Assembly: GCA_028277405.1 (NCBI GenBank)
Contig: JANQGH010000054.1
Coordinates: 1 to 64,000, forward strand
Direction: 5' to 3'
Source of the DNA: Alphaproteobacteria bacterium
Lineage (GTDB): Bacteria > Pseudomonadota > Alphaproteobacteria > DSM-16000 > Inquilinaceae
Length of the DNA stretch: 64,000 nt
Position 1 is the stretch's first letter; each line of letters starts with the position of its first letter. A program made the translations under genes and the position numbers. The notes under the pieces are model-generated. The model ran no database searches, was not told the DNA's origin, and was given only the letters and a program-made list of their open reading frames with translations. Positions 1-64,000 of the stretch are shown in pieces.

Positions 1-1514
1 GCGAGCCGGACGCGATGGCCTGCGCCGACTGGTTCGCCGACGGCCGCCGCAAGGCGCTGCTGGCCCAGGCCGGCGTCGGCACGATCGACCAGGCGCTGCT
101 CGCCGTGCTGCCGACGCGCTATTTCGGGCTCAGGCTCTATGCGCTGTCGCGCAAGGTGCTGCTCGTGGACGAGGCCCACGACTACGACGCCTACATGCAG
201 GCGGAGATGGAACGGCTGCTGACCTTCCACGCCATGCTGGGGGGTTCGGCCATCATGATGACGGCGACCTTGCCGACGGAGATGCGGGCCCGCTTCGTGC
301 GCGCCTTCCAACAGGGCGCATCGCGGCGCGACCCGCCCGACCTGCCGGACGCCTATCCCCAGTTCACCATGATCGGGGGCACGGCACAGTCATCGCCGGT
401 CGCGCCGGTTGCCGCCACGGTGCGCCGCGTCGCGGTCCGGCGGCTTGCGACGCTGGACGACGCGCTGGATGTGATCGCGACGCAATCGGCCCGTGGTGCT
501 GCCTGCGCCTTCGTACGCAATTCGGTCGACGAGGCGATCGCCTCGGTCGAGGCGCTGCGCGCACGGGGGGTGGAGGCCATGCTGCACCATGCCCGCTTCG
601 CCCTGTGGGACAGGCTGGCCAACGAGGACCGGGTGATCGCCACGTTCGGCAAGGCCGCCGACGCCCGGACGCGGCGCGGCCAGGTGATCGTCGGCACCCA
701 GGTCCTGGAACAGTCGCTGGACATCTGCTTCGACGTCATGGTCACCGACCTGGCGCCGATGGGCGCCTTGATCCAGCGCGCCGGCCGGCTTTGGCGGCAC
801 CAGCGGGATCGACCGGTGCCGGTGCCGGGGCCGCTGCTGCACGTGCTGTCGCCCGATCCGGACGATGTGGCGGACGAGCATTGGGCGCGCGATTTGCTGG
901 GCCAGGGCTGGTACGTCTATTCTGTGGACCTGCAGTGGCGCACGGCCAAGGCGCTGTTCGCCGCCGGGCAGATCGATGCGCCGGACGGCCTGCGCGCCCT
1001 GATCGCGGCGGTCGACGGCACGCACGCGCCCGATGTCCCGCCGGCGCTCAGCGAGGCCGAAGGCAATCGGCTGGGCGAGATGTTCGCCAAGGGCGCCCTT
1101 GCCAACCAGAACCTGCTTAAAGCGAAGCACGGGTACAGCGACGCCGAACAGGTCTTGAGCGACGAGACGTTTCCCACCCGGCTCGCCCCGGAGCACATGA
1201 CGCTGTTGCTGGCGCGCCGCGACGCCGAAGGGGCGCTGGTGCCCTATGCGCCGATCGGCGAAGACGGCGACATCGCCCGCGCCTGGGCCCTGTCGGAGGT
1301 CGGCCTGGCCCGGCACCGCTGGGGCGAGAAAGAGGTCGACCAGGAAGCGCCGGAGATCGCCGCCGTGCGCAAGGGCTGGAAGACGTGGCAGGAGGCGACG
1401 CACGCCGTGTGTCCGGTCGCGGAGGATGGGGCGATAACGGATAGGGTGTACTACGATGAGGGCAATGGACTGGTCATTCGGCAGGAAACGAATTCAGTGA
1501 CTAATGGAACCTAA
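1..1514 (+). CDS. cas3: Cas3 helicase, C-terminal part (5' truncated by window edge)
   Basis: Cas3 is the helicase-nuclease recruited by Cascade to degrade target DNA. The frame is already open at base 3, before the first ATG at 15, so the HD nuclease domain and Walker A motif lie outside the window. Visible are the Walker B box DEAH (nt 168-179), a TAT motif in MMTATLP (about nt 256-276) and helicase motif VI, QRAGRLWRH (about nt 771-797). The Cas3 C-terminal domain follows. The visible start (CADWF, QALLAVLP) resembles type I-E Cas3. It is separated from cas8e by about 600 bases that hold a regulatory region and a small gene, so it probably has its own promoter upstream. Confidence 0.93.
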   Translation, partial: EPDAMACADWFADGRRKALLAQAGVGTIDQALLAVLPTRYFGLRLYALSRKVLLVDEAHDYDAYMQAEMERLLTFHAMLGGSAIMMTATLPTEMRARFVRAFQQGASRRDPPDLPDAYPQFTMIGGTAQSSPVAPVAATVRRVAVRRLATLDDALDVIATQSARGAACAFVRNSVDEAIASVEALRARGVEAMLHHARFALWDRLANEDRVIATFGKAADARTRRGQVIVGTQVLEQSLDICFDVMVTDLAPMGALIQRAGRLWRHQRDRPVPVPGPLLHVLSPDPDDVADEHWARDLLGQGWYVYSVDLQWRTAKALFAAGQIDAPDGLRALIAAVDGTHAPDVPPALSEAEGNRLGEMFAKGALANQNLLKAKHGYSDAEQVLSDETFPTRLAPEHMTLLLARRDAEGALVPYAPIGEDGDIARAWALSEVGLARHRWGEKEVDQEAPEIAAVRKGWKTWQEATHAVCPVAEDGAITDRVYYDEGNGLVIRQETNSVTNGT

Positions 1515-1539
1515 GGGATTAGAGTTCACTGATCGATCA

Positions 1540-1622
1540 CTGTTCACGCGGTGATGACCCGTATGTGTTCAAGCGGGGCGCGTCCAAGCGATAGCGTTCT
1601 CCGCAGACGCGGAGATAGATAA
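1540..1622 (+). ncRNA. Putative crRNA-like RNA: degenerate repeat - 32-nt guide - degenerate repeat
   Basis: A mini-CRISPR between cas3 and cas8e. Degenerate repeat 1 (1540-1561) keeps the array repeat's 5' CTGTTC and ends ATGACCCG (array 5' handle: ATGAACCG), but lacks 7 nt of the stem. Degenerate repeat 2 (1594-1622) matches 18 of 29 positions. It keeps a perfect 6-bp stem/4-nt loop, CTCCGC-AGAC-GCGGAG, where the array has CCCCGC-ACGC-GCGGGG, so the changed pair is compensated. The sequence between them (1562-1593) is exactly 32 nt, the array's spacer length. Cas6e cleavage would give a normal 61-nt crRNA. CreA and CreR RNAs in other CRISPR loci have this form; the function here is inferred. 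Confidence 0.7.
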
Positions 1623-1655
1623 GTATGTGTTCAAGTGAGGAGCGGACGCGGAGAG
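1621..1655 (+). promoter_or_regulatory. Putative Cascade target: AAG PAM plus partially matching protospacer
   Basis: Bases 1621-1623 are AAG, the canonical type I-E PAM. Bases 1624-1635 (TATGTGTTCAAG) are identical to guide positions 1-12 of the crRNA-like unit (1562-1573). Matching continues partly (18 of 21, then 20 of 32 overall). The guide's own copy is preceded by CCG, as in a repeat handle, so it would not be targeted. A seed-only match fits binding without cleavage. The protospacer ends 4 bases before a TTGACA box at 1660, so bound Cascade would block that promoter. The PAM preference is assumed from other I-E systems. Confidence 0.6.
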
Positions 1656-1659
1656 GTTG

Positions 1660-1691
1660 TTGACATTCGTTCCGTTGGGTGGTTCGATACA
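1660..1691 (+). promoter_or_regulatory. Candidate sigma70-type promoter
   Basis: A perfect -35 hexamer TTGACA lies at 1660-1665. Seventeen bases later is a weak -10, TTCGAT (1683-1688), with GATACA overlapping it. It would transcribe the hairpin-rich segment 1696-1825 and the small HTH gene at 1868. It lies just downstream of the putative Cascade target, consistent with repression by a crRNA-like RNA. The -10 is poor, so the start site is uncertain. Confidence 0.45.
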
Positions 1692-1695
1692 AGAA

Positions 1696-1825
1696 GGCCG
1701 ACGCGATTACGATTCGCGTCGGCCCCATGAGCCGCCCATTTATCGTTCCAGCGATGAATGGGCGATACCACGGCCGCTACGGGGCTGAGGCATCTTTGCT
1801 TGTGGCGGAATAGCGTGTTCCGCCA
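1696..1825 (+). other. Three tandem hairpins (possible structured RNA or long leader)
   Basis: Three strong inverted repeats follow one another in 130 bases without a convincing ORF. Hairpin 1 (1696-1724) has perfect 11-bp arms GGCCGACGCGA/TCGCGTCGGCC and a 7-nt loop. Hairpin 2 (1733-1764) has 13-bp arms with one T-G pair and a 6-nt loop. Hairpin 3 (1803-1825) has perfect 8-bp arms TGGCGGAA/TTCCGCCA and a 7-nt loop. None has a U-tract, so they do not look like simple terminators. They may form an RNA leader, or an independent small RNA such as a CreT-like toxin RNA; that role is only a hypothesis. Confidence 0.5.
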
Positions 1826-1867
1826 AAGTGCGCAATGCCCTGTGGCCTAACATGAAAGGCTGCAGCT

Positions 1868-2059
1868 ATGCAGGGTGATCTTCCTCCACAGAAACCCAAC
1901 TTGACCTTCGACGAAGCCGTTGAGGTTTGGCGCTTGCATGAGTTAGGTGTTGTGCAACATCGGATTGCTGCCCAGTTCGGTGTAAATCCAGGCCGCGTCA
2001 ACGATGTGCTTAAGGAGCGCAAGCACATTGGTAGCCGCGACAAATTGACCAACGGATAA
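1868..2059 (+). CDS. Small helix-turn-helix protein (63 aa)
   Basis: A 63-residue protein that is almost entirely one HTH. Residues 14-50 contain DEAVEVWRLHELGVVQHR followed by IAAQFGVNPGRVNDVL, the resolvase/homeodomain-like pattern of small HTH proteins common in alphaproteobacteria. A Shine-Dalgarno AAAGG lies at 1855-1859, eight bases before the ATG. It sits alone between the crRNA-like element and cas8e, followed by a hairpin terminator, so it is likely a separate transcript from the cas operon. It could regulate cas genes, or be the protein partner of a CreA-like RNA. Neither role is shown by the sequence. Confidence 0.7.
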   Translation: MQGDLPPQKPNLTFDEAVEVWRLHELGVVQHRIAAQFGVNPGRVNDVLKERKHIGSRDKLTNG

Positions 2060-2067
2060 CCTGTTGC

Positions 2068-2102
2068 AAACGGGCGGGTGGGCTTTGTGTGCTCGCCCGT
2101 TT
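2068..2102 (+). terminator. Hairpin terminator or attenuator upstream of cas8e
   Basis: Arms AAACGGGCG (2068-2076) and CGCCCGTTT (2094-2102) pair perfectly over 9 bp and can extend to 12 with wobble pairs. CAGTTT follows. It lies 9 bases after the HTH stop codon and 18 bases before the cas8e ATG. It may end the HTH transcript or attenuate read-through into the cas operon, since no obvious promoter fits in the remaining space. Confidence 0.55.
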
Positions 2103-2119
2103 CAGTTTAGGTTACGTTC

Positions 2120-3681
2120 ATGACTCTCAACCTAATCACGGATGCCTGGATCCCGGTACGCACGCACGATGGGGCGCGGCGGGTGGTTCGGCCGGACCAG
2201 ATTGCCGAGGCTGAGATCGCCCGGCCGGATTGGCCGCGGGCCGACTTCAACCTGGCCTGTTACGAGCTGCTGATCGGGCTGGTCTTTCTCGCCGATCCGC
2301 CCGAGGACGAGGCGGATTGGCGGGACCGGCGTGCCCCGGACCCCGGCCGGCTGCGCGCGGCGCTGGCGCCCTTGGCGCCGGCCTTCAATCTGGGCGGTGA
2401 GGGGGACCGGTTCCTGCAGGACCGGGAGGATCTCGACACCGCCGCGTCGCCGGTCGACATGCTGTTCATCGATGCCTCCGGCGGCAACACGGCGAAGAAC
2501 AACGCCGACCTGATGGTCAAGCGCGGCCGCTACACCGCGCTTCCCGCGCCGCTGGCGGCGATGGCGCTGTTCACCTTGCAGGCCCAGGCGCCGTCCGGCG
2601 GGGCCGGCAACCGGACGTCGATGCGCGGCGGCGGCCCGCTGATCACGCTGGTCGAGCCCGCTGATCGCGCCGGCCCCGATAATAAGGCATCGTCGCCCCT
2701 GTGGGACATGGTGTGGGCGAACGTGCCGGCTGGCGAACCGCTGCTGGACACTGCCTCGCCAGACCGGCTGCGCGACGCGCTGCCCTGGATGCGGCCGACG
2801 CGCACCTCGGAGAAAGGCACCAACCCGCTGCAGCCGCCGGGCGATGACGACCTGGCCCTGGCCGAGACGTTCTTCGGCATGCCGCGCCGGCTGCGGCTGG
2901 ATTTCGCCGAGGATGACGACACCCTGGTCGTCGGCGTGCGCCAGCGCCCCTATGGGACAAATTATGGGCTTTGGACTCACCCACTCACGCCGTACTACCG
3001 GCAGAAGCCAGGATCGGAACCGCTGCCCGTGCACCCCAGGCCGGGCATCGGCAGCTATCGCAACTGGGCCGGCATCGCGTTTGAGGAACATGAAGGCCTG
3101 CGTCATGTGGCGCAGGTCGTTGCCGACTGGCACGATCGCCGGCCAGACGGGGTGATGGCCAGCCTGCATGTCGGCGGCTGGGCCATGGACAACATGAAAC
3201 CGCGCGATTTCCTGTGGTCGCGCCAGCCGCTCTATCCCCTCAATGACGAAGGCGAGCAGGCGGCCGTGGCGCTGGTCCAGGCGGCCAATGCGTTTTCCTT
3301 GGCGCTGGCCGGCGCCATGCAGACGCTGGCCAAAGCCGCCAGCATGGACGCCTCCGCCGTGGAACCGGTGCGCGAGGCGTTCTACGCCGACACGCAGGTC
3401 GATTTCGAGCGCATGCTGGGCCGCCTGGCGGCGGGCGAGGCGCTGGCCAAGGTCGCGCAGGACTGGGTCAAGACCCTGCGGCGCGCGGCGTTGCGTCTGT
3501 ATGACGAGCGCGCGGTGCCCGGCCTGGGCGAGCGCCGGCTTGAGGATACCCAGGCCATCATCGAGGCGCGTGGCCGGCTCAAGGCCGCCTTTTCCGGCTG
3601 GGGGCCGAAAACCGGGCAGGCAGCCTTCAAGGCGCTTGAGCTGCCACTACCGAAAAGACGCGCCAGGAAAAGAGAGGCCGC

Positions 3682-3685
<4 letters not shown>
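2120..3685 (+). CDS. casA: Cas8e (Cse1/CasA), large subunit of type I-E Cascade
   Basis: The Cascade large subunit, which recognises the PAM, helps unwind target DNA and recruits Cas3. The protein of 521 residues begins MTLNLITDAWIPV, the typical Cse1 start. It contains the family's FNLACYELLIGL region near residues 45-56, the FLQDRE segment near 97, and a GGxGNRTSMRGGGP stretch near residues 158-170. Its length is normal for the family (about 500). It begins the co-directional block cas8e-cse2-cas7-cas5-cas6e-cas1-cas2, in which most junctions overlap, so it is probably the first gene of a polycistron. The SD is weak (TAGG, 9 bases before ATG). Confidence 0.95.
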
Positions 3686-6062
<2,377 letters not shown>

Positions 6063-6066
<4 letters not shown>

Positions 6067-6905
6067 CGCTCTATTTCTCCCGCCTGACGCTGCGGCGCGA
6101 CCCGTCCACCGAGGCGCTGGGCCGGCTGATCAATCCAAGCCAGAGGGCGCTGGCCATGGATGCCCATCACCGCCTCTTGTGGTCGGTGTTTTCCGACGGC
6201 GCCGACAGAACGCGGGACTTCCTGTGGCGGGCGGAAGCGCGCGGCCGGTTCTACACCCTGTCGGCCCGGCCGCCGAAGGACCATAACCATGGCCTGTTCG
6301 AACCGCCGGAGGTGAAGGAGTTCGCGCCCGCGCTAGCGCCGGGGGACCGGCTTGCCTTTCAGCTCCGCGCCAACGCGGTGACGCAGCGGCCGAAGGACCC
6401 GAACGACCGCTCCGCGCCCAGCAAGAACCATCCAAAAGGCCGCGTGCGCAGCCGCAAGGTCGACGTCGCCATGGATATCTTGAACCCCATTCCGGGGCGC
6501 AGCGCGTCGACGTCGCCGGGCAGCGGCAATGAGCCGAGCGAGCGCCAAAGGCAACGCTACGACCTCGCCCGACAGGCGGCCTATGACTGGCTGTCGCGCC
6601 AGGGCGACGCCCATGGCTTCAAGACCGACCCGCTGCCGGGCCCGGACGATGACCGAGACCGACAGGCGGGTTTCGTGCTGGAGCATTACGGGACCGTCGC
6701 GCTGCCCAGCCATCGCGGCAAGCGCAAGGGCGAGCCGCGCTTCGGCGTGTTCGACATGCGGGGCATCCTGACCGTGACCGACCCGGATGCCTTTCTCGAC
6801 AAGCTGGCGCGCAAGCTCGATGCGCCGCCCGAGGACAGCCAGCGGTCCGGCTTCGGCCGCGCCAAATCCTTCGGCTGCGGCCTGATGCTGATCCGGCGAG
6901 CCTGA
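6063..6905 (+). CDS. casE: Cas6e (Cse3/CasE), crRNA-processing endoribonuclease
   Basis: Cas6e cuts the pre-crRNA 3' of the repeat hairpin and stays bound to it. The start is ATG 6063, overlapping the cas5 stop; an open frame back to 5997 is inside cas5. The protein has 280 residues, longer than the roughly 200-220 usual in the family. An inserted segment rich in Gly, Ser, Pro and Arg lies around residues 118-170. Seen are MDAHHRLLWSVFSD near residues 33-46, carrying the His region used in catalysis, and the C-terminal glycine-rich motif GFGRAKSFGCGLMLI. The conserved 6-bp repeat stem fits its substrate. Confidence 0.92.
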
Positions 6906-6908
6906 GTA

Positions 6909-8160
<1,252 letters not shown>

Positions 8161-8209
8161 CTCCAGCCTGCTTCCAAAAACCATTCTATTTCAGTAGATT
8201 ACGGCAAGC
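8161..8209 (+). promoter_or_regulatory. CRISPR leader (short, A+T-rich)
   Basis: The 49 bases between the cas2 stop and the first repeat are distinctly A+T-rich, for example CCAAAAACCATTCTATTTCAG. They sit at the conserved-repeat end of the array, so this is the leader end. No clear IHF consensus or promoter was found. The leader may extend into the cas2 3' end, or the array may be co-transcribed with the cas operon, which runs in the same direction. Confidence 0.6.
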
Positions 8210-10982
8210 CTGTTCCCCGCACGCGCGGGGATGAACCGTCTTACCGCGTGCCGCGCGGCGGAGACGTGAGCTGTTCCCCGCACGCGCGGGGATGAACCGT
8301 TGGCCAAGGAATCGGTCTCCCTGTCGATGGCCTGTTCCCCGCACGCGCGGGGATGAACCGGCAGTCGCAAAGGCCGCTGGTGATCTTGAAGGCTGTTCCC
8401 CGCACGCGCGGGGATGAACCGAAACAGCTTCACTGGCAATCCAATCCATCTTGCTGTTCCCCGCACGCGCGGGGATGAACCGCCGGACGAGTTCTATGAG
8501 GCCGTCGAGCGCTACTGTTCCCCGCACGCGCGGGGATGAACCGGGGGAGGCCTCAAAGAGCGATCGCTGAACGATCTGTTCCCCGCACGCGCGGGGATGA
8601 ACCGACCCGGGGCTAATCCCGATCGCCGATGCTGGCCTGTTCCCCGCACGCGCGGGGATGAACCGATCCCGTAGGGCCGGCCGTCGGCCCGGCGTCACTG
8701 TTCCCCGCACGCGCGGGGATGAACCGCGTCCGGGTCGTCGACCCGCGACATTCTGCATCTGTTCCCCGCACGCGCGGGGATGAACCGTGTGCTGATGGTC
8801 ACGGCCTCGCTGGCCATCACTGTTCCCCGCACGCGCGGGGATGAACCGGTTATCCGACGTGCTGGGCACGCTGGCGCTTGCTGTTCCCCGCACGCGCGGG
8901 GATGAACCTGGTCGATGGCGTCTATCGGCCGTACCGAAACCCTGTTCCCCGCACGCGCGGGGATGAACCGGCATGGCGGCCTTGGTGCCGGTGGAACACC
9001 AACTGTTCCCCGCACGCGCGGGGATGAACCGGACGATCATGGGCACGCCCAGGCGCTTTTGCACTGTTCCCCGCACGCGCGGGGATGAACCGTTCGCTGG
9101 CGTTGTGGAGTTCGCGATTGACGTCTGTTCCCCGCACGCGCGGGGATGAACCGCATCTTCATCGTCATGATCATCATCAGGATCGCTGTTCCCCGCACGC
9201 GCGGGGATGAACCTTGACACTGGTCAATGACGGCCGCCTTGGCCTGCTGTTCCCCGCACGCGCGGGGATGAACCGGACGAGCCAGCCCCGCCACAGCCGG
9301 ATGCTGCCTGTTCCCCGCACGCGCGGGGATGAACCGTCAGCGGGATTGGCCAGCGAGATCACGCTCGCCTGTTCCCCGCACGCGCGGGGATGAACCGACA
9401 TGGTCAGGGGGTATTGCTGGCGTCCTTGGCTGTTCCCCGCACGCGCGGGGATGAACCGCAGTGGAGGTGCGGCCAATGGTCCTTACCGCGCTGTTCCCCG
9501 CACGCGCGGGGATGAACCGGCCACGAGCCGATAGAAGGCGCGCGCATCCGTCTGTTCCCCGCACGCGCGGGGATGAACCTTGATCAGGTAATCAACGGGG
9601 CATTTCAACACCCTGTTCCCCGCACGCGCGGGGATGAACCGCCGATACGGCGTTACAGCGTTTCACAAGGCGCCTGTTCCCCGCACGCGCGGGGATGAAC
9701 CGTGCCGGACCCGAGTTCGGATGGCGACAACTCACTGTTCCCCGCACGCGCGGGGATGAACCGTCATGCCGCTTTCCCCTTGCGCGGCGGCCAGACTGTT
9801 CCCCGCACGCGCGGGGATGAACCGTCGCCGAACGCTTGCTTCCATCGATTGGTGAGCTGTTCCCCGCACGCGCGGGGATGAACCGAGGTTCCGGGGAAGT
9901 AATCCCAGCACCTTTTTCTGTTCCCCGCACGCGCGGGGATGAACCGACGCTGGACGAGTTCCTGAAGACCAAGCGCGTCTGTTCCCCGCACGCGCGGGGA
10001 TGAACCGAGGCCTTCGCTCAGCGAGGGCACCACGTCGAGCTGTTCCCCGCACGCGCGGGGATGAACCGGTCGGCGCGGCGCTTCAGTTCACCGACGCGAC
10101 CTGTTCCCCGCACGCGCGGGGATGAACCGTTGCCCGCCGGAACCTCATCGGTGTGGCCAAGCTGTTCCCCGCACGCGCGGGGATGAACCGGCGCTCAACC
10201 TCGTCGTCGAGGCGATCCAAGGCTGTTCCCCGCACGCGCGGGGATGAACCGGCCGCGGCCGATCGTGAGATAGGCCAGATGAACTGTTCCCCGCACGCGC
10301 GGGGATGAACCGGTTCTTCGAATCAAGCTCCCGCTGGCGTTGTCCCTGTTCCCCGCACGCGCGGGGATGAACCGACCTGGCGCTGGAAGCGGGGCGACAC
10401 GGACGCCTGTTCCCCGCCCGCGCGGGGATGAACCGACTGCTATGGCGGAGGTGATGATGGTGTTGGTCTGTTCCCCGCATGCGCGGGGATGAACCGACCG
10501 CGATGGCTGAGCCCAAGCAGCTGCCGTGCCGTTCCCCGCCCGCGCGGGGCTGAACCGTTATGGTAGCTTTGGCCACTGCGGGCGTTTGTTCGTTCCCCGC
10601 CCACGCGGGGATGAACCGACGACTGACGCGCCGGATCTGGAAGCGCTGGTCCGTTTCCCGCAGACGCGGGAATCAACCGAACGGCAAGACCGAGTTGGCG
10701 GCCGGGATTGCCAGTTCCCCGCGCGCGCGGGGATGAACCGGATGCCTTGCGGGGCTACACGCCGCGCGACCCCCGTTCCCCGCACGCGCGGGGATGAACC
10801 GATGGTCGTCGTCTGCGAAGGCGAGATCGACACCCGTTCCCCGCCCACGCGGGGATGAACCGGACTTTTCGAATGGTCTTGATCGGCGGCGTTTCCGTTC
10901 TCCGCGCGCGGGGATGAACGGCTGTCCTCAATTGTGACGACGTTGTCCTCCAGCCGCTCCCCGCCCACGCGGGGATGAACCG
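8210..10982 (+). CRISPR. Type I-E CRISPR array, 46 repeats and 45 spacers
   Basis: Repeats of 29 nt start CTGTTCCCCGC, have loop ACGC and end GCGGGGATGAACCG; spacers are 32 nt, giving a 61-base period from 8210. One spacer (10313-10345) is 33 nt. Repeats 1-36 are identical in the core. From repeat 37 (10407) onward they decay in the 5' dinucleotide, the loop and occasionally the stem, so the trailer is on the right and the leader beside cas2. Repeat 45 (10895-10921) is 27 nt. Three repeats (at 8881, 9186 and 9552) end in T instead of G at position 29. The long minus-strand ORFs across the array are artefacts of the repeats. Confidence 0.98.
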
Positions 10983-11053
10983 TTGGCGGCGAGCTCGAAG
11001 GGCGCCATCGCCGATGTTCGGAAAAGGGCCGGCGCTCGCGGTCGGCGGCTCGG

Positions 11054-11833
11054 TCATTGCCGCAGGGCGCGTACCCAATCGCTGAACGCGGTGGCGGCCA
11101 GGATCTTGTCGGAGCCGAGTACGAAGGTGGTCACGCCAAGGGCCGTGTAGGCGTCCATCAGGTCGCTGCATTCGGCGCGGTCCGGGGAGAAGACCGGCAT
11201 CATGACCCGGTGCCCGGCGGCGACGGCAGTGGTGATCATGTCGCGCACCGCCGCGCTCACCTGCGGGTGGCGCCAGTTGCCGGACAGTCCCATAGAGACC
11301 GAGAGGTCGAAAGGGCCGATCATCAGCGCGGTGAGGTCGCCCACGGCACAGATGTCGTCGATGCTGCGCCGGCCTGCCTCGGTCTCGATCAGGCCGATGG
11401 CGCCGACCCGCGCCTCCTCCGCCGCCACGTAGTCGTCCCAATTGCGAATGAAGTGACCGCCGGACCGGCAGCACGGGCAGGCGCCGCGCAAGCCGTGCGG
11501 GCCAAACCTGGTTGCCGCCACCGCGCGCTCCGCCTCCGCGCCCGACGACAGGTTGGGGATGATCACGTGCCGGATGCCGGCATCCAGTGCCTTCATGATC
11601 TCGACCGGGTCGTTCCGGGGCACGCGGATGGCGGCGGCGATGTCGTTCGCGTCGGCCGCGCGGGCCAGGTTCTCGGCCGTCTCGATGCCGAAATGGCCGT
11701 GCTCGCAGTCGATGATCGTGAAGGCGAAGCCGTTGCCGCCAATGATGTCGACCATCTCCGGTGCGGCGATCTGCGACCAGGTGCCGACCACCCGTTCGGG
11801 CGCGTCGAGCAACCGCTTCAAATCGCGGGTCAT
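11054..11833 (-). CDS. HpcH/HpaI-family aldolase
   Basis: A class II pyruvate/acetaldehyde-type aldolase of the HpcH/HpaI (2,4-dihydroxyhept-2-ene-1,7-dioate aldolase) family. It normally cleaves or forms hydroxy-oxo acids using a divalent metal. The protein has 259 residues from ATG 11833, which overlaps the RidA stop (ATGA). Motifs include DCEHGHFG (metal-proximal His near residue 45), RVPRNDP near 67-73, GIRHVIIPNL near 82-91, GLIETEAG (metal Glu) near 145-152 and GPFDLSVSMG near 171-180. It is the last gene of the operon starting at 18090. Substrate is unknown. Confidence 0.85.
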   Translation of the reverse strand: MTRDLKRLLDAPERVVGTWSQIAAPEMVDIIGGNGFAFTIIDCEHGHFGIETAENLARAADANDIAAAIRVPRNDPVEIMKALDAGIRHVIIPNLSSGAEAERAVAATRFGPHGLRGACPCCRSGGHFIRNWDDYVAAEEARVGAIGLIETEAGRRSIDDICAVGDLTALMIGPFDLSVSMGLSGNWRHPQVSAAVRDMITTAVAAGHRVMMPVFSPDRAECSDLMDAYTALGVTTFVLGSDKILAATAFSDWVRALRQ

Positions 11834-12234
11834 GGGGCGCTGAGCCCCAGGACGGCCGTGCATTTGATCTCGACCAGAATGCCGGGCATCGAGAACCCTT
11901 TCACCGCGAAGCCCGTCCAGGTCGGGTAGACACGTGTGAAGTAGCGGTCCTTCACTTCCATGAAGGTCTTCAGGTCCGCCATGCTGTCGGCGAACCAGGT
12001 CTCCAGTTCGACCACATCGTCGAAACCCGCACCGGCCGCGGACAGCACCTTGCCCACATTCTCGAAGGCCTGGGCGAACTGGGCCTCGGCGCCCTCGACG
12101 ACATTGAGGTCTGCGTCCCGCCCCACCTGGCCGGAGATGTAAAGCGTGTCGCCGACCAGGATGCCGGGCGCGTAGTGATAGGTGTCGTAGATGGTCTCCA
12201 TCCCTTGCGGGACGATGAGCTTGCGGGTGGGCAT
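11830..12234 (-). CDS. RidA/YjgF family protein
   Basis: RidA proteins hydrolyse reactive enamine/imine intermediates, or act as related catabolic deaminases. The protein has 134 residues with the typical core: GDTLYISGQVG near residues 28-38, QAFENVGKVLSAAGAGFDDVV near 54-74, and the C-terminal PGILVEIKCTAVL in place of the usual (P)xxxVEIEAIA. The arginine that anchors carboxylates in canonical RidA is not evident. It is therefore probably a divergent catabolic member rather than housekeeping RidA. Coupled to the aldolase gene by ATGA, and 4 bases after the dehydrogenase stop. Confidence 0.87.
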   Translation of the reverse strand: MPTRKLIVPQGMETIYDTYHYAPGILVGDTLYISGQVGRDADLNVVEGAEAQFAQAFENVGKVLSAAGAGFDDVVELETWFADSMADLKTFMEVKDRYFTRVYPTWTGFAVKGFSMPGILVEIKCTAVLGLSAP

Positions 12235-12238
12235 GGGA

Positions 12239-14266
12239 TCAGGTCCTGTAGCAGACGGATTTCACGGCATCGGCAATGCGGCGGCTGTCGGGCATGTACG
12301 CCCGCTCCAACCGGTCATTGTACGGCACCGGGCTTTCCGGCGCGCCGATGCGGGCGACCGGGGCGTCGAGCCAGTCGAAGGCGTTTTCCATGATCGACGA
12401 GGCGATCTCGCCGCCGAAGCCGCCGAACAGCGGCGCCTCATGGACGACGACCGCTCGGTTGGTCTTGCGCACGCTGTCGCAGATGGTCTCGATGTCCAGC
12501 GGCTTGATCGTGCGCGGGTCGACGACCTCGACGTCGATGCCTTCGCGGGCAAGCCTGTCGGCCGCCTGAACGGCGCGCTCGACCATCGCCAGGGTCGCGA
12601 TCACGGTGCAGTCGTTGCCCTCGCGCACGATCCGGGCGCGCCCCGGTTCGATGGCATAGGGCGTTTCGGGCACCGGCTGGGTCTGGCCGAGATAGAGCAG
12701 CTTGTGTTCAAGGAAGACGACCGGCCCGTCATGGCGGATGGCGGCGGTCATCAGGCCCTTGGCGTCATAGGCGGTCGACGGCGCATAGACTTCCAGGCCC
12801 GGAATGTTGGCGAAGAACATCTCCAGGCTTTGGGTATGCTGGGCGGCGAGCCGGATGCCCGCGCCTTGCGGGCCTCGGAACACCACCGGCACACGGGCCT
12901 TGCCGCCCAGCATGTAGCGCGCCTTGGCGGCCTGGTTGACGATGGCGTCCATCATCAGGGTCACGAAGTCCCAAAGCTGGGCCTCGACGACCACGCGCTT
13001 GCCGCGCATCGCCGCGCCGACGGCGCAAGAGGCGATGGCCCCTTCGGAGATCGGCGTGTCGCGCACCCGCTCCGGCCCGAACCGTTCCTGGAGACCTCTG
13101 GTCAGGCCGAAGATGCCGCCGATGCGCCCGATATCCTCGCCGATCAGGATGACGTTTTCGTCCCGCGCCATCTCCTGCGCGAACGCCTCGGTGATGGCCT
13201 GGACATAGGTGATCTCACGATCGCCCTGTGGCGGCGGGGCAGAAGAGGGTGCGCGCGGCGGTGACACCAGCGACAGGGCGGTCTCCATCTCCGGCTCGGG
13301 CTGGCCCTTGGCCCAGTCGATCGCCGCTTCGATCTCCGTCTCGGTTTCGACGACCATGGCGTCATAATCGCGCTTGAGAAAACCGTCGCGGTCGGCCATC
13401 TCCGCTTCCAGGCGGATGATGGGGTCGGCCGATTTCCAGGCCTCCTCCTCCTCGCCCGTGCGGTAGGCGGGCAGGTTGGCGCGCATCGAATGGTCGTCCC
13501 AGCGGTAGGTCAGCGCCTCGATCAGGGTGGGGCCTTCGCCCGCCCGTGCGCGCAGGGCGGCGCGTTCGGTGGCGCCGCGGATCTGGGCCAGCTCGTTGCC
13601 GTCGACCCGATCGTTGGGGATCCCATAGGCATCGCCCCGGGCCGCGATCGTGGTTCCGGCGGTCACCATTCCGGTCGGCGTCGACAGGCCGTAATGGTTG
13701 TTCTCGCAGAAGAAGATCAGCGGCAGTTGCCAGATCGCGGCCAGGTTCATCGTCTCGTGGAAGATCCCCTCATTGGCGGCCCCGTCGCCGAAGAAGGCGA
13801 TCCCGATATGGCCGGTCTGGTCCAACTGCTCCGCCAGCGCCGCGCCGCAGCCAAGCCCCATCCCGGCACCGATGATCCCGTTCGCACCCAGGATGCCGCT
13901 GTCGAAATCGGCAATGTGCATCGATCCGCCAAGCCCGCTGCAATAGCCGCTGGCCCTGCCCATCAGTTCGGCAAACATGCGGCGCGGGTCCGCACCCTTG
14001 GCCAGCGTGTGGCCATGGCCCCGATGGTGGGTCAGCAGGAAGTCGCCATCGTTCAGCACCGGGCAGGCGCCCGCCGCGATTGCCTCCTGCCCGACGGAGG
14101 AATGGGCCGTGCCCTTGATCACACCTTGCAGGAACAGCTCCTTCGCGCGGGTTTCGAAGCGGCGGATGCGCAGCATTAAGCGCAAGGCGTCGCGCCGGTC
14201 CTCAGGCCCCAGAAGGTTTGAGGCCGGGCGATGGTCCAGCGCGTCGAGGACGGAGACGTCAGCCAT
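12239..14266 (-). CDS. Fused E1 alpha-beta thiamine-dependent 2-oxoacid dehydrogenase
   Basis: The E1 component of an acetoin, pyruvate or branched-chain 2-oxoacid dehydrogenase, with alpha and beta chains fused in one 675-residue polypeptide. The alpha part (about 1-335) has SSVGQEAIAAGA, GMGLGCGAALAEQL and the ThDP motif GDGAANEGIFHETMN...ENN near residues 168-198. A Pro/Ser/Ala-rich linker (about 325-350) leads to the beta part, with ITYVQAITEAFAQEM, GEDIGRIGG, TPISEGAIASCAVGAAM and PHxxVxHxxP-like SMENAFDWLDAPVARIG. No E2 or E3 gene is adjacent, so these must be supplied elsewhere or another acceptor used. Confidence 0.88.
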   Translation of the reverse strand: MADVSVLDALDHRPASNLLGPEDRRDALRLMLRIRRFETRAKELFLQGVIKGTAHSSVGQEAIAAGACPVLNDGDFLLTHHRGHGHTLAKGADPRRMFAELMGRASGYCSGLGGSMHIADFDSGILGANGIIGAGMGLGCGAALAEQLDQTGHIGIAFFGDGAANEGIFHETMNLAAIWQLPLIFFCENNHYGLSTPTGMVTAGTTIAARGDAYGIPNDRVDGNELAQIRGATERAALRARAGEGPTLIEALTYRWDDHSMRANLPAYRTGEEEEAWKSADPIIRLEAEMADRDGFLKRDYDAMVVETETEIEAAIDWAKGQPEPEMETALSLVSPPRAPSSAPPPQGDREITYVQAITEAFAQEMARDENVILIGEDIGRIGGIFGLTRGLQERFGPERVRDTPISEGAIASCAVGAAMRGKRVVVEAQLWDFVTLMMDAIVNQAAKARYMLGGKARVPVVFRGPQGAGIRLAAQHTQSLEMFFANIPGLEVYAPSTAYDAKGLMTAAIRHDGPVVFLEHKLLYLGQTQPVPETPYAIEPGRARIVREGNDCTVIATLAMVERAVQAADRLAREGIDVEVVDPRTIKPLDIETICDSVRKTNRAVVVHEAPLFGGFGGEIASSIMENAFDWLDAPVARIGAPESPVPYNDRLERAYMPDSRRIADAVKSVCYRT

Positions 14267-14272
14267 GGCGCG

Positions 14273-15589
14273 CTACCCGTAGACCAGTCTTGGCAGCCAG
14301 AGCGACAGGCCCGGCCAGAGAATAACGATGATCAGCGCCACGATCTGAAGGCCGATAAACGGCCATTGGGCGGCGAAGATGTCCTGCAACGTCACGCCTT
14401 CCGGCGCCGCGCCCTTCAGGTAGAAACAGGCGGGCCCAAAGGGCGGCGTCAGATAGGCGATCTGCATGGACAGGTTGAAGACGATGCCGAACCAGATCGG
14501 GTCGTAACCAAGCGCGCTTAGGACCGGCAGAAAGATCGGCATGGTCAGGAACAGAATGCCGATCCAGTCGATGAAGAAGCCCAGCAGGATGAAGACGCCG
14601 ACCATGATCGCCAGGATCACGGCCGGATTGTCCGACGCGCCCGACAGGACCTCGCCGGCAAACGCGATGCCGCCCATCAGATTGTAGACGCCGATCAGCG
14701 CGTTGGTGCCGAAGACGAGCCAGAAGACCATGCCGCAGGTCCGCAGCGCCTGGACCAGCACCTCGCGCAACAACTGGAGCGTAAAGACCCCGCGCGCCCA
14801 GGTGGCCAAGCCGGCCCCGAAGGCGCCGAGCGCGGCACTCTCCGTGATGGACGCGAAACCCGCATAGATCGAGATCAGCACGCCGGCCGCCACCGCCATC
14901 GGCAAGGCCACGCCCTTGAACAGGGCCAGCTTCTCGCCCAGCGGCATGGTCGCTTCCTCTGGGCCGAGGGCGGGCCCGAGCGACGGCTGTATCCGGCAGC
15001 GGATCAAGACGTAGGCGGTGTAAAAACCGGCCAGCATCAGGCCCGGCACGAGTGTGGCGAGGAACAGGTGCGAGATCGAGACCTCGGCCGTCAGCCCATA
15101 GAAGATCAGGATGATCGAGGGCGGGATCATGGTGCCGAGCGACCCGCCGGCGGTGATGATCCCGATGGCCAACTTGCGGTCGTAGCCGAGCTTCAGCATT
15201 TGCGGCAGCGCGATCAGGCCCAGCAGGACGATTTCGCCGCCGATGATGCCGGTCGTCGCGCCCAGGATGACGGCGACGAAGATCGTGACGACACCGGTGC
15301 CGCCCCTGAGGCGGCCCGTCCAGACATGGAAGGCGCGGTAAAGGTCCCGGGCGACGCCCGATTTCTCCATGAAGCTGGCCATGATGACGAACATCGGCAC
15401 GGCGATCAGGGCGAAGCTGTCGAGAAAGTCCGCCGTCCGGCTGCCGACGATGAAGAGCGCATTGAGGCCGAACTGCGACACCGCGAGCACCACCGCGATG
15501 GCGCCCGACACGAAGGCGAGCGGCACGCCGAGCATCAACAGCCCGGCCATCGCGAAGACGATGAGAACGGTGATCGTGCCGATATCCAC
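14273..15589 (-). CDS. dctM: TRAP transporter large permease (DctM)
   Basis: The membrane subunit that moves the substrate with sodium ions in a tripartite TRAP transporter. The protein has 438 residues, with about a dozen hydrophobic segments. The DctM signature is clear: GATTGIIGGEIVLLGLIALP near residues 115-135 and GGSLGTMIPPSIILIFYG near 155-172. It lies between the small permease and the E1 gene with gaps of only 6 bases, so the transporter and the enzyme are co-expressed. Confidence 0.93.
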   Translation of the reverse strand: MDIGTITVLIVFAMAGLLMLGVPLAFVSGAIAVVLAVSQFGLNALFIVGSRTADFLDSFALIAVPMFVIMASFMEKSGVARDLYRAFHVWTGRLRGGTGVVTIFVAVILGATTGIIGGEIVLLGLIALPQMLKLGYDRKLAIGIITAGGSLGTMIPPSIILIFYGLTAEVSISHLFLATLVPGLMLAGFYTAYVLIRCRIQPSLGPALGPEEATMPLGEKLALFKGVALPMAVAAGVLISIYAGFASITESAALGAFGAGLATWARGVFTLQLLREVLVQALRTCGMVFWLVFGTNALIGVYNLMGGIAFAGEVLSGASDNPAVILAIMVGVFILLGFFIDWIGILFLTMPIFLPVLSALGYDPIWFGIVFNLSMQIAYLTPPFGPACFYLKGAAPEGVTLQDIFAAQWPFIGLQIVALIIVILWPGLSLWLPRLVYG

Positions 15590-15595
15590 CGCGCA

Positions 15596-16084
15596 TCAGC
15601 CCTTCCGCGGCAGGGCGCGGCGCAGCAGCACCAGCAGAAACAGGACGGCGCCGACGAACAGCAGGCCTTTGAGATAGGCCGGCAGCGGCGCGTTCAGCGT
15701 GCTGCCCGACCGTTCCGGGTTCCAGGCCCCGTTCAGTGAAAAGCGCCAGATCGCCCTTTCCGCCATCCGCCAGGAGGCATAGGCCAGCCCCGACAGATAG
15801 ACGGTCCCTGCGATTAGGCTGAGCCAATGGGACAGGCGCCCAAGCGCCGGGTGCTTCTCGACCAATACGGTGATCCGCATATGCGTGCCCTCGGCCATGC
15901 AATAGGCACCGCCGAAAACGAAGGCGAAGGAGGCGAGCGCGACCGAGGCCTCGTGCGCCCAGATCGTCGGCGCGTTGAAGCCGTAGCGGGCCACAACCTC
16001 GTAGACCATAAGCAAGACGATGGCGCCGAAGCACCAGGCCGCTGCCCGGCCCACGCCAAGCGCAATGGTGTCGAGGAACTGCAC
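15596..16084 (-). CDS. dctQ: TRAP transporter small permease (DctQ)
   Basis: The small membrane subunit with four predicted transmembrane helices, starting AAAWCFGAIVLLMVYEVVARYGFNAP (in parts, near residues 14-40). This ends in the ExxxRY/xFNxP pattern common to DctQ. It contains WAHEASVALASFAFVFGGAYCM near residues 42-63 and HMRITVLVEKHP near 67-78. The 162-residue length is normal. Its stop is 6 bases before the dctM start. Confidence 0.9.
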   Translation of the reverse strand: MQFLDTIALGVGRAAAWCFGAIVLLMVYEVVARYGFNAPTIWAHEASVALASFAFVFGGAYCMAEGTHMRITVLVEKHPALGRLSHWLSLIAGTVYLSGLAYASWRMAERAIWRFSLNGAWNPERSGSTLNAPLPAYLKGLLFVGAVLFLLVLLRRALPRKG

Positions 16085-16153
16085 GGGTCAGGGCTTCTGG
16101 ATCGTCGGGGCGGCGGGTCGGATTGGGTTTCGCCTGCCGCCCCGAACCCGTCG

Positions 16154-17155
16154 TCAGTTCAGGCCGAGCTGGTCCAGGAAGGCCAGATGGCTATTGACGA
16201 TCGCCTGGGCATTGTCGCTGCGACCGCCCCAATCGGCCCAGACATCACGCGTGATGCCCCGGAAGGTCGCCGCCTCGTCCCCGCCGAACTCGATGAAGGT
16301 GACGCCCAGCTCGTTCAGCGCCTGCTGCTCCGCCGCCGCGTCCTGCTCGGTCAAGGTCTCGCGCAGTTGGACCGACATCGCATTGCAGGCATCCTCGAAG
16401 GCGGCCTGCGCCTCCGGCGACAGGCTGTTCCACTTGTCGTTCGACACGCTCATTTCAGTCACGGCCATCGAGTGGCGCGCCAGGATCGAATAGTCCGCCT
16501 GGTTGTGCATGCCCAAGGCGACGTTCAGCGCCACGTTGGCGAGGTCGGTGGCGTCCAGAACGCCGGTTTCCATCGCCGTCACGCTTTCGCCGACACCCAG
16601 CGTGACCAGCGAGGCGCCAGCGCGGCTCAACAGGTCGGAAGCCAAGCCGCCAGGCGCCCTCATGCGCAGCCCTTCAAAGTCCGAGACCGTGGTGATCGGT
16701 ACGGTCGACGGGATCTGTTCCGGTGGCCAGTAGATCGGGCAGATGAAGTGGAGGTCGTACTGGTCGTAGAGCGCGCGGGCGAGGTCCAGCCCGCCCCCTT
16801 CGGTAAACCAGCGATCGCGCGTGGCGCTGTCCGGATAGGCGGCCAGCGTATCGCCCAGCACGCCAAGCGCGGGGTCGGAGCCGGCGAAGTAAGACGGCGC
16901 CGTGTACTGCCCGTCCAGCAGGCCGTTCTGGATGGCCTCGATCGTCTCTGAGGCGCCGACCACGGCACCGCCGGGAAGAACGGTGATCTCGACCTCCCCG
17001 TTGGTTGCCTCGGCCAGTGCGGCGGCCATTTCTTCAAACGCAACGGTGGTGGCGGCGGTCGCGCCGAGGAAGGTCTGCATCCGGAATTCCTCGGCCGTCG
17101 CGGTGGTTGCGACCAGGCAGAGCGTGGTGCCCAGCAGAACGGTTTTCAGTGTCAT
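16154..17155 (-). CDS. dctP: TRAP transporter substrate-binding protein (DctP family)
   Basis: The periplasmic binding protein that delivers the solute to DctQM. The protein has 333 residues, and a classical signal peptide ends near TTATAEE (residues 16-22). The DctP fold is recognised from GEVEITVLPGGAVVGASETIEAIQ in the first lobe, the FEGLRMRAPGG segment (the arginine usually salt-bridges a carboxylate) near residues 159-169, and the VTEMSVSNDKWNSLSPEAQAAFEDA region near 225-250. A carboxylate ligand is therefore likely. A 69-base gap separates it from dctQ. Confidence 0.91.
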   Translation of the reverse strand: MTLKTVLLGTTLCLVATTATAEEFRMQTFLGATAATTVAFEEMAAALAEATNGEVEITVLPGGAVVGASETIEAIQNGLLDGQYTAPSYFAGSDPALGVLGDTLAAYPDSATRDRWFTEGGGLDLARALYDQYDLHFICPIYWPPEQIPSTVPITTVSDFEGLRMRAPGGLASDLLSRAGASLVTLGVGESVTAMETGVLDATDLANVALNVALGMHNQADYSILARHSMAVTEMSVSNDKWNSLSPEAQAAFEDACNAMSVQLRETLTEQDAAAEQQALNELGVTFIEFGGDEAATFRGITRDVWADWGGRSDNAQAIVNSHLAFLDQLGLN

Positions 17156-17190
17156 GGTGTCCTCCCTTGTTGTTCGGATATGCCCGCGGT

Positions 17191-18090
17191 TCAGGCCGCG
17201 AGCCGGATTTTCGGCATGTTCAGGATCTGGCGCGTTTCGGCGACCGTTGCCGGTTCGCGGCCCAGGGCGCGAGCCTGGGCGATCACCTTGGCGATGACCT
17301 CGTCATTGCGCAGGTTCCGCCCGCCCTCGGTATAGGCGTAGTCGCCCAGCCCGATGGATATGTGGCCGCCGCCCAGGATGATCTTTTCGGTCAGCTGGAA
17401 CAGGTCGCCCTTGTAGTTCACGGCCGTCCAGACCGCGCGGAAGTCCTTTGGCAGGAACGCGATATGGGCGTCGAGGCCGGCCTCGGTGCCCGGATGGCCG
17501 GCGAAAATGATCTCGTCGGTCATGCAGAAGCAGACGTAGGCCGGCTCCGGCAGCACGCCCATCGTCAGGAATTGTTCGATCTGCCGGGTGAAGCTGACGT
17601 TCCAGCTGACGAGATAGGGCGTCAGCCCGTAGTGACGGATGCGCTCGGCGAAGTACATCAGCGTGCCGGTCGAGTTCTTGTAGATCAACTCGGTCGTCTC
17701 GTAGCGGCCCTCGTCCGGGTCCCACCAGTCCACATTCACGCTGCCGCAATCCATCGGCGCGAAATCGGGCGCCGTATCGGCCGATTGCATCATCTGCTCG
17801 ATGGCGGCGAAGCGGCCCTTGGCGTCGGCGTCGTTGGCGACGTAACCCAGCGACGGATGGATCAGAATGTCGGACTGGGCGCGGATGCCGGCATTGGCCT
17901 CAAGGTAGAAGGCAGGGTCGTGGTCCGGCGCGCCGTCGGCCGTGCGGCCATGAAAATGCACGATCGCCGCGCCCGCGTCATAGCAGCCCTTGGCGTCGGC
18001 GATGATCTCCCGCGGCAGAAACGGCACGTGCGGGTTGTTCCTGCGCGTCGCCAGTTCGTTGACGCGCGCCTCGATGATGATCTTGTCCAT
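17191..18090 (-). CDS. BKACE-family beta-keto acid cleavage enzyme (DUF849)
   Basis: BKACE enzymes react a beta-keto acid with acetyl-CoA to give acetoacetate and a new CoA ester; Kce of lysine fermentation is the type member. The protein has 299 residues. The metal-binding His pair is present in IVHFHGRTADG (His45, His47), followed by HPSLGY near residues 89-94. The C-terminal signature that usually reads VGLEDN is IGLGDYAY here (residues 246-253), so the common Glu is Gly249. This suggests a divergent subgroup. It is the first gene of the operon, 118 bases from the divergent regulator gene. Confidence 0.85.
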   Translation of the reverse strand: MDKIIIEARVNELATRRNNPHVPFLPREIIADAKGCYDAGAAIVHFHGRTADGAPDHDPAFYLEANAGIRAQSDILIHPSLGYVANDADAKGRFAAIEQMMQSADTAPDFAPMDCGSVNVDWWDPDEGRYETTELIYKNSTGTLMYFAERIRHYGLTPYLVSWNVSFTRQIEQFLTMGVLPEPAYVCFCMTDEIIFAGHPGTEAGLDAHIAFLPKDFRAVWTAVNYKGDLFQLTEKIILGGGHISIGLGDYAYTEGGRNLRNDEVIAKVIAQARALGREPATVAETRQILNMPKIRLAA

Positions 18091-18159
18091 CGAACGTCCC
18101 TCCCGTCCGATTGTTGTTTTTCCGAACGATGGCTGAACGCGCGGCAGAAATCTAGACCG

Positions 18160-18201
18160 AAGTTATATATCTGTTGCAGATTCTTGCCAGATATATAACT
18201 T
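18160..18201. promoter_or_regulatory. Large palindromic operator between BKACE operon and PAS-LuxR gene
   Basis: Arms AAGTTATATATCTG (18160-18173) and CAGATATATAACTT (18188-18201) are a perfect 14-bp inverted repeat around a 14-base centre. It is strikingly A+T-rich in this G+C-rich context. The right arm ends 7 bases before the regulator ATG at 18209, and the left arm is 70 bases from the BKACE start. It is the likely operator of the LuxR-type regulator, controlling both directions. It could alternatively carry the promoters' -10 boxes. Confidence 0.75.
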
Positions 18202-18208
18202 TAGAAAT

Positions 18209-19078
18209 ATGAGTGATGAACGATCGGGCCAGAATCCGGCCTTGGATGTGGCGAGTATTCTCGGCGAGTCGTTCGCCGGGCACACCATGCAGCGGGTGCG
18301 AACGCCGGATGGGCGCTACCGCTACAGCTATGTCAGTTCCGGCGTGAAGGACATGCTCGGGCTGGACCCGGAGGAGCTCGTCAGGCTGCCGTCCGTCGAT
18401 CACGGCTGGGTCCACGACGACGACCGGCAGCGCTTCGTCGATGCCTTGGAACGATCGGCCGACAGTCTGGGCCCGCTCGACGAGGAGGTTCGGGTGCGCC
18501 GGCCGGATGGCAGCTATCGCTGGGTCCGCTCCCTTGGACGCCCAAGGCGGCTTGGGGACGGAACGATTGTCTGGGACGGCGTCGCGCTGGATGTGACCGA
18601 AAGGCGCGAGGCGCTGGAGGCCCTGGAAAGGGCGCTTTTGCACGTGCGCATGAAAGAGGCCTCCGACGGCAGCTTCAGCCACATCGCCGCGCGTGATGTC
18701 TCGAACCATTTTGCCGCGCTAAAGCAGGCCGTCGACCGCATGGCCGCAGATCCCGAAGTCCAAGGGGCCCGGCCGGTGGAAACGGTCGTGCGCATGTTCG
18801 GGGAGTTCGAACGGACGCTCGCCGCGACCCAGAATCTGGTCGTGCAACAGGCCGAGGCGAGCGGGAAGGGCAGCCGCACCGAGCGCGCGCGACTGACCAA
18901 GCGGCAGGGCGAGATCATGGACCTGGTCGCCGAGGGCTTGTCGAACCGGGACGTTGCGGTCCAGTTAGGTCTGTCGGAGGGAACCGTGAAACTTCACGTC
19001 TCGACCATTCTCAAACGACTGGGCGCGGACAACAGAACCGAGGCTGCGCGGCTTTGGCATTCGGGATCGGCCCGATAG
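18209..19078 (+). CDS. PAS domain - LuxR-type HTH transcriptional regulator
   Basis: A 289-residue regulator. The N-terminal half (about 25-135) is a PAS fold: RTPDGRYRYSYVSSGVKDMLGLDPEEL, then DDDRQRFVDALERS, then RRPDGSYRWVRSLG and DVTERREALEALE. A helical linker follows. The C-terminal HTH (about 228-285) reads LTKRQGEIMDLVAEGLSNRD and LGLSEGTVKLHVSTILKRLG, the NarL/LuxR class. No receiver domain is visible, so it probably senses a ligand or cofactor directly through PAS. Divergent orientation and the shared palindrome make it the likely regulator of the BKACE-TRAP operon. Confidence 0.88.
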   Translation: MSDERSGQNPALDVASILGESFAGHTMQRVRTPDGRYRYSYVSSGVKDMLGLDPEELVRLPSVDHGWVHDDDRQRFVDALERSADSLGPLDEEVRVRRPDGSYRWVRSLGRPRRLGDGTIVWDGVALDVTERREALEALERALLHVRMKEASDGSFSHIAARDVSNHFAALKQAVDRMAADPEVQGARPVETVVRMFGEFERTLAATQNLVVQQAEASGKGSRTERARLTKRQGEIMDLVAEGLSNRDVAVQLGLSEGTVKLHVSTILKRLGADNRTEAARLWHSGSAR

Positions 19079-19102
19079 CCTTGGGCTTGCGGCCCGGTGT
19101 CT

Positions 19103-20182
19103 TCAGCCTTCGAAGCGCCAGGCCAGGGTTTCGCCCGCGTGGAACGGCACGACGTGGACGGTGTCATTGCCCATCAGGTCAGGCACATCCTGCGGCCTCC
19201 GGCGCAGCGTGACGGTCCCCGTATTCAACGGCAGACCGTAAAAGCGCGGGCCGAACTCCGACGCGAAGGCCTCCAGCCGATCCAGCGCGCCTTCCTCCTC
19301 GAACGTCTGGGCATAGCTTTCCAGCGCGGTCGGCGCACTGAATATGCCGGCGCAGCCGCAGGCGCTTTCCTTTTCGTGCCTCGGGTGGGGCGCGGAATCG
19401 GTTCCGAGGAAGAATTTGGGGTTGCCCGATGTCGCCGCCTTGCGCAGCGCTTCTTTGTGGCGGCGGCGCTTGGCGACCGGCAGGCAGAAGGCGTGCGGCC
19501 TGATCCCGCCCTCGAACAGGGCATTGCGATCGATCCGCAAATGGTGCGCGGTGATCGTCGCGCCGAGGGTTGGGCCCGACGCCTCGACGAAGCGAACGGA
19601 GTCCTCTGTCGTGATGTGCTCCAGCACCACCTTCAGATCGGGGAACGCCGCCCGCACCGGTGTCAGCACGGTTTCGAGAAACACGGCCTCCCGGTCGAAG
19701 ATGTCGATGTCGGGCGCGGTGACCTCGCCATGGATCAGCAGCGGCATGCCGATGCTTTGCATGCGCTCCAGCACCGGCCAGATCTTGCGCACATCCGTGA
19801 CGCCGGCCGCCGAATTGGTCGTGGCGCCCGCCGGGTAAAGCTTGCACGCCGTGAAGACGCCGTCCTTGAAGCCGGTCGCGATCTCCTCGGCATCGATCTC
19901 ATCGGTCAGATAGGCGGTCATCAAGGGCATGAACCGGCGGCCTTCGGGCAGCGCGCTTAGAATGCGCGTGCGATACGCTTCGGCCGCGGCGACCGTCGTT
20001 ACCGGCGGGACGAGGTTGGGCATGATGATGGCGCGCGCGAACTGGCGGGCCGTATGGTCGGCGACGAAGGAAAGCATGTCCCCGTCGCGGAAATGGACGT
20101 GCCAGTCGTCCGGCTCACGCAGCACCAGAATGTCGTCGTCGTCCTGGGACCGCTCTTCGCTCCCATTGTCCTGAAGGCTCAC
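19103..20182 (-). CDS. pyrC: Dihydroorotase, PyrC type
   Basis: Dihydroorotase closes the pyrimidine ring (carbamoyl-aspartate to dihydroorotate) in the cytoplasm. Motifs of the compact class are present: the zinc pair in DDWHVHFRDG, IIMPNLVPPV, the carboxylated lysine in ACKLYPAGATTNS, HGEVT, LEHITT, and GTDSAPH with the catalytic Asp. GTG 20182 is preferred because GGGGGAAG precedes it by about 5 bases. ATG 20215 would add 11 residues without an SD. The length of about 359 residues is normal. It stands alone, divergent from nothing obvious. Confidence 0.93.
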   Translation of the reverse strand: MSLQDNGSEERSQDDDDILVLREPDDWHVHFRDGDMLSFVADHTARQFARAIIMPNLVPPVTTVAAAEAYRTRILSALPEGRRFMPLMTAYLTDEIDAEEIATGFKDGVFTACKLYPAGATTNSAAGVTDVRKIWPVLERMQSIGMPLLIHGEVTAPDIDIFDREAVFLETVLTPVRAAFPDLKVVLEHITTEDSVRFVEASGPTLGATITAHHLRIDRNALFEGGIRPHAFCLPVAKRRRHKEALRKAATSGNPKFFLGTDSAPHPRHEKESACGCAGIFSAPTALESYAQTFEEEGALDRLEAFASEFGPRFYGLPLNTGTVTLRRRPQDVPDLMGNDTVHVVPFHAGETLAWRFEG

Positions 20183-20298
20183 TTGCTTCCCCCGTCCAGC
20201 TGCTCCGCCGCGCATGGAGATACGGTGTCAGGCGCAGAACGGCAACGACCGATCCTTCAACACCGGGGTCCGTGCGTCATTATCACCGTATGCCGGTA

Positions 20299-20628
20299 TC
20301 AGTAGCGGGCCATGTCCGGGTCCACATGGCGTGCCCATGCGTCGATGCCGCCGGCCAGGTTCAAGGCGTTGTCAAACCCGTTCTGGCGCAGAAACGCCGT
20401 TACCATGGCGCTGCGCACGCCGTGATGGCAGACAATGATCAGCGGCATCTCGCGGGGTAGCCCGTCGAGCGCGTCCGGAACCTGCTGCATGGGGATCGTG
20501 ACGCTGCCGTCGATGATGCACACGGCCAGCTCCTCCGGCTCGCGAATGTCGAGCACCGTATGGGCCGCGCCAGTGTCCCGCATCTCGGCAAGGTGATGAA
20601 CGCCGATATCCTGGTCCGCCCCGCTCAT
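20299..20628 (-). CDS. Rhodanese-domain protein (single domain)
   Basis: A 109-residue single rhodanese domain, which transfers sulfane sulfur through an active-site cysteine. DIREPEEL (residues 27-34) is the CH2A-like motif and the catalytic loop VCHHGVRS (Cys67) is intact. NALNLAGGIDAWA is the usual C-terminal segment. It resembles GlpE/PspE-like enzymes. It begins a run of minus-strand small genes and lies near a Cys-rich MarR regulator and YeiH exporter, hinting at sulfur metabolism. Confidence 0.9.
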   Translation of the reverse strand: MSGADQDIGVHHLAEMRDTGAAHTVLDIREPEELAVCIIDGSVTIPMQQVPDALDGLPREMPLIIVCHHGVRSAMVTAFLRQNGFDNALNLAGGIDAWARHVDPDMARY

Positions 20629-20661
20629 GTGCCGGCACCGGCTGTGGTCGAGGTCGCCGGC

Positions 20662-20910
20662 CTAAGCGTCGCTGGCATCCACAAACACGCAGTCCGGTGG
20701 ATCGGCCTCTCGCGGACCGAGGCGTTCGTCATGCCGGAACAAGGTCGCGCAGTAGGGGCAGAGGGCCGTGTCGTTCGTGCCCATCTCGATATAAATGTGC
20801 GGATGGTCCTGGGGCGCGGAAGCACCGGCGCATTTGAACTCTCGAACCCCGATTCTGATCTCCGGAACACCCCAGTCGTTCTTGAACTTCGCATGTTTTT
20901 CATTCGCCAT
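20662..20910 (-). CDS. Zinc-finger domain protein (NDUFS6-like)
   Basis: An 82-residue protein with the CHCC zinc-finger pattern: Cys27, His36 in DHPHIYIEMG, and Cys51-x2-Cys54 in ALCPYCATLF. This is the domain found in mitochondrial complex I subunit NDUFS6 and in small alphaproteobacterial homologues. The homologues may help assemble or stabilise complex I, but no nuo gene is nearby. Its ATG overlaps the stop of the upstream gene by 11 bases, so the two are co-translated. Confidence 0.85.
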   Translation of the reverse strand: MANEKHAKFKNDWGVPEIRIGVREFKCAGASAPQDHPHIYIEMGTNDTALCPYCATLFRHDERLGPREADPPDCVFVDASDA

Positions 20911-21112
20911 CGCGCCTCAAAAGCTCATTCTCGATGATGCCGACTTCCGTAAACTGATGTTCCATTGAACGGTCCGTCAGCATGCCGCTGTCGATCAGCT
21001 TGCGAAGCTCGTGAAGCTTCGCCTCAAGTTCGGCCGTGGTGAATTTCGCCCAGGGATTCGCCTCCGCCGGCGACACGCCTGATGCCGGGCGCATGCGCGG
21101 CCGCTGCGTCAT
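20900..21112 (-). CDS. Small hypothetical protein (70 aa)
   Basis: Not recognised as a named family. The 70 residues are mainly helical and charged: NPWAKFTTAELEAKLHELRKLIDSG (in parts, residues 20-44), then MEHQFTEVGIIENELLRRDGE. This could be a short coiled coil. The initiating ATG is at 21112 and the gene overlaps the zinc-finger gene, supporting real expression in the same transcript. Confidence 0.6.
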   Translation of the reverse strand: MTQRPRMRPASGVSPAEANPWAKFTTAELEAKLHELRKLIDSGMLTDRSMEHQFTEVGIIENELLRRDGE

Positions 21113-21254
21113 GCCCGCCGCACGTCGATGGCGTCAGGGATGTCGGGGCGCGGCATGGTCTCGATGCCGGCCGCCAGCATCGCGGGCGCCGCCGTTTCTG
21201 GCGCTCGCGACCCTGGTTGGGACCGTGAGCGGTGTCGACACTGGCGTTGAGGTA

Positions 21255-21662
21255 TCATGCGGCGGTCCCCGCTTCAGGCAGGCCGGCCGCGCTCCAGAAG
21301 GCAACCGCCGCGGCGACCATCGCGGCATGAGCGGTCGCCGCATCCGGGCCGGACGGCTCGCCGTCAAAACGTCCGAGTTCCTTGGCCATGTCAAAAAAGC
21401 CGGGCGCCGGCAGTCCGCCGCGCGCGCGACTGATCACCAGCGCGGCGATGAAGGGGTGGTCATTGGCCGCATCTTCCCGCATCAGCCCTTCGAGTGCCTG
21501 CGCGACCTGATGAATTGTATGGGGCGGCTTGAGCGCCAGGGCCTCGGCCACCGCCCTGTACGTGACCGGCTCACCCCGCACCGCGATCCGTTGAAGGTGG
21601 GCCCGAAGGCGCCTGGTCAGCGGTTGCAGTGTCGGCATGGTGCTTTCGGCCACGCCCGTCAT
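21255..21662 (-). CDS. Hypothetical protein, coupled to DUF6522 gene
   Basis: A 135-residue protein of unclear family. The start is taken at ATG 21662, overlapping the upstream stop (ATGA); the longer frame to 21776 lies inside the neighbouring gene. The middle region (VRGEPVTYRAVAEALALKPP, then HPFIAALVISRARGGLPAPGFF) faintly resembles the winged-helix part of alkyltransferase-like proteins (GxVTTYGxIA...PWHRVI...G), but no PCHR motif is present. Downstream of MarR and DUF6522 in one overlapping cluster. Function is not assigned. Confidence 0.6.
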   Translation of the reverse strand: MTGVAESTMPTLQPLTRRLRAHLQRIAVRGEPVTYRAVAEALALKPPHTIHQVAQALEGLMREDAANDHPFIAALVISRARGGLPAPGFFDMAKELGRFDGEPSGPDAATAHAAMVAAAVAFWSAAGLPEAGTAA

Positions 21663-21979
21663 GACGTGAGCTTTGCGAGGTCGAGCAGGCTGGACGGCTT
21701 CTTCGCCGGCTTGGTTTGGGGAACCGGCGGCGGGTCCTCCAACAGGCTGCCGTCGGCGTTGATCACGACGCGCCAAACCCGCGCCCGATAGCGGAAGGTG
21801 AGACGGGTCCGGCCGGCGTCTTCGTTTTCGCCGGTTTCCGCGACGCTCATGACCAGGCCCTTGGCCATGTTCTGCTTCAGCGCCTCGACGGTGAGGCCGA
21901 GCTTGGGCGCCAGTATCTCGGCGTCGACGGTAATCTCGCCGTCATCGAAGCGGACCGGTGGCGATAAAGGCGGGGTCAT
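21659..21979 (-). CDS. DUF6522 family protein
   Basis: A 106-residue protein matching the DUF6522 pattern as remembered: VDAEILAPKLGLTVEALKQNMAKG near residues 15-38, then GRTRLTFRYRARVWRVVINADG near 51-72. The domain's function is not established. ATG 21979 overlaps the stop of the MarR gene, and its own stop overlaps the next gene, so three genes are translationally linked. In this setting it may assist the redox or sulfur response controlled by the MarR protein (inference). Confidence 0.7.
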   Translation of the reverse strand: MTPPLSPPVRFDDGEITVDAEILAPKLGLTVEALKQNMAKGLVMSVAETGENEDAGRTRLTFRYRARVWRVVINADGSLLEDPPPVPQTKPAKKPSSLLDLAKLTS

Positions 21980-22575
21980 CGCCAGGCCGTGCCAGCGCGT
22001 GGCGGCGCGGTTTTGCCGGCATTGAAGTTGATGCAGAGCTGCACCAGCTCGTCGGCCGTGAGGGCCTCGTTCACGAAGCCGCATTCATACCTGTTCGCAC
22101 CCTCCCGGCAGCAGCCGTCGCCTTGGAAATGCACGCAGGTCTCGCACGTGCCGAACAGCGGTTTGCCCGCTTGCAGGGCAACGCTGCCAAGCAAGCGCTG
22201 AAGCGCTACGGAGAATTTGTCGCGGACGCCAGGGGGCAAAGCGTCGGCCGCCCCAACCAGGGCTTCGATGGGGTCGTCGCTCAGAACGGCCCTGGCCTTC
22301 CCCGTCAGGTCCAGCCTCACGCTTCGGCCATCGGTCGCCGATCGGGTCTGTTTCAGATAGCCGTCCGCGACCAAGCCCTTGATGGTTTGAGAGGCGGTGC
22401 CCCGCGTTGTGCCGTGAAACGCCGCAAACGCGGACGGGGTGCGCGAAAAGCGATTGGCCCGCGCGAAGTATCTCAGCCCGGCCCATTGGACCGGCGTCAG
22501 GCCGCCCACGGACCCGTCGCCCGACGCGATCCGCCCGAGATGCAGAATCAACTCGGCGATAACACGGCTGTCCAT
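21976..22575 (-). CDS. MarR-family regulator with C-terminal cysteine cluster
   Basis: A 199-residue regulator starting at ATG 22575, with AAGGAG seven bases upstream (GTG 22593 is the alternative). Residues 25-95 form a MarR winged helix: LTPVQWAGLRYFAR, FHGTTRGTASQTIKGLVADGYLKQ and the wing TDGRSVRLDLT. The C-terminal extension carries five cysteines (144, 147, 155, 156, 165) in CETC, GDGCC and YECGF. This could bind an iron-sulfur cluster or zinc, or react with sulfur species. It is divergent from the YeiH gene with a palindrome over the promoter, so it probably represses both. Confidence 0.82.
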   Translation of the reverse strand: MDSRVIAELILHLGRIASGDGSVGGLTPVQWAGLRYFARANRFSRTPSAFAAFHGTTRGTASQTIKGLVADGYLKQTRSATDGRSVRLDLTGKARAVLSDDPIEALVGAADALPPGVRDKFSVALQRLLGSVALQAGKPLFGTCETCVHFQGDGCCREGANRYECGFVNEALTADELVQLCINFNAGKTAPPRAGTAWR

Positions 22576-22660
22576 GTCGCGCTCCTTGTCCACGGGGTCG
22601 CTGGCGTGACCTGCGAATGACGATCAGATACTAGCCAGATAATAGCGATCTCAAACTATA

Positions 22661-22701
22661 TTGACAAGCAGATGATTTCGATTCCATACTAAATAGTATG
22701 G
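22661..22701 (+). promoter_or_regulatory. Promoter TTGACA/CATACT overlapped by MarR-type palindrome
   Basis: A -35 TTGACA (22661-22666) is followed after 18 bases by CATACT (22685-22690). This -10 lies inside a perfect 8+8 palindrome CCATACTA-AA-TAGTATGG (22684-22701). CAGATA-type sequences flank it on both sides (about 22636 and 22711). A MarR dimer bound there would block rightward transcription toward the YeiH exporter, and possibly its own gene. Confidence 0.65.
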
Positions 22702-23083
22702 TTTCAAAACTATCTGACCGCGCGGTGGCCGGGGTGCAGGACGATGCAGATCAACAGCCGGCGCGTCATCGGACTTCGCCGATCGACCCCTGAACGCGGT
22801 CCCCCTCGCAGGCGGCATTCACGCACTCTCTATCAAGACGGCAGCCAACAGCCATCAAGCCCAAGATCGCCGCCCCGCAGCCATGGCCCTGTCCGATTGA
22901 CCGCGAGACTACGAAGCCGTTTCCGGCGGACCGCTGGAACGCCGACGGCGGACAAACCCGTCGCTTGGCGGCCCACGAGATCGATCCGGATACCGGCGGC
23001 CCGATGGTTCCGGGCGCGCCCGTTCCGCTGTTCGTGGCGCATGACCATCGATCCAACAACGCACGCATCCAGGATTGCAGTCT
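22702..23083. other. Untranslated or decayed interval between MarR and YeiH genes
   Basis: No convincing gene. One plus-strand frame without a start (about 22835-23090) has protein-like composition (for example RETTKPFPADRWNADGG, then EIDPDTGGPMVPGAPVPLFV) and ends at 23088. It may be a remnant of a disrupted gene. A 31-codon ORF beginning ATG 22698, within the palindrome, ends near 22793. Other frames are shadows. The segment could also be a long 5' leader of the YeiH mRNA. Confidence 0.35.
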
Positions 23084-24088
23084 TTGATTCAGAGCCAGCA
23101 TTTCATCCGGTTCCGAACGCTCATGCCCGGACTTCTGGTCAGCGCCACCGTGGCGATCGCGGCGACGTTTCTGTCGGACCATTACGGTGCGCCGGTGATG
23201 CTGTTCGCGCTGCTGCTCGGGATGGCCTTCAGTTTCCTGGCCGACGAACCGCAATGCCGTGCGGGTATCAGCTTCACGTCCAGCACCGTGCTACGGATTG
23301 GCGTCGCACTTTTGGGCGCCAGGATCACGGCCGACGAGGTGTTGACACTGGGCTACGGCCCGCTGCTGCTCACCGTTTGCGGGGTCCTGCTGACCATTGT
23401 GTTCGGCGTGGTTCTGGCCCGCTGCATGGGGCTGACGCGGGACTTCGGGATATTGACCGGCGCGGCCGTCGGCATTTGCGGCGCATCGGCCGCGCTGGCC
23501 GTTGCGTCAGTCCTGCCGCGTCACAAGAACGGCTTGCAGGAACGCGATACGATTTTTGCCGTGCTTGGCGTGACCGCGCTCAGCACGGTGGCGATGATCG
23601 TCTATCCGATCATCGCGGTGTCGCTGGGTTTCGACGACCTGAAAGCCGGGATGTTTCTTGGGGCGACGATCCACGACGTGGCCCAGGTGGTCGGCGCCGG
23701 CTATACGATTTCGGAAACGGCGGGCGAGGCTGCCACGATCACGAAGCTGCTGCGCGTCGCGATGCTCGTCCCGGTCGTTATCGCTATAACCTTGCTGCTT
23801 CCGCACGGGCGCGAAACGGGACATGGCAAGCGGCCTCCCGTTCCGCTGTTCCTGCTCGCCTTCGTTCTGCTTGTCGTCTTGAACAGCCTGGGCCTGGTGC
23901 CGGAACCGCTGCGTGCCGGCATGGAAGCGGCGTCTCGCTGGGCGCTGGTGGCGGCGATCGCGGCCCTCGGCATCAAGACCGCGCTCAAGGACCTCGCCGC
24001 GGTCGGACCCAAGGCACTGATACTTTTGGTCGCGGAGACGTTCTGGATCGCGGCCGTGGCCTTGTCGATCCTGCTGCTGATCGCCTGA
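23084..24088 (+). CDS. yeiH: YeiH family putative sulfate/anion exporter
   Basis: An inner-membrane protein of the YeiH (UPF0324, PSE) family, thought to export sulfate or related anions. About ten hydrophobic helices span roughly 335 residues. Family features include LLLGMAFSFLADEPQC, VLRIGVALLGARIT, the glycine-rich GAAVGICGASAALAV near residues 125-140, and GATIHDVAQVVGAGYTIS near 191-208. TTG 23084 has AGG 8 bases upstream; TTG 23075 and ATG 23123 are alternatives. It is divergent from the Cys-rich MarR gene and followed by ferredoxin, fitting sulfur stress handling. Confidence 0.86.
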   Translation: MIQSQHFIRFRTLMPGLLVSATVAIAATFLSDHYGAPVMLFALLLGMAFSFLADEPQCRAGISFTSSTVLRIGVALLGARITADEVLTLGYGPLLLTVCGVLLTIVFGVVLARCMGLTRDFGILTGAAVGICGASAALAVASVLPRHKNGLQERDTIFAVLGVTALSTVAMIVYPIIAVSLGFDDLKAGMFLGATIHDVAQVVGAGYTISETAGEAATITKLLRVAMLVPVVIAITLLLPHGRETGHGKRPPVPLFLLAFVLLVVLNSLGLVPEPLRAGMEAASRWALVAAIAALGIKTALKDLAAVGPKALILLVAETFWIAAVALSILLLIA

Positions 24089-24116
24089 CCTGAACCTCGA
24101 AAGGACACCGTGCCCA

Positions 24117-24187
24117 TGAAGAACCCGATGACCTTGCGGCGTGTTCGCCGGGATGCGCGTGGTGCGCGACCGGGGGGCCGTGGATGA
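24117..24187 (+). CDS. Possible 22-residue coupled ORF upstream of ferredoxin
   Basis: ATG 24117 follows an SD-like GAAAGGA by about 10 bases. It opens a very basic peptide ([20 protein letters not shown]...) whose TGA overlaps the ferredoxin ATG (ATGA). It could couple translation or be a chance ORF in a leader. There is no similarity to recognise. Confidence 0.3.
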
Positions 24188-24513
24188 CCTTCGTCGTCAC
24201 GGAAGCCTGCATCAAGTGCAAGTACATGGACTGTGTCGAGGTTTGCCCCGTCGATTGCTTCTACGAAGGCGAGAACATGCTGGTTATCCATCCCGACGAG
24301 TGCATCGACTGCAGCGTCTGTGAGCCGGAATGCCCGGCGGAAGCCATCTTGCCGGATACGGATCAAGGCGCCGACGCATGGCTTCAACTCAATCGCGACT
24401 ATGCCGAGAAGTGGCCGAACATCACGCGGAAGGGCACGTCGCCGCCGGACGCGGAGCAGTATGACGGCGTGCCGAACAAGTTCGAGGACTATTTCAGCCC
24501 CAAGCCGGGATGA
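24184..24513 (+). CDS. fdxA: 7Fe ferredoxin (FdxA type)
   Basis: A 109-residue ferredoxin with two cluster motifs: Cys9, Cys12, Cys17, Cys21 and Cys25 in [18 protein letters not shown], and Cys40, Cys43, Cys46, Cys50 in [11 protein letters not shown]. This arrangement with a C-terminal extension ([26 protein letters not shown]) is the usual alphaproteobacterial [3Fe-4S][4Fe-4S] ferredoxin. It is a soluble electron carrier. It lies 95 bases after yeiH on the same strand and may share its transcript. Confidence 0.94.
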
Positions 24514-24548
24514 CCGTTCCAGCCGCAGGAGAGATCAGGCGGATGTGA

Positions 24549-26186
24549 TCAGCTCAGCAATCTTGCATACCCCAACGTGTATTGCGGATAACCCGCTTCG
24601 ATCGTGAAGCCGAGATCGACCCGCGGCCCCAACAAGGTGATCAGAGACATCGTCGTCAGGGTGAAGGACGGCATGTCCTGGAGAATCTGAAGCTCGGCCT
24701 GGCGTACCATCTCGTTGCGCCGCGCCAGGTCCGGCTCGACGGCGATTTCGGCCAGTCGCGCATCGATGCCCGGCATGGCTTCGCCGTAATGGCTGTGGTT
24801 GACGCCGCCGCTGCTGTCCTCCCGGCTGATCTCGCCCGACGAAAACTGCTCGAACAGGATCTGGGTGTTCACCGGAGGATAGGTCTTGGAAAACGGCATC
24901 AACATGCCGCGATCGGCCCGGCGTTCGTTATGAAACGCCGTGTGGTCGATGATGTCCAAGTTCATCTCGATATTGGCCTGGCGCAGCATCTCCTGGATCA
25001 GCAGCATGATCGACTGATAGTCCTCGCGCTGGCTGACGAAGGCGTCGAACTGCAGCCCGTCGGGATAGCCGGCCTCGGCCAACAAGGCGCGAGAGCGTTC
25101 CAGATCGACGTTGTACTGCAGCTCTTCCGACAAGTCCTGCTGTTGGATCGAGCCATCGAACTGGGTCGGGTTGATGCCCCAGACATTCGTGCACATAGGC
25201 CCGAACGCGTCGATGAAGACGTTGCGGTCGATGGCGTAGCGGATCGCCTTGCGCACCAGGACATTGTCGAAGGGCGGCCGGGTCATGTTGAAGGCCAGCG
25301 TCACCAGGCTGCCGGGCGCGGTGGCGTTGATCGTCGCGTCGGGCGCCTGGGCCTGCATCTGCTGGACCCAGCCGGGCTGGCGCGCGCCGTCGATCATGTC
25401 CAGGTCGCCATTGACGAACGCAAGGGTGCGCGCCGCCGTGTCGGGCATGTAGCGGTTCTCGATGCCGTCGATCGCCGGCCGGCCGTCAAAGTAGTCGTCG
25501 TTGGCCGACAGGATCACGCCGCGGTCCGTATCGATACGCTCGAACTTGAACGGCCCGCTGCCGACCGGGTTCATGGCGATGCCCTCGTCGCCGAGGTCTT
25601 CGACCGCGGCCCGGGACATGATGTACATCGGCGAGATCAAGGCGATGGCGTGGAAGGTCGGATCGGGGCTGGTGAGGGTAAACTGAACCTGATGCGTGTC
25701 CGTCGCCCGCACCTCCGCCATGTTGCGCAAGGCCACGGAATAGCGCGACGCCGGGTCGGCCATGCGCTGGTAGGAAAAGACCACGTCATCGGCCGTGACC
25801 TCGCCATAACCGCGATGCCAAGGCACGCCTTGCCGCAGGTTCAGCGTCCAGACAAGACTGTCGTCCGACAGATCCCACGACTCCGCAAGCTCGCCGCGCA
25901 ACGACGGGAGGTTGATGTCAAACGTGCCCAGCGGCGGGTCGACCAGGCAGTTGTGCACCTGGCGATTGGTCCACGCGTCGGCGCCCTGGCGCATGTAATG
26001 CGGATCGAGCGTGCGGACGCTGTTGGCCGACCAGGCGCAGTGCAGAATGTTGTCGCTTTGGGCGCGGCTGGGTCGACTGCCCCCCGCGCCGGCGAGGGTG
26101 GCGGCGGCCGCGGCGGTCAGGCCGAGCTTTAGCGTATCGCGCCGTCCAATGTCTTGACCTGCCGTCGAACCGGTCTTGCGCGTCAT
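24549..26186 (-). CDS. ABC transporter substrate-binding protein, SBP_bac_5 (peptide/opine-type), Tat signal
   Basis: The periplasmic binding protein of an oligopeptide/dipeptide-class ABC importer, 545 residues. The N-terminus has a twin-arginine signal (GRRDTLKLGL, residues 14-23) followed by an Ala-rich h-region and a cleavage site near SRAQSD. The family 5 fold is seen in GELAESWDLSDDSLVWTLNL, TADDVVFSYQRM, NPVGSGPFKF and VRKAIRYAIDRN. The membrane and ATPase genes lie about 2.6 kb away on the other strand (28806-32681), joined by shared LacI-type operators. The ligand is unknown; it may be a sugar acid or its oligomer rather than a peptide. Confidence 0.9.
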   Translation of the reverse strand: MTRKTGSTAGQDIGRRDTLKLGLTAAAAATLAGAGGSRPSRAQSDNILHCAWSANSVRTLDPHYMRQGADAWTNRQVHNCLVDPPLGTFDINLPSLRGELAESWDLSDDSLVWTLNLRQGVPWHRGYGEVTADDVVFSYQRMADPASRYSVALRNMAEVRATDTHQVQFTLTSPDPTFHAIALISPMYIMSRAAVEDLGDEGIAMNPVGSGPFKFERIDTDRGVILSANDDYFDGRPAIDGIENRYMPDTAARTLAFVNGDLDMIDGARQPGWVQQMQAQAPDATINATAPGSLVTLAFNMTRPPFDNVLVRKAIRYAIDRNVFIDAFGPMCTNVWGINPTQFDGSIQQQDLSEELQYNVDLERSRALLAEAGYPDGLQFDAFVSQREDYQSIMLLIQEMLRQANIEMNLDIIDHTAFHNERRADRGMLMPFSKTYPPVNTQILFEQFSSGEISREDSSGGVNHSHYGEAMPGIDARLAEIAVEPDLARRNEMVRQAELQILQDMPSFTLTTMSLITLLGPRVDLGFTIEAGYPQYTLGYARLLS

Positions 26187-26259
26187 GGTGTCCTCCCCGT
26201 TCGGCTTTGTGTTTCAACGTATTGCAGCAGCGATTGCGGCTTTAAGCAGACGCCTTAAG

Positions 26260-26326
26260 CAAACGTTTGTTCTCTGAAGTCTAGGCAGATCGGTCTGGAT
26301 ACGCAACGAAAAAGAACAAACGTTTG
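26260..26326. promoter_or_regulatory. Pair of LacI-type operators CAAACGTTTG
   Basis: Two perfect palindromes CAAACGTTTG at 26260-26269 and 26317-26326 are 57 bases apart. Their flanks are mirror images: AGCAAACGTTTGTTCT versus AGAACAAACGTTTGCT. They lie upstream of the binding-protein gene (start 26186, minus) and past the end of the LacI gene. A tetrameric or looping LacI repressor could bind both. A third copy is at 27511. Confidence 0.78.
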
Positions 26327-26376
26327 CTGTGCCCAGGCGACAGCAGCACCTGGCGGTCGGCCGCGCGGTTGCGATG

Positions 26377-27408
26377 TCAGTCGGGGTGCCCGGGCGGTAC
26401 AGGCCCGGTCGATTGCCGTTCGACCAAGCCGAGAGGCGGCAGCCGCTGGGGCAGATTGGCGGATTGTCCGCCGATCTTGCGCAGCAGCTGTTCGACCGCG
26501 ATCCGGCCGAGATCGGCGATCGGAAACCGGATCGAGGTCAGCGAGGGTCTGGCGATCTCGGCCAGCGTGCCGTCATGCATGACGATGAGCGACAGATCCT
26601 TCGGCACCGACAGGCCGGCATCGATGAGCGCGGCATTAACCCCCAAGGCGATCGGGATCGTGGCCGCGATGATCGCGCTGGCACCCTGCTCGCCTGCCAA
26701 AAAATCCGCCATCGCATCGGCGGCCTCGCGATAGCCGTGCGGCGACCCGACGACGAAGGCGTCTTGGGGCCTCAGCCCCGCGCGTTCGGTCGCCGCCAGG
26801 AAACCCTCTCGCCGACGCTCGGCGTTGAAGCGGCCAAGCGGACCCGGAAACAGCGCAATTCGCCTGTGTCCCAGCCCAACCAAGTGATCGGTCGCCAGAT
26901 GGGTCGCGGCGCGGTTATCGAAGGCCACGGCATCGGCCGCGCCAGCCGTTTCGTTGATCAATATGTAGGGGCACCCCAGGCTTTGCAGAGGGCCCAGCTC
27001 GCCCTCCATGATCACCCGCGCGGCGATGATCATGCCGTCGACCTGGCTGTAGCTGGCCAGATCCTGCAGCGTGTGCACGGGCTTATGGCCCTCGTCGACA
27101 TGATAGATGATGACCGATTGGCCAAGCGGTCGCGCGACATCCTCGACCGCCGCGATCAGCTGCTGGTTCATCGGGTGGTCGAGATAGGGAACGACGATGC
27201 CGATCGAGTTGGACCGCGCCGTTTTCAAGGTGCGCGCCAGCAGGTTCGGCCGGTAGCCCAGACTGTCGGCCGCGTCGCGGATGCGTGCGCTGGTCTCCGC
27301 AGAGGTGGCGGCATCCTTCGTCTGACGCAGAACGCGCGAGACGGTGGACACATCGACACCGGCCGCAAGCGCCACGTCTCTCAGGGTCGGTCGCGCTGAC
27401 GGCATCAC
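26377..27408 (-). CDS. LacI-family transcriptional regulator
   Basis: A 343-residue repressor. The N-terminal HTH reads PTLRDVALAAGVDVSTVSRVL, followed by the hinge YRPNLLARTLKT. The periplasmic-binding-like effector domain follows (SIGIVVPYLDHPMNQ, GMIIAARV, GHRRIALFPGPLGR, DLSLIVMHDG, TSIRFPIADLGRIAVEQLL). It lies between the ABC binding protein and the enolase-superfamily gene. CAAACGTTTG operators flank it on both sides, so it most likely controls itself, the transporter and the enzyme. Confidence 0.92.
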   Translation of the reverse strand: MMPSARPTLRDVALAAGVDVSTVSRVLRQTKDAATSAETSARIRDAADSLGYRPNLLARTLKTARSNSIGIVVPYLDHPMNQQLIAAVEDVARPLGQSVIIYHVDEGHKPVHTLQDLASYSQVDGMIIAARVIMEGELGPLQSLGCPYILINETAGAADAVAFDNRAATHLATDHLVGLGHRRIALFPGPLGRFNAERRREGFLAATERAGLRPQDAFVVGSPHGYREAADAMADFLAGEQGASAIIAATIPIALGVNAALIDAGLSVPKDLSLIVMHDGTLAEIARPSLTSIRFPIADLGRIAVEQLLRKIGGQSANLPQRLPPLGLVERQSTGPVPPGHPD

Positions 27409-27510
27409 GTCTCCTCGCCACTCTTCGTACGCCGGGCCTCTCGGTCCTCAAGCCGGGAGACTCGGCATCGACGATTGTACGCGGATGCTAGCGCTGATCA
27501 AACCTTAGAA

Positions 27511-27520
27511 CAAACGTTTG
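27511..27520. promoter_or_regulatory. LacI-type operator CAAACGTTTG between divergent genes
   Basis: A third copy of the palindrome, in the context AGAACAAACGTTTGTG, lies 103 bases from the LacI start (27408) and about 90 bases before the enolase-superfamily gene. It would let the repressor control both divergent transcripts. It shares the AGAA 5' flank with the copy at 26317. Confidence 0.75.
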
Positions 27521-27610
27521 TGTCAGCCGACTCTGTTGTATATAGAAGGCTTGGAACAAATCGGGATAAGGCGGCCGGGCGACCCGGGCCGATCGGGAGA
27601 GGGCAGAGGT

Positions 27611-28735
27611 TTGGCGATTGAAAGCATTGAATGCTTCCAGGTGAACTGGCCGGCGCAGCCGGGGTCGACACCGGTCAGCGCTTGGGTTCGCGTGATCGAC
27701 AGTTCCGGTGCCGCCGGCCTGGGGGAGGCGTCGCCGATGTTCGACGGGCGCTGTGCGCTGGGCATTGTGGAAGACCATCTCCAACCCATGCTGTTGGGGG
27801 CCGATCCGGTCGAGACCGGGTTGATCCAGGAACGCCTGTTTCATGCCGCGATCAAGTTGGGGCCGGACGGCGCGCTGGCCGCCGCTTTGGCTGCCCTGGA
27901 CATTGCCCTGTGGGATCTCAAGGGTCATCTCCTGGGGCTGCCGATCCACAAGCTGCTGGGCGGGGCCTGGCGGCGCACGATCCCGTTCTATTCGTCGGTC
28001 GGCCACACGGCCAATCTGTCCACGGACGAAACGATGGCTCGGGTCCGCGAGCGGCTTGATAGAGACGGAAGCCGGATGATCAAGCTGCGGATCAGCGGCG
28101 ACCGTACGGCGCGCGACGCCCATATCGAGGCCGATATCGCCAAGGCGACGGCGTTGCGGGAACTGGTTGGCCCCTCGATCAAACTCGCCTTCGACGGCAA
28201 CAACGGTTATTCGCTGGGCGGTGCGGTACGCGTCGGCCGGGCGTTGGAGGCGTTGGACTATTGCTGGTTCGAAGAACCGGTGCAGCACTATCACGAGGCG
28301 ATGACCGGTGAGGTTGCGCGGCGCCTGGACATACCGGTCGCGGCCGGGGAGCAGACCTATACCCTGGCGGGCTTCGCGCGCCTGATCGACGCCGGCGTGC
28401 GCATATTGCAGCCGGACATCATCAAGATGGGGGGCTTCACGGGGCTGCAGCAGGTGTTGGCCCTGGCCCATGCCCATGGCGTGGATGTCGCCCAACACCA
28501 GACACAGCCGGCGATTGGCCAGACCGCCTGTTTGCATGTCGCGGCGGCACAGTTGCATGGCTGGGCACCGGTTGAGCTGAACGATGCCTCGGGCCTGCAG
28601 GCGCGGGTATTCTCGAAGATCCCGTTGCCGGAAAACGGCGTGTACGAACTCGACGATACACCCGGGTTGGGGCTCGTTTTGAACGAAGCGGCGTTGGCGC
28701 CGCTGAAGCTTCCGGCCTCGGCGCACGCCGCGTGA
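27611..28735 (+). CDS. Mandelate racemase/muconate lactonizing enzyme family protein
   Basis: An enolase-superfamily enzyme that abstracts a proton alpha to a carboxylate, typically a sugar-acid dehydratase or cycloisomerase. TTG 27611 follows GGGAGAGGG by about 7 bases; the longer frame to 27518 would run into the operator. Catalytic features, in order: KLRIS (base Lys), DGNNGY and WFEEPV (metal Asp and Glu), AGEQ (third metal ligand), QPDIIKMGG and AQHQTQPAIG (His base), then NDASG. Length is about 374 residues, normal for the family. Precise substrate cannot be read; sugar acids fit the transporter context. Confidence 0.88.
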   Translation: MAIESIECFQVNWPAQPGSTPVSAWVRVIDSSGAAGLGEASPMFDGRCALGIVEDHLQPMLLGADPVETGLIQERLFHAAIKLGPDGALAAALAALDIALWDLKGHLLGLPIHKLLGGAWRRTIPFYSSVGHTANLSTDETMARVRERLDRDGSRMIKLRISGDRTARDAHIEADIAKATALRELVGPSIKLAFDGNNGYSLGGAVRVGRALEALDYCWFEEPVQHYHEAMTGEVARRLDIPVAAGEQTYTLAGFARLIDAGVRILQPDIIKMGGFTGLQQVLALAHAHGVDVAQHQTQPAIGQTACLHVAAAQLHGWAPVELNDASGLQARVFSKIPLPENGVYELDDTPGLGLVLNEAALAPLKLPASAHAA

Positions 28736-28805
28736 CCGTGCCCCCGGTGCTGATCTGTCGCGTGCCAACGATCCTGCCGGATCGCCACCAAGGTGCGCGC
28801 CGACG

Positions 28806-29747
28806 ATGATCCGGCTGCTGGTCAACCGGCTGTTCGACACGTTGGTGACCGCCTTGCTGGTCCTGACGCTGGTTTTTGTCGCGCTGCGCATCCTGCCCGG
28901 CGATCCGGCGGTCGCGGCGCTCGGCGACACCGCCGGTACCGCCCAGATCGAGGCCTTGCGCGAACAGCTGGGGCTGAACCGGTCCCTGGCAGCGCAGTAT
29001 TTCTACTTTCTGTGGGACATGCTGCGCCTCGATTTCGGCCGATCGATGCTGAACGGCGCTTCGATCTCCGGAATACTGCTGTCGAACCTGCCCTACACGC
29101 TGCAATTGGCGGCCGGCGCCATTCTGGTCGGCATGCTGATCGGCGTGCCGGCGGGCATTCTGTCCGCCATCAACAAGGGGCGGGGCCTGGACTACGGCGC
29201 ACGGGTATTTGCCCTGATAGGCCTGTGCATTCCGGACTTCTACCTGGGTGCCTTGATGCTGATTGCCTTCGCCCTGACCCTTGATTGGTTTCCGATCATG
29301 GGCGGCGGCAGCGGCCTTTGGGGCAGCTTGTACCATGTTGCCCTGCCCGCCCTGACGCTGGGGCTGGTGATGGCGGCCTTTACCAGCCGCCTGACCCGGT
29401 CGGCCTTGCTGGAGGTACTGGGCCGCGACTATGTGCGGACGGCGCGCGCCAAGGGGGTCTCGGAACGCTGGGTCGTCGGCAAGCATGCATTGCGCAACGC
29501 CATGATCCCGGTCGTCACCGGTTTCGGCATCTATATCCTGACCATGTTGTCCGGCTCGATCTCCATCGAGCTGATCTTTTCCCGGCCGGGTATCGGCTCG
29601 GTGCTGATCAACGGCATCAATGCCCGCGACTATGCCGTGGTGCAGGCGGGGCTGGTGATGTTCTCCATGTTCGTGGTCCTGGTCAATTTCGGTGTCGACA
29701 TTGTCTATGCCCTGATCGACCCCAGGGTTCGGGTTGCCGCGAGATGA
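28806..29747 (+). CDS. ABC transporter permease, DppB/OppB type
   Basis: The first membrane subunit of the oligopeptide-class importer, 313 residues. The N-terminus LLVNRLFDTLVTALLVLTLVF, ILPGDPA and the loop EALREQLGLNRSLAAQYFYF are characteristic of DppB/OppB, with about six helices. The EAA motif is LEVLGRDYVRTARAKGVSERWVVGKHALRNAMIP (in parts) near residues 200-235. It follows the enolase-superfamily gene by 70 bases and overlaps the next permease (ATGA). Confidence 0.93.
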   Translation: MIRLLVNRLFDTLVTALLVLTLVFVALRILPGDPAVAALGDTAGTAQIEALREQLGLNRSLAAQYFYFLWDMLRLDFGRSMLNGASISGILLSNLPYTLQLAAGAILVGMLIGVPAGILSAINKGRGLDYGARVFALIGLCIPDFYLGALMLIAFALTLDWFPIMGGGSGLWGSLYHVALPALTLGLVMAAFTSRLTRSALLEVLGRDYVRTARAKGVSERWVVGKHALRNAMIPVVTGFGIYILTMLSGSISIELIFSRPGIGSVLINGINARDYAVVQAGLVMFSMFVVLVNFGVDIVYALIDPRVRVAAR

Positions 29748-30637
29748 GCGCGACGACGCAGCCGGATGCAGGCCTGCAGCCGATCGCGGCCGAACCCCTG
29801 GTCGGCTGGCGCGGATTCTTGCGGTCGCTGTTCTCCTCGCGGGTGACAATCTTCGGGCTGGCGCTGATCCTGGTCTTTGCCGGCGTTGCCGTTCTGGCCC
29901 CCATCCTGGCGCCCTACAATCCGGTCGAGCAAAGCATCATCCTGATGAACCGGCCGCCGTCGGCGGAGCATCTGTTGGGGACGGACGGCTTTGGACGGGA
30001 CATCTTGTCCCGCATCATTTGGGGCACGCGACCGTCCCTGGCCCTGGCCCTTCTGGCGCCCATGATCGCCCTGATCCTGGGCACGGCGATCGGCACGATG
30101 GCCGGTTTCTTTGGCGGCCGGATCGACCGGCTGGTCGGGCGCCTGACGGACACGCTGATGGCCTTTCCGTCGCTGTTGCTGGGCATCCTCGTGTCCGCCG
30201 CCCTCGGCCCGGGCTTCTTCAATGTCGTCGCGGCGGTCGCCTTCGCCTTCCTGCCGCGCTTCATTCGCGTGGCCCGGGCGTCGACCATGGCGGTTCGCCA
30301 GGAACCCTATATCGAGGCGGCGTTCGCGGTCGGTCAGCCGCGCTGGCGCATCATCTTCCGCCATGTCGTGCCCAACATTTCCGGTCCGATCGTGGTCGTC
30401 GCCACGCTTTGGATTGCCACGGCGATCCGCATCGAGGCGACGCTCAGCTTTCTCGGGCTGGGGGTTCAGGCGCCGGACCCGAGCTGGGGCAACATCATCC
30501 GCGACGGGCTGGGCAACTTGCTGGGTTCGCCCTGGCCGGTCATCTTCGCCGGTGCGGCCATCACGCTGTGCGTCTTGGCTTTCAACCTCGTCGGTGACGC
30601 CTTGCGCGACGCGCTGGACCCGGAGCATCGGGACTGA
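29744..30637 (+). CDS. ABC transporter permease, DppC/OppC type
   Basis: The second membrane subunit, 297 residues from ATG 29744 overlapping the previous stop. The short N-terminal OppC-type segment leads into [22 protein letters not shown]. The family's [21 protein letters not shown] follows near residues 73-94, and then the EAA loop [21 protein letters not shown] near 193-213. The longer frame to 29285 lies inside the first permease and is rejected. It is coupled to the ATPase gene by a TGATG junction. Confidence 0.93.
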
Positions 30638-31658
30638 TGGCGGGCGGCGCCGAACCCTTGCTGGCAGTCAGCGGTCTGGTGACCGAGTTCCCTGCCCGCC
30701 ACGGCACGGTGCGGGCGGTCGACGGCGTCTCGTTCGATCTGAGGCGGGGCGAATGTCTTGGCATTGTCGGCGAGTCCGGCTCCGGCAAAAGCGTCACGGC
30801 CCTGTCGATCATGGGGTTGCTGCAAAAGGGCAACGGGCGCGTCGTGGGCGGCCAGATCCGGTTCAACGGCGCCGATCTGCTGTCATTGTCCAGCCGCGAT
30901 CGCCAGCAGTTGCGCGGTGCCGATCTGGCGATGATTTTTCAAGAGCCGATGACGTCCTTGAACCCCGTCTTCACGGTCGGGCAGCAAATCGCCGAGGCGG
31001 TGCGCATCCACAAACGGCTCGGCCGAACCGCGGCCCGGCGGCGCGCGGTGGAGATGCTCGACCTTGTCGGCATCCCCGACCCGCACCGACGGGTCGACAG
31101 CTATCCCCATCAGCTGTCCGGCGGGATGCGCCAACGGGTCATGATCGCCATGGCGCTGTCGTGCGATCCCAAGCTGCTGATCGCGGACGAGCCGACAACG
31201 GCGCTGGACGTCACCATTCAGGCGCAGATCCTGGAACTGCTGCGCGATATCCGCAAACGGCTCGGCACCGCGATCATCATGATCACCCACGATCTGGGCG
31301 TGATCGCGGAGCTGGCCGACCGGGTGATCGTCATGTATGCCAGCCGGATCGTCGAAACCGGGTCGGTGCGTGCGCTGTTCAAGAACCCGCAACATCCCTA
31401 CACCCAAGGCCTGCTGCGCTCGATGCCGCGCCTGGACGAGGACCGTGACCGGCTTGACCAGATCGAGGGCTCGGTACCGAACCCGACGGCATGGCCCGGC
31501 GGCTGCCGCTTTCATCCGCGCTGCGGTTTTTCCCGCGATATCTGCAGCAGTGCGGAGCCGCCGACCGTCCGGTTGGCCGAAGGGCGCCAGTCCGCGTGCT
31601 GGCGGCATGTGGACTATGACCCCGGCCAAGCCAGACCGAACCTCGCGGAGGTGCGGGC

Positions 31659-31662
<4 letters not shown>
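30637..31662 (+). CDS. ABC transporter ATP-binding protein, DppD/OppD type
   Basis: One of two ATPases of the importer, 341 residues. Walker [10 protein letters not shown]-loop [12 protein letters not shown], signature [15 protein letters not shown] and Walker [13 protein letters not shown] are intact. The OppD C-terminal zinc-knuckle-like segment [16 protein letters not shown] is present near residues 288-303. It starts in TGATG overlap with the permease and ends overlapping the second ATPase (ATGA). Confidence 0.95.
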
Positions 31663-32677
<1,015 letters not shown>

Positions 32678-32681
<4 letters not shown>

Positions 32682-34288
32682 TGCGAGGGGCTGACATCGT
32701 TGCGCGGGTCTTGGCCGACGCGGGGCCGGACACGCTGTTCGCCATGTCGGGCAATCAGTTGATGCCGCTGTTCGACGCGTTCGTCGATACTGGCCCACGG
32801 CTGGTCCATGTTCGCCACGAGGCCGCGGCGGTCCACATGGCGGATGCCTTCGCTCGGATGACCGGCGGGCCCGGCATCGCCCTCGTGCCGGCAGGGCCCG
32901 GTTTCGCCAACGCGCTGTCCGCGCTCTACACCGCACGCCAGTCCGACAGCGCGCTGCTGCTGATCAGCGCGCTTGCCCCGCTGGCGCAATCGGGCAAGGG
33001 CGCCTTTCAGGAGATGCGGCAGGCGGAGATCGCCGAACCTTTCACGAAATGGTCGGCCACCGTCGACAGCGCCGACGACCTCGCGGTCATGACCCAACGG
33101 GGCCTGGCCCTGGCGTGCACAGGCCGTCCCGGGCCGGTCCATCTGGCGATCCCATCAGATATATTGGCGGCCGCGGCGCCCGGCGCCGGGATCGGCGATG
33201 CCGCGCCGTCTGAGGATCCCCCTGAGGCGGCGGATATGGCTTCCTTGGCCGACGCATTGCGCGCGACCTCCAGGCCGCTGATATTGGCCGGCCCGGTCTT
33301 TGGTCAGCCGGGCGGCAGTTTCGACATTGCCGCTGCGGAAGGAAGGCTGGGGGTCCCCATCATTCTCATGGAAAGTCCGCGAGGGCTCGCCGATCCATCG
33401 GCCGGCGCCGTGTCGGGCCTGGTGTCGGAGGCCGATCTGATCGTGCTGGCGGGCAAGCGGGCCGATTACGGGATCGGCTTTGGCGGCCCCTTCGCGTCGA
33501 CCGCCGGTTTCGTCGTGGTCGACGGTGATCGCGCGATGCTGGAACTCGCTGAGACCAATCTAGGCGCGCGGCTGCAGATGGCGTTGGCGTGCGAGCCCAG
33601 GGCGGTCCTGCATGCCCTCATGACCAGCTTCGACCGCCCGATCGAAGCGGGGGATTGGACGCATCGGGTCCGGGAGGCGGTCGCCTATCGGCCCGGCGAC
33701 TGGCGCGAGGCCGGCGACGGGGAGGAGGGTGTTCACCCGGCGCGGATCGGTTGCGCGATCCAACCATTTCTCGACCAACACCCCGACACGGTCGTCGTTT
33801 GTGACGGCGGCGAGTTCGGTCAATGGGTGCAGGCCTGCCTGACGCCGCGGCGGCGGATCATCAACGGCCCCGCCGGCGCCATCGGCGGTGGTTTGCCGTT
33901 CGCGATCGGGGCCAAACTGGCCGATCCCGAGGCACCCGTTATCGCCTTCATGGGCGATGGTACGGCCGGTTTTCACTTGGCGGAGTTTGAAACGGCGGCG
34001 CGGTGCGGGGCGCCGCTCGTGGCCGTGATCGGCAACGATGCGCGATGGAACGCCGAACATCAGATCCAGCTGCGCGACTATGGCGCCGACCGTCTGCTGG
34101 GCTGTGCCCTTACGCCCGCCCGCTACGACGAGGCGGCGCGCGCTCTTGGCTGTCACGGCGAACATGTGGAGCGTGCGGCCCAGCTTGACCCCGCGCTGAA
34201 ACGATCACTGGCGTCCGGACGGCCGGCGTGCATCAACGTAAAGCTGCAAGGCTGCGCCGCGCCCGCCATTCAGCGCCGAGGCGTCTGA
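32678..34288 (+). CDS. Thiamine-diphosphate-dependent enzyme, acetolactate synthase-like
   Basis: A 536-residue ThDP enzyme of the POX/acetolactate-synthase superfamily (decarboxylase, synthase or lyase). The N-terminal Pyr domain has the cofactor-activating Glu in [16 protein letters not shown] near residues 48-63. The PP domain has [22 protein letters not shown] (Mg/ThDP motif) ending ...GNDARW near residues 426-455. The start is GTG 32678 or ATG 32681, overlapping the ATPase stop. As last gene of the transporter operon it probably acts on the 2-oxo acid formed from the imported substrate; the reaction is not determined. Confidence 0.83.
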
Positions 34289-34380
34289 CTGGGCTGATCA
34301 TCGCTCTGGCCGGCGCGGGTCGGACATGCTAGCGCAGGGGCGGCGGGCGATTTGCGCCGGCTGATCGGGGGACCATGCGT

Positions 34381-34389
34381 GGGGGGGGG
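34381..34389 (+). repeat. G9 homopolymer between upstream ATG and acyl-CoA dehydrogenase start
   Basis: Nine consecutive G residues follow ATG-CGT (34375-34380) and precede CAGGG and GTG 34395. The upstream ATG is out of frame with the dehydrogenase by one base; a G10 tract would put it in frame. Such tracts can slip and alter expression, but one is also a common sequencing-error site. Confidence 0.5.
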
Positions 34390-34394
34390 CAGGG

Positions 34395-35540
34395 GTGATC
34401 GATTTCGCACCGACGGACGAGCAGCGGCAGATCCTGGACAGCGTGGACCGGTTTGCCGCGCGCCATTTGCCGCCGGACGAACAGCAAAGGCGCGACGCGG
34501 CGCATGATCCGCCCTATCACCTGTTGCCCGTGATGGCCGACATGGGGCTGCTGGCCCTGCCGTTTCCCGCGCGCTATGGCGGCCTGGACGGCGACTGGCG
34601 GACCGTCGCCCTGGTTCAGGAGCGGCTGGGGTATCGCGCCTGGATGGCCGGGTCGCTGATGAACCGGGCGCTGGGCTTCGGCGGCATGTCGCTGATGACC
34701 TACGGCACCGAACAGCAGCGTGAAAGGCTGATCCCCGAGATCATTGCCGGCCGCGCGTTGTTCGCCCTGGCGCTGACCGAACCCGAGGCCGGCTCGGACG
34801 CCGCGGCGATTGCGACGCGTGCCGAACGGACGGCAACGGGCTGGCGGCTGACCGGCCGCAAGACCTGGTGTTCGGACGCCGACCGGGCCGATTTCCTGGT
34901 CGTGGTCGCCCGCAGTGCGCGGGGGGCGGAGCGGCGCGAGGGATTGTCGATGTTTCTCGTGCCGCGCGACACGGCCGGCTTGCACATGACCGAACTGCCC
35001 AAGGTGGGCAACAATTGCCTGCCCAGCTTCGACATCGGGCTCGACGGGGTCGAGGTCGGCGCCGAGGCGTTGATGGGCGAAGAGGGCGCGGGCTTTCGCC
35101 ATCTGGGCCAGACGCTGCGCTACTCCCGCTCCGGCCTGTCGGCGGCCGCCGTCGGGGCGGCGCAACGCGCCGTCGATCTGGCGCTGGCCTACGCCAAGGA
35201 GCGCGAGCAGTTCGGCCGGCCGATCGGCCGGTTTCAGGTCATCGGCCACCGGCTGGCCGACATGCAGATGCGCGTCGACCAGGCCAGGATGAGCCATCTT
35301 TATCTCGCCTGGCTGATCGCCACCGATCGCGATGCCGGCCGCCACGCCGCCCAGGCCAAGGTGATCGCGACCGAATGCCTGCAGTTCGTCACCGACCATG
35401 GCATGCAGATCCTCGCCAGCGCGGGCTACGCGGCGGAAAGCGAGATGCAGCGCCTGTGGCGCGACGCGAGGCTGTACAGCTTCGGCGAGGGCTCCAACGA
35501 AATCCAGCGCACGTTGATCGCGCGCGCCATGGGGCTGTAG
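34395..35540 (+). CDS. Acyl-CoA dehydrogenase
   Basis: An FAD flavoprotein that introduces a 2,3 double bond into acyl-CoA, 381 residues from GTG 34395. Family signatures are FALALTEPEAGSDAA near residues 116-130, LTGRKTWCSDADRADFLVV near 151-169, and the C-terminal FGEGSNEIQRTLIAR near 362-376 containing the catalytic-region Glu. GYAAESEMQRLWRDAR is the usual penultimate helix. It is followed 40 bases later by a cysteine hydrolase gene. The acyl substrate is unknown; the CoA ligase at 43754 may supply it. Confidence 0.92.
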   Translation: MIDFAPTDEQRQILDSVDRFAARHLPPDEQQRRDAAHDPPYHLLPVMADMGLLALPFPARYGGLDGDWRTVALVQERLGYRAWMAGSLMNRALGFGGMSLMTYGTEQQRERLIPEIIAGRALFALALTEPEAGSDAAAIATRAERTATGWRLTGRKTWCSDADRADFLVVVARSARGAERREGLSMFLVPRDTAGLHMTELPKVGNNCLPSFDIGLDGVEVGAEALMGEEGAGFRHLGQTLRYSRSGLSAAAVGAAQRAVDLALAYAKEREQFGRPIGRFQVIGHRLADMQMRVDQARMSHLYLAWLIATDRDAGRHAAQAKVIATECLQFVTDHGMQILASAGYAAESEMQRLWRDARLYSFGEGSNEIQRTLIARAMGL

Positions 35541-35580
35541 CCCCTATGCCTTATCCGTTCGTGACCGCGAGGACCAAGCC

Positions 35581-36276
35581 ATGAGCCATCCAGACCTGCC
35601 GGCCGACATCGTCGAGGCCGCCGCCGCACGGCGCGGCCGGCCCCACGTCTATGACCGTATCGAGCCCGAACGCTGCGCGCTGGTGGTGATCGACATGCAG
35701 CGCGCGTTCGTCGAACAGGGCGCTCCGTCCGAGGTGCCGATGGCCCGCGACATCGTGCCCGCGATCAACCGGTTGGCGGCCGCGCTGCGCCGGGCCGGCG
35801 GCCAGGTCGTCTGGGTCCAGGCCACGTTCGACGAGGCCGGCTGGCCGGCCTTTTTCGACCATCTGGTCACGCCGGAGCACGGGCGCCGCATCCTGGCCGC
35901 GCTGCAGCAGGGCGCGCCGCTGCATGGGCTGTGGCCGGACCTGACGGTGGCGGCGGCGGACTGGGTCGTGCCGAAATTCCGCCTCAGCGCCTTTCTGCCC
36001 GGCGCCTCGACCCTGCCCGTGCGCCTGCGGGCGGCCGGCATCGACACGGTGCTGATCACCGGCTGCATGACCAATGTCTGCTGCGACAGCTCCGCGCGCG
36101 ATGCGGTGATGACGGACTTCAAGACGGTGATGGTGGCCGACGCCAATGCCGCGCGCACCGACGCGGCGCATCTGGCGGCCCTGACCACCTTCCTGCAGGC
36201 CTTCGGTGATGTGCGCACCAGCGACGATCTGATCGCCCATTTCGCCGATCAGGGCGAAACCGTGTCGGTGGCCTGA
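35581..36276 (+). CDS. Isochorismatase-like cysteine hydrolase
   Basis: A 231-residue hydrolase of the isochorismatase/nicotinamidase fold. The catalytic triad is readable: Asp in LVVIDMQRAFVEQ (near residue 38), Lys in VVPKFRLSAFLPG (near 125) and the nucleophilic Cys in ITGCMTNVCCDSSARDA (near 162). Many members hydrolyse amides such as carbamoyl or N-carbamoyl compounds. ATG 35581 lies 40 bases after the dehydrogenase stop. It is convergent with the next gene: its stop touches the minus-strand ThDP gene at 36277. Confidence 0.9.
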   Translation: MSHPDLPADIVEAAAARRGRPHVYDRIEPERCALVVIDMQRAFVEQGAPSEVPMARDIVPAINRLAAALRRAGGQVVWVQATFDEAGWPAFFDHLVTPEHGRRILAALQQGAPLHGLWPDLTVAAADWVVPKFRLSAFLPGASTLPVRLRAAGIDTVLITGCMTNVCCDSSARDAVMTDFKTVMVADANAARTDAAHLAALTTFLQAFGDVRTSDDLIAHFADQGETVSVA

Positions 36277-37995
36277 TCAGGCGGCCAGCCGCACCGACAG
36301 AACGAAACTGCGCCCCGCACCGCGAACCACGTCGAGCGCCCGGTCTAGGGCGCTATCGAGGTCGGCGGCATCGGTGACCGTGGAACCGTCCAGGCCGCAG
36401 GCGCGGGCGACGGCGGCATAGTCCGGGCTGGGTTCCAGGCTGGTCAGCGGCATGCGGTTGGCGCGCGCGGCGAAGCCGTCCGGATAGAGCGCGCGCGTCG
36501 CCCGGTCGACCGCGCCCCAGCGCGCATTGTCGAAGATGACGATCAGGATGCCCAGGCCCTCGGCCGCCGCGATCTGGTGGCAGGCCAGCGGGTTGGCGAA
36601 CAGGTAGCTGCCGTCGCCCAGGCAGGCGATGACCTCCCGGTCCGGCTGGGCGAGCTTGGCGCCGAGCGCGGCCGGCAGCCCCCAACCCAGCCCACCGGCG
36701 GGCGACGAGCCCAGGAACCCGGCGCCGTCCGTCAAGGTCATGACGGACCGCACCAGCGGGTATTCGTTGACCAACAAGGCATCGGGCGCCCGGACTCGGT
36801 CGATCGCGGCGCTGACCGTGGCGGCGGTCAGGCGCGCCGGGTCGGCATCGGCCGCCAGGCGCGCCCGGGTACGGATCTGCTCGGCATCGGCCATGGCCAC
36901 CCGCCGACGCGCTTGTGCATCGGCGACGGCATCGTGCAGCGCGTCGATCACCAGCCCGGCGCTGCCGGCCAGGGTCACGTCTGACGGGAATCCCCGGATC
37001 GGATAGTGCCGTTGCAGCGGGTCCTCACCCGCCTGGATAACCACCTGGCCCGGCGCGCGAGGGTCCAGCTTCGGGATCCAGGGCACGTCGCAGTCGATCA
37101 CCAGCACGCAGTCGGCCTCCGCCAGCCACGGCCCGACCTCGAAGCCGCCATGCAGCGGATGGTCGCCGGCGAGGTTCAAATGGCGCGGCCGGTATTCCAC
37201 GACCGGCGCGCCCAGCCGCTCTGCCAACCGCGCCAGCCGGGTCGGAACCGACGGGTCGATGCCGGCGCGGGCGGTGACGATCAGCGGCCGGGCCGCTTGA
37301 TCCAGCAGTCTGGCAGCCCGGGCAATGGCGGCCGGATCGGGGCCGATCGTGCCGGCCGGTTCCAGCAAGGGCTGGTCGGCGAAGGTTGGCGTGGCTGGTG
37401 CGTCGGCCAGCACCTCGCGCGGCAGGGTCAGATAGACCGGGCCGCGCGGCGCGGACTGGGCGATGGCAAGCGCCCGGTCGGTCGCGATCTCTAGCTGCGC
37501 CGGGGCGCGCAACTCGTAGTCCCAGCGCACGGTTTCGCGGACCATCGAGGCCTGGTCGAACATCTCCTGCGCCCAATGGATGTTCAAGGACCGGGCGCCG
37601 CTGGGGCCGTCCTCGTGCACCGGGGTCCGTCCGGCGCACATCAGCAGCGGGATGCCGTCCCGTTCGGCGTTGATCAAACCGCCCAGCGCGTTGGCGGTGC
37701 CGACCGTGACATGCACCATCACCGCCTGGGGCCGCCCGGTGACGGCGGCATGGCCGTGGGCCATCGAGACGGCGGCGTTTTCGTGCGGGCAGATCACCGC
37801 GCGCGGTGCATCCAGCCCCAGCTGCTCGGACCGGGCCAGCCCCTCCACGATCGACGGGAAGTCGGTGCCGGCGTTGGCGTACAGACAATCGACACCGCGC
37901 CGTTTCAACAGGCGCAGCCACGCCTCGCCGACGGTCTCGGCATCGTGGGGGCGGCCGTCGCGTGCGCTGTTAAGTGGGCTGTCGGTTGGGGTCAT
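36277..37995 (-). CDS. Thiamine-diphosphate-requiring enzyme (acetolactate synthase superfamily)
   Basis: A 572-residue ThDP enzyme. It has VGEAWLRLLKRRGVDCLYANAGTDFPS at the N-terminus, the activating Glu in VICPHENAAVSMAHGHA near residues 67-83, and GDGSYLFANPLACHQIAAAEGL near 458-479 with ...FDNARWG as the Mg/ThDP motif. It differs from the ThDP enzyme at 32678 and is not a duplicate in tandem. It is divergent from the amidohydrolase operon, and the two share a tandem-repeat control site. The substrate is unknown. Confidence 0.85.
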   Translation of the reverse strand: MTPTDSPLNSARDGRPHDAETVGEAWLRLLKRRGVDCLYANAGTDFPSIVEGLARSEQLGLDAPRAVICPHENAAVSMAHGHAAVTGRPQAVMVHVTVGTANALGGLINAERDGIPLLMCAGRTPVHEDGPSGARSLNIHWAQEMFDQASMVRETVRWDYELRAPAQLEIATDRALAIAQSAPRGPVYLTLPREVLADAPATPTFADQPLLEPAGTIGPDPAAIARAARLLDQAARPLIVTARAGIDPSVPTRLARLAERLGAPVVEYRPRHLNLAGDHPLHGGFEVGPWLAEADCVLVIDCDVPWIPKLDPRAPGQVVIQAGEDPLQRHYPIRGFPSDVTLAGSAGLVIDALHDAVADAQARRRVAMADAEQIRTRARLAADADPARLTAATVSAAIDRVRAPDALLVNEYPLVRSVMTLTDGAGFLGSSPAGGLGWGLPAALGAKLAQPDREVIACLGDGSYLFANPLACHQIAAAEGLGILIVIFDNARWGAVDRATRALYPDGFAARANRMPLTSLEPSPDYAAVARACGLDGSTVTDAADLDSALDRALDVVRGAGRSFVLSVRLAA

Positions 37996-38004
37996 CGCGC
38001 TTCA

Positions 38005-38050
38005 ATTGTCCTAAATACCAGACAGATCTATTGTCCTATATACCAGACAG
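38005..38050. promoter_or_regulatory. Tandem 21-bp direct repeats, putative operator
   Basis: Two copies of a 21-bp sequence (38005-38025 and 38030-38050) differ at one base. Cores are TGTCCTAAATACCAGACA and TGTCCTATATACCAGACA, repeated every 25 bases. Each has partial dyad symmetry (TGTC...GACA), as expected for a dimeric GntR- or similar regulator. They sit 10 bases from the ThDP gene start (37995) and 70 bases before the amidohydrolase ATG, so they should control both. No matching regulator gene is nearby. Confidence 0.72.
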
Positions 38051-38119
38051 CCTTAAAGTCCGACAGGATGATGCACAGGCGGACGACATGATCTTTCTCG
38101 ACGATGGGGTTACGCGCCC

Positions 38120-39001
38120 ATGAGCGCTGGCGACCTGCCGGTCCGGCCGATCGATATCGTGGTCAATCCGCTGACGCCGGAGATCGTGGCGGCCCGGCCG
38201 GCCTGGACGCGACGCTTTCACACCCAGAAGATCGGCCGCGAAGACGCCGAGGTCGCCTCGGTCACCCATGAGCAGATGATTGCCCAGATGGATGCGGCCG
38301 GCGTGGAGCGGGCCTTCCTGGTCGCCTGCAAGTTGGGGCAGGAGGGCACGCCGGCGGCCTGGCACATGCCGGACGAATGGATCGCCGAAGCGGTCGCCGC
38401 CTATCCGGACCGGTTCAGCGGGCTGGTCGGCATCGACCCGACCGAGGGAATGGAGGGCGTCCGCCGCCTGGAACGGGCCGTGTGCGAATACGGCTTCATC
38501 GGCGCCCACTCCTACCCGCACTGGTTCGAACTGCCGCCCAACCACGCCCGCTGGTACCCGTTCTACGCCAAATGCTGCGAGCTGGGCGTGCCGATCCAGA
38601 TGCAGGTCGGCCAGTCGCTGGTCTATGCGCCGGAACGGCCGCTGCGCAGTGTCGGCCGGCCGATCACGCTCGACGACATCGCCTGCGACTTTCCGGAATT
38701 GGCCATCATCGGCATCCATATCGGCATTCCGTGGCACGACGAGATGATCGCCATGGCCTGGAAGCACGAGAATGTCTTCATCGGCACCGACGCGCACGCG
38801 CCGAAATACTGGCCGCAAAGCTTCGTCCACTATCTGAACAGCTATGGCCGGAAGAAGGTGCTGTTCGGCACCGACTATCCGGTCCTGTCCTTCGAACGCG
38901 CGCTGCGCGAGATCTCGGCTCTGGGCCTGCGCGAGGAGACCTTGCGCGCCGTGCTGCGCGACAATGCCGAGCGGGTCTATCGACTGGCATCGGCAACCTA
39001 G
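38120..39001 (+). CDS. Amidohydrolase-2 family protein lacking the usual HxH motif
   Basis: A 293-residue TIM-barrel protein of the amidohydrolase_2 (ACMSD/resorcylate decarboxylase) type. The C-terminal segment is standard: VLFGTDYPVLSFERALREI near residues 249-267, then LRDNAERVYRL. Other conserved parts are RFSGLVGIDP, GFIGAHSYPHWFELPPNH and IIGIHIGIPWHDEMIAMAWKHENVFIG (in parts). The N-terminal metal motif, normally DxHxH, reads PIDIVVNPLTPE, so both histidines are missing. The enzyme may use fewer metal ligands or act differently. First gene of an operon with the branched-chain-type ABC transporter. Confidence 0.8.
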   Translation: MSAGDLPVRPIDIVVNPLTPEIVAARPAWTRRFHTQKIGREDAEVASVTHEQMIAQMDAAGVERAFLVACKLGQEGTPAAWHMPDEWIAEAVAAYPDRFSGLVGIDPTEGMEGVRRLERAVCEYGFIGAHSYPHWFELPPNHARWYPFYAKCCELGVPIQMQVGQSLVYAPERPLRSVGRPITLDDIACDFPELAIIGIHIGIPWHDEMIAMAWKHENVFIGTDAHAPKYWPQSFVHYLNSYGRKKVLFGTDYPVLSFERALREISALGLREETLRAVLRDNAERVYRLASAT

Positions 39002-39039
39002 CGGCCTTGCGCCGCCACAACCATGACGGAGGGGAGGTC

Positions 39040-40230
39040 ATGACGACAATGAAGCAAATCACCACGAGGGCGACGGCTGTTGCGGCGCTGGCGGCGCTGG
39101 CCGCCATGCCGGCGTTCGGCGTATCGGGCGCGATGGCGCAGGAAACTGTGACCCTGGGCATCGTCACCGCGCAGACCGGCCCGCTGGCGGCACCCGGCCG
39201 GTTCCAGATGAACGGGTTCGACCTGGCCGTCCAGGCGATCAACGAGGCCGGCGGTTTCGAGGTCGACGGCGAGACCTACATGCTGGACCTGCAGGTCTAC
39301 GACACCAGGTGCAACGCGGCCGAGGGCGCCTCGGCGATGCAGCGGCTGGCCACGGTCGACCAGGTGCCGGTGGTATTGGGCGAGCTGTGCAGCCCCGTGG
39401 CGGCCGCCGAGGCGCCGATCGCGGCCGATTTCGGCGTGCCGTTGGTGCTGACCGTGCCGACCGCGCCGAACCTGACCGAACAGGGCAATGAGTGGCTGTT
39501 CCGGGTCAATCCGAACAACTTCCAGCTTAACGAGGCGCTGGCCGCCTTCGTGGCGGAAAATGGCTGGTCGCCCCTGTCCTTCATCGCCTGGAACAACGAT
39601 GCCGGCCGCGGCGGCGTGAACGGCATGCGCGAACTGCTGCCGGACGATGTCGAGTTCGGCTATGTCGGCTATTTCAATGTCGGTGAGGTCGACTTCTCCA
39701 GCCACATCGCCAACATCCGCAACGAGGGGTCCGAGGCCATCATGTTGCTGATGGACGAGGAACCCGGCGCGCTGGCCATCCGCCAGATCCGCGACGCGGG
39801 CCTGGACGCCCAGCTGGTCGGCACCCTGGCGATGGGCTCAAGCCGGTTCCTGGACCGGCTGAATGCCGAGTATCTGGATGGCATGGCGCAGTACAACGCC
39901 TTCCCGCCGAACGCGCCGATCCCGCGCATCGAAGAGTTCTCAGCACTCTACGAAGCCGCCTATGGCGAGGAAAGCCACGGCTTCGCGGCCCAGTCCTATG
40001 ACGGCATCTTCGTCGTGATCGCCGCGATGCAGGCGGCCGGGACGGTCAGCGACAGCGCGGCCATCCGCGACGCGCTGGCGGAGATCTCCTGGGACGGCGT
40101 CATCGGGCCGATCATGTTCAACGAGAACAATCAGGCCGAGCCGCCGGTCTACATCACCCAGTGGTGCGACGACGGCACGCGCCGCATCCTGTTCCCGGAC
40201 GACCTGGCCGCCGATTGCGGCTTCGGCTGA
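39040..40230 (+). CDS. ABC transporter substrate-binding protein, branched-chain amino acid type
   Basis: The periplasmic receptor of the LivK (Peripla_BP_6) class, 396 residues. ATG 39040 follows a strong SD GGAGGGGAGG; the signal peptide ends near GAMAQETV (about residues 29-36). The fold is seen in VTLGIVTAQTGPLAAPGRFQMNGFDLAVQAIN (in parts), GELCSPVAAAEAPIAADFGVPLV, WLFRVNPNN, and SYDGIFVVIAAMQAAG. Such receptors in catabolic clusters often bind aromatic or aliphatic acids, fitting the CoA ligase downstream. The longer frame back to 38377 lies inside the amidohydrolase and is rejected. Confidence 0.93.
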   Translation: MTTMKQITTRATAVAALAALAAMPAFGVSGAMAQETVTLGIVTAQTGPLAAPGRFQMNGFDLAVQAINEAGGFEVDGETYMLDLQVYDTRCNAAEGASAMQRLATVDQVPVVLGELCSPVAAAEAPIAADFGVPLVLTVPTAPNLTEQGNEWLFRVNPNNFQLNEALAAFVAENGWSPLSFIAWNNDAGRGGVNGMRELLPDDVEFGYVGYFNVGEVDFSSHIANIRNEGSEAIMLLMDEEPGALAIRQIRDAGLDAQLVGTLAMGSSRFLDRLNAEYLDGMAQYNAFPPNAPIPRIEEFSALYEAAYGEESHGFAAQSYDGIFVVIAAMQAAGTVSDSAAIRDALAEISWDGVIGPIMFNENNQAEPPVYITQWCDDGTRRILFPDDLAADCGFG

Positions 40231-40331
40231 TCGCCGGGCGGGGCTCGACCAGCCGGTCGGGCCCCGGTCAGCCGGCCTCCATTCCCGCGTTCCGGACGCA
40301 TCCATCCGTGGCCCCAGCATAGGAAGCAGCC

Positions 40332-41207
40332 ATGGCCCAAGCCCTGCTTGAGCAGATCATCAACGGCACCATGATGGGCAGCATCTACATGCTGGTGGCG
40401 CTGGGCATGGTGCTGATCTACGGCGTCATGCACGTGCTCAATTTCGCGCACGGCGTGCTGTTCATGGTCGGCGGCTATGTCTGCCACTTCTTCTTCACCC
40501 AGGTGCTGGACAGCTATCTCTTGGCGATCCTGGGGTCGATGGCGGTGCTGTCGGTCATCGGCCTGGCGTTGGAACGCGGCGTCTTCCGGCGCCTGCGGGA
40601 CAATCTGCGCATGCAGGTCATCGCCTCGTTGGGGCTGATCCTGGTGATCCAGAACGGGGTCATCGCGATCTGGGGGCCGAACGCCTTGCAGATGCGGATC
40701 ACCACCACCGACATACGTGTGCCGATCGGCGAGCTTAGCTTCACGCTGCAGCATTTCCTGATCATCGGCACCGTCGGGGTGACGGTGACCGCGATCTGGC
40801 TGTTCCTGACCCGCACGCGCATCGGCACCGCCTTGCGGGCGACCAGCCAGAACGCCGAGGCGGCCCAGGTGGTGGGCATCGACGCCAACCGGATGTATGT
40901 CGCCAGCTTTCTGATCGGCTGTGCGCTGGCGGCCCTTGGCGGTGCCTTGCTGGGCCCCCTGTTCCTGATCTTTCCAACCATGGGCGACCTGCCGCTCCTA
41001 AAAGGGCTGGCGGCGATCATCATCGGCGGCATGGGCTCGATCCCCGGCGCCATCATCGGCGGTCTGGGCATCGGCATCGTCGAGGCCGTGTCGACCCTCT
41101 ACATCCCGACCGATTTCCGCGACACGGTCGTGTTCGCCGCCCTGATCGCGGTGCTGCTGTTGCGGCCGCAGGGGCTGTTCGGCGTCCGGGTGCGCGGTGA
41201 AGCGTGA
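40332..41207 (+). CDS. livH: Branched-chain-type ABC permease (LivH)
   Basis: The first membrane subunit of the importer, 291 residues, about eight helices. The family N-terminus LLEQIINGTMMGSIYMLVALGMVLIYGVMHVLNFAHG is clear (read in parts), and the EAA loop NAEAAQVVGIDANRMY lies near residues 174-189. FPTMGDLPLLKGLAAIIIGGMGSIPGA is the usual C-terminal segment. It starts 101 bases after the receptor gene. Confidence 0.93.
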   Translation: MAQALLEQIINGTMMGSIYMLVALGMVLIYGVMHVLNFAHGVLFMVGGYVCHFFFTQVLDSYLLAILGSMAVLSVIGLALERGVFRRLRDNLRMQVIASLGLILVIQNGVIAIWGPNALQMRITTTDIRVPIGELSFTLQHFLIIGTVGVTVTAIWLFLTRTRIGTALRATSQNAEAAQVVGIDANRMYVASFLIGCALAALGGALLGPLFLIFPTMGDLPLLKGLAAIIIGGMGSIPGAIIGGLGIGIVEAVSTLYIPTDFRDTVVFAALIAVLLLRPQGLFGVRVRGEA

Positions 41208-41217
41208 GCGGCCGCCC

Positions 41218-42252
41218 GTGACCGCCATGACCGCCTTGACCGCAATGACCGCCCCGCGTGCCGGCAGGCTGGCGATCGCCATTGTCGCGCTGCTGGCGCT
41301 GGCGGCGCCCTTCCTGCTGGCCGATCAGCCCTATTTCCTGCACGTCCTGATCCTGACCATGACGTTCGCCATCCCGGCGATCGGGCTGAACCTGCTGCTG
41401 GGCTATACCGGCCTGGTATCGCTGGGCCATATGGGCTTTGCCGGGGTCGGGGCCTACACCACCGCGCTGTTGATGATGGACCATGGCTGGTCGGCCGTGC
41501 CGGCGATGGCCGCAGGCGCCGCCGCCGCCGGCGTCCTGGGCGTGCTGGTCGGCATTCCCTGTCTCAGGCTGCGCAGCCATTTCTTCATCATCGTCACGCT
41601 TGCCGTGGGCATGATCCTGTTCGCCCTGTTCAACAATCTCGACGGCATCACCGGCGGGGCGGAGGGGCTGCCAGGCGTGCCGCGGCCCGGTCCGCTCGAT
41701 CTCGGTTTCATGGTCATCGATTTCCGCCGGCTGGGCGGCTTTTACTGGTTCGCCCTGGTGGTGACCCTGTTTGCCCTCCTCGTGCAGTACCTGATCGTAC
41801 GCTCCGATTTCGGCCGCTCCTTGGCGGCGATCCGCCAGGACGAGATTTTGGCGGCGGCGCGCGGCGTCAACGTGTTCGCCCACAAGCTGGCGATCTTCGG
41901 CATTTCCACGGCGCTGGCCGGCCTCGGCGGCGCCTTGAAGGTCATGTTCCTGCGCGTGGCCGCGCCTTTGTCGTTCGAACTGTTGGAAAGCATCAATCTG
42001 GTCCTGCTGACCATCGTCGGCGGTGCGGGCTATCTGGCCGGGCCGATCATCGGTGCCCTCGTTTATGTCGCCATTCCGGAAATTCTGCGCTTTGCGGACG
42101 CTTGGCGGCTGGTCCTGTTCGGTGTCATCCTGGTCGCGATGACCCTGTTCGCCCCGCGCGGGCTCAGCGGCATGATCGAGGCGGGCTGGCGACGGTTGCG
42201 GCGCGGTCCGGCCGTGACGGGTGAGGAGGCCGCCGATGGCCGCCCTGCTTGA
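41218..42252 (+). CDS. livM: Branched-chain-type ABC permease (LivM)
   Basis: The second membrane subunit. GTG 41218 is 10 bases after the livH stop; ATG 41227 and GTG 41197 are alternatives, and none has a clear SD. The LivM pattern LLLGYTGLVSLGHMGFAGVGAYTTALLM (in parts) occurs near residues 58-85, with DEILAAARGVNVFAHKLAIFGISTALAGLGGAL near 209-240. Length is about 344 residues. Its 3' end contains the SD (GAGGAGG) and start of livG. Confidence 0.92.
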   Translation: MTAMTALTAMTAPRAGRLAIAIVALLALAAPFLLADQPYFLHVLILTMTFAIPAIGLNLLLGYTGLVSLGHMGFAGVGAYTTALLMMDHGWSAVPAMAAGAAAAGVLGVLVGIPCLRLRSHFFIIVTLAVGMILFALFNNLDGITGGAEGLPGVPRPGPLDLGFMVIDFRRLGGFYWFALVVTLFALLVQYLIVRSDFGRSLAAIRQDEILAAARGVNVFAHKLAIFGISTALAGLGGALKVMFLRVAAPLSFELLESINLVLLTIVGGAGYLAGPIIGALVYVAIPEILRFADAWRLVLFGVILVAMTLFAPRGLSGMIEAGWRRLRRGPAVTGEEAADGRPA

Positions 42253-42988
42253 GATCCGCGACATTTCCAAGGCATTCGGCGGCATTCAGGCGCTGGACGG
42301 TGTCGATGTGGCGATCGACGCGCCGGGCATTTATGGCCTGATTGGCCCGAACGGCGCCGGCAAGACGACCCTGTTCGATGTCGTCTGCGGCAGGCAGGTC
42401 GCGGACCGGGGGGAGGTCCGCGCCGAGGGCCGGGCGGTTGGTCGGTTATCGCCCGACCGCCTGGCCCGCCTCGGCTTTGCCCGCACGTTTCAGGAATGCC
42501 GGGTGTTTCCGGACGAAACCTGTCTCGACAATGTGCTGTTCGGCGCCCAGGACAAGCGGCTGGGCGTGGAATGGCGCCAGCTTCTGACGCGCGGCATGGG
42601 CGCCCGCAGCGCCCGGCGGGACGAGGCCATGCGCCTGTTGACGCTGGTTCGCCTCGATACCTATGCCGACCGTCCGGCGGCCGCGCTGTCCTATGGCCAG
42701 CGCCGGCTGTTGGAAATCGTCTCGACCTTGATTGCCAGACCGCGCTTTCTGCTGCTCGACGAGCCCGCGTCGGGCATCAATCCGACCCTGCTGAACGTGC
42801 TGCACGACTTTCTTCTCAAGATGTATGAGGAGCGACCGATCGTGTTCCTGGTGGTGGAGCACAACATGCCGTTCATCATGTCGCTGGCCTCGCACATCGT
42901 GGTGATGCATCAGGGCCGGGTGCTGACCACGGGATCGCCGGCCGACATCCAGCGCGACCCCGCCGTCATCGACGCCTATCTCGGCTGA
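42236..42988 (+). CDS. livG: Branched-chain-type ABC ATPase (LivG)
   Basis: An ATPase of the importer, 250 residues from ATG 42236, overlapping livM by 17 bases. Walker A is GPNGAGKTTLFDVVCG, the Q-loop FARTFQECRVFPDETCLDNV, the signature is ALSYGQRRLLEIVSTLI (SYGQ in place of SGGQ, common in this class), and Walker B is LLLDEPASGINP. The family C-terminal tail TGSPADIQRDPAVIDAYLG is intact. Confidence 0.94.
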   Translation: MAALLEIRDISKAFGGIQALDGVDVAIDAPGIYGLIGPNGAGKTTLFDVVCGRQVADRGEVRAEGRAVGRLSPDRLARLGFARTFQECRVFPDETCLDNVLFGAQDKRLGVEWRQLLTRGMGARSARRDEAMRLLTLVRLDTYADRPAAALSYGQRRLLEIVSTLIARPRFLLLDEPASGINPTLLNVLHDFLLKMYEERPIVFLVVEHNMPFIMSLASHIVVMHQGRVLTTGSPADIQRDPAVIDAYLG

Positions 42989-43001
42989 TGGGGGGCGGGC
43001 G

Positions 43002-43757
43002 ATGTTAGAGGCACGGGGGCTGACGGCCGGATACGGCGGCGGCCGCATCATCGTCGACGGCGTCGACATCGACGCGCGCGCCGGCGAGGTGGTGACCATC
43101 ATCGGCCAGAATGGTGCCGGCAAGTCGACCCTGCTGAAGGGCATTTTCAACATGGTGCCGGTGCGCCGGGGCAGTGTGAGCCTGGACGGCGCGGAGGTCT
43201 TCGACCAGCGGCCCGACCGGCTGTTGGCCGGCGGCCTGGCTTACATTCCGCAAAACCACAGCATCTTTCCCAAGCTGACCGTGGCGGAAAACCTGCGCAT
43301 GGGCGGCTTTCTCCTGCGCGACCAGCGGCTGCTGGTCGAACGGATCGGCGAGGTCGAGGCCATGTTCCCGATCCTGGTGGAACGGCGCGACGAATACGCG
43401 GCGGGCCTGTCGGGCGGCGAGCAGCGCATGCTGGAAATCGCCCGGACGCTGTTGATGGCGCCCAAGGTCATCATGCTGGACGAGCCGTCCATCGGCCTGG
43501 CGCCGCGCCTGGTCGACCAGGTCTTCCAGACCGTGCGCACGCTGGCCGAACAGGGCAAGGCCATGCTGATGGTCGAACAGAATGTCAAAAAGGCGCTGGC
43601 CGCGTCGGACCGGGGCTATGTGCTGGAGTTGGGTCAGGTGAAGCTGCACGACCGCGCCGACCGGCTGCTGGCCGACGACCGGACCGCGCAGCTCTATATG
43701 GGCGCCAGACCGGGTGGCACGGCCCCATCCGCCGAGGCGCCGGAGGGTCGGCCATGA
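43002..43757 (+). CDS. livF: Branched-chain-type ABC ATPase (LivF)
   Basis: The second ATPase, 251 residues. It has Walker A GQNGAGKSTLLKGI, the LivF-specific GLAYIPQNHSIFPKLTVAENLRMG, signature LSGGEQRMLEIARTL and Walker B IMLDEPSIGLAP. It begins 13 bases after livG and overlaps the ligase gene (ATGA). The C-terminal segment after LYMGA is Pro/Gly-rich. Confidence 0.94.
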   Translation: MLEARGLTAGYGGGRIIVDGVDIDARAGEVVTIIGQNGAGKSTLLKGIFNMVPVRRGSVSLDGAEVFDQRPDRLLAGGLAYIPQNHSIFPKLTVAENLRMGGFLLRDQRLLVERIGEVEAMFPILVERRDEYAAGLSGGEQRMLEIARTLLMAPKVIMLDEPSIGLAPRLVDQVFQTVRTLAEQGKAMLMVEQNVKKALAASDRGYVLELGQVKLHDRADRLLADDRTAQLYMGARPGGTAPSAEAPEGRP

Positions 43758-45154
43758 CCGAACACGAGGACGGCTTCGTCCACGACCTGCCGTTCCGGCC
43801 ACGCGCCGAGATCGAGGCGCTGCAGGCGCGCCGGTTGAGCCGGACCCTCGACCTGGTATTCGACCGCCATCCGGTCTATCGCCGCCGCTATGAAGAGGCC
43901 GGACTGACGCGCGCCGACATCCGCGGGCCGGAAGATCTGTGGAAGCTGCCGGTGACGGTGAAGCGCGACCTGGCCGCCGATCCGGAGGGGTTTCGGCTGG
44001 AGACCGAGGGGTTGGAGCCGGAGGCCCAGGTCGCCTGGGACGTGATGCACACGACCGGCACGACCGGCGGCAAGCCGACGCCATTCTACTCCACCGCTTG
44101 GGACTTCTACGGCATCCTGACCGCCAACCGGCGCGCCTTGGAACTGCGCGGCGTCGGGCCGGACGACATCATCGCCAATCTGTGCCCGCTGACGCTCTAC
44201 CCGTACGGCGCCTATCATCGGACCATCGCGGCGGCGTCGGCCATGAAGATCCCGGTGGTCAGCTTGCTGCCCGGCCGGCCGTCGCCGCACTTCCACTGGT
44301 CGGCCGGCCTGGACGAGGTCGTCGACGGCGTGGCCCGCACGGACGCGACCATCCTGTGGGGCGTGGCCAGCTATGTCCGCCGCGTGATCCTGCGCGCGCA
44401 GGAGCTGGGCGCCGATTTCAGTGCCGTCGCCCATGTTTTCGTCACGGGCGAGCCGGTGTCCGAGCCGTTGCGCACGGACATGACCGAACGGCTGGAGGCG
44501 ATCGGCGCTCGCTCGCCCCGGGTCAGCATTTCCTATGGCGCCACCGAGATGCAGGTCGGCACCGTGGAATGCGTGCCCGGCAGCGGCTATCACAATCCCG
44601 CCCCGGACGAGTTTCTGTTCGAAGTGGTCGACCCGCACGACCATCGGCCGGTGGCGGAGGGCGAGCGCGGCCTGGTCGTGGTGACCCACCTGAACCGGCG
44701 CGGCACCGTCCTGGTGCGTTACCTCTTGGGCGACACCAGCCGGCTGACCACGGCAACCTGCCCCGAATGCGGCGCGAACACCGACCGCTTCGTCGAGCTG
44801 CCGAGCCGGGCCGACGATCTGGTGAAGATCCGCGGCATGCTGGTCGACCCGGCAGTGCTGGTGAACGCCCTGTCCGGTCTGGGCCTGGCCGAATACCAGG
44901 TCGTGGTCGACCGGGAACGCGCCGACGACCCGCTGTCCATGGACCGCCTGACCGTGCGCGCCGCACCCGCCCAGGGCGACGAGGCCGGCGACGCCCTCGC
45001 CGGACGAATCGCGGCGGCGGTGAAGTCCGCCATCGGCGTCCGCCCGGAGGTCACCTTCGCCGATCCGTCCGCGATCTGGGACCCCAACGCCAGCGCGAAA
45101 TCACGGCGGTTTGTGGATGCAAGGTTGGACGGGCGCAGGCTGAATAGGCGCTAG
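43754..45154 (+). CDS. Phenylacetate-CoA ligase-like adenylating enzyme
   Basis: An ANL-superfamily enzyme of the PaaK type, 466 residues, expected to activate an acid as acyl-AMP and then acyl-CoA. The P-loop reads HTTGTTGGKPTPFYST near residues 97-112, ISYGATEMQ lies near 255-263, and the hinge region RADDLVKIRGMLVDP near 353-367. CPECG near residue 336 is a PaaK-typical cysteine pair region. Overlaps livF by ATGA, so it closes the transport operon. It probably activates the imported acid; aromatic or short aliphatic substrates are both possible. Confidence 0.87.
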   Translation: MTEHEDGFVHDLPFRPRAEIEALQARRLSRTLDLVFDRHPVYRRRYEEAGLTRADIRGPEDLWKLPVTVKRDLAADPEGFRLETEGLEPEAQVAWDVMHTTGTTGGKPTPFYSTAWDFYGILTANRRALELRGVGPDDIIANLCPLTLYPYGAYHRTIAAASAMKIPVVSLLPGRPSPHFHWSAGLDEVVDGVARTDATILWGVASYVRRVILRAQELGADFSAVAHVFVTGEPVSEPLRTDMTERLEAIGARSPRVSISYGATEMQVGTVECVPGSGYHNPAPDEFLFEVVDPHDHRPVAEGERGLVVVTHLNRRGTVLVRYLLGDTSRLTTATCPECGANTDRFVELPSRADDLVKIRGMLVDPAVLVNALSGLGLAEYQVVVDRERADDPLSMDRLTVRAAPAQGDEAGDALAGRIAAAVKSAIGVRPEVTFADPSAIWDPNASAKSRRFVDARLDGRRLNRR

Positions 45155-45607
45155 CCAGCGGGGCGTGCCCCGAGCGCGAACGGTGACAATGTCGGTCTCG
45201 ACGGCGAATTGCTAACGGCCGTGTCGACGCCGCTTCAGTCGGGTTCGGGCGAATCGGCCGTCAGGCCCAGCAACCGTTTGCAAATGGCTGTTGGGAGTGT
45301 TTCAGTTCGAAGTTGATAGATAGGGCTCAGCACTGGGCCGCAAAGTCGGGTTGACTTCGGCACACTTGCTGACACACGTAACACACGCGAAGCGGGCACA
45401 AAAAAAAGGCGACGACACCAAGATGGTGCCGCGCCACATTCTTCACGCGACGATTAACTGCCAGCTCAACAAGCTAACATGTTGTGACAATACTAGCGAC
45501 GGTACCGTTGGTGCCGTCCGTCCCACAACTCCCCGGCCCTAGACGTCGGCCTCACTCACTGAGCTGGCAGCAATGATGCATCAGGTCAAAAACGCGTCGA
45601 GCAGACG
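45155..45607. other. A+T-richer interval with hairpins and a possible small ORF
   Basis: After the CoA ligase, base composition drops. A tight CGGGG-CGTG-CCCCG hairpin lies at about 45158-45171. There is an A8 run at 45400-45407 and a 9-bp hairpin GACGGTACC/GGTGCCGTC at 45498-45518. The only ORF with any interest is 45423-45542 (listed separately). No tRNA or transposon end was recognised, although a tRNA-less island boundary is plausible here. Confidence 0.4.
45423..45542 (+). CDS. Possible small Cys/Thr-containing ORF (39 aa), uncertain
   Basis: ATG 45423 opens 39 codons ending at a TAG; an in-frame TTG at 45351 would make 63. The peptide contains TINCQLNKLTCCDNTSDG, with three Cys among several Thr and Ser. 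It has no LxLQ leader motif and a poor SD (AAGG 13 bases upstream). It may be chance. It is noted because it lies next to a lanthipeptide synthetase locus and is cysteine-rich. Confidence 0.2.
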   Translation: MVPRHILHATINCQLNKLTCCDNTSDGTVGAVRPTTPRP

Positions 45608-45616
45608 TCAGCTGCT
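45588..45616 (-). terminator. Weak terminator at the end of the lanthipeptide precursor gene
   Basis: On the minus strand, AGCAG/CTGCT arms (45616-45612 and 45604-45600) form a 5-bp stem overlapping the stop codon. They are followed after 7 bases by T5 (45592-45588). Stem strength is low. Confidence 0.3.
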
Positions 45617-45772
45617 GATCTTTTCGCAGATCATCTCCGACGTTTGGCTTAGCGGACCCTGTCCAACATGCCTTGAAACGTTCGCTACCTGCGTGCGAAT
45701 CGCAGCTTCGTGGTCCGTGTTCACATCGAACAACTGAAGGTCGAGCACCGACATGTGAGCTTGATTGGCCAT
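45608..45772 (-). CDS. Class III lanthipeptide precursor peptide (LanA), 54 aa
   Basis: A 54-codon gene divergent from lanKC. ATG 45772 follows AGGGG with 8 bases spacing. The leader contains SVLDLQLFDVNTDHE (residues 8-22). VLDLQ matches the conserved LanKC-binding motif of class III leaders (LFDLQ in RamS, LLDLQ in CurA), followed as usual by acidic residues. The C-terminal part carries PLSQTSEMICEKISS (residues 40-54), with Ser42-x2-Ser45-x3-Cys49. That is the S-x2-S-x(2-5)-C pattern that LanKC enzymes turn into labionin or lanthionine. Ser53, Ser54, Ser33, Thr27 and Thr44 are further dehydration candidates. No mature-peptide activity can be read. Confidence 0.8.
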   Translation of the reverse strand: MANQAHMSVLDLQLFDVNTDHEAAIRTQVANVSRHVGQGPLSQTSEMICEKISS

Positions 45773-45810
45773 TGATACTTCCCCTAAGTTTGCTAGAAGT
45801 GCACAAAATT

Positions 45811-45839
45811 TGTATTGCAGTAGGGTCTAAGCATGTCAC
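45811..45839 (-). promoter_or_regulatory. Tentative promoter of the precursor gene
   Basis: On the minus strand, GTGACA (45839-45834) lies 17 bases upstream of AATACA (45816-45811), with TACAAA overlapping. Both are weak hexamers, but they sit in the right place, about 40 bases before the precursor ATG, in A+T-rich DNA. Confidence 0.3.
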
Positions 45840-45888
45840 GCAGTTAATTCTCTGGCGAGGGTTTTTGGCGAATGCTGTTGCGCAAATG

Positions 45889-45938
45889 TCACAGTGATCT
45901 GTGAGCTTGCCTGAAGCACTCACCAAATTGCGATTTGG
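45889..45938. promoter_or_regulatory. Two palindromes upstream of lanKC
   Basis: TCACAG-TGAT-CTGTGA (45889-45904) and CCAAAT-TGCG-ATTTGG (45923-45938) are each perfect 6+4+6 inverted repeats. They lie in the 194-base region between the divergent precursor gene and lanKC. They are candidate binding sites for a regulator of the cluster. No regulator gene is adjacent. Confidence 0.5.
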
Positions 45939-45966
45939 CAATAGCTGACATGCGGGCCTCCATAAA

Positions 45967-48555
45967 TTGAATAAATCATACGAACTATACTGTTTTGCTG
46001 ACCCATTCTTTTTTGACACGCCAGCGAATGTCTCGGAATCCGAGGAATTTGATGCTACGCGGCGATCACCGCCCAGCGGTTGGTGCCGCATTGAGTCTTC
46101 CGACTGGGTGGAATTTCGCCCGGATCTGACCCAGTTGCCGTCACAGGGCTGGAAGGTTCATGTATCGGCCACGGCGGAGAATGCCGAAGGGGTTCTCGAT
46201 CACGTTTGGGATTATTGCATCGACTGGTCCCTGACGTTCAAGTTCATACGCAACCGGCTAATCATGCTGTTTCAGAACGGCAAGTCTGCCGATCGTGGGG
46301 CAAGCGGTAAGTTCGTCACGATCTACCCTCGGGACGAATCAGAACTGGAGCGTGTCCTTCGCGAGCTTGGGAGTGATCTCGAAGGGCAGCACGGACCCTA
46401 CATTCTCAGCGATCTGCGTTGGGGACAGGGGCCATTGTATGTCCGCTATGGCGGATTTGCCGCCCGGCGACTTGTTGCGCCCAATGGTGAGCTGGAACCG
46501 GCAATTGAGGACCCCTCAGGGAAGCTGATTCGCGACGAGCGTCGACCGACCTTCCAACCTCCCCCTTGGGTCAAGCTGCCCGGTTTTCTCCAGCCCTGCC
46601 TGGCAGCTCGACGCAGCGTTACATTCGACGGCATCCCTTACCAAATCCAAGAAGCCGTCCACTTCTCGAATAGTGGCGGCATCTATCGCGCTGTTGATGC
46701 TCACAGCGGCAGGCAGGTCGTGCTTAAGGAAGCGCGGCCCTTTACATCGCCTTTGGCCGACGGAACAGACGCGGTTGCCCGGCTTGATCGCGAACGGCAG
46801 GTCTTGGAGAGACTCTCCGGGCTCAAAGTGGTGCCGGAACATCGCGACTACTTTGTCGCGGGTGAGCATCATTATCTGGTCCAGGATTTTGTCGAAGCGC
46901 CGACCCTCAACACCGTATTTGTCAGGCAGGTTCAGCTTGTGAACCCTGACACGACAGCGTCGGAACTGGCCGCTTACACGAAGTGGGCCATGGATATGTG
47001 CCGGCGCGTCGAGCACGCGGTCGGCCTAGTCCATGAACGCGGCGTCATTATCGGTGACATAAGCGCGTCAAATGTCCTGGTGAAGGACGACGGAGATATT
47101 GTCCTCATTGACTTTGAGGCGGCCACGTTCGCGGAGGAGGGGAAGCGTTCGACACTGGCTACGGCGGATTTTCGGACCCAAGGTGATCTCAGCGGTTTCG
47201 ATATCGACCATAACGCCTTGGCACTCCTGCGCATTTTCATGTTTCTCCCGCTGACAGCGCTGATCAGGCTGGATGTTCGCAAGGCGGCGCAGTTGGGGGC
47301 AGAGATCGTTAAGTTGTTTCCGGTTGAACCGGGTTTCATCGAAGAAGCCGTCACCACAATTGCGGGGGCGGATACGGCATCCGACACGCAGCTTCAAGAC
47401 CGGCTTGATGGTCTCTTGGACAGTGGCTCGTGGCCTGAACTGCGTGACACGTTGGCTCGTGGCATTTTGGCAAGCGCGACTCCCGAAAGGGACGACCGTC
47501 TCTTTCCCGGAGATCCGGAGCAGATGAAACCCGGCGGGGGTATCAACCTTGCGAACGGTGCCGCCGGGGTTCTCTACGCGCTCGCGGCCGTCAATGCGGG
47601 CCGTTATCCTGAGCACGAGGATTGGCTCGTCACCCAGACTCTGCGGCAGCAAGATCGCTGTCCGCTTGGGTTTTACGACGGACTGGCCGGCATCGCCTTC
47701 GCCCTGGACCGTCTTGGGCGTCAGGACGACGCCTATCGAATTCTGCAAATCTGCACCGATCGTTTAGAAGAGATTATGGCCGATCCCCGCGTTGGTCTTT
47801 CAAGCGGTCTCGCCGGTTTCGGTCTTGTTGTCGATCATTTTGCGACCGCCAGCGGTGATCAGAGGCTTCAAGAAATATCGGGCGATATCGTTGAACGCGC
47901 CGTCGACCGCCTCGGTGAGGTGGACGAAGGAGTGCGGGTCAGTGGTGGCGACAACCCCTACGCAGGGCTGTTCCGCGGATCGTCGGGCCTGGCCATGCTG
48001 TTTCTGCGTTGGTTCGAACGCACCGGCGATCGCGCTTGGCTCGAAAAGGCCCGAACCGCGATCTGGCGGGATTTGCAGCACTGCGCCGAAACGCCGGATG
48101 GCAGCCTGTTTGTCGACGAAGGCTGGCGAATTACGTGCTATGTCGCAGAAGGCAGCGCTGGAATCGGTATGGCTATCGACCATTTTCTTCGTCATGAGGC
48201 CGATGAGGCGCTGGCCAAAAAGGCTGCGGCCATCTCGCGGGTGGCAAGGTCAAAACTCTATGTGTTCCCCGGGCTGTTTTGGGGCCGTTCAGGCATGATC
48301 CTTTATCTTGCCAATGGCTATAAAGGATCTGGCCCGCCAGACGATCCGGTAATCACCGAGCAAGTGCGCTACCTTTCATGGCATGCCTTTCTTCATGAAG
48401 GAGAACTGACGTTCCCCGGCAGTACGCTGCTGAGGTTCTCCATGGATTTCGCGACCGGTACCGCTGGGGTTCTTCTCGCTCTGGGCGCTGCATTGCATGA
48501 CCGCTCTATTTCCCTGCCCCTTTTCGGCGTCGCGAACGGCAAGGCCGGTAAATGA
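45967..48555 (+). CDS. lanKC: Class III lanthipeptide synthetase (LanKC)
   Basis: A three-domain enzyme that phosphorylates, dehydrates and cyclises a precursor peptide. TTG 45967 is the first start after an in-frame stop and gives NKSYELYCFADPFFFDTP, the usual LanKC N-terminus. Residues 1-200 are the lyase domain (GKFVTIYP, GPYILSDLRWG, LYVRYGGF). Residues 225-480 are the kinase: VVLKEARP (Lys253), GDISASN (Asp364, Asn369) and LIDFEAA (Asp382). Residues 515-855 are LanC-like (GFYDGLAGIAFAL, GLFRGSSGLAMLFLRW, GLFWGRSGMILYL). The LanC zinc Cys-Cys-His is absent, indicating class III rather than class IV. Less G+C-rich than its neighbours. Confidence 0.93.
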   Translation: MNKSYELYCFADPFFFDTPANVSESEEFDATRRSPPSGWCRIESSDWVEFRPDLTQLPSQGWKVHVSATAENAEGVLDHVWDYCIDWSLTFKFIRNRLIMLFQNGKSADRGASGKFVTIYPRDESELERVLRELGSDLEGQHGPYILSDLRWGQGPLYVRYGGFAARRLVAPNGELEPAIEDPSGKLIRDERRPTFQPPPWVKLPGFLQPCLAARRSVTFDGIPYQIQEAVHFSNSGGIYRAVDAHSGRQVVLKEARPFTSPLADGTDAVARLDRERQVLERLSGLKVVPEHRDYFVAGEHHYLVQDFVEAPTLNTVFVRQVQLVNPDTTASELAAYTKWAMDMCRRVEHAVGLVHERGVIIGDISASNVLVKDDGDIVLIDFEAATFAEEGKRSTLATADFRTQGDLSGFDIDHNALALLRIFMFLPLTALIRLDVRKAAQLGAEIVKLFPVEPGFIEEAVTTIAGADTASDTQLQDRLDGLLDSGSWPELRDTLARGILASATPERDDRLFPGDPEQMKPGGGINLANGAAGVLYALAAVNAGRYPEHEDWLVTQTLRQQDRCPLGFYDGLAGIAFALDRLGRQDDAYRILQICTDRLEEIMADPRVGLSSGLAGFGLVVDHFATASGDQRLQEISGDIVERAVDRLGEVDEGVRVSGGDNPYAGLFRGSSGLAMLFLRWFERTGDRAWLEKARTAIWRDLQHCAETPDGSLFVDEGWRITCYVAEGSAGIGMAIDHFLRHEADEALAKKAAAISRVARSKLYVFPGLFWGRSGMILYLANGYKGSGPPDDPVITEQVRYLSWHAFLHEGELTFPGSTLLRFSMDFATGTAGVLLALGAALHDRSISLPLFGVANGKAGK

Positions 48556-48571
48556 CCGAGCAATCGGCGTC

Positions 48572-48643
48572 ATGCGGGTATTGATCATGTTCCCGACTTG
48601 CGCTTGGGACCAAACCGCGTGGCATTGGTTCGTCCAATCATGA
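48572..48643 (+). CDS. Possible 23-residue ORF coupled to the ATP-grasp gene
   Basis: ATG 48572 opens a short peptide (MRVLIMFPTCAWDQTAWHWF...) rich in Trp, whose TGA overlaps the ATP-grasp ATG (ATGA). There is no strong SD. It could be a coupling ORF, a substrate peptide or chance. Confidence 0.25.
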   Translation: MRVLIMFPTCAWDQTAWHWFVQS

Positions 48644-49608
48644 TTGTCATGATCACCACCCGTGGGAACGGATACACGCTGCGCACCTTGGCCAAAGGCA
48701 CTTTCGGAGTTCCCGTTCCGACATTCCGCCTGACGCACTACGAGCGACTGCTGCGGTGCTGGCACGTCCCCCGGGCAACCTATATCTTTGGTGACATAGA
48801 AAGACTTGCGCCTTGGGAGTTGCGGCTCGCCGCCGATCTTTATCGGTCGATGACGGAAGCGGGGCTGCGCTGTCTGAACGATCCCGCGCGCGCGCTGTCG
48901 CGGCTGGCTCTTCTCAGGGGCCTTCATCACGCCGACATAAACCCCTTCAACGCCTATCGAGCGGATGAGCAGCCGAGGCCTGAGAGGTTCCCGGTGTTCG
49001 TGCGGCATGAGGACGATCACCTGCGCGCCGCAGCTGATCTTTATCATGACCAGGACGAGCTTGATCGTGCGTTAGCCAAGCTGGCGAACAGCGGGCTGCC
49101 GCTCCGCGGTATGCTGGTTGTCGAGTATTGTCCGGCGCCTTATCGCGAGGGCCTCTGGGCGAAGTGGGGTTCCTGGCGCATTGGGGACGCGGTCTTTGTC
49201 GACCATCTGGTCGTGGACGATACCTGGCTGGTGAAAGTAGGAGACCCGGCGAAACTGACCGAGCAGGAGAAGCGCGACGAGCGCGATGCACTTGACGCCA
49301 ATCGCTACGAAGGCCCCGTCGGCCGCGCGTTCGAGGTCGGTGGCATCGATTTCGGTCGCGCCGATCACGCGGATATCGACGGGCGTCCGGTCATCTACGA
49401 AATCAACACAAACCCCTTCACGCCTCGGTTCACGCCCGGACCCAATCCTGCGGCTTCGGAAACCACAATGAAGATCCGCAAACGCTTCTCCGAAGCGCTC
49501 GAGGCGATCGACACGCCGGCCGGCGGTCGGGTCAAGATCGCGCCGACGCCGCGCCGGCGTCCCATCCGCTGGTGGCGACCGGGGTTCGTGACGCCGCGGA
49601 GGCCGTGA
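48640..49608 (+). CDS. ATP-grasp-like protein next to LanKC
   Basis: A 322-residue protein with ATP-grasp features. The N-terminal MIVMITTRGNGYTLRTLAK and PRATYIFGDIERLAPWEL precede PVFVRHEDDH near residues 116-125. MLVVEYCPAP lies near 157-166, and the C-terminal metal/ATP segment is GIDFGRADHADIDGRPVIYEINTNPF (in parts), where YEINTNP is the Mg-binding Glu/Asn pair. Such enzymes ligate carboxylates to amines or thiols. ATG 48640 is preferred; TTG 48598 would extend it. It lies 84 bases after lanKC on the same strand. A tailoring role on the lanthipeptide is possible but unproven. Confidence 0.75.
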   Translation: MIVMITTRGNGYTLRTLAKGTFGVPVPTFRLTHYERLLRCWHVPRATYIFGDIERLAPWELRLAADLYRSMTEAGLRCLNDPARALSRLALLRGLHHADINPFNAYRADEQPRPERFPVFVRHEDDHLRAAADLYHDQDELDRALAKLANSGLPLRGMLVVEYCPAPYREGLWAKWGSWRIGDAVFVDHLVVDDTWLVKVGDPAKLTEQEKRDERDALDANRYEGPVGRAFEVGGIDFGRADHADIDGRPVIYEINTNPFTPRFTPGPNPAASETTMKIRKRFSEALEAIDTPAGGRVKIAPTPRRRPIRWWRPGFVTPRRP

Positions 49609-49689
49609 TCCGCGCCTGTGTGCGATGTCTCCTCGCGTCGGGCGGCATTGGGCACTGAACCGCCGTCGGGGGAGCCTTGGCGGCCTCGG

Positions 49690-51222
49690 TCAGGCCAAAC
49701 CGGGCATGAGGCGACTTACTTCAACGGCCTGGCTGGGCGACCGTCCATCCCTCTCCAGGATCCGACGCACAATGTCCGGCCGGTCGGTGTTGATGATGTC
49801 GGGGCGGTGGGTGAGGGCGTGGGCGATGGCGGCGGCATCGTTGCCCAGGGCCCAGGCCATGATCTGGGCGCCGGCCGCGCGGCATTGGTCGATCTCGGCC
49901 TGGTTCAGCTCATCCGGCAGGAACTGGACGATGGCGGCCCGCCAGGCGTTGAGCGCTTCGTTCAGGGTGGCGACATCCGTGCGGGGGATCATGATCCTGA
50001 GATCGTCGCCCTGGTCGCGAAGGGCGCGCAGCAGGGCCGGGTCGTCCGCCCAGAACATCGTGCGGTCGACCAGCTTGCGCGCCCGCACCTGGGCCACGAT
50101 GGCGGCCGCATCGGCCTGTTTCACTTCGACGTAGATCCCCTTGCCTTTCGGCACGGCATCGAGAAGGGCGGCCAGGGTGGGCACCGCTTCGCCCCGGTAC
50201 CACGGGTCGAACCCGCCGCCCGCGTCGAGCGAGCCGACCTCCGCGTCGCTCATCGAAGACACCGGTCCGGAGCCGTCCGTGGTGCGGTCGACCGTGGCGT
50301 CGTGCATCAGCACCGGCGTGCCGTCCGCGGTGGTGCGCACGTCGATTTCGACGATGTCGACACCTTGGCTGTAGGCGGCGGCCGCGGCGGCCAGGGTGTT
50401 TTCCGGCGCGATCGTGTTGGCGCCCCGGTGACAGCAGATCAGGGGCCGGCCCTCCGCCGGGTCGGCGCGGTAGGGCTGGACCCGCTCCGGCTGGTCGCTG
50501 CAGATGCCCAGGACCGGCATCGCCACCAGGTCCGCCAGGATGGCGGGCCGTTCCTCGTGCCAGGTGATGATGTCGAGATCCTCGGCGGCGGCGCGGGCGA
50601 TCAGGTCCGGCGTCAGCAGGGTCTGAGGGGTCGGCGAGGCGTGTTCCCAGCAGGGGTGGATCATGTCCAGGGTCGTCCGTGCCGCCAGCGCGAACGGGTC
50701 GGCGCCGACCGACACCAGGATCGACAGGGGCAGGGGGCAACCCGCGCGGTGCAGCCGGTCGATCGCGGCGGGGTCGCGCTCGCCCAGCACGGCGTCGTCG
50801 AAGCCTCTTCGATCGAGCAGGCCGAGCGATGCTTCGCCGGCATCGGGCGATTTCAGGTCGAGATAAAGGGCGGTGCCGGTGTCCCGCGCCAGATCGATCA
50901 CCTGGTCGAGCGACGGCACCGTGCCGCCGGTGGCCAGGGGTACCTTGGCAAGATCGGCCCAATCCGTGTCGGCAATCGCGTCGTCGATGCCGGCCAGGCG
51001 GCGCAGGCGTTCGTCATGGCAGGCCACGGGCACGCCGTCGCGCGTGACCCGGACATCGACCTCCCACATATCCGCGCCCAGCAGGGCGGCGCGGCGGAAG
51101 GCGGTCAGCGTATTCTCCGTGGCGTAGGCGCTGGCGCCGCGATGGGCGATGGACAGCGGCCGGCCCTTGGCCTGGCGCCGCGCGCGCAAGCGCTCGACGA
51201 CGCGGCGCGCCTCCGCCCTCAC
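49690..51222 (-). CDS. Glycerophosphodiester phosphodiesterase with two tandem GDPD domains
   Basis: Hydrolyses glycerophosphodiesters to glycerol-3-phosphate and an alcohol. The 510-residue protein has two GDPD barrels. The first (about 20-245) has SIAHRGASAYATENTLTAF, WEVDVRVTRDGVPVACHDERL and YLDLK. The second (about 255-500) has ICCHRGANTIAPENTLAAA, VEIDVRTTADGTPVLMHDATVDRTTDG, then YVEVK and DIINTDRPDI. Both keep the HRG, ExxPENT-like and ExD elements. Tandem fusion is unusual; single domains are about 250 residues. It overlaps the ABC ATPase stop, so it belongs to the transporter operon. Confidence 0.88.
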   Translation of the reverse strand: MRAEARRVVERLRARRQAKGRPLSIAHRGASAYATENTLTAFRRAALLGADMWEVDVRVTRDGVPVACHDERLRRLAGIDDAIADTDWADLAKVPLATGGTVPSLDQVIDLARDTGTALYLDLKSPDAGEASLGLLDRRGFDDAVLGERDPAAIDRLHRAGCPLPLSILVSVGADPFALAARTTLDMIHPCWEHASPTPQTLLTPDLIARAAAEDLDIITWHEERPAILADLVAMPVLGICSDQPERVQPYRADPAEGRPLICCHRGANTIAPENTLAAAAAAYSQGVDIVEIDVRTTADGTPVLMHDATVDRTTDGSGPVSSMSDAEVGSLDAGGGFDPWYRGEAVPTLAALLDAVPKGKGIYVEVKQADAAAIVAQVRARKLVDRTMFWADDPALLRALRDQGDDLRIMIPRTDVATLNEALNAWRAAIVQFLPDELNQAEIDQCRAAGAQIMAWALGNDAAAIAHALTHRPDIINTDRPDIVRRILERDGRSPSQAVEVSRLMPGLA

Positions 51223-52277
51223 AGGGTATTGCCGTCGGCGTCGAAAACCAGCATGGCCTCGGTATTCACGCCCCAGGAAACCGCGTCGCCCAGTTGCGCG
51301 CTGTGGGCGGCGTCCTGGATGCCGCGCACCACCTTGCCGTCCGGCAGTTGCAGGTAGTAGAGGTCCTCGCGGCCCTGGGCCTCGATGAACGAGATCTTGC
51401 CGCTGACCGTCGCGGTGCTGGAAGGATCGAGAAACTCCGACCGGATGCCGATGCCGATCGGCCGGCCGGATTCGAGACTGGCGAGATGGGACGGCAGCGG
51501 CAGGTCGACGCCGGAGGCCTCGGCGACGAAACGGCCGTTCTCGGCCCTGCCGTCAAGGAAGCTGATCGGCGGGCTGCCCAGGAAGCCGGCGACAAACGTG
51601 TTGGCCGGCTTGTCGTACATCGCGCGCGGCGGGGCGAACTGGACGATCTTGCCCCGGTCCATGATGGCGACCCGGTCACACATGCTCATGGCCTCGACCT
51701 GGTCGTGGGTGACCAGGATGGCGGTGGTGCCCGTCTCCTGCTGCAAGCGGCGGATTTCGGCGCGCATGTCCAGGCGCAGCTTGGCGTCGAGATTGGCCAA
51801 GGGCTCGTCCAGCAGCAGGATGGCCGGGCGGCGGATCAGGGCGCGGGCCAGGGCGACGCGCTGCTGCTGCCCGCCGGAAAGCTGGCCCGGCCGGCGGTCC
51901 AGCAGGTTCTCGATGCGCACCAGGGCGGCGATCTCGCGCACCTTGGCATCGATCTCGGCCTGCGGCTTCTTCTGCACCCGCAGGGGGAAGCCGATATTCT
52001 GGGCCACGGTCATGTGCGGGTAGAGCGCGAAGGACTGGAACACCACGCCGACATTGCGTTCCTGCGACGAGAGCCGGGTCACGTCCCGGTCGCCGAACAG
52101 GATGCGGCCGCCATCGACGCGGTAGATGCCGCAGACGGCGAACAGGGTCGTGGACTTGCCGCAGCCGGACTCGCCCAGCAATGCGACCATCTCGCCCTTG
52201 CCGACGGTGAGGTCCATGTCCTCCACGACGGTGACGTCGCCGAAGCGCTTGGTGAACTTGTCCAAGGTGATCTGCAT
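51219..52277 (-). CDS. ABC transporter ATPase, UgpC/MalK type
   Basis: An ATPase for carbohydrate-class importers, 352 residues from ATG 52277 (MQITLDKFTKRFGDVTVVEDM). Walker [16 protein letters not shown]-loop FQSFALYPHMTVAQNIGFPL, signature LSGGQQQRVALARAL and Walker B LLLDEPLANLDAKLR are intact. A TOBE-like C-terminal regulatory domain follows (GIGIRSEFLDPSS). It overlaps the permease start at 52277 by one base. With the GDPD gene it suggests uptake of glycerophosphodiesters or a related polyol. Confidence 0.94.
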   Translation of the reverse strand: MQITLDKFTKRFGDVTVVEDMDLTVGKGEMVALLGESGCGKSTTLFAVCGIYRVDGGRILFGDRDVTRLSSQERNVGVVFQSFALYPHMTVAQNIGFPLRVQKKPQAEIDAKVREIAALVRIENLLDRRPGQLSGGQQQRVALARALIRRPAILLLDEPLANLDAKLRLDMRAEIRRLQQETGTTAILVTHDQVEAMSMCDRVAIMDRGKIVQFAPPRAMYDKPANTFVAGFLGSPPISFLDGRAENGRFVAEASGVDLPLPSHLASLESGRPIGIGIRSEFLDPSSTATVSGKISFIEAQGREDLYYLQLPDGKVVRGIQDAAHSAQLGDAVSWGVNTEAMLVFDADGNTL

Positions 52278-53101
52278 TACCCCTTGGTCCCCCCGCCATA
52301 GATGTTCATGAGGTGCTTTTGGAAGAACAGATAGAAGATGACGACCGGCACCATGTAGAACAGGCCGACCGACTTGAAGAGGTTGAAGTCGGGGTTCAGG
52401 TCGTCGGCGATCAGGCCCGCCAAATAGACCGACAGGACTTGCACGTTGGCATTGGGCGCCAGCACCTGGGGCAGGATGTACTCGCTCCACCCGGCCAGGA
52501 AGGAAAAGACGCCCAGCGCCAGAATGCCCGGCGCGACCTGGGGCAGCACCAGCACGCGCCAGACCATGAAACGGCTGGCGCCATCCTGGATGCCGGCCAT
52601 TTCGATCTCCCAGGGCACGCTGTCGTAAAAGCCCTTCATGATCCAGATGCCCAAGGGCAGTTCCAAGGCCGCCTTGACCAGGATCACGCCGATCAGCGTG
52701 TTGTAGAGCCCGATCATGTTCAAGATCAGGAAGATGGCGATGATCAGCGTGATGGTCGGAAAGCCGTGCAGCACCAGGATGCCGGCCAGGAAGAAACGCC
52801 GGAACGGCATGTTCAGCCGCGACAGCGCATAGGCCGCAGTCGACGAGATCGCCAGCACCAACACCGTCGTCGATGCGGCGAAGATGAAGGTGTTCATGGT
52901 GACGAGCCAGATGCTCTGGCGGCCGTCGATGCGCTGCCAGAGGAATCGCCAGTGTTCGAAGGTGAAGCGGTCCGGGATCGGCGAACCGGCGGTGGTGTCG
53001 GTCACCGTGTCGATCACCAGGAAGAGATACATGATGATCAGCGGGACCGAGGCGATGCCCAGGATCGTGGCGATGTGCCAGGTGCGCTTGCCGTCTTCCA
53101 T
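52277..53101 (-). CDS. ABC transporter permease, MalG/UgpE type
   Basis: A 274-residue membrane subunit with six helices. It has the C-terminal EAA loop in GIWIMKGFYDSVPWEIEMAGIQDGASRFMVWRVLVLPQVAPG (in parts), where the canonical sequence is EAAxxDGA. SSTAAYALSRLNMPFRRFFL is the usual MalG segment. It lies 12 bases after the larger permease. Confidence 0.92.
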   Translation of the reverse strand: MEDGKRTWHIATILGIASVPLIIMYLFLVIDTVTDTTAGSPIPDRFTFEHWRFLWQRIDGRQSIWLVTMNTFIFAASTTVLVLAISSTAAYALSRLNMPFRRFFLAGILVLHGFPTITLIIAIFLILNMIGLYNTLIGVILVKAALELPLGIWIMKGFYDSVPWEIEMAGIQDGASRFMVWRVLVLPQVAPGILALGVFSFLAGWSEYILPQVLAPNANVQVLSVYLAGLIADDLNPDFNLFKSVGLFYMVPVVIFYLFFQKHLMNIYGGGTKG

Positions 53102-53113
53102 CGTCAGCGCCCC

Positions 53114-54424
53114 CTATTGCTCGATCCTTGGCCGGCTGACCAAGTGTTTGAAGTTGAACAGGCGCAGGAACAACAGCGAGGCGGCGACGCCGATCGCCAC
53201 CAGCACCAGGGCCATGGTGGCGCCGTAGCCGTATTGCAGGTTGCCGGCATAGTTGCTGAGCGCGGTCTGATAGGCCGACAGGGACCAGACCTCGGTCGTC
53301 GAGCCCGGCCCGCCCTCGGTGGACAAGAGGATGTATTCAAACGAGGTCAGCAGCGACAGGGTCTGATAGGTGCTGACGAACAGGAGCGGCCAGACGAGCT
53401 GGGGCAGGATGATGAAGCGCACCTGCTGCCAGCGCGAGGCGCCGTCGACCTGGGCGGCGTAGAACAGCGGTTTGGGGATGGCCCGAATGGCGCTGGTGAA
53501 AATGATCATGCCCATCGAGGCGCCGACAAAGCCGTTGATCAGGATGACGAACACCCAGGCATTGGCCGTGGTGTCCAGCATCCAGTTGCGGCCCGCCATG
53601 CCGAACTGGCCCAAAACGGCGTTGATGAAGCCCGTGTCCCAGGCCAGCCACTTCCACAACAGCACGTACAGCACCGACGGGCTGATGCGCGGCAGGAACC
53701 AAATGGCGCGGAAAAAGGCGGACTGGCCGGCGGGCAGGAAGGTGGTGGTGATCGCCAGCACAAGGGCGAAGCCGACATTAAACAGCAGAAGCGTCATGCC
53801 GACATAAAACAGGGTGTTGATAATGACCTGGCCGGTTTGCGGCGTGGACCACAGGCGTGAGAAGTTGGACGTGGTCATGGTCCAGCCGGAATAGGCGGCC
53901 TGGACGATGACCACCCGTTCATTGTCTGTCAGGTCGACGACGGCATCGTCCAGCGCGGCCGTGAACGCGGCCTCCTCGGCGAAGTCGCGATCGCGCAGGG
54001 ACCGTTCGAACATGTCGACCGCGCCCTTGATCACGCGGATGCTGCGCGGCCGGTTGTCCAGATCCTTCATCGCGTCTTCGAGGTCGTCACCGCTGGTGAA
54101 GACCTCCGCGCCATGACGCTCGGCCAGCTCCTCGATGAAGGCGGGGTCCAGCCCCTCGGCGCGCATGGCCTCCAGCCCGGCCTCGTCGACCACGAACTGG
54201 CTTTCGCTCAGCGAGACGATGACGTCCGGCCGCACCTGGTCGGCCGGCAGCCGATTCAAAACCGACTCCGTGATGCGATAGGTGCCGCCGGAGATGCCGG
54301 TGGCCGTGCTCATATTGGTGAAGGAGAAAAAGCCGGTCAGCAGGACAGGGGCGAGGAACAGCAAGACGACGATCACGATCGCCGGCCCCATGAAGCCGAG
54401 CCCCAGCTTGGTCTGTTGGGTCAT
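53114..54424 (-). CDS. ABC transporter permease, MalF/UgpA type with large periplasmic insert
   Basis: A 436-residue membrane subunit. The first helix (GFMGPAIVIVVLLFLAPVLLTGFF) is followed by an insert of about 150 residues (about 50-195) rich in acidic and Ala residues before the next helix, as in MalF but absent in most UgpA-type permeases (about 290-300 aa). The EAA loop is PKPLFYAAQVDGASRWQQVRFIILPQLVWPL (in parts). The insert may contact the binding protein. Confidence 0.9.
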   Translation of the reverse strand: MTQQTKLGLGFMGPAIVIVVLLFLAPVLLTGFFSFTNMSTATGISGGTYRITESVLNRLPADQVRPDVIVSLSESQFVVDEAGLEAMRAEGLDPAFIEELAERHGAEVFTSGDDLEDAMKDLDNRPRSIRVIKGAVDMFERSLRDRDFAEEAAFTAALDDAVVDLTDNERVVIVQAAYSGWTMTTSNFSRLWSTPQTGQVIINTLFYVGMTLLLFNVGFALVLAITTTFLPAGQSAFFRAIWFLPRISPSVLYVLLWKWLAWDTGFINAVLGQFGMAGRNWMLDTTANAWVFVILINGFVGASMGMIIFTSAIRAIPKPLFYAAQVDGASRWQQVRFIILPQLVWPLLFVSTYQTLSLLTSFEYILLSTEGGPGSTTEVWSLSAYQTALSNYAGNLQYGYGATMALVLVAIGVAASLLFLRLFNFKHLVSRPRIEQ

Positions 54425-54462
54425 GGCGTCGCCATCCGCAAGGGGGGACGTTGCGAGGGTGC

Positions 54463-54496
54463 CGACCCCGGAGGTGCTGCGACACCTCCGGGGTCG
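54463..54496 (-). terminator. Strong hairpin between binding-protein gene and permeases
   Basis: Perfect 14-bp arms CGACCCCGGAGGTG (54463-54476) and CACCTCCGGGGTCG (54483-54496) with a 6-nt loop lie in the 89-base gap between the binding-protein stop and the permease start. No U-tract follows on the minus strand. It may partly stop transcription or protect the upstream mRNA from 3' exonucleases, so that the receptor is made in excess over the permeases. Confidence 0.7.
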
Positions 54497-54513
54497 ACGG
54501 CGCGTGGTCGTCG

Positions 54514-55884
54514 TTAGCGGATGACGATGTTGTCGCCGAGCGCGTTTTGCGCCGCGACCTGCAACCCCTCAACGGCCTCTTCCGGCGTGGCCTGACCGGC
54601 CCAGACGGACTCAAGCCCGGCCCACATCAGGTTCCAATAGTCGCCGAAGCCGACATGGTTGGGCATCGCCGAGGCGTAGGGCAGCAACCGGTCGGTCGCC
54701 TCGCGGGCCCAGCGGTCGCCGGAATAAAGGTCGACCTGGCTTTGGGATTCGGAAATGCCCAGATGGGCCGACAGGATGGCGTGCAGGGTGTTGATGCGCG
54801 GTTCCGACGCGATCTTGATCAGCTCCGCCGCGATGAAGGCCGTGTCCTCGTCATCCTGGCTGGTGACCAGATAGACCAGCGGATGGGTGATGGTGTTCGA
54901 TCCGCCGCCATCGCCGCCCGACGGGATCAGGCTGAACTGCACGTTGCCGAAGAAATCGTCCAGGCCCTCGCGGCCGGTATAGCGGGCATAGTGCCAGGTG
55001 CCGCCATGCCACAGACCGGCCTGGCCGGACGCAACCTCGGCATACCATTGATCCCAGGGTGTGCCGATATGGTTGCGGCGCGTGACGCCGCGCTCCACCG
55101 CGTCGGCGAAGAACTGATAAAAGCGGGTCATGGCCTCGGTATCCAGGACCAGCTGGCCGGTCTCCGAATCGTGCATCTCGCCGCCGAAGGACTGGTAGAA
55201 CTGCCAATAGTCCGGGCCGTTCGAGACGCGCGGATAAAAGCCGTAGCCGGGCTCGACCAGGCCGGCCTCTTGCATCGCCTCGGCGTCGTCCAGAACGTCG
55301 TACAGCGTGTAATCGCCGCTCTGCACCCGCGCCGGCAGCGCGGCGATTTCCTCGTCGCTGTAGCCGATCGCCCGCATGTGCGGGATCCAGGCGAAGAAGG
55401 GCCGGGACTCCGCATCCTGCGGAATGCCGTAGACGATGCCGTCGAAGGACGAAATCTCGATCAGATTGTCGTAGATGTCGTTCAGCGGCCAGGCGTCGAG
55501 ATCGACATAGTCCTCCACCGGCCGGATGATGCCGGCGGACGACCAGGGCGCGATGTCGCCATGGCTCGTGACCACGATGTTGGGGCCGGTGCCGGATTCA
55601 ACGCCCAGGGTGACCGCCTGCTTGAACTCGTCCCACGAGCCGAAATCGATGCGGCCATCGACCTCGATATTCACCTCCTCACCCAGGATCGCCATCTCGC
55701 GTTCCAGGATGTCGGCGGCCATCTCGATGGCCTCGACACGGTAGATATCCGCGTCGTTCGAGCCGCCGGCCCAGACCGTGATGTTGTAGTCCTGCGCGCT
55801 GGCGGCGGTGGCCACCAGCATGGCGCCGGCTGCCGCGGCGGCCAGGGCAGTTGTGCGAATGCTCTCAAGCTTCATGATTGTCAT
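54514..55884 (-). CDS. ABC transporter substrate-binding protein, carbohydrate type (family 1)
   Basis: The periplasmic receptor of the import operon, 456 residues with a signal peptide ending near TAASAQDY (about residues 26-33). Typical SBP family 1 features are ITVWAGGSNDADI, WDEFKQAVTLGVESGTGPNIVVTSHGD (in parts), DGIVYGIPQDAESRPFFAW, and AGLWHGGTWHYARY. Two starts are possible (55884, 55875). GAGG precedes the first by 6 bases. Aromatic residues suggest a sugar or polyol ligand; the GDPD enzyme hints at a glycerophospho compound. Confidence 0.91.
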   Translation of the reverse strand: MTIMKLESIRTTALAAAAAGAMLVATAASAQDYNITVWAGGSNDADIYRVEAIEMAADILEREMAILGEEVNIEVDGRIDFGSWDEFKQAVTLGVESGTGPNIVVTSHGDIAPWSSAGIIRPVEDYVDLDAWPLNDIYDNLIEISSFDGIVYGIPQDAESRPFFAWIPHMRAIGYSDEEIAALPARVQSGDYTLYDVLDDAEAMQEAGLVEPGYGFYPRVSNGPDYWQFYQSFGGEMHDSETGQLVLDTEAMTRFYQFFADAVERGVTRRNHIGTPWDQWYAEVASGQAGLWHGGTWHYARYTGREGLDDFFGNVQFSLIPSGGDGGGSNTITHPLVYLVTSQDDEDTAFIAAELIKIASEPRINTLHAILSAHLGISESQSQVDLYSGDRWAREATDRLLPYASAMPNHVGFGDYWNLMWAGLESVWAGQATPEEAVEGLQVAAQNALGDNIVIR

Positions 55885-56380
55885 GCTCGACCTCGTCTCC
55901 CAGTTGGAAATTCCACCATCATGTTGCGGTTTGCGTATTCATCTTCATCAGTGTCGGCAGTCGTGCGGGCGTGCCGCTTGCCTGTTTTGATGAAGACGAT
56001 CAGTGAGGCGCAACCTCCCTCAAAAAAACCCCATAGTACCATTGGTGTGTCGACATTAATTGCGTGCACGTGTTTTTTCAATCACCTCGCCTTGTTTGTC
56101 GGTGAGGTTTCATAATTTCTTCATAGTGCATCGGGAATACTGATAGACTGCGCACAAATACTTCCCCTTCTGGGTGGTCCAGAAAGGTTGAGGCGCGTGG
56201 CCCTTTTCTCGTCGGCCGCAATCCGGGCCTTTGTGCGGCATCCAAGCGCCGCCATCGCAGGACGCCGGCCGAGGCTGTCACGGCGGCCGACCGTATCATG
56301 TGACGCGGCCCATGAACCGAGCGTTCACGAACCTGGAGTAGGGGCGACAGTACCAGTTTTGCACACGTGTGCAAAGCGGA
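55885..56380. other. Control region upstream of the binding-protein gene
   Basis: A 496-base interval without a credible gene; minus-strand ORFs here lack SD sequences and homology. It holds an A+T-rich stretch (55990-56180) with possible promoter elements, a CACGTG-containing segment near 56062-56075, an 8-bp hairpin ACCTCGCC/GGTGAGGT (56084-56108) and the LacI operator at 56358. It probably contains the promoter of the ABC operon with a long untranslated leader. Confidence 0.5.
56358..56375. promoter_or_regulatory. LacI-family operator, perfect 18-bp palindrome
   Basis: TTTGCACACGTGTGCAAA is a perfect palindrome located 5 bases past the inositol-monophosphatase-like stop and upstream of the ABC operon. 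A near copy, TTTGCACAGGTGTGCAAA, lies at 57294. These are likely sites for the LacI regulator encoded at 57447-58460. Confidence 0.75.
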
Positions 56381-57235
56381 TTATTTGTCGCGGCCCTTCC
56401 CCAGCCCATCCTTCCAGGCGTCCACCTGCAGGCCAAGCTGGCCGTTCCAGGCCAGGACCGGGCCGCCATCGGCCAGCATGGTGGCGAAATCGGTGGACCT
56501 GATTGTGCCGCCGGCCTCCGTGACGATCAGCATGCCGGCCAGCGCGTCCCAAGGGTTGAGATGAGCCTCGAAATAGAGGTCGGCGACCCCTTCGGCGACG
56601 CGGGCCAGGCCGATGGCGGCGGCACCAAGCCGGCGATAGTCCGCCCCCGCCTCGGTCAGCCGGCGGATCTCGTCAAGATAATCCGCCAGGCTCATGCGGC
56701 GCGACATGCCCAGAATGGCCAGCGCCCGGTTCATGTCCGCGGTCTTGGAAACGCTGATCGGCCGGCCGTTTCGGTTCGCGCCTGCGCCTCGCCTGGCGGC
56801 GTAGAGCGCATCGTTCGGCGCGTCGTGGACAATGCCGATCTCCGTCCGGCCGTCCTGGACATAGGCGATCGAGACACCCCAATGGCGGATGCCTCTTATG
56901 TAGTTGGACGTACCGTCGATCGGGTCGACGACCCAGGTGCCATGGCCGTCGTTCGGGGCCCGCCGGCTGTTCTCCTCGCCCAGGAGTCCGTCGTCGGGGA
57001 AACGGCGCAGCAGCGCGTCGCGGATCAAGGCTTCGACCTCGACATCGGCGCGGGTGACAAAGTCCTGCAGGCCCTTCTCCTCGACCTCCAAACTGGCCAG
57101 ATCGCGCCGCAGGGCCAGCGCGTGAAGGCCAGCCTGCCGCGCGATGCGGCCCGCAGCGTCCAGCCTGTCGGAAAGACCGGCGGTGGAACCGTCGGACGAA
57201 GGCGCGGCGTCAGAGGACACGCCCGGCTGGGTCAT
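56381..57235 (-). CDS. Inositol monophosphatase family protein
   Basis: A metal-dependent phosphatase of the IMPase/FBPase/CysQ superfamily, 284 residues. Metal-binding motifs are GLLGEENSRR (motif with Glu) near residues 86-95, WVVDPIDGTSNYIRG near 106-120 (the signature DPxDGT), and NPWDALAGMLIVTEAGG near 227-243. An unstructured N-terminal extension of about 25 residues precedes the fold. The LacI-type operators flank the gene, so it is likely co-regulated with the ABC importer and may dephosphorylate a sugar or polyol phosphate. Confidence 0.9.
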   Translation of the reverse strand: MTQPGVSSDAAPSSDGSTAGLSDRLDAAGRIARQAGLHALALRRDLASLEVEEKGLQDFVTRADVEVEALIRDALLRRFPDDGLLGEENSRRAPNDGHGTWVVDPIDGTSNYIRGIRHWGVSIAYVQDGRTEIGIVHDAPNDALYAARRGAGANRNGRPISVSKTADMNRALAILGMSRRMSLADYLDEIRRLTEAGADYRRLGAAAIGLARVAEGVADLYFEAHLNPWDALAGMLIVTEAGGTIRSTDFATMLADGGPVLAWNGQLGLQVDAWKDGLGKGRDK

Positions 57236-57293
57236 GGGGGATCTCCGCGACTGGTGTCCGTAGGGGGTTCAGAACGGCGGCACGCTAGCAACT

Positions 57294-57311
57294 TTGCACA
57301 GGTGTGCAAAG
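57294..57311. promoter_or_regulatory. LacI-family operator, near-perfect palindrome
   Basis: TTTGCACAGGTGTGCAAA differs from the 56358 site at one central base. It lies 59 bases upstream of the inositol-monophosphatase-like gene (start 57235, minus) and downstream of the LacI gene, as expected for repression of the phosphatase. Confidence 0.75.
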
Positions 57312-57446
57312 CACCTTGGCGTCCAAGCCCCGGCGGCCCCCGCGACGGTGGGCGTGACACTGGCGCAGGGGGGCGCAGGGGCGGCGCAAGAGTGGCGCAG
57401 AGGTGCGCGTCGCGTCAGGGGCAGACCGTCGAAGCCAGGCCCGGAT

Positions 57447-58460
57447 TCAGCGCGTTGTGCTGCGCCTGACCAGCTCGACCGGCACGATCGAGGTTCGCCG
57501 CCCCGCCGCCGGGTTCTCGATTCTGGCCATCAGCATCGATACAGCGGCCTGGGCCAGCAATGTGGTGGGCTGGCGGATGGTGGTCAGCCGGTAGGGCTGC
57601 CAGGACGCTTGCGGGATGTCGTCATAGCCGATCAGGCAGACATCGTCGGGCACGCGGACCGCATGATCGCTGCGCAGCGCGTCCAGCAACCCCAGCGCCA
57701 TGAGGTCCATCGGGCAAAAGATCCCCGTCGAGGGCGCCATCGCCTGCGCGACAAGTCCGGCGGCCGATTGCCGGCCACCTTCATAGGTTTGCGGCCCGGC
57801 GGCAAAGACCCGGGCGGTTATGCCGGCGGCGCGCGCGGCGCCGAGAAACTCCTCGATCCGCGCCTCCAGCGAGTAGGACTGTCGGCTGGGGCGGACCGCG
57901 ACGAGGTTGCGGCAGCCGGACGCGATCAACGCTTCGGCCGCCAGCCTGCCGCCGTGCGGATTATCGCCGACAACCCGGTCGACCGCCGTTAGCTCCTGCT
58001 GCTTGTTGACCAGCACCAGCGGCACGCCCAGCCGGGCGCACTCGATGCAGATTTCCGAGGGCGGCGCGTCGGAGGTCACCACGGCGCCGGAGAGGTTGTA
58101 ATGCAGCAGCTGGTGCAACGTGCGCGCGGTTTGCACCGGCCCGTCGGCGGTGAACAGGATCGGGTGGTAGTGCGTCGCCACAAGCTCGCGGGTCAGCGCG
58201 TCGACCTGGGCGGAGCGAAACGGCGTGTCCAGATCGGCCACGATCAGGCCGACCAGATTGGAGCGCTGATTGGACAGTCCCTTGGCCAGCTCGTTGACCC
58301 GATAGCCCAAGGCATCGGCCGCTTGCATGACCTTGTCGCGGGTATCGGCGGCGATGCTGGCCCCCGGCGTGAACGCCCGCGACACGGCAGACCGCGACAC
58401 CCCGGCCTTGCGCGCGACATCGAACGAGGTCGGCTGGCGCTGGAATTCTGCTTTGGTCAT
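57447..58460 (-). CDS. LacI-family transcriptional regulator
   Basis: A 337-residue repressor with HTH FDVARKAGVSRSAVSRAF, hinge YRVNELAKGLSNQ and a periplasmic-binding-like effector domain (NLVGLIVADLDTPF, GAVVTSDAP, GIFCPMDLMALGLLDAL, DVCLIGYDDIPQASW, TTIRQP). The hinge serine/leucine pattern and the nearby TTTGCACACGTGTGCAAA palindromes are consistent with a canonical LacI-type operator. Probably controls the phosphatase and the ABC-GDPD operon. Confidence 0.92.
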   Translation of the reverse strand: MTKAEFQRQPTSFDVARKAGVSRSAVSRAFTPGASIAADTRDKVMQAADALGYRVNELAKGLSNQRSNLVGLIVADLDTPFRSAQVDALTRELVATHYHPILFTADGPVQTARTLHQLLHYNLSGAVVTSDAPPSEICIECARLGVPLVLVNKQQELTAVDRVVGDNPHGGRLAAEALIASGCRNLVAVRPSRQSYSLEARIEEFLGAARAAGITARVFAAGPQTYEGGRQSAAGLVAQAMAPSTGIFCPMDLMALGLLDALRSDHAVRVPDDVCLIGYDDIPQASWQPYRLTTIRQPTTLLAQAAVSMLMARIENPAAGRRTSIVPVELVRRSTTR

Positions 58461-58718
58461 CCGGGGACCTCACACGCGCCGGCCCTCGACCATCGACCGC
58501 GTCGCAAGCGGCCTGTCTTCGTGGCTTCAGTGCTCATGCGTCAGAGACGTCGGACATCGGGCGGGGCCGGCGAGATGCCGAATCGAAACCCGGCCATGAT
58601 AGGCGCATGAAATGGCCTTGAGCCATCGCAAAGTCACCTCCGGCCTGCCCGCGCGACATCCGGCACGAACACGACACCGGCTCGCGCATGGGGGTAACTC
58701 GTTGATTTTGCTTGACTT

Positions 58719-59651
58719 CTAGTCCAGCAGCCGGAGGTGCGCGATGACCGGATAATGGTCGGCGCCGATGTCGGGGCCCAGCTCGACGGTGCCGATGGCG
58801 ATGAGATCGTTGCCAAGCACATGGTCGATCGGCAGGCCGATCATGGGCATCCAGGTCGGCCAGGTGGACAGCGGTGTTCCCGACGCCGCTGCCGCCGACA
58901 GGCCCGCGGCCGTCAATATGTCGAAGCTGGGCGCGTAGGGCGTGACGTTGAAATCGCCGATCGCCAGCACCGGGCGTGCCGATCGCGCCAGGATTTCGGT
59001 CGCGACGTTCTCCAGGAAATCATCGCGCAGGCGGGATCGCGCGGCCCCCGTCGGCGACGGTGCGTGGACCGCGAAGACGACCACCTCGCGGTACTCGATC
59101 TGCAGCTCCACGATCATGCCCATCCGATAGGCCCGGCCGGGGATGAATGGCGTCACCGCCGTAATTGGCCAGCGGCTGAACACCATGACGTCATGGGAAA
59201 AGGCTGGCGATCTTGGCGCTGTATAGGGGTAGCGTTGGCGCAGCGGCCCCAGATGCGCGTTCCATTGGGTGGCCTTTTCCTGGATCACCAGCAGGTCGAG
59301 GTTAAGGCCGGCCAGGAGTTCGATCGCGGCCTCGGGCTCGTCATGGTTCCACAGCAGGTTCGCGGTCGCCACGGAGATCGGACGGCCCCCCGGTGGGGGC
59401 TGGGTGGGAAGATGCACGGCCATGGAAAGAACGTGCGGCACCATCGCGCCCAAGGCCACCAGCATGACCAGATAGCGCCGGGTCGCCAGCGCGGCGGCGG
59501 CGACGAACAGGCCGACCAGGATGATCGGTACGCGCAGATTGCTCGCCAGATCGAGCAGCCAATGTCGATCGGCCAACGGCGACAGGAACGCCGTGGCGAC
59601 TAGGCAGATCGCGGCTGCCCAAAAGATCAGACTGACCAGTTTGCCGCGCAA
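58719..59651 (-). CDS. Endonuclease/exonuclease/phosphatase family protein, membrane-anchored
   Basis: A 310-residue protein with two to three N-terminal transmembrane segments (residues about 5-80: LVSLIFWAAAICLVATAFL, VPIILVGLFVAAAALA, YLVMLVALGAMVPHVLSM) followed by an EEP domain. Conserved catalytic elements are TANLLWNHDE (Asn), LVIQEKATQ (Glu), FAVHAPSP, LAIGDFNVTPYAP (Asp-Asn), IDHVLGND and the final GADHYPVIAHL (Asp-His). Family members include DNases, sphingomyelinases and phosphoinositide phosphatases. The anchor suggests a periplasm-facing enzyme. The substrate is not known. Confidence 0.85.
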   Translation of the reverse strand: MRGKLVSLIFWAAAICLVATAFLSPLADRHWLLDLASNLRVPIILVGLFVAAAALATRRYLVMLVALGAMVPHVLSMAVHLPTQPPPGGRPISVATANLLWNHDEPEAAIELLAGLNLDLLVIQEKATQWNAHLGPLRQRYPYTAPRSPAFSHDVMVFSRWPITAVTPFIPGRAYRMGMIVELQIEYREVVVFAVHAPSPTGAARSRLRDDFLENVATEILARSARPVLAIGDFNVTPYAPSFDILTAAGLSAAAASGTPLSTWPTWMPMIGLPIDHVLGNDLIAIGTVELGPDIGADHYPVIAHLRLLD

Positions 59652-59792
59652 GACAGACCTGTTCGGTGCCCTTTCAACCGATTCGCCGGTTCAGAAAAAC
59701 CACTAATTGGGGCTGTAGCGGGGCATCATGATCGCCGCCGTTGCCGATCCCGGCATCGCCGGCTTGGCCCCATCGGTGCTTATGCCCTGCGG

Positions 59793-62700
59793 CTAACTTG
59801 TCGCCGGTGCCGGCCGCGATTCGGCCGTTGATTCGGTCGTTGATTCGGCCGTCTGGTCGGCGTTGTCGTCAGCCTCCGGCTTTGGATATTGCGGCAGCAG
59901 CAGGCTGTAGAGCACGGGCATCAGCCCCAGCGTCAGAACCGTGCCTAGCAGCACGCCAAACGCGATGGTCGCGGCCATGCCGTAGAACAGCGGGCCGCCG
60001 AACAGGATCAGCGGCACGATGCCGAGGCCGGTGGCCAGGGCGGTCATCATGATCGGCCGCAGCCGCGACAGGGCGGCCAGCATGATCGCGTCGCGCTTCG
60101 GCCGGCCGTCCTTCTCCAGCATGGCGATCCGGTCGATCAGAATGATCGAGTGGTTCAGGATGATGCCGCCGAGGCTGACGAAGCCCAGAATGGCCATGAA
60201 GCCGAACTTGGCCTGCAAGACCACCAGCCCGACCACGCCGCCGATGATGACCAGTGGGATGGTCATCAAGATGATGCCGCCGCGCCGGATCGAGTTGAAC
60301 TGACCGATGACCAGCAGGGCCATGACGCCGAACGCCAAGGGCAGGTTGGCGAACAGCCGCTGGTTGGCCTGGGCCTGCTGATAGGGTTCGCCCGCGATCT
60401 CGTAGCGCGCGCCCGGCGGCAGGTCGAGGCTGTCGAGCGTGGGTTGCAGGATCGTCATCAACTCCGCCGAACTCATCACGCTTGAGCGGCCTTCGACCGT
60501 GAAGGTCCGTTGCAGGTTGCGCCGGTTGATCAGCGGGAACTCCCAGAAGGTGGTCACGTCGGCGATTTCGCCCAGCTGAACGAACCGGTTGTTGGCCGAC
60601 GACCAGACCTCGACCGAGGCGATCGCGGCCAAGCCCTCCGTGTTGGCCTCGATCGACTGCGCGATGACGGGAATGGTGAACTCGCTTTCGCGCAAGGTGG
60701 TGATCTGCTGGCCGTTCAGGGTGGTGTAGAGCGCGTTGGTGACGTCCTCGGTCGACACGCCCTGCCGCTGGGCGCGCGCCTGGTCGATCACCAGGCTCAG
60801 CTCGATCGCCGGGTTGCCCCAATCGATCGACACGCCTTCCGCGCCCTCCTGGGCAAAGAACAGGTCGCGAAGCTGTTCGGCGACCAGATAGAGCTGGTCC
60901 GTGTGGTCGGTCGGCCCGATCAGACGGATGTCGATCACGCCCGGCTCCGTGGCCCCCATCCACATTTGCTTGGCGTCGGCGATCACGCCCGGAAGGTTTT
61001 CGTCCACGTAGGCATTGGTGCGGTCGATCATCTCCTGCACCTGCGAGCCGTCGGCGACATCGACCAGGATGAAGGCCACGTTGTTGGCCGGGTCGAGCGG
61101 CGTCAGCGACAGGAAGAAGCGCGGGCCGCCGCCGCCGACATAGGCGACGTTGGACACGATCTCGGGATTGACCTCGCTGTCGGACAGCCAGTCGGCCAAT
61201 TGCCGCGTCGCGGCGTTGGTCGTGCGGACGTCGGCCTGGGTTTCCAGGGTCAGATAGATCAGATACTGGCTGCGCTCGCCCAGGGGAAAGAACTCCGTCG
61301 GCAGCCGTTGCAGAACCAGGATCGACGCAACAAGGCAGCCGGCGATGATGAACAGAAACGGAATGCGCAGAACGCCGAGGATGGCGTGGATGAACTTACT
61401 GTACGGGGTGTAGATCCAGCCGCGATAGTCCTCGATCTTGAGGTCTTCCTCGACATTTTCCTTGGGCTTGACCTTCATGAACCAGACGCAGAACAGCGGC
61501 GTCACGGTCATGGCCAGGAACCAGGAGGACAGCACCAGCATGATGACCACGCTGCCCAGCGAGCGCACGTAATCGCCCGTCGCGCCGGCGATCAGAATGA
61601 TCGGCACGAAGGCGACAGAGGTCGTCAGGGCCGAGTTCAACAAGGGCAGCGCCAAGCTGCTGCCGGACTGAATGGCCGCCTCGCGGTGGGTCGCGCCGCG
61701 CTCGATGCGCACGCGCATGTCCTCGGCTATGACGATGCCGTTGTCGACCAACAGACCCAGCGCGATGATCACGGCGGTGATCGACATGCGCTGGAACTCG
61801 ACGCCCATCACCGACATCAGGATGACGCCGGCCAGCATCGAAATCGGCACCAGCGAGCCGACGATCAGGCCGGCGCGAATACCCAGGAAGACCAGCACGA
61901 CGAACAGCACGATGCCCACGGTCTCGTAGACGTTCTCCATCGCCTCGTCGATGCTGTCCTCGATCAAGGTCGGCTGGTAGGTCGCGAAACCCAACTCCAT
62001 GCCGATGGGCAGCTCGTACTGGATCTCGTCGATCAGGGCGGTCAGCACCGTTCCGAACTGGACGTTGTTGGTGCCGTCATGGGTCGAAATGCCCATCACG
62101 ATGGCCGGCCGACTGTTGTAGAGGACCGGCTGGGTCGGCGGATCGGGATAGCCGGTCCTGACGTCGGCGATCTGGCCGATCGAGATCAGGTCCCCGGATC
62201 CCGGTTCTTGAAACAGGACGTTGGCGACATCCTCGGCACTTTGCAGCGCACCCGTCGGCACGACCACCAGCTGGCGGCCGCTGACGAAGGCGACGCCCGT
62301 CGGTTCCGGCTGGTTTTGCGAGATCAGCGCGTTGGCGGCGACCTGCGGGTCCACGCCCAGCTCGGCAATGCGAACCGGATCGAACTCGACGAAGATCTGC
62401 TGGTCCTGGACGCCGTAGAACTGGACCTTGCGCACCGCATCGAGCTCCATGATCCGGGCCTCGATATCCTCCGCCGTGCGGCGCATGTCCTCATAGGAAA
62501 AGCCGTCGGCCCAGAGCGCGACGGAGGCGATGGCAACCAGGCCGATATCCTCCTGCACGGTCACGCTCGTGACCGCCTGGGGCAGGGTCGGCGCGGTGTT
62601 TTCGACCCGGTTTCTTATCGCCTGGATAGCCTCGGTCACGTCGGTCACATAGTCGCCGATCGTGGCCGTGATGATGGTCGATCCGCGCCGCACCGCGGCC

Positions 62701-62942
62701 GTGACGTCGGTCACCTGATCGACATTGCGCAGCGCCTCCTCCAACGGGCGCGAGACGAGGTTCTCCATTTGGGTCGGGCTGAGCGCCGGGGCCTCGGCGT
62801 AGACCTTGACGATCCGGATCTGGATCGTCGGGTCTTCCGAACTGGGATAGTTCAGGTAGACGATGATGCCGTAGACGGTGATGAACAGCACCAACAGCAC
62901 CATGACGCGCGAGTTGGAAATCGCCAGCCGCGTCAACTGCAT
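59793..62942 (-). CDS. RND efflux transporter (AcrB/HAE-type)
   Basis: The inner-membrane proton-driven pump of a tripartite efflux system, 1049 residues with twelve expected helices and two periplasmic loops. Typical sequences are ISNSRVMVLLVLFITVYGIIVYLNYPSSEDP at the start (in parts), SRPLEEALRNVDQVTDV, the TM4 relay GLLVDNGIVIAEDM near residue 405, and GGIILNHSIILIDRI near residue 930. The AcrB double Asp of TM4 is reduced to one in LLVDNGIV, as in several divergent HAE/HME-like pumps. It lies 19 bases after the adaptor gene. The C-terminal tail is Asp/Glu/Thr-rich. Confidence 0.92.
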   Translation of the reverse strand: MQLTRLAISNSRVMVLLVLFITVYGIIVYLNYPSSEDPTIQIRIVKVYAEAPALSPTQMENLVSRPLEEALRNVDQVTDVTAAVRRGSTIITATIGDYVTDVTEAIQAIRNRVENTAPTLPQAVTSVTVQEDIGLVAIASVALWADGFSYEDMRRTAEDIEARIMELDAVRKVQFYGVQDQQIFVEFDPVRIAELGVDPQVAANALISQNQPEPTGVAFVSGRQLVVVPTGALQSAEDVANVLFQEPGSGDLISIGQIADVRTGYPDPPTQPVLYNSRPAIVMGISTHDGTNNVQFGTVLTALIDEIQYELPIGMELGFATYQPTLIEDSIDEAMENVYETVGIVLFVVLVFLGIRAGLIVGSLVPISMLAGVILMSVMGVEFQRMSITAVIIALGLLVDNGIVIAEDMRVRIERGATHREAAIQSGSSLALPLLNSALTTSVAFVPIILIAGATGDYVRSLGSVVIMLVLSSWFLAMTVTPLFCVWFMKVKPKENVEEDLKIEDYRGWIYTPYSKFIHAILGVLRIPFLFIIAGCLVASILVLQRLPTEFFPLGERSQYLIYLTLETQADVRTTNAATRQLADWLSDSEVNPEIVSNVAYVGGGGPRFFLSLTPLDPANNVAFILVDVADGSQVQEMIDRTNAYVDENLPGVIADAKQMWMGATEPGVIDIRLIGPTDHTDQLYLVAEQLRDLFFAQEGAEGVSIDWGNPAIELSLVIDQARAQRQGVSTEDVTNALYTTLNGQQITTLRESEFTIPVIAQSIEANTEGLAAIASVEVWSSANNRFVQLGEIADVTTFWEFPLINRRNLQRTFTVEGRSSVMSSAELMTILQPTLDSLDLPPGARYEIAGEPYQQAQANQRLFANLPLAFGVMALLVIGQFNSIRRGGIILMTIPLVIIGGVVGLVVLQAKFGFMAILGFVSLGGIILNHSIILIDRIAMLEKDGRPKRDAIMLAALSRLRPIMMTALATGLGIVPLILFGGPLFYGMAATIAFGVLLGTVLTLGLMPVLYSLLLPQYPKPEADDNADQTAESTTESTAESRPAPATS

Positions 62943-62961
62943 TGGCTAAGGCCTCGCCCGC

Positions 62962-64000
62962 TCAGGATGCGTCGTCGGACGAAGAGGCGTCCGGCGGCAG
63001 TCTTACGGATTGGCCGTCGCGCAGCAGCCCCGTGCCCGCCGCCGCGATGACGTCGCCTTGGCTGACGCCCTCGGTCACCAGCACGTTTTCGCCCTGTCCG
63101 CCGGCGGTGGTGACTTGCACCTGCCGCACGACGCCGGCCTGGGCATCGTAGCGGAAGACGAAGGCCGTGCCGGGCCGGTCGCCGGCGGCCACCGCACCGA
63201 ACGGAACGTAGTATCCGTCGGGCCCGTCATGAAACCGGAAGGTCGCCGAGCCCGACATGCCGGGCAACAGGTCGGCCGGCGGGTCTATGACCGCAACGTT
63301 CACCGTCACCGTGTCCGCGACGTTGAGCGCCTGGCCGATCTCGGCGATGCGGCCGACGCAGCCGCAATCGTCTATCGTGGCGGCGTCCAGCGACACCTCC
63401 ATGTTCAGGCTCATGCGCGACGACAGACGGTCGGGCACCGCCATGTTGAGCTGGATGGCCCCGGCGGCGTCCATCTGGACCACCGACTGGCCGGCGCTGA
63501 CGACCGTGAAATTGTCAGCGATCACATCGGCGATGGAGCCGTCATAGGGCGCGGTCAGCACCGTTTCATCCAGGTTGCGCTGGGCGAGCGCCAGTTGGGC
63601 GATGGCGGCTTCGACCTGGCTGGACGCCGTGTCGGCATTGGTGATGTAGGTGTCCAGCGCCGACTGGCTGATCCAGCCCCCCTGATACAGCTGTCGTTGG
63701 CGGCTAAGCTCGGTTTCCGCCTCGGCGGCGGCCGCCTGGGCTTGCTGGACGTCCGCTTGCGCCGAGGCGACGTCCAGTTGATAGGATGTCGGGTCCAGCG
63801 CGGCGAGCTCCTCGCCCTCCAGCACCTGCTGGCCGACCACCACCGGCAATTGCTGAAGCGTGCCGGAAACGGAAAAGCTGAGCGCGGCGCTGTCGACCGC
63901 TTGGAACTGTCCTGGCAATGTGCGGCTGACTTCCCCCGCCAAATCGCCCACCGTAAAGGGCGCGATGGCGCGCACGCGTGGCTGCGGCTGGGGTTGGTCA
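62962..64000 (-). CDS. RND efflux periplasmic adaptor (HlyD/MFP family), N-terminus cut by window edge
   Basis: The membrane-fusion adaptor that links the RND pump to an outer-membrane channel. The frame remains open to the right edge (codons reading DQPQPQPRV precede GTG 63975), so the signal or lipoprotein peptide lies outside. Seen are the lipoyl-like half-motif SFSVSGTLQQLPVVVGQQVLEGEELAALDP (in parts), a coiled-coil hairpin of about 60 residues (QADVQQAQAAAAEAETELSRQ onward), LTAPYDGSIADVIADNFTVV and the beta-barrel VPFGAV. It is co-directional with the pump gene. Confidence 0.92.
   Translation of the reverse strand, partial: DQPQPQPRVRAIAPFTVGDLAGEVSRTLPGQFQAVDSAALSFSVSGTLQQLPVVVGQQVLEGEELAALDPTSYQLDVASAQADVQQAQAAAAEAETELSRQRQLYQGGWISQSALDTYITNADTASSQVEAAIAQLALAQRNLDETVLTAPYDGSIADVIADNFTVVSAGQSVVQMDAAGAIQLNMAVPDRLSSRMSLNMEVSLDAATIDDCGCVGRIAEIGQALNVADTVTVNVAVIDPPADLLPGMSGSATFRFHDGPDGYYVPFGAVAAGDRPGTAFVFRYDAQAGVVRQVQVTTAGGQGENVLVTEGVSQGDVIAAAGTGLLRDGQSVRLPPDASSSDDAS

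Follow-up and report, generated by a model that had tools for sequence, protein, structure and literature searches.

A probable class III lanthipeptide cassette with a divergent precursor gene and an ATP-grasp neighbour in an alphaproteobacterium

Introduction

Class III lanthipeptides are well documented from Actinobacteria, Firmicutes and Myxobacteria (PMC12328550). A comparison of Lysobacter also lists a LanKC synthetase with a class III lanthipeptide (PMC10745450). The precursors carry an LxLQ-type leader motif, and the Sx2Sx3C motif gives rise to lanthionine in some peptides and to labionin in others (PMC7268733). In a large survey, 55% of the class III precursors lacked annotation (PMC7268733), so a missed small gene is typical of these systems.

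The closest described systems are the SapB/AmfS-type clusters of Streptomyces and relatives, in which the precursor gene lies 3' of lanKC on the same strand, with genes for two ABC transporters and for a response regulator after it. We compared 49 actinobacterial loci, two of which are one record. In 48 of them, we found a precursor of the LDLQ or LDMQ type directly 3' of lanKC on the same strand, and in the two that are fully annotated, the next genes encode two ABC transporters and one response regulator. Graspetides and other ATP-grasp RiPP systems provide a second comparison, as they have an ATP-grasp-type ligase gene near a RiPP precursor gene.

Here, we describe a locus in an alphaproteobacterial window, the whole stretch of 64,000 nucleotides that was analysed. 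A preliminary description of this locus called class III systems mainly actinobacterial. This is correct, but Firmicutes, Myxobacteria (PMC12328550) and Lysobacter (PMC10745450) cases exist, and the present host shares with them a LanKC outside Actinobacteria (PMC7268733, PMC12328550, PMC10745450). Given these precedents, class III outside Actinobacteria is not itself new. We found no report of an alphaproteobacterial class III lanthipeptide in the open-access papers searched. The novelty lies in the alphaproteobacterial host, together with a minimal cassette of divergent layout and its ATP-grasp neighbour. Relative to the preliminary description, the new points are a low-GC, probably imported island, an organisation unlike that of the actinobacterial relatives and the ATP-grasp gene after lanKC.

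Results

The lanKC gene (45967..48555, + strand) encodes a class III lanthionine synthetase of 862 residues and has a TTG start that lines up with the Met of its relatives. As the preliminary description had proposed, the LanKC is complete: the RamC_N, kinase and LanC-like domains are all present at full length, and the protein scored 991.6 bits against the equivalog model NF038151 (cut-off 575). The class IV model NF038150 gave 378 bits (cut-off 650), and a class IV (LanL) identity was ruled out by this score. The solved class III synthetases 8sao, 8sap and 9ugq align across most of the protein. Judged from the sequence, the class III assignment of the locus is firm.

Of 116 columns that are invariant across 48 actinobacterial LanKCs, 108 are kept. 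Conserved catalytic residues were found for both the kinase (Lys254, Asp364, Asn369, Asp382 and Glu384) and the N-terminal domain (Lys63, His65, Arg151 and Arg160), whose roles we assume by analogy with kinases and LanC proteins in general. By these kept residues, the synthetase looks active. Ser366 replaces a nearly invariant His of the relatives. The LanC-like domain had been described as being without zinc ligands, and this held for two of the three positions, where Phe771-Trp772 stands in place of the Cys-His pair. It did not hold for the first position, which has Cys724 (codon 48136-48138) in place of the Pro found in the other 49 aligned LanKCs. The zinc-ligand positions are those we assume from general knowledge of LanC. 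Despite the lone Cys724, the domain has no Cys-Cys-His zinc site.

The precursor peptide gene (45608..45772, - strand) lies on the opposite strand from lanKC, across a divergent intergenic region of 194 bp (45773..45966). It encodes 54 residues, MANQAHMSVLDLQLFDVNTDHEAAIRTQVANVSRHVGQGPLSQTSEMICEKISS, with a leader that begins MANQAHMSVLDLQLF... and contains VLDLQ, an LxDLQ form of the LxLQ-type motif. The core, SQTSEMIC, has the arrangement S42-x2-S45-x3-C49. An SD, AGGGGA (45780-45785, - strand), stands 7 nt 5' of the ATG in the upstream sequence AGGGGAAGTATCAATG. The coordinates, strands, peptide and gap, the good SD and both motifs were all as the preliminary description had given them. No sigma-70 consensus promoter was found in 45773..45966, and no known RNA element was found at the locus. 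A terminator-like hairpin with a T run (45412..45432, - strand) lies 3' of the gene on its strand, and two such hairpins were found in the region against 1.1 expected from shuffling.

The 54-residue peptide is a class III-type precursor outside the RamS (SapB/AmfS) subfamily as curated. It scored 16.7 bits against RamS PF19402 (E 0.01), below the curated 24.3 bits, and 15.4 bits against SapB/AmfS NF033212 (E 0.015), below the curated 25 bits. When all 101 contigs of the genome (6.2 Mb) were scanned with the RamS profile at E values up to 10, the peptide was the top of two matches, spanning model positions 1 to 43, and it is encoded 194 bp from the sole LanKC of the genome. This genome-wide scan yielded no RamS-like ORF 3' of lanKC as an alternative substrate. 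The pairing of motifs was also searched for in all six frames of 259 kb of host DNA, using an LxDLQ-type motif near the ORF start followed by an S/T-x2-S/T-x(2-4)-C core, and 45608-45772 was the only occurrence. When the 812-bp intergenic stretch was shuffled 4000 times (first order), 0.025% of the shuffles gave the strict pair and 0.25% gave a loose one. The profile scores are weak, and it is the position beside a lone LanKC together with the uniqueness of the motifs that argues for more than chance.

The locus resembles the SapB/AmfS-type clusters in having a LanKC of the same equivalog family, with 50% identity to that of Streptomyces sp. KN37, an LDLQ leader and the S-x2-S-x3-C core found in most of them. 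In contrast to those clusters, the precursor gene is upstream and divergent, the core has one Cys, no exporter is found in the vicinity and the gene after lanKC is an ATP-grasp gene. The core also lacks the hydrophobic look of actinobacterial cores. This look, the single Cys, the divergent layout and the missing exporter count against the pairing, as do the sub-cut-off scores of the peptide and Ser366 and Cys724 of LanKC.

Only the host genome itself had a LanKC in the class sample (1/385, over the cut-off), among relatives (1/61), in the phylum sample (1/398) and in the order (1/17). These samples overlap, giving a total of fewer than 850 Pseudomonadota genomes, and no second genome with LanKC was found among the approximately 800 searched. 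Among actinomycete genomes, 41 of 247 have one. The closest LanKC, at 50% identity, is on the Streptomyces sp. KN37 plasmid (NZ_CP139046), and the next best show 46-49%. In a tree restricted to actinobacterial sequences beside our own, the protein was sister to that of KN37 (100/98), and its branch was long, at 0.88 changes per column.

The precursor, lanKC and ATP-grasp genes lie together in a 4.5-kb low-GC island (45155..49610; 58.6% G+C). Over approximately 45.15 to 49.6 kb, the G+C content drops with sharp edges from about 70% to 50-62%. The island is lower in G+C than both the host and actinomycetes, suggesting a donor of lower G+C, and the cassette was probably acquired laterally. No convincing sign of insertion, whether a tRNA or flanking direct repeats, was found at the island. 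It is flanked by genes for a PaaK-like adenylating enzyme (43754-45154) and a GDPD with a long N-terminal part (49690-51222), and branched-chain amino acid and sugar-type uptake ABC systems are also found around it. Neither flanking gene had close homologues in 11 genomes of the same family (E up to 1e-30). With few or no close family homologues of these genes, no empty site could be demonstrated. No exporter or leader protease was evident near the cassette, and the island also contains no regulator.

Two other explanations for the island's setting were considered and set aside. A contaminating contig is unlikely, as the flanks agree in tetranucleotide composition with the remainder of the genome (0.88-0.96) but not with actinobacterial LanKC loci (0.42-0.75). 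Viral carriage was rejected because no relative was found in viral contigs. Elsewhere in the window, an apparent CRISPR-Cas locus (2120-10968), presumably of type I-E, was seen as a gene row (2120-8160) followed by a repeat array whose translation reads as repeated 'RFIPARAGNS/SPRVRGT'.

The third gene of the island (48640..49608, + strand) begins 84 bp behind lanKC on the same strand. The ORF opens at a TTG at 48598, and the ATG at 48640 lines up with the starts of homologues and is the likely start. No Pfam or NCBIfam model matched the product. It shares with its homologues the aligned motif GRxDx(11)EINTNP, in which Arg254, Asp256, Glu268, Asn270, Thr271 and Pro273 are invariant in 12 family members. 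The pattern R-x-D ... E-x-N-T-x-P is the C-terminal metal/ATP motif of ATP-grasp ligases. A profile of the homologues weakly matched D-Ala-D-Ala ligase (E 0.011) at the same place as this invariant block, and a single-sequence structure model had a mean pLDDT of 31, too low to show the fold. We take the product to be a putative ATP-grasp ligase of an unnamed family and a candidate tailoring enzyme. In contrast to graspetides, this ligase has no Pfam or NCBIfam match, and the peptide has no evident graspetide core motif of repeated Thr/Ser/Lys and Asp/Glu.

The family was found in 5 of 385 alphaproteobacteria and on two plasmids, from Deinococcus and Paracoccus, and the host genome has two further paralogues. 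One paralogue follows, after a gap of 23 bp, the gene of an alpha-ketoglutarate HExxH peptide beta-hydroxylase of family TIGR04267 (contig C66; L121:8524-9594, 9617-10945). Upstream of this row is a 48-residue ORF, MKRSLETLKSEEAVAVAEVAATVRRGELDKNKAVIASGLGKNGHLRTP (L121:11073-11219, - strand). Together, these three genes are a probable second RiPP locus of the same genome. HExxH enzymes of the TIGR04267 kind are RiPP-tailoring enzymes (PMC12636437). In another alphaproteobacterium (G341, L138:6626-9936), two copies of the ATP-grasp gene flank an HExxH hydroxylase gene and a 78-residue ORF with the repeat SLKEGKPxGPxRF. A further genome (G182, L142:6189-9387) has an HExxH hydroxylase gene beside a cyanophycin-synthetase-like ATP-grasp gene and a precursor-like ORF. 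The precursor-like ORFs of G341 and G182 both have repeated GK-x(2,3)-G motifs (SLKEGKPxGPxRF and VGKxxG, respectively), and the two loci may represent an undescribed alphaproteobacterial RiPP type. Exactly one TIGR04267 gene was present in the host genome and one in G341. None was present in four members of the host's family that lack the ATP-grasp gene, or in two other genomes that have it. Several other copies of the ATP-grasp gene have no RiPP gene beside them. An association with RiPPs is therefore likely for some of the family's members, and for the gene at 48640-49608 it is plausible.

Discussion

We infer that LanKC and the 54-residue peptide probably form a pair within a class III lanthipeptide cassette of lateral origin. 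Following established class III chemistry, LanKC would bind this peptide, encoded divergently from it, at the LDLQ-type leader, its kinase domain would phosphorylate core Ser/Thr residues and its lyase domain would then eliminate the phosphate. The zinc-less LanC-like domain would cyclise at Cys49 by Michael addition, and the product would have one ring, either labionin or lanthionine, across Ser42-Ser45-Cys49. Since no gene for leader removal or export is evident nearby, both steps would depend on unlinked host functions. The system is presumed to be active in the cell. As a conjecture, the ATP-grasp ligase may act on the same core or on the C-terminus of the peptide.

It is possible that the ATP-grasp gene encodes a tailoring ligase for the same peptide. 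The product would then be a RiPP of hybrid type, in which a class III lanthipeptide is also modified by an ATP-grasp enzyme of an undescribed RiPP-associated family, which might make a side-chain ester or amide or add an amino acid. We hold this reading tentatively, with the balance leaning somewhat against it. Another possible explanation, with little short of an even chance, is that the gene is an unrelated passenger, for example from surface polysaccharide metabolism, which would leave a class III lanthipeptide with no further modification. The Paracoccus homologue sits among O-antigen and glycosyltransferase genes, the copies without a nearby RiPP gene fit such a role, and the family is absent from all the actinobacterial LanKC loci examined. 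Against this, the gene and lanKC share a low-GC island and a strand, separated by only 84 bp, and at two other loci members of the family stand next to a RiPP hydroxylase gene and precursor-like ORFs.

That LanKC and a precursor-like peptide are neighbours by chance is unlikely. In this case, LanKC would be genuine, the 54-codon ORF accidental and the real substrate elsewhere or lost, an explanation to which we give a small probability. The sub-threshold HMM scores of the peptide are in keeping with it, as is an arrangement that differs from that of the actinobacterial relatives, where the precursor is 3'. It does not readily explain why the best RamS match of the genome should be 194 bp from its only lanKC, with a good SD and start and with no other RamS-like ORF 3' of lanKC, or why the motif pair should be unique in 259 kb when 0.025% of shuffles produce it. 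It is very improbable that the cassette is a decaying import whose genes are intact through recency alone and yield no product: its presence in one genome of the 17 in the order, the absence of an exporter and protease, and Ser366 and Cys724 at otherwise near-invariant positions would suit such decay, but the frame of 862 codons is unbroken, and 108 of the 116 invariant columns and the catalytic residues are kept despite a branch of 0.88, which argues against neutral decay unless most of that branch was run in the donor.

The pairing of LanKC with the divergent precursor would extend class III lanthipeptides to an alphaproteobacterium, in the form of a minimal cassette without an exporter of its own, and it provides a precursor-enzyme pair that is ready for co-expression. 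If the ATP-grasp enzyme acts on the same peptide, this would be a new modification for lanthipeptides and would assign a role to a so far unannotated family of ligases found repeatedly beside RiPP hydroxylases.
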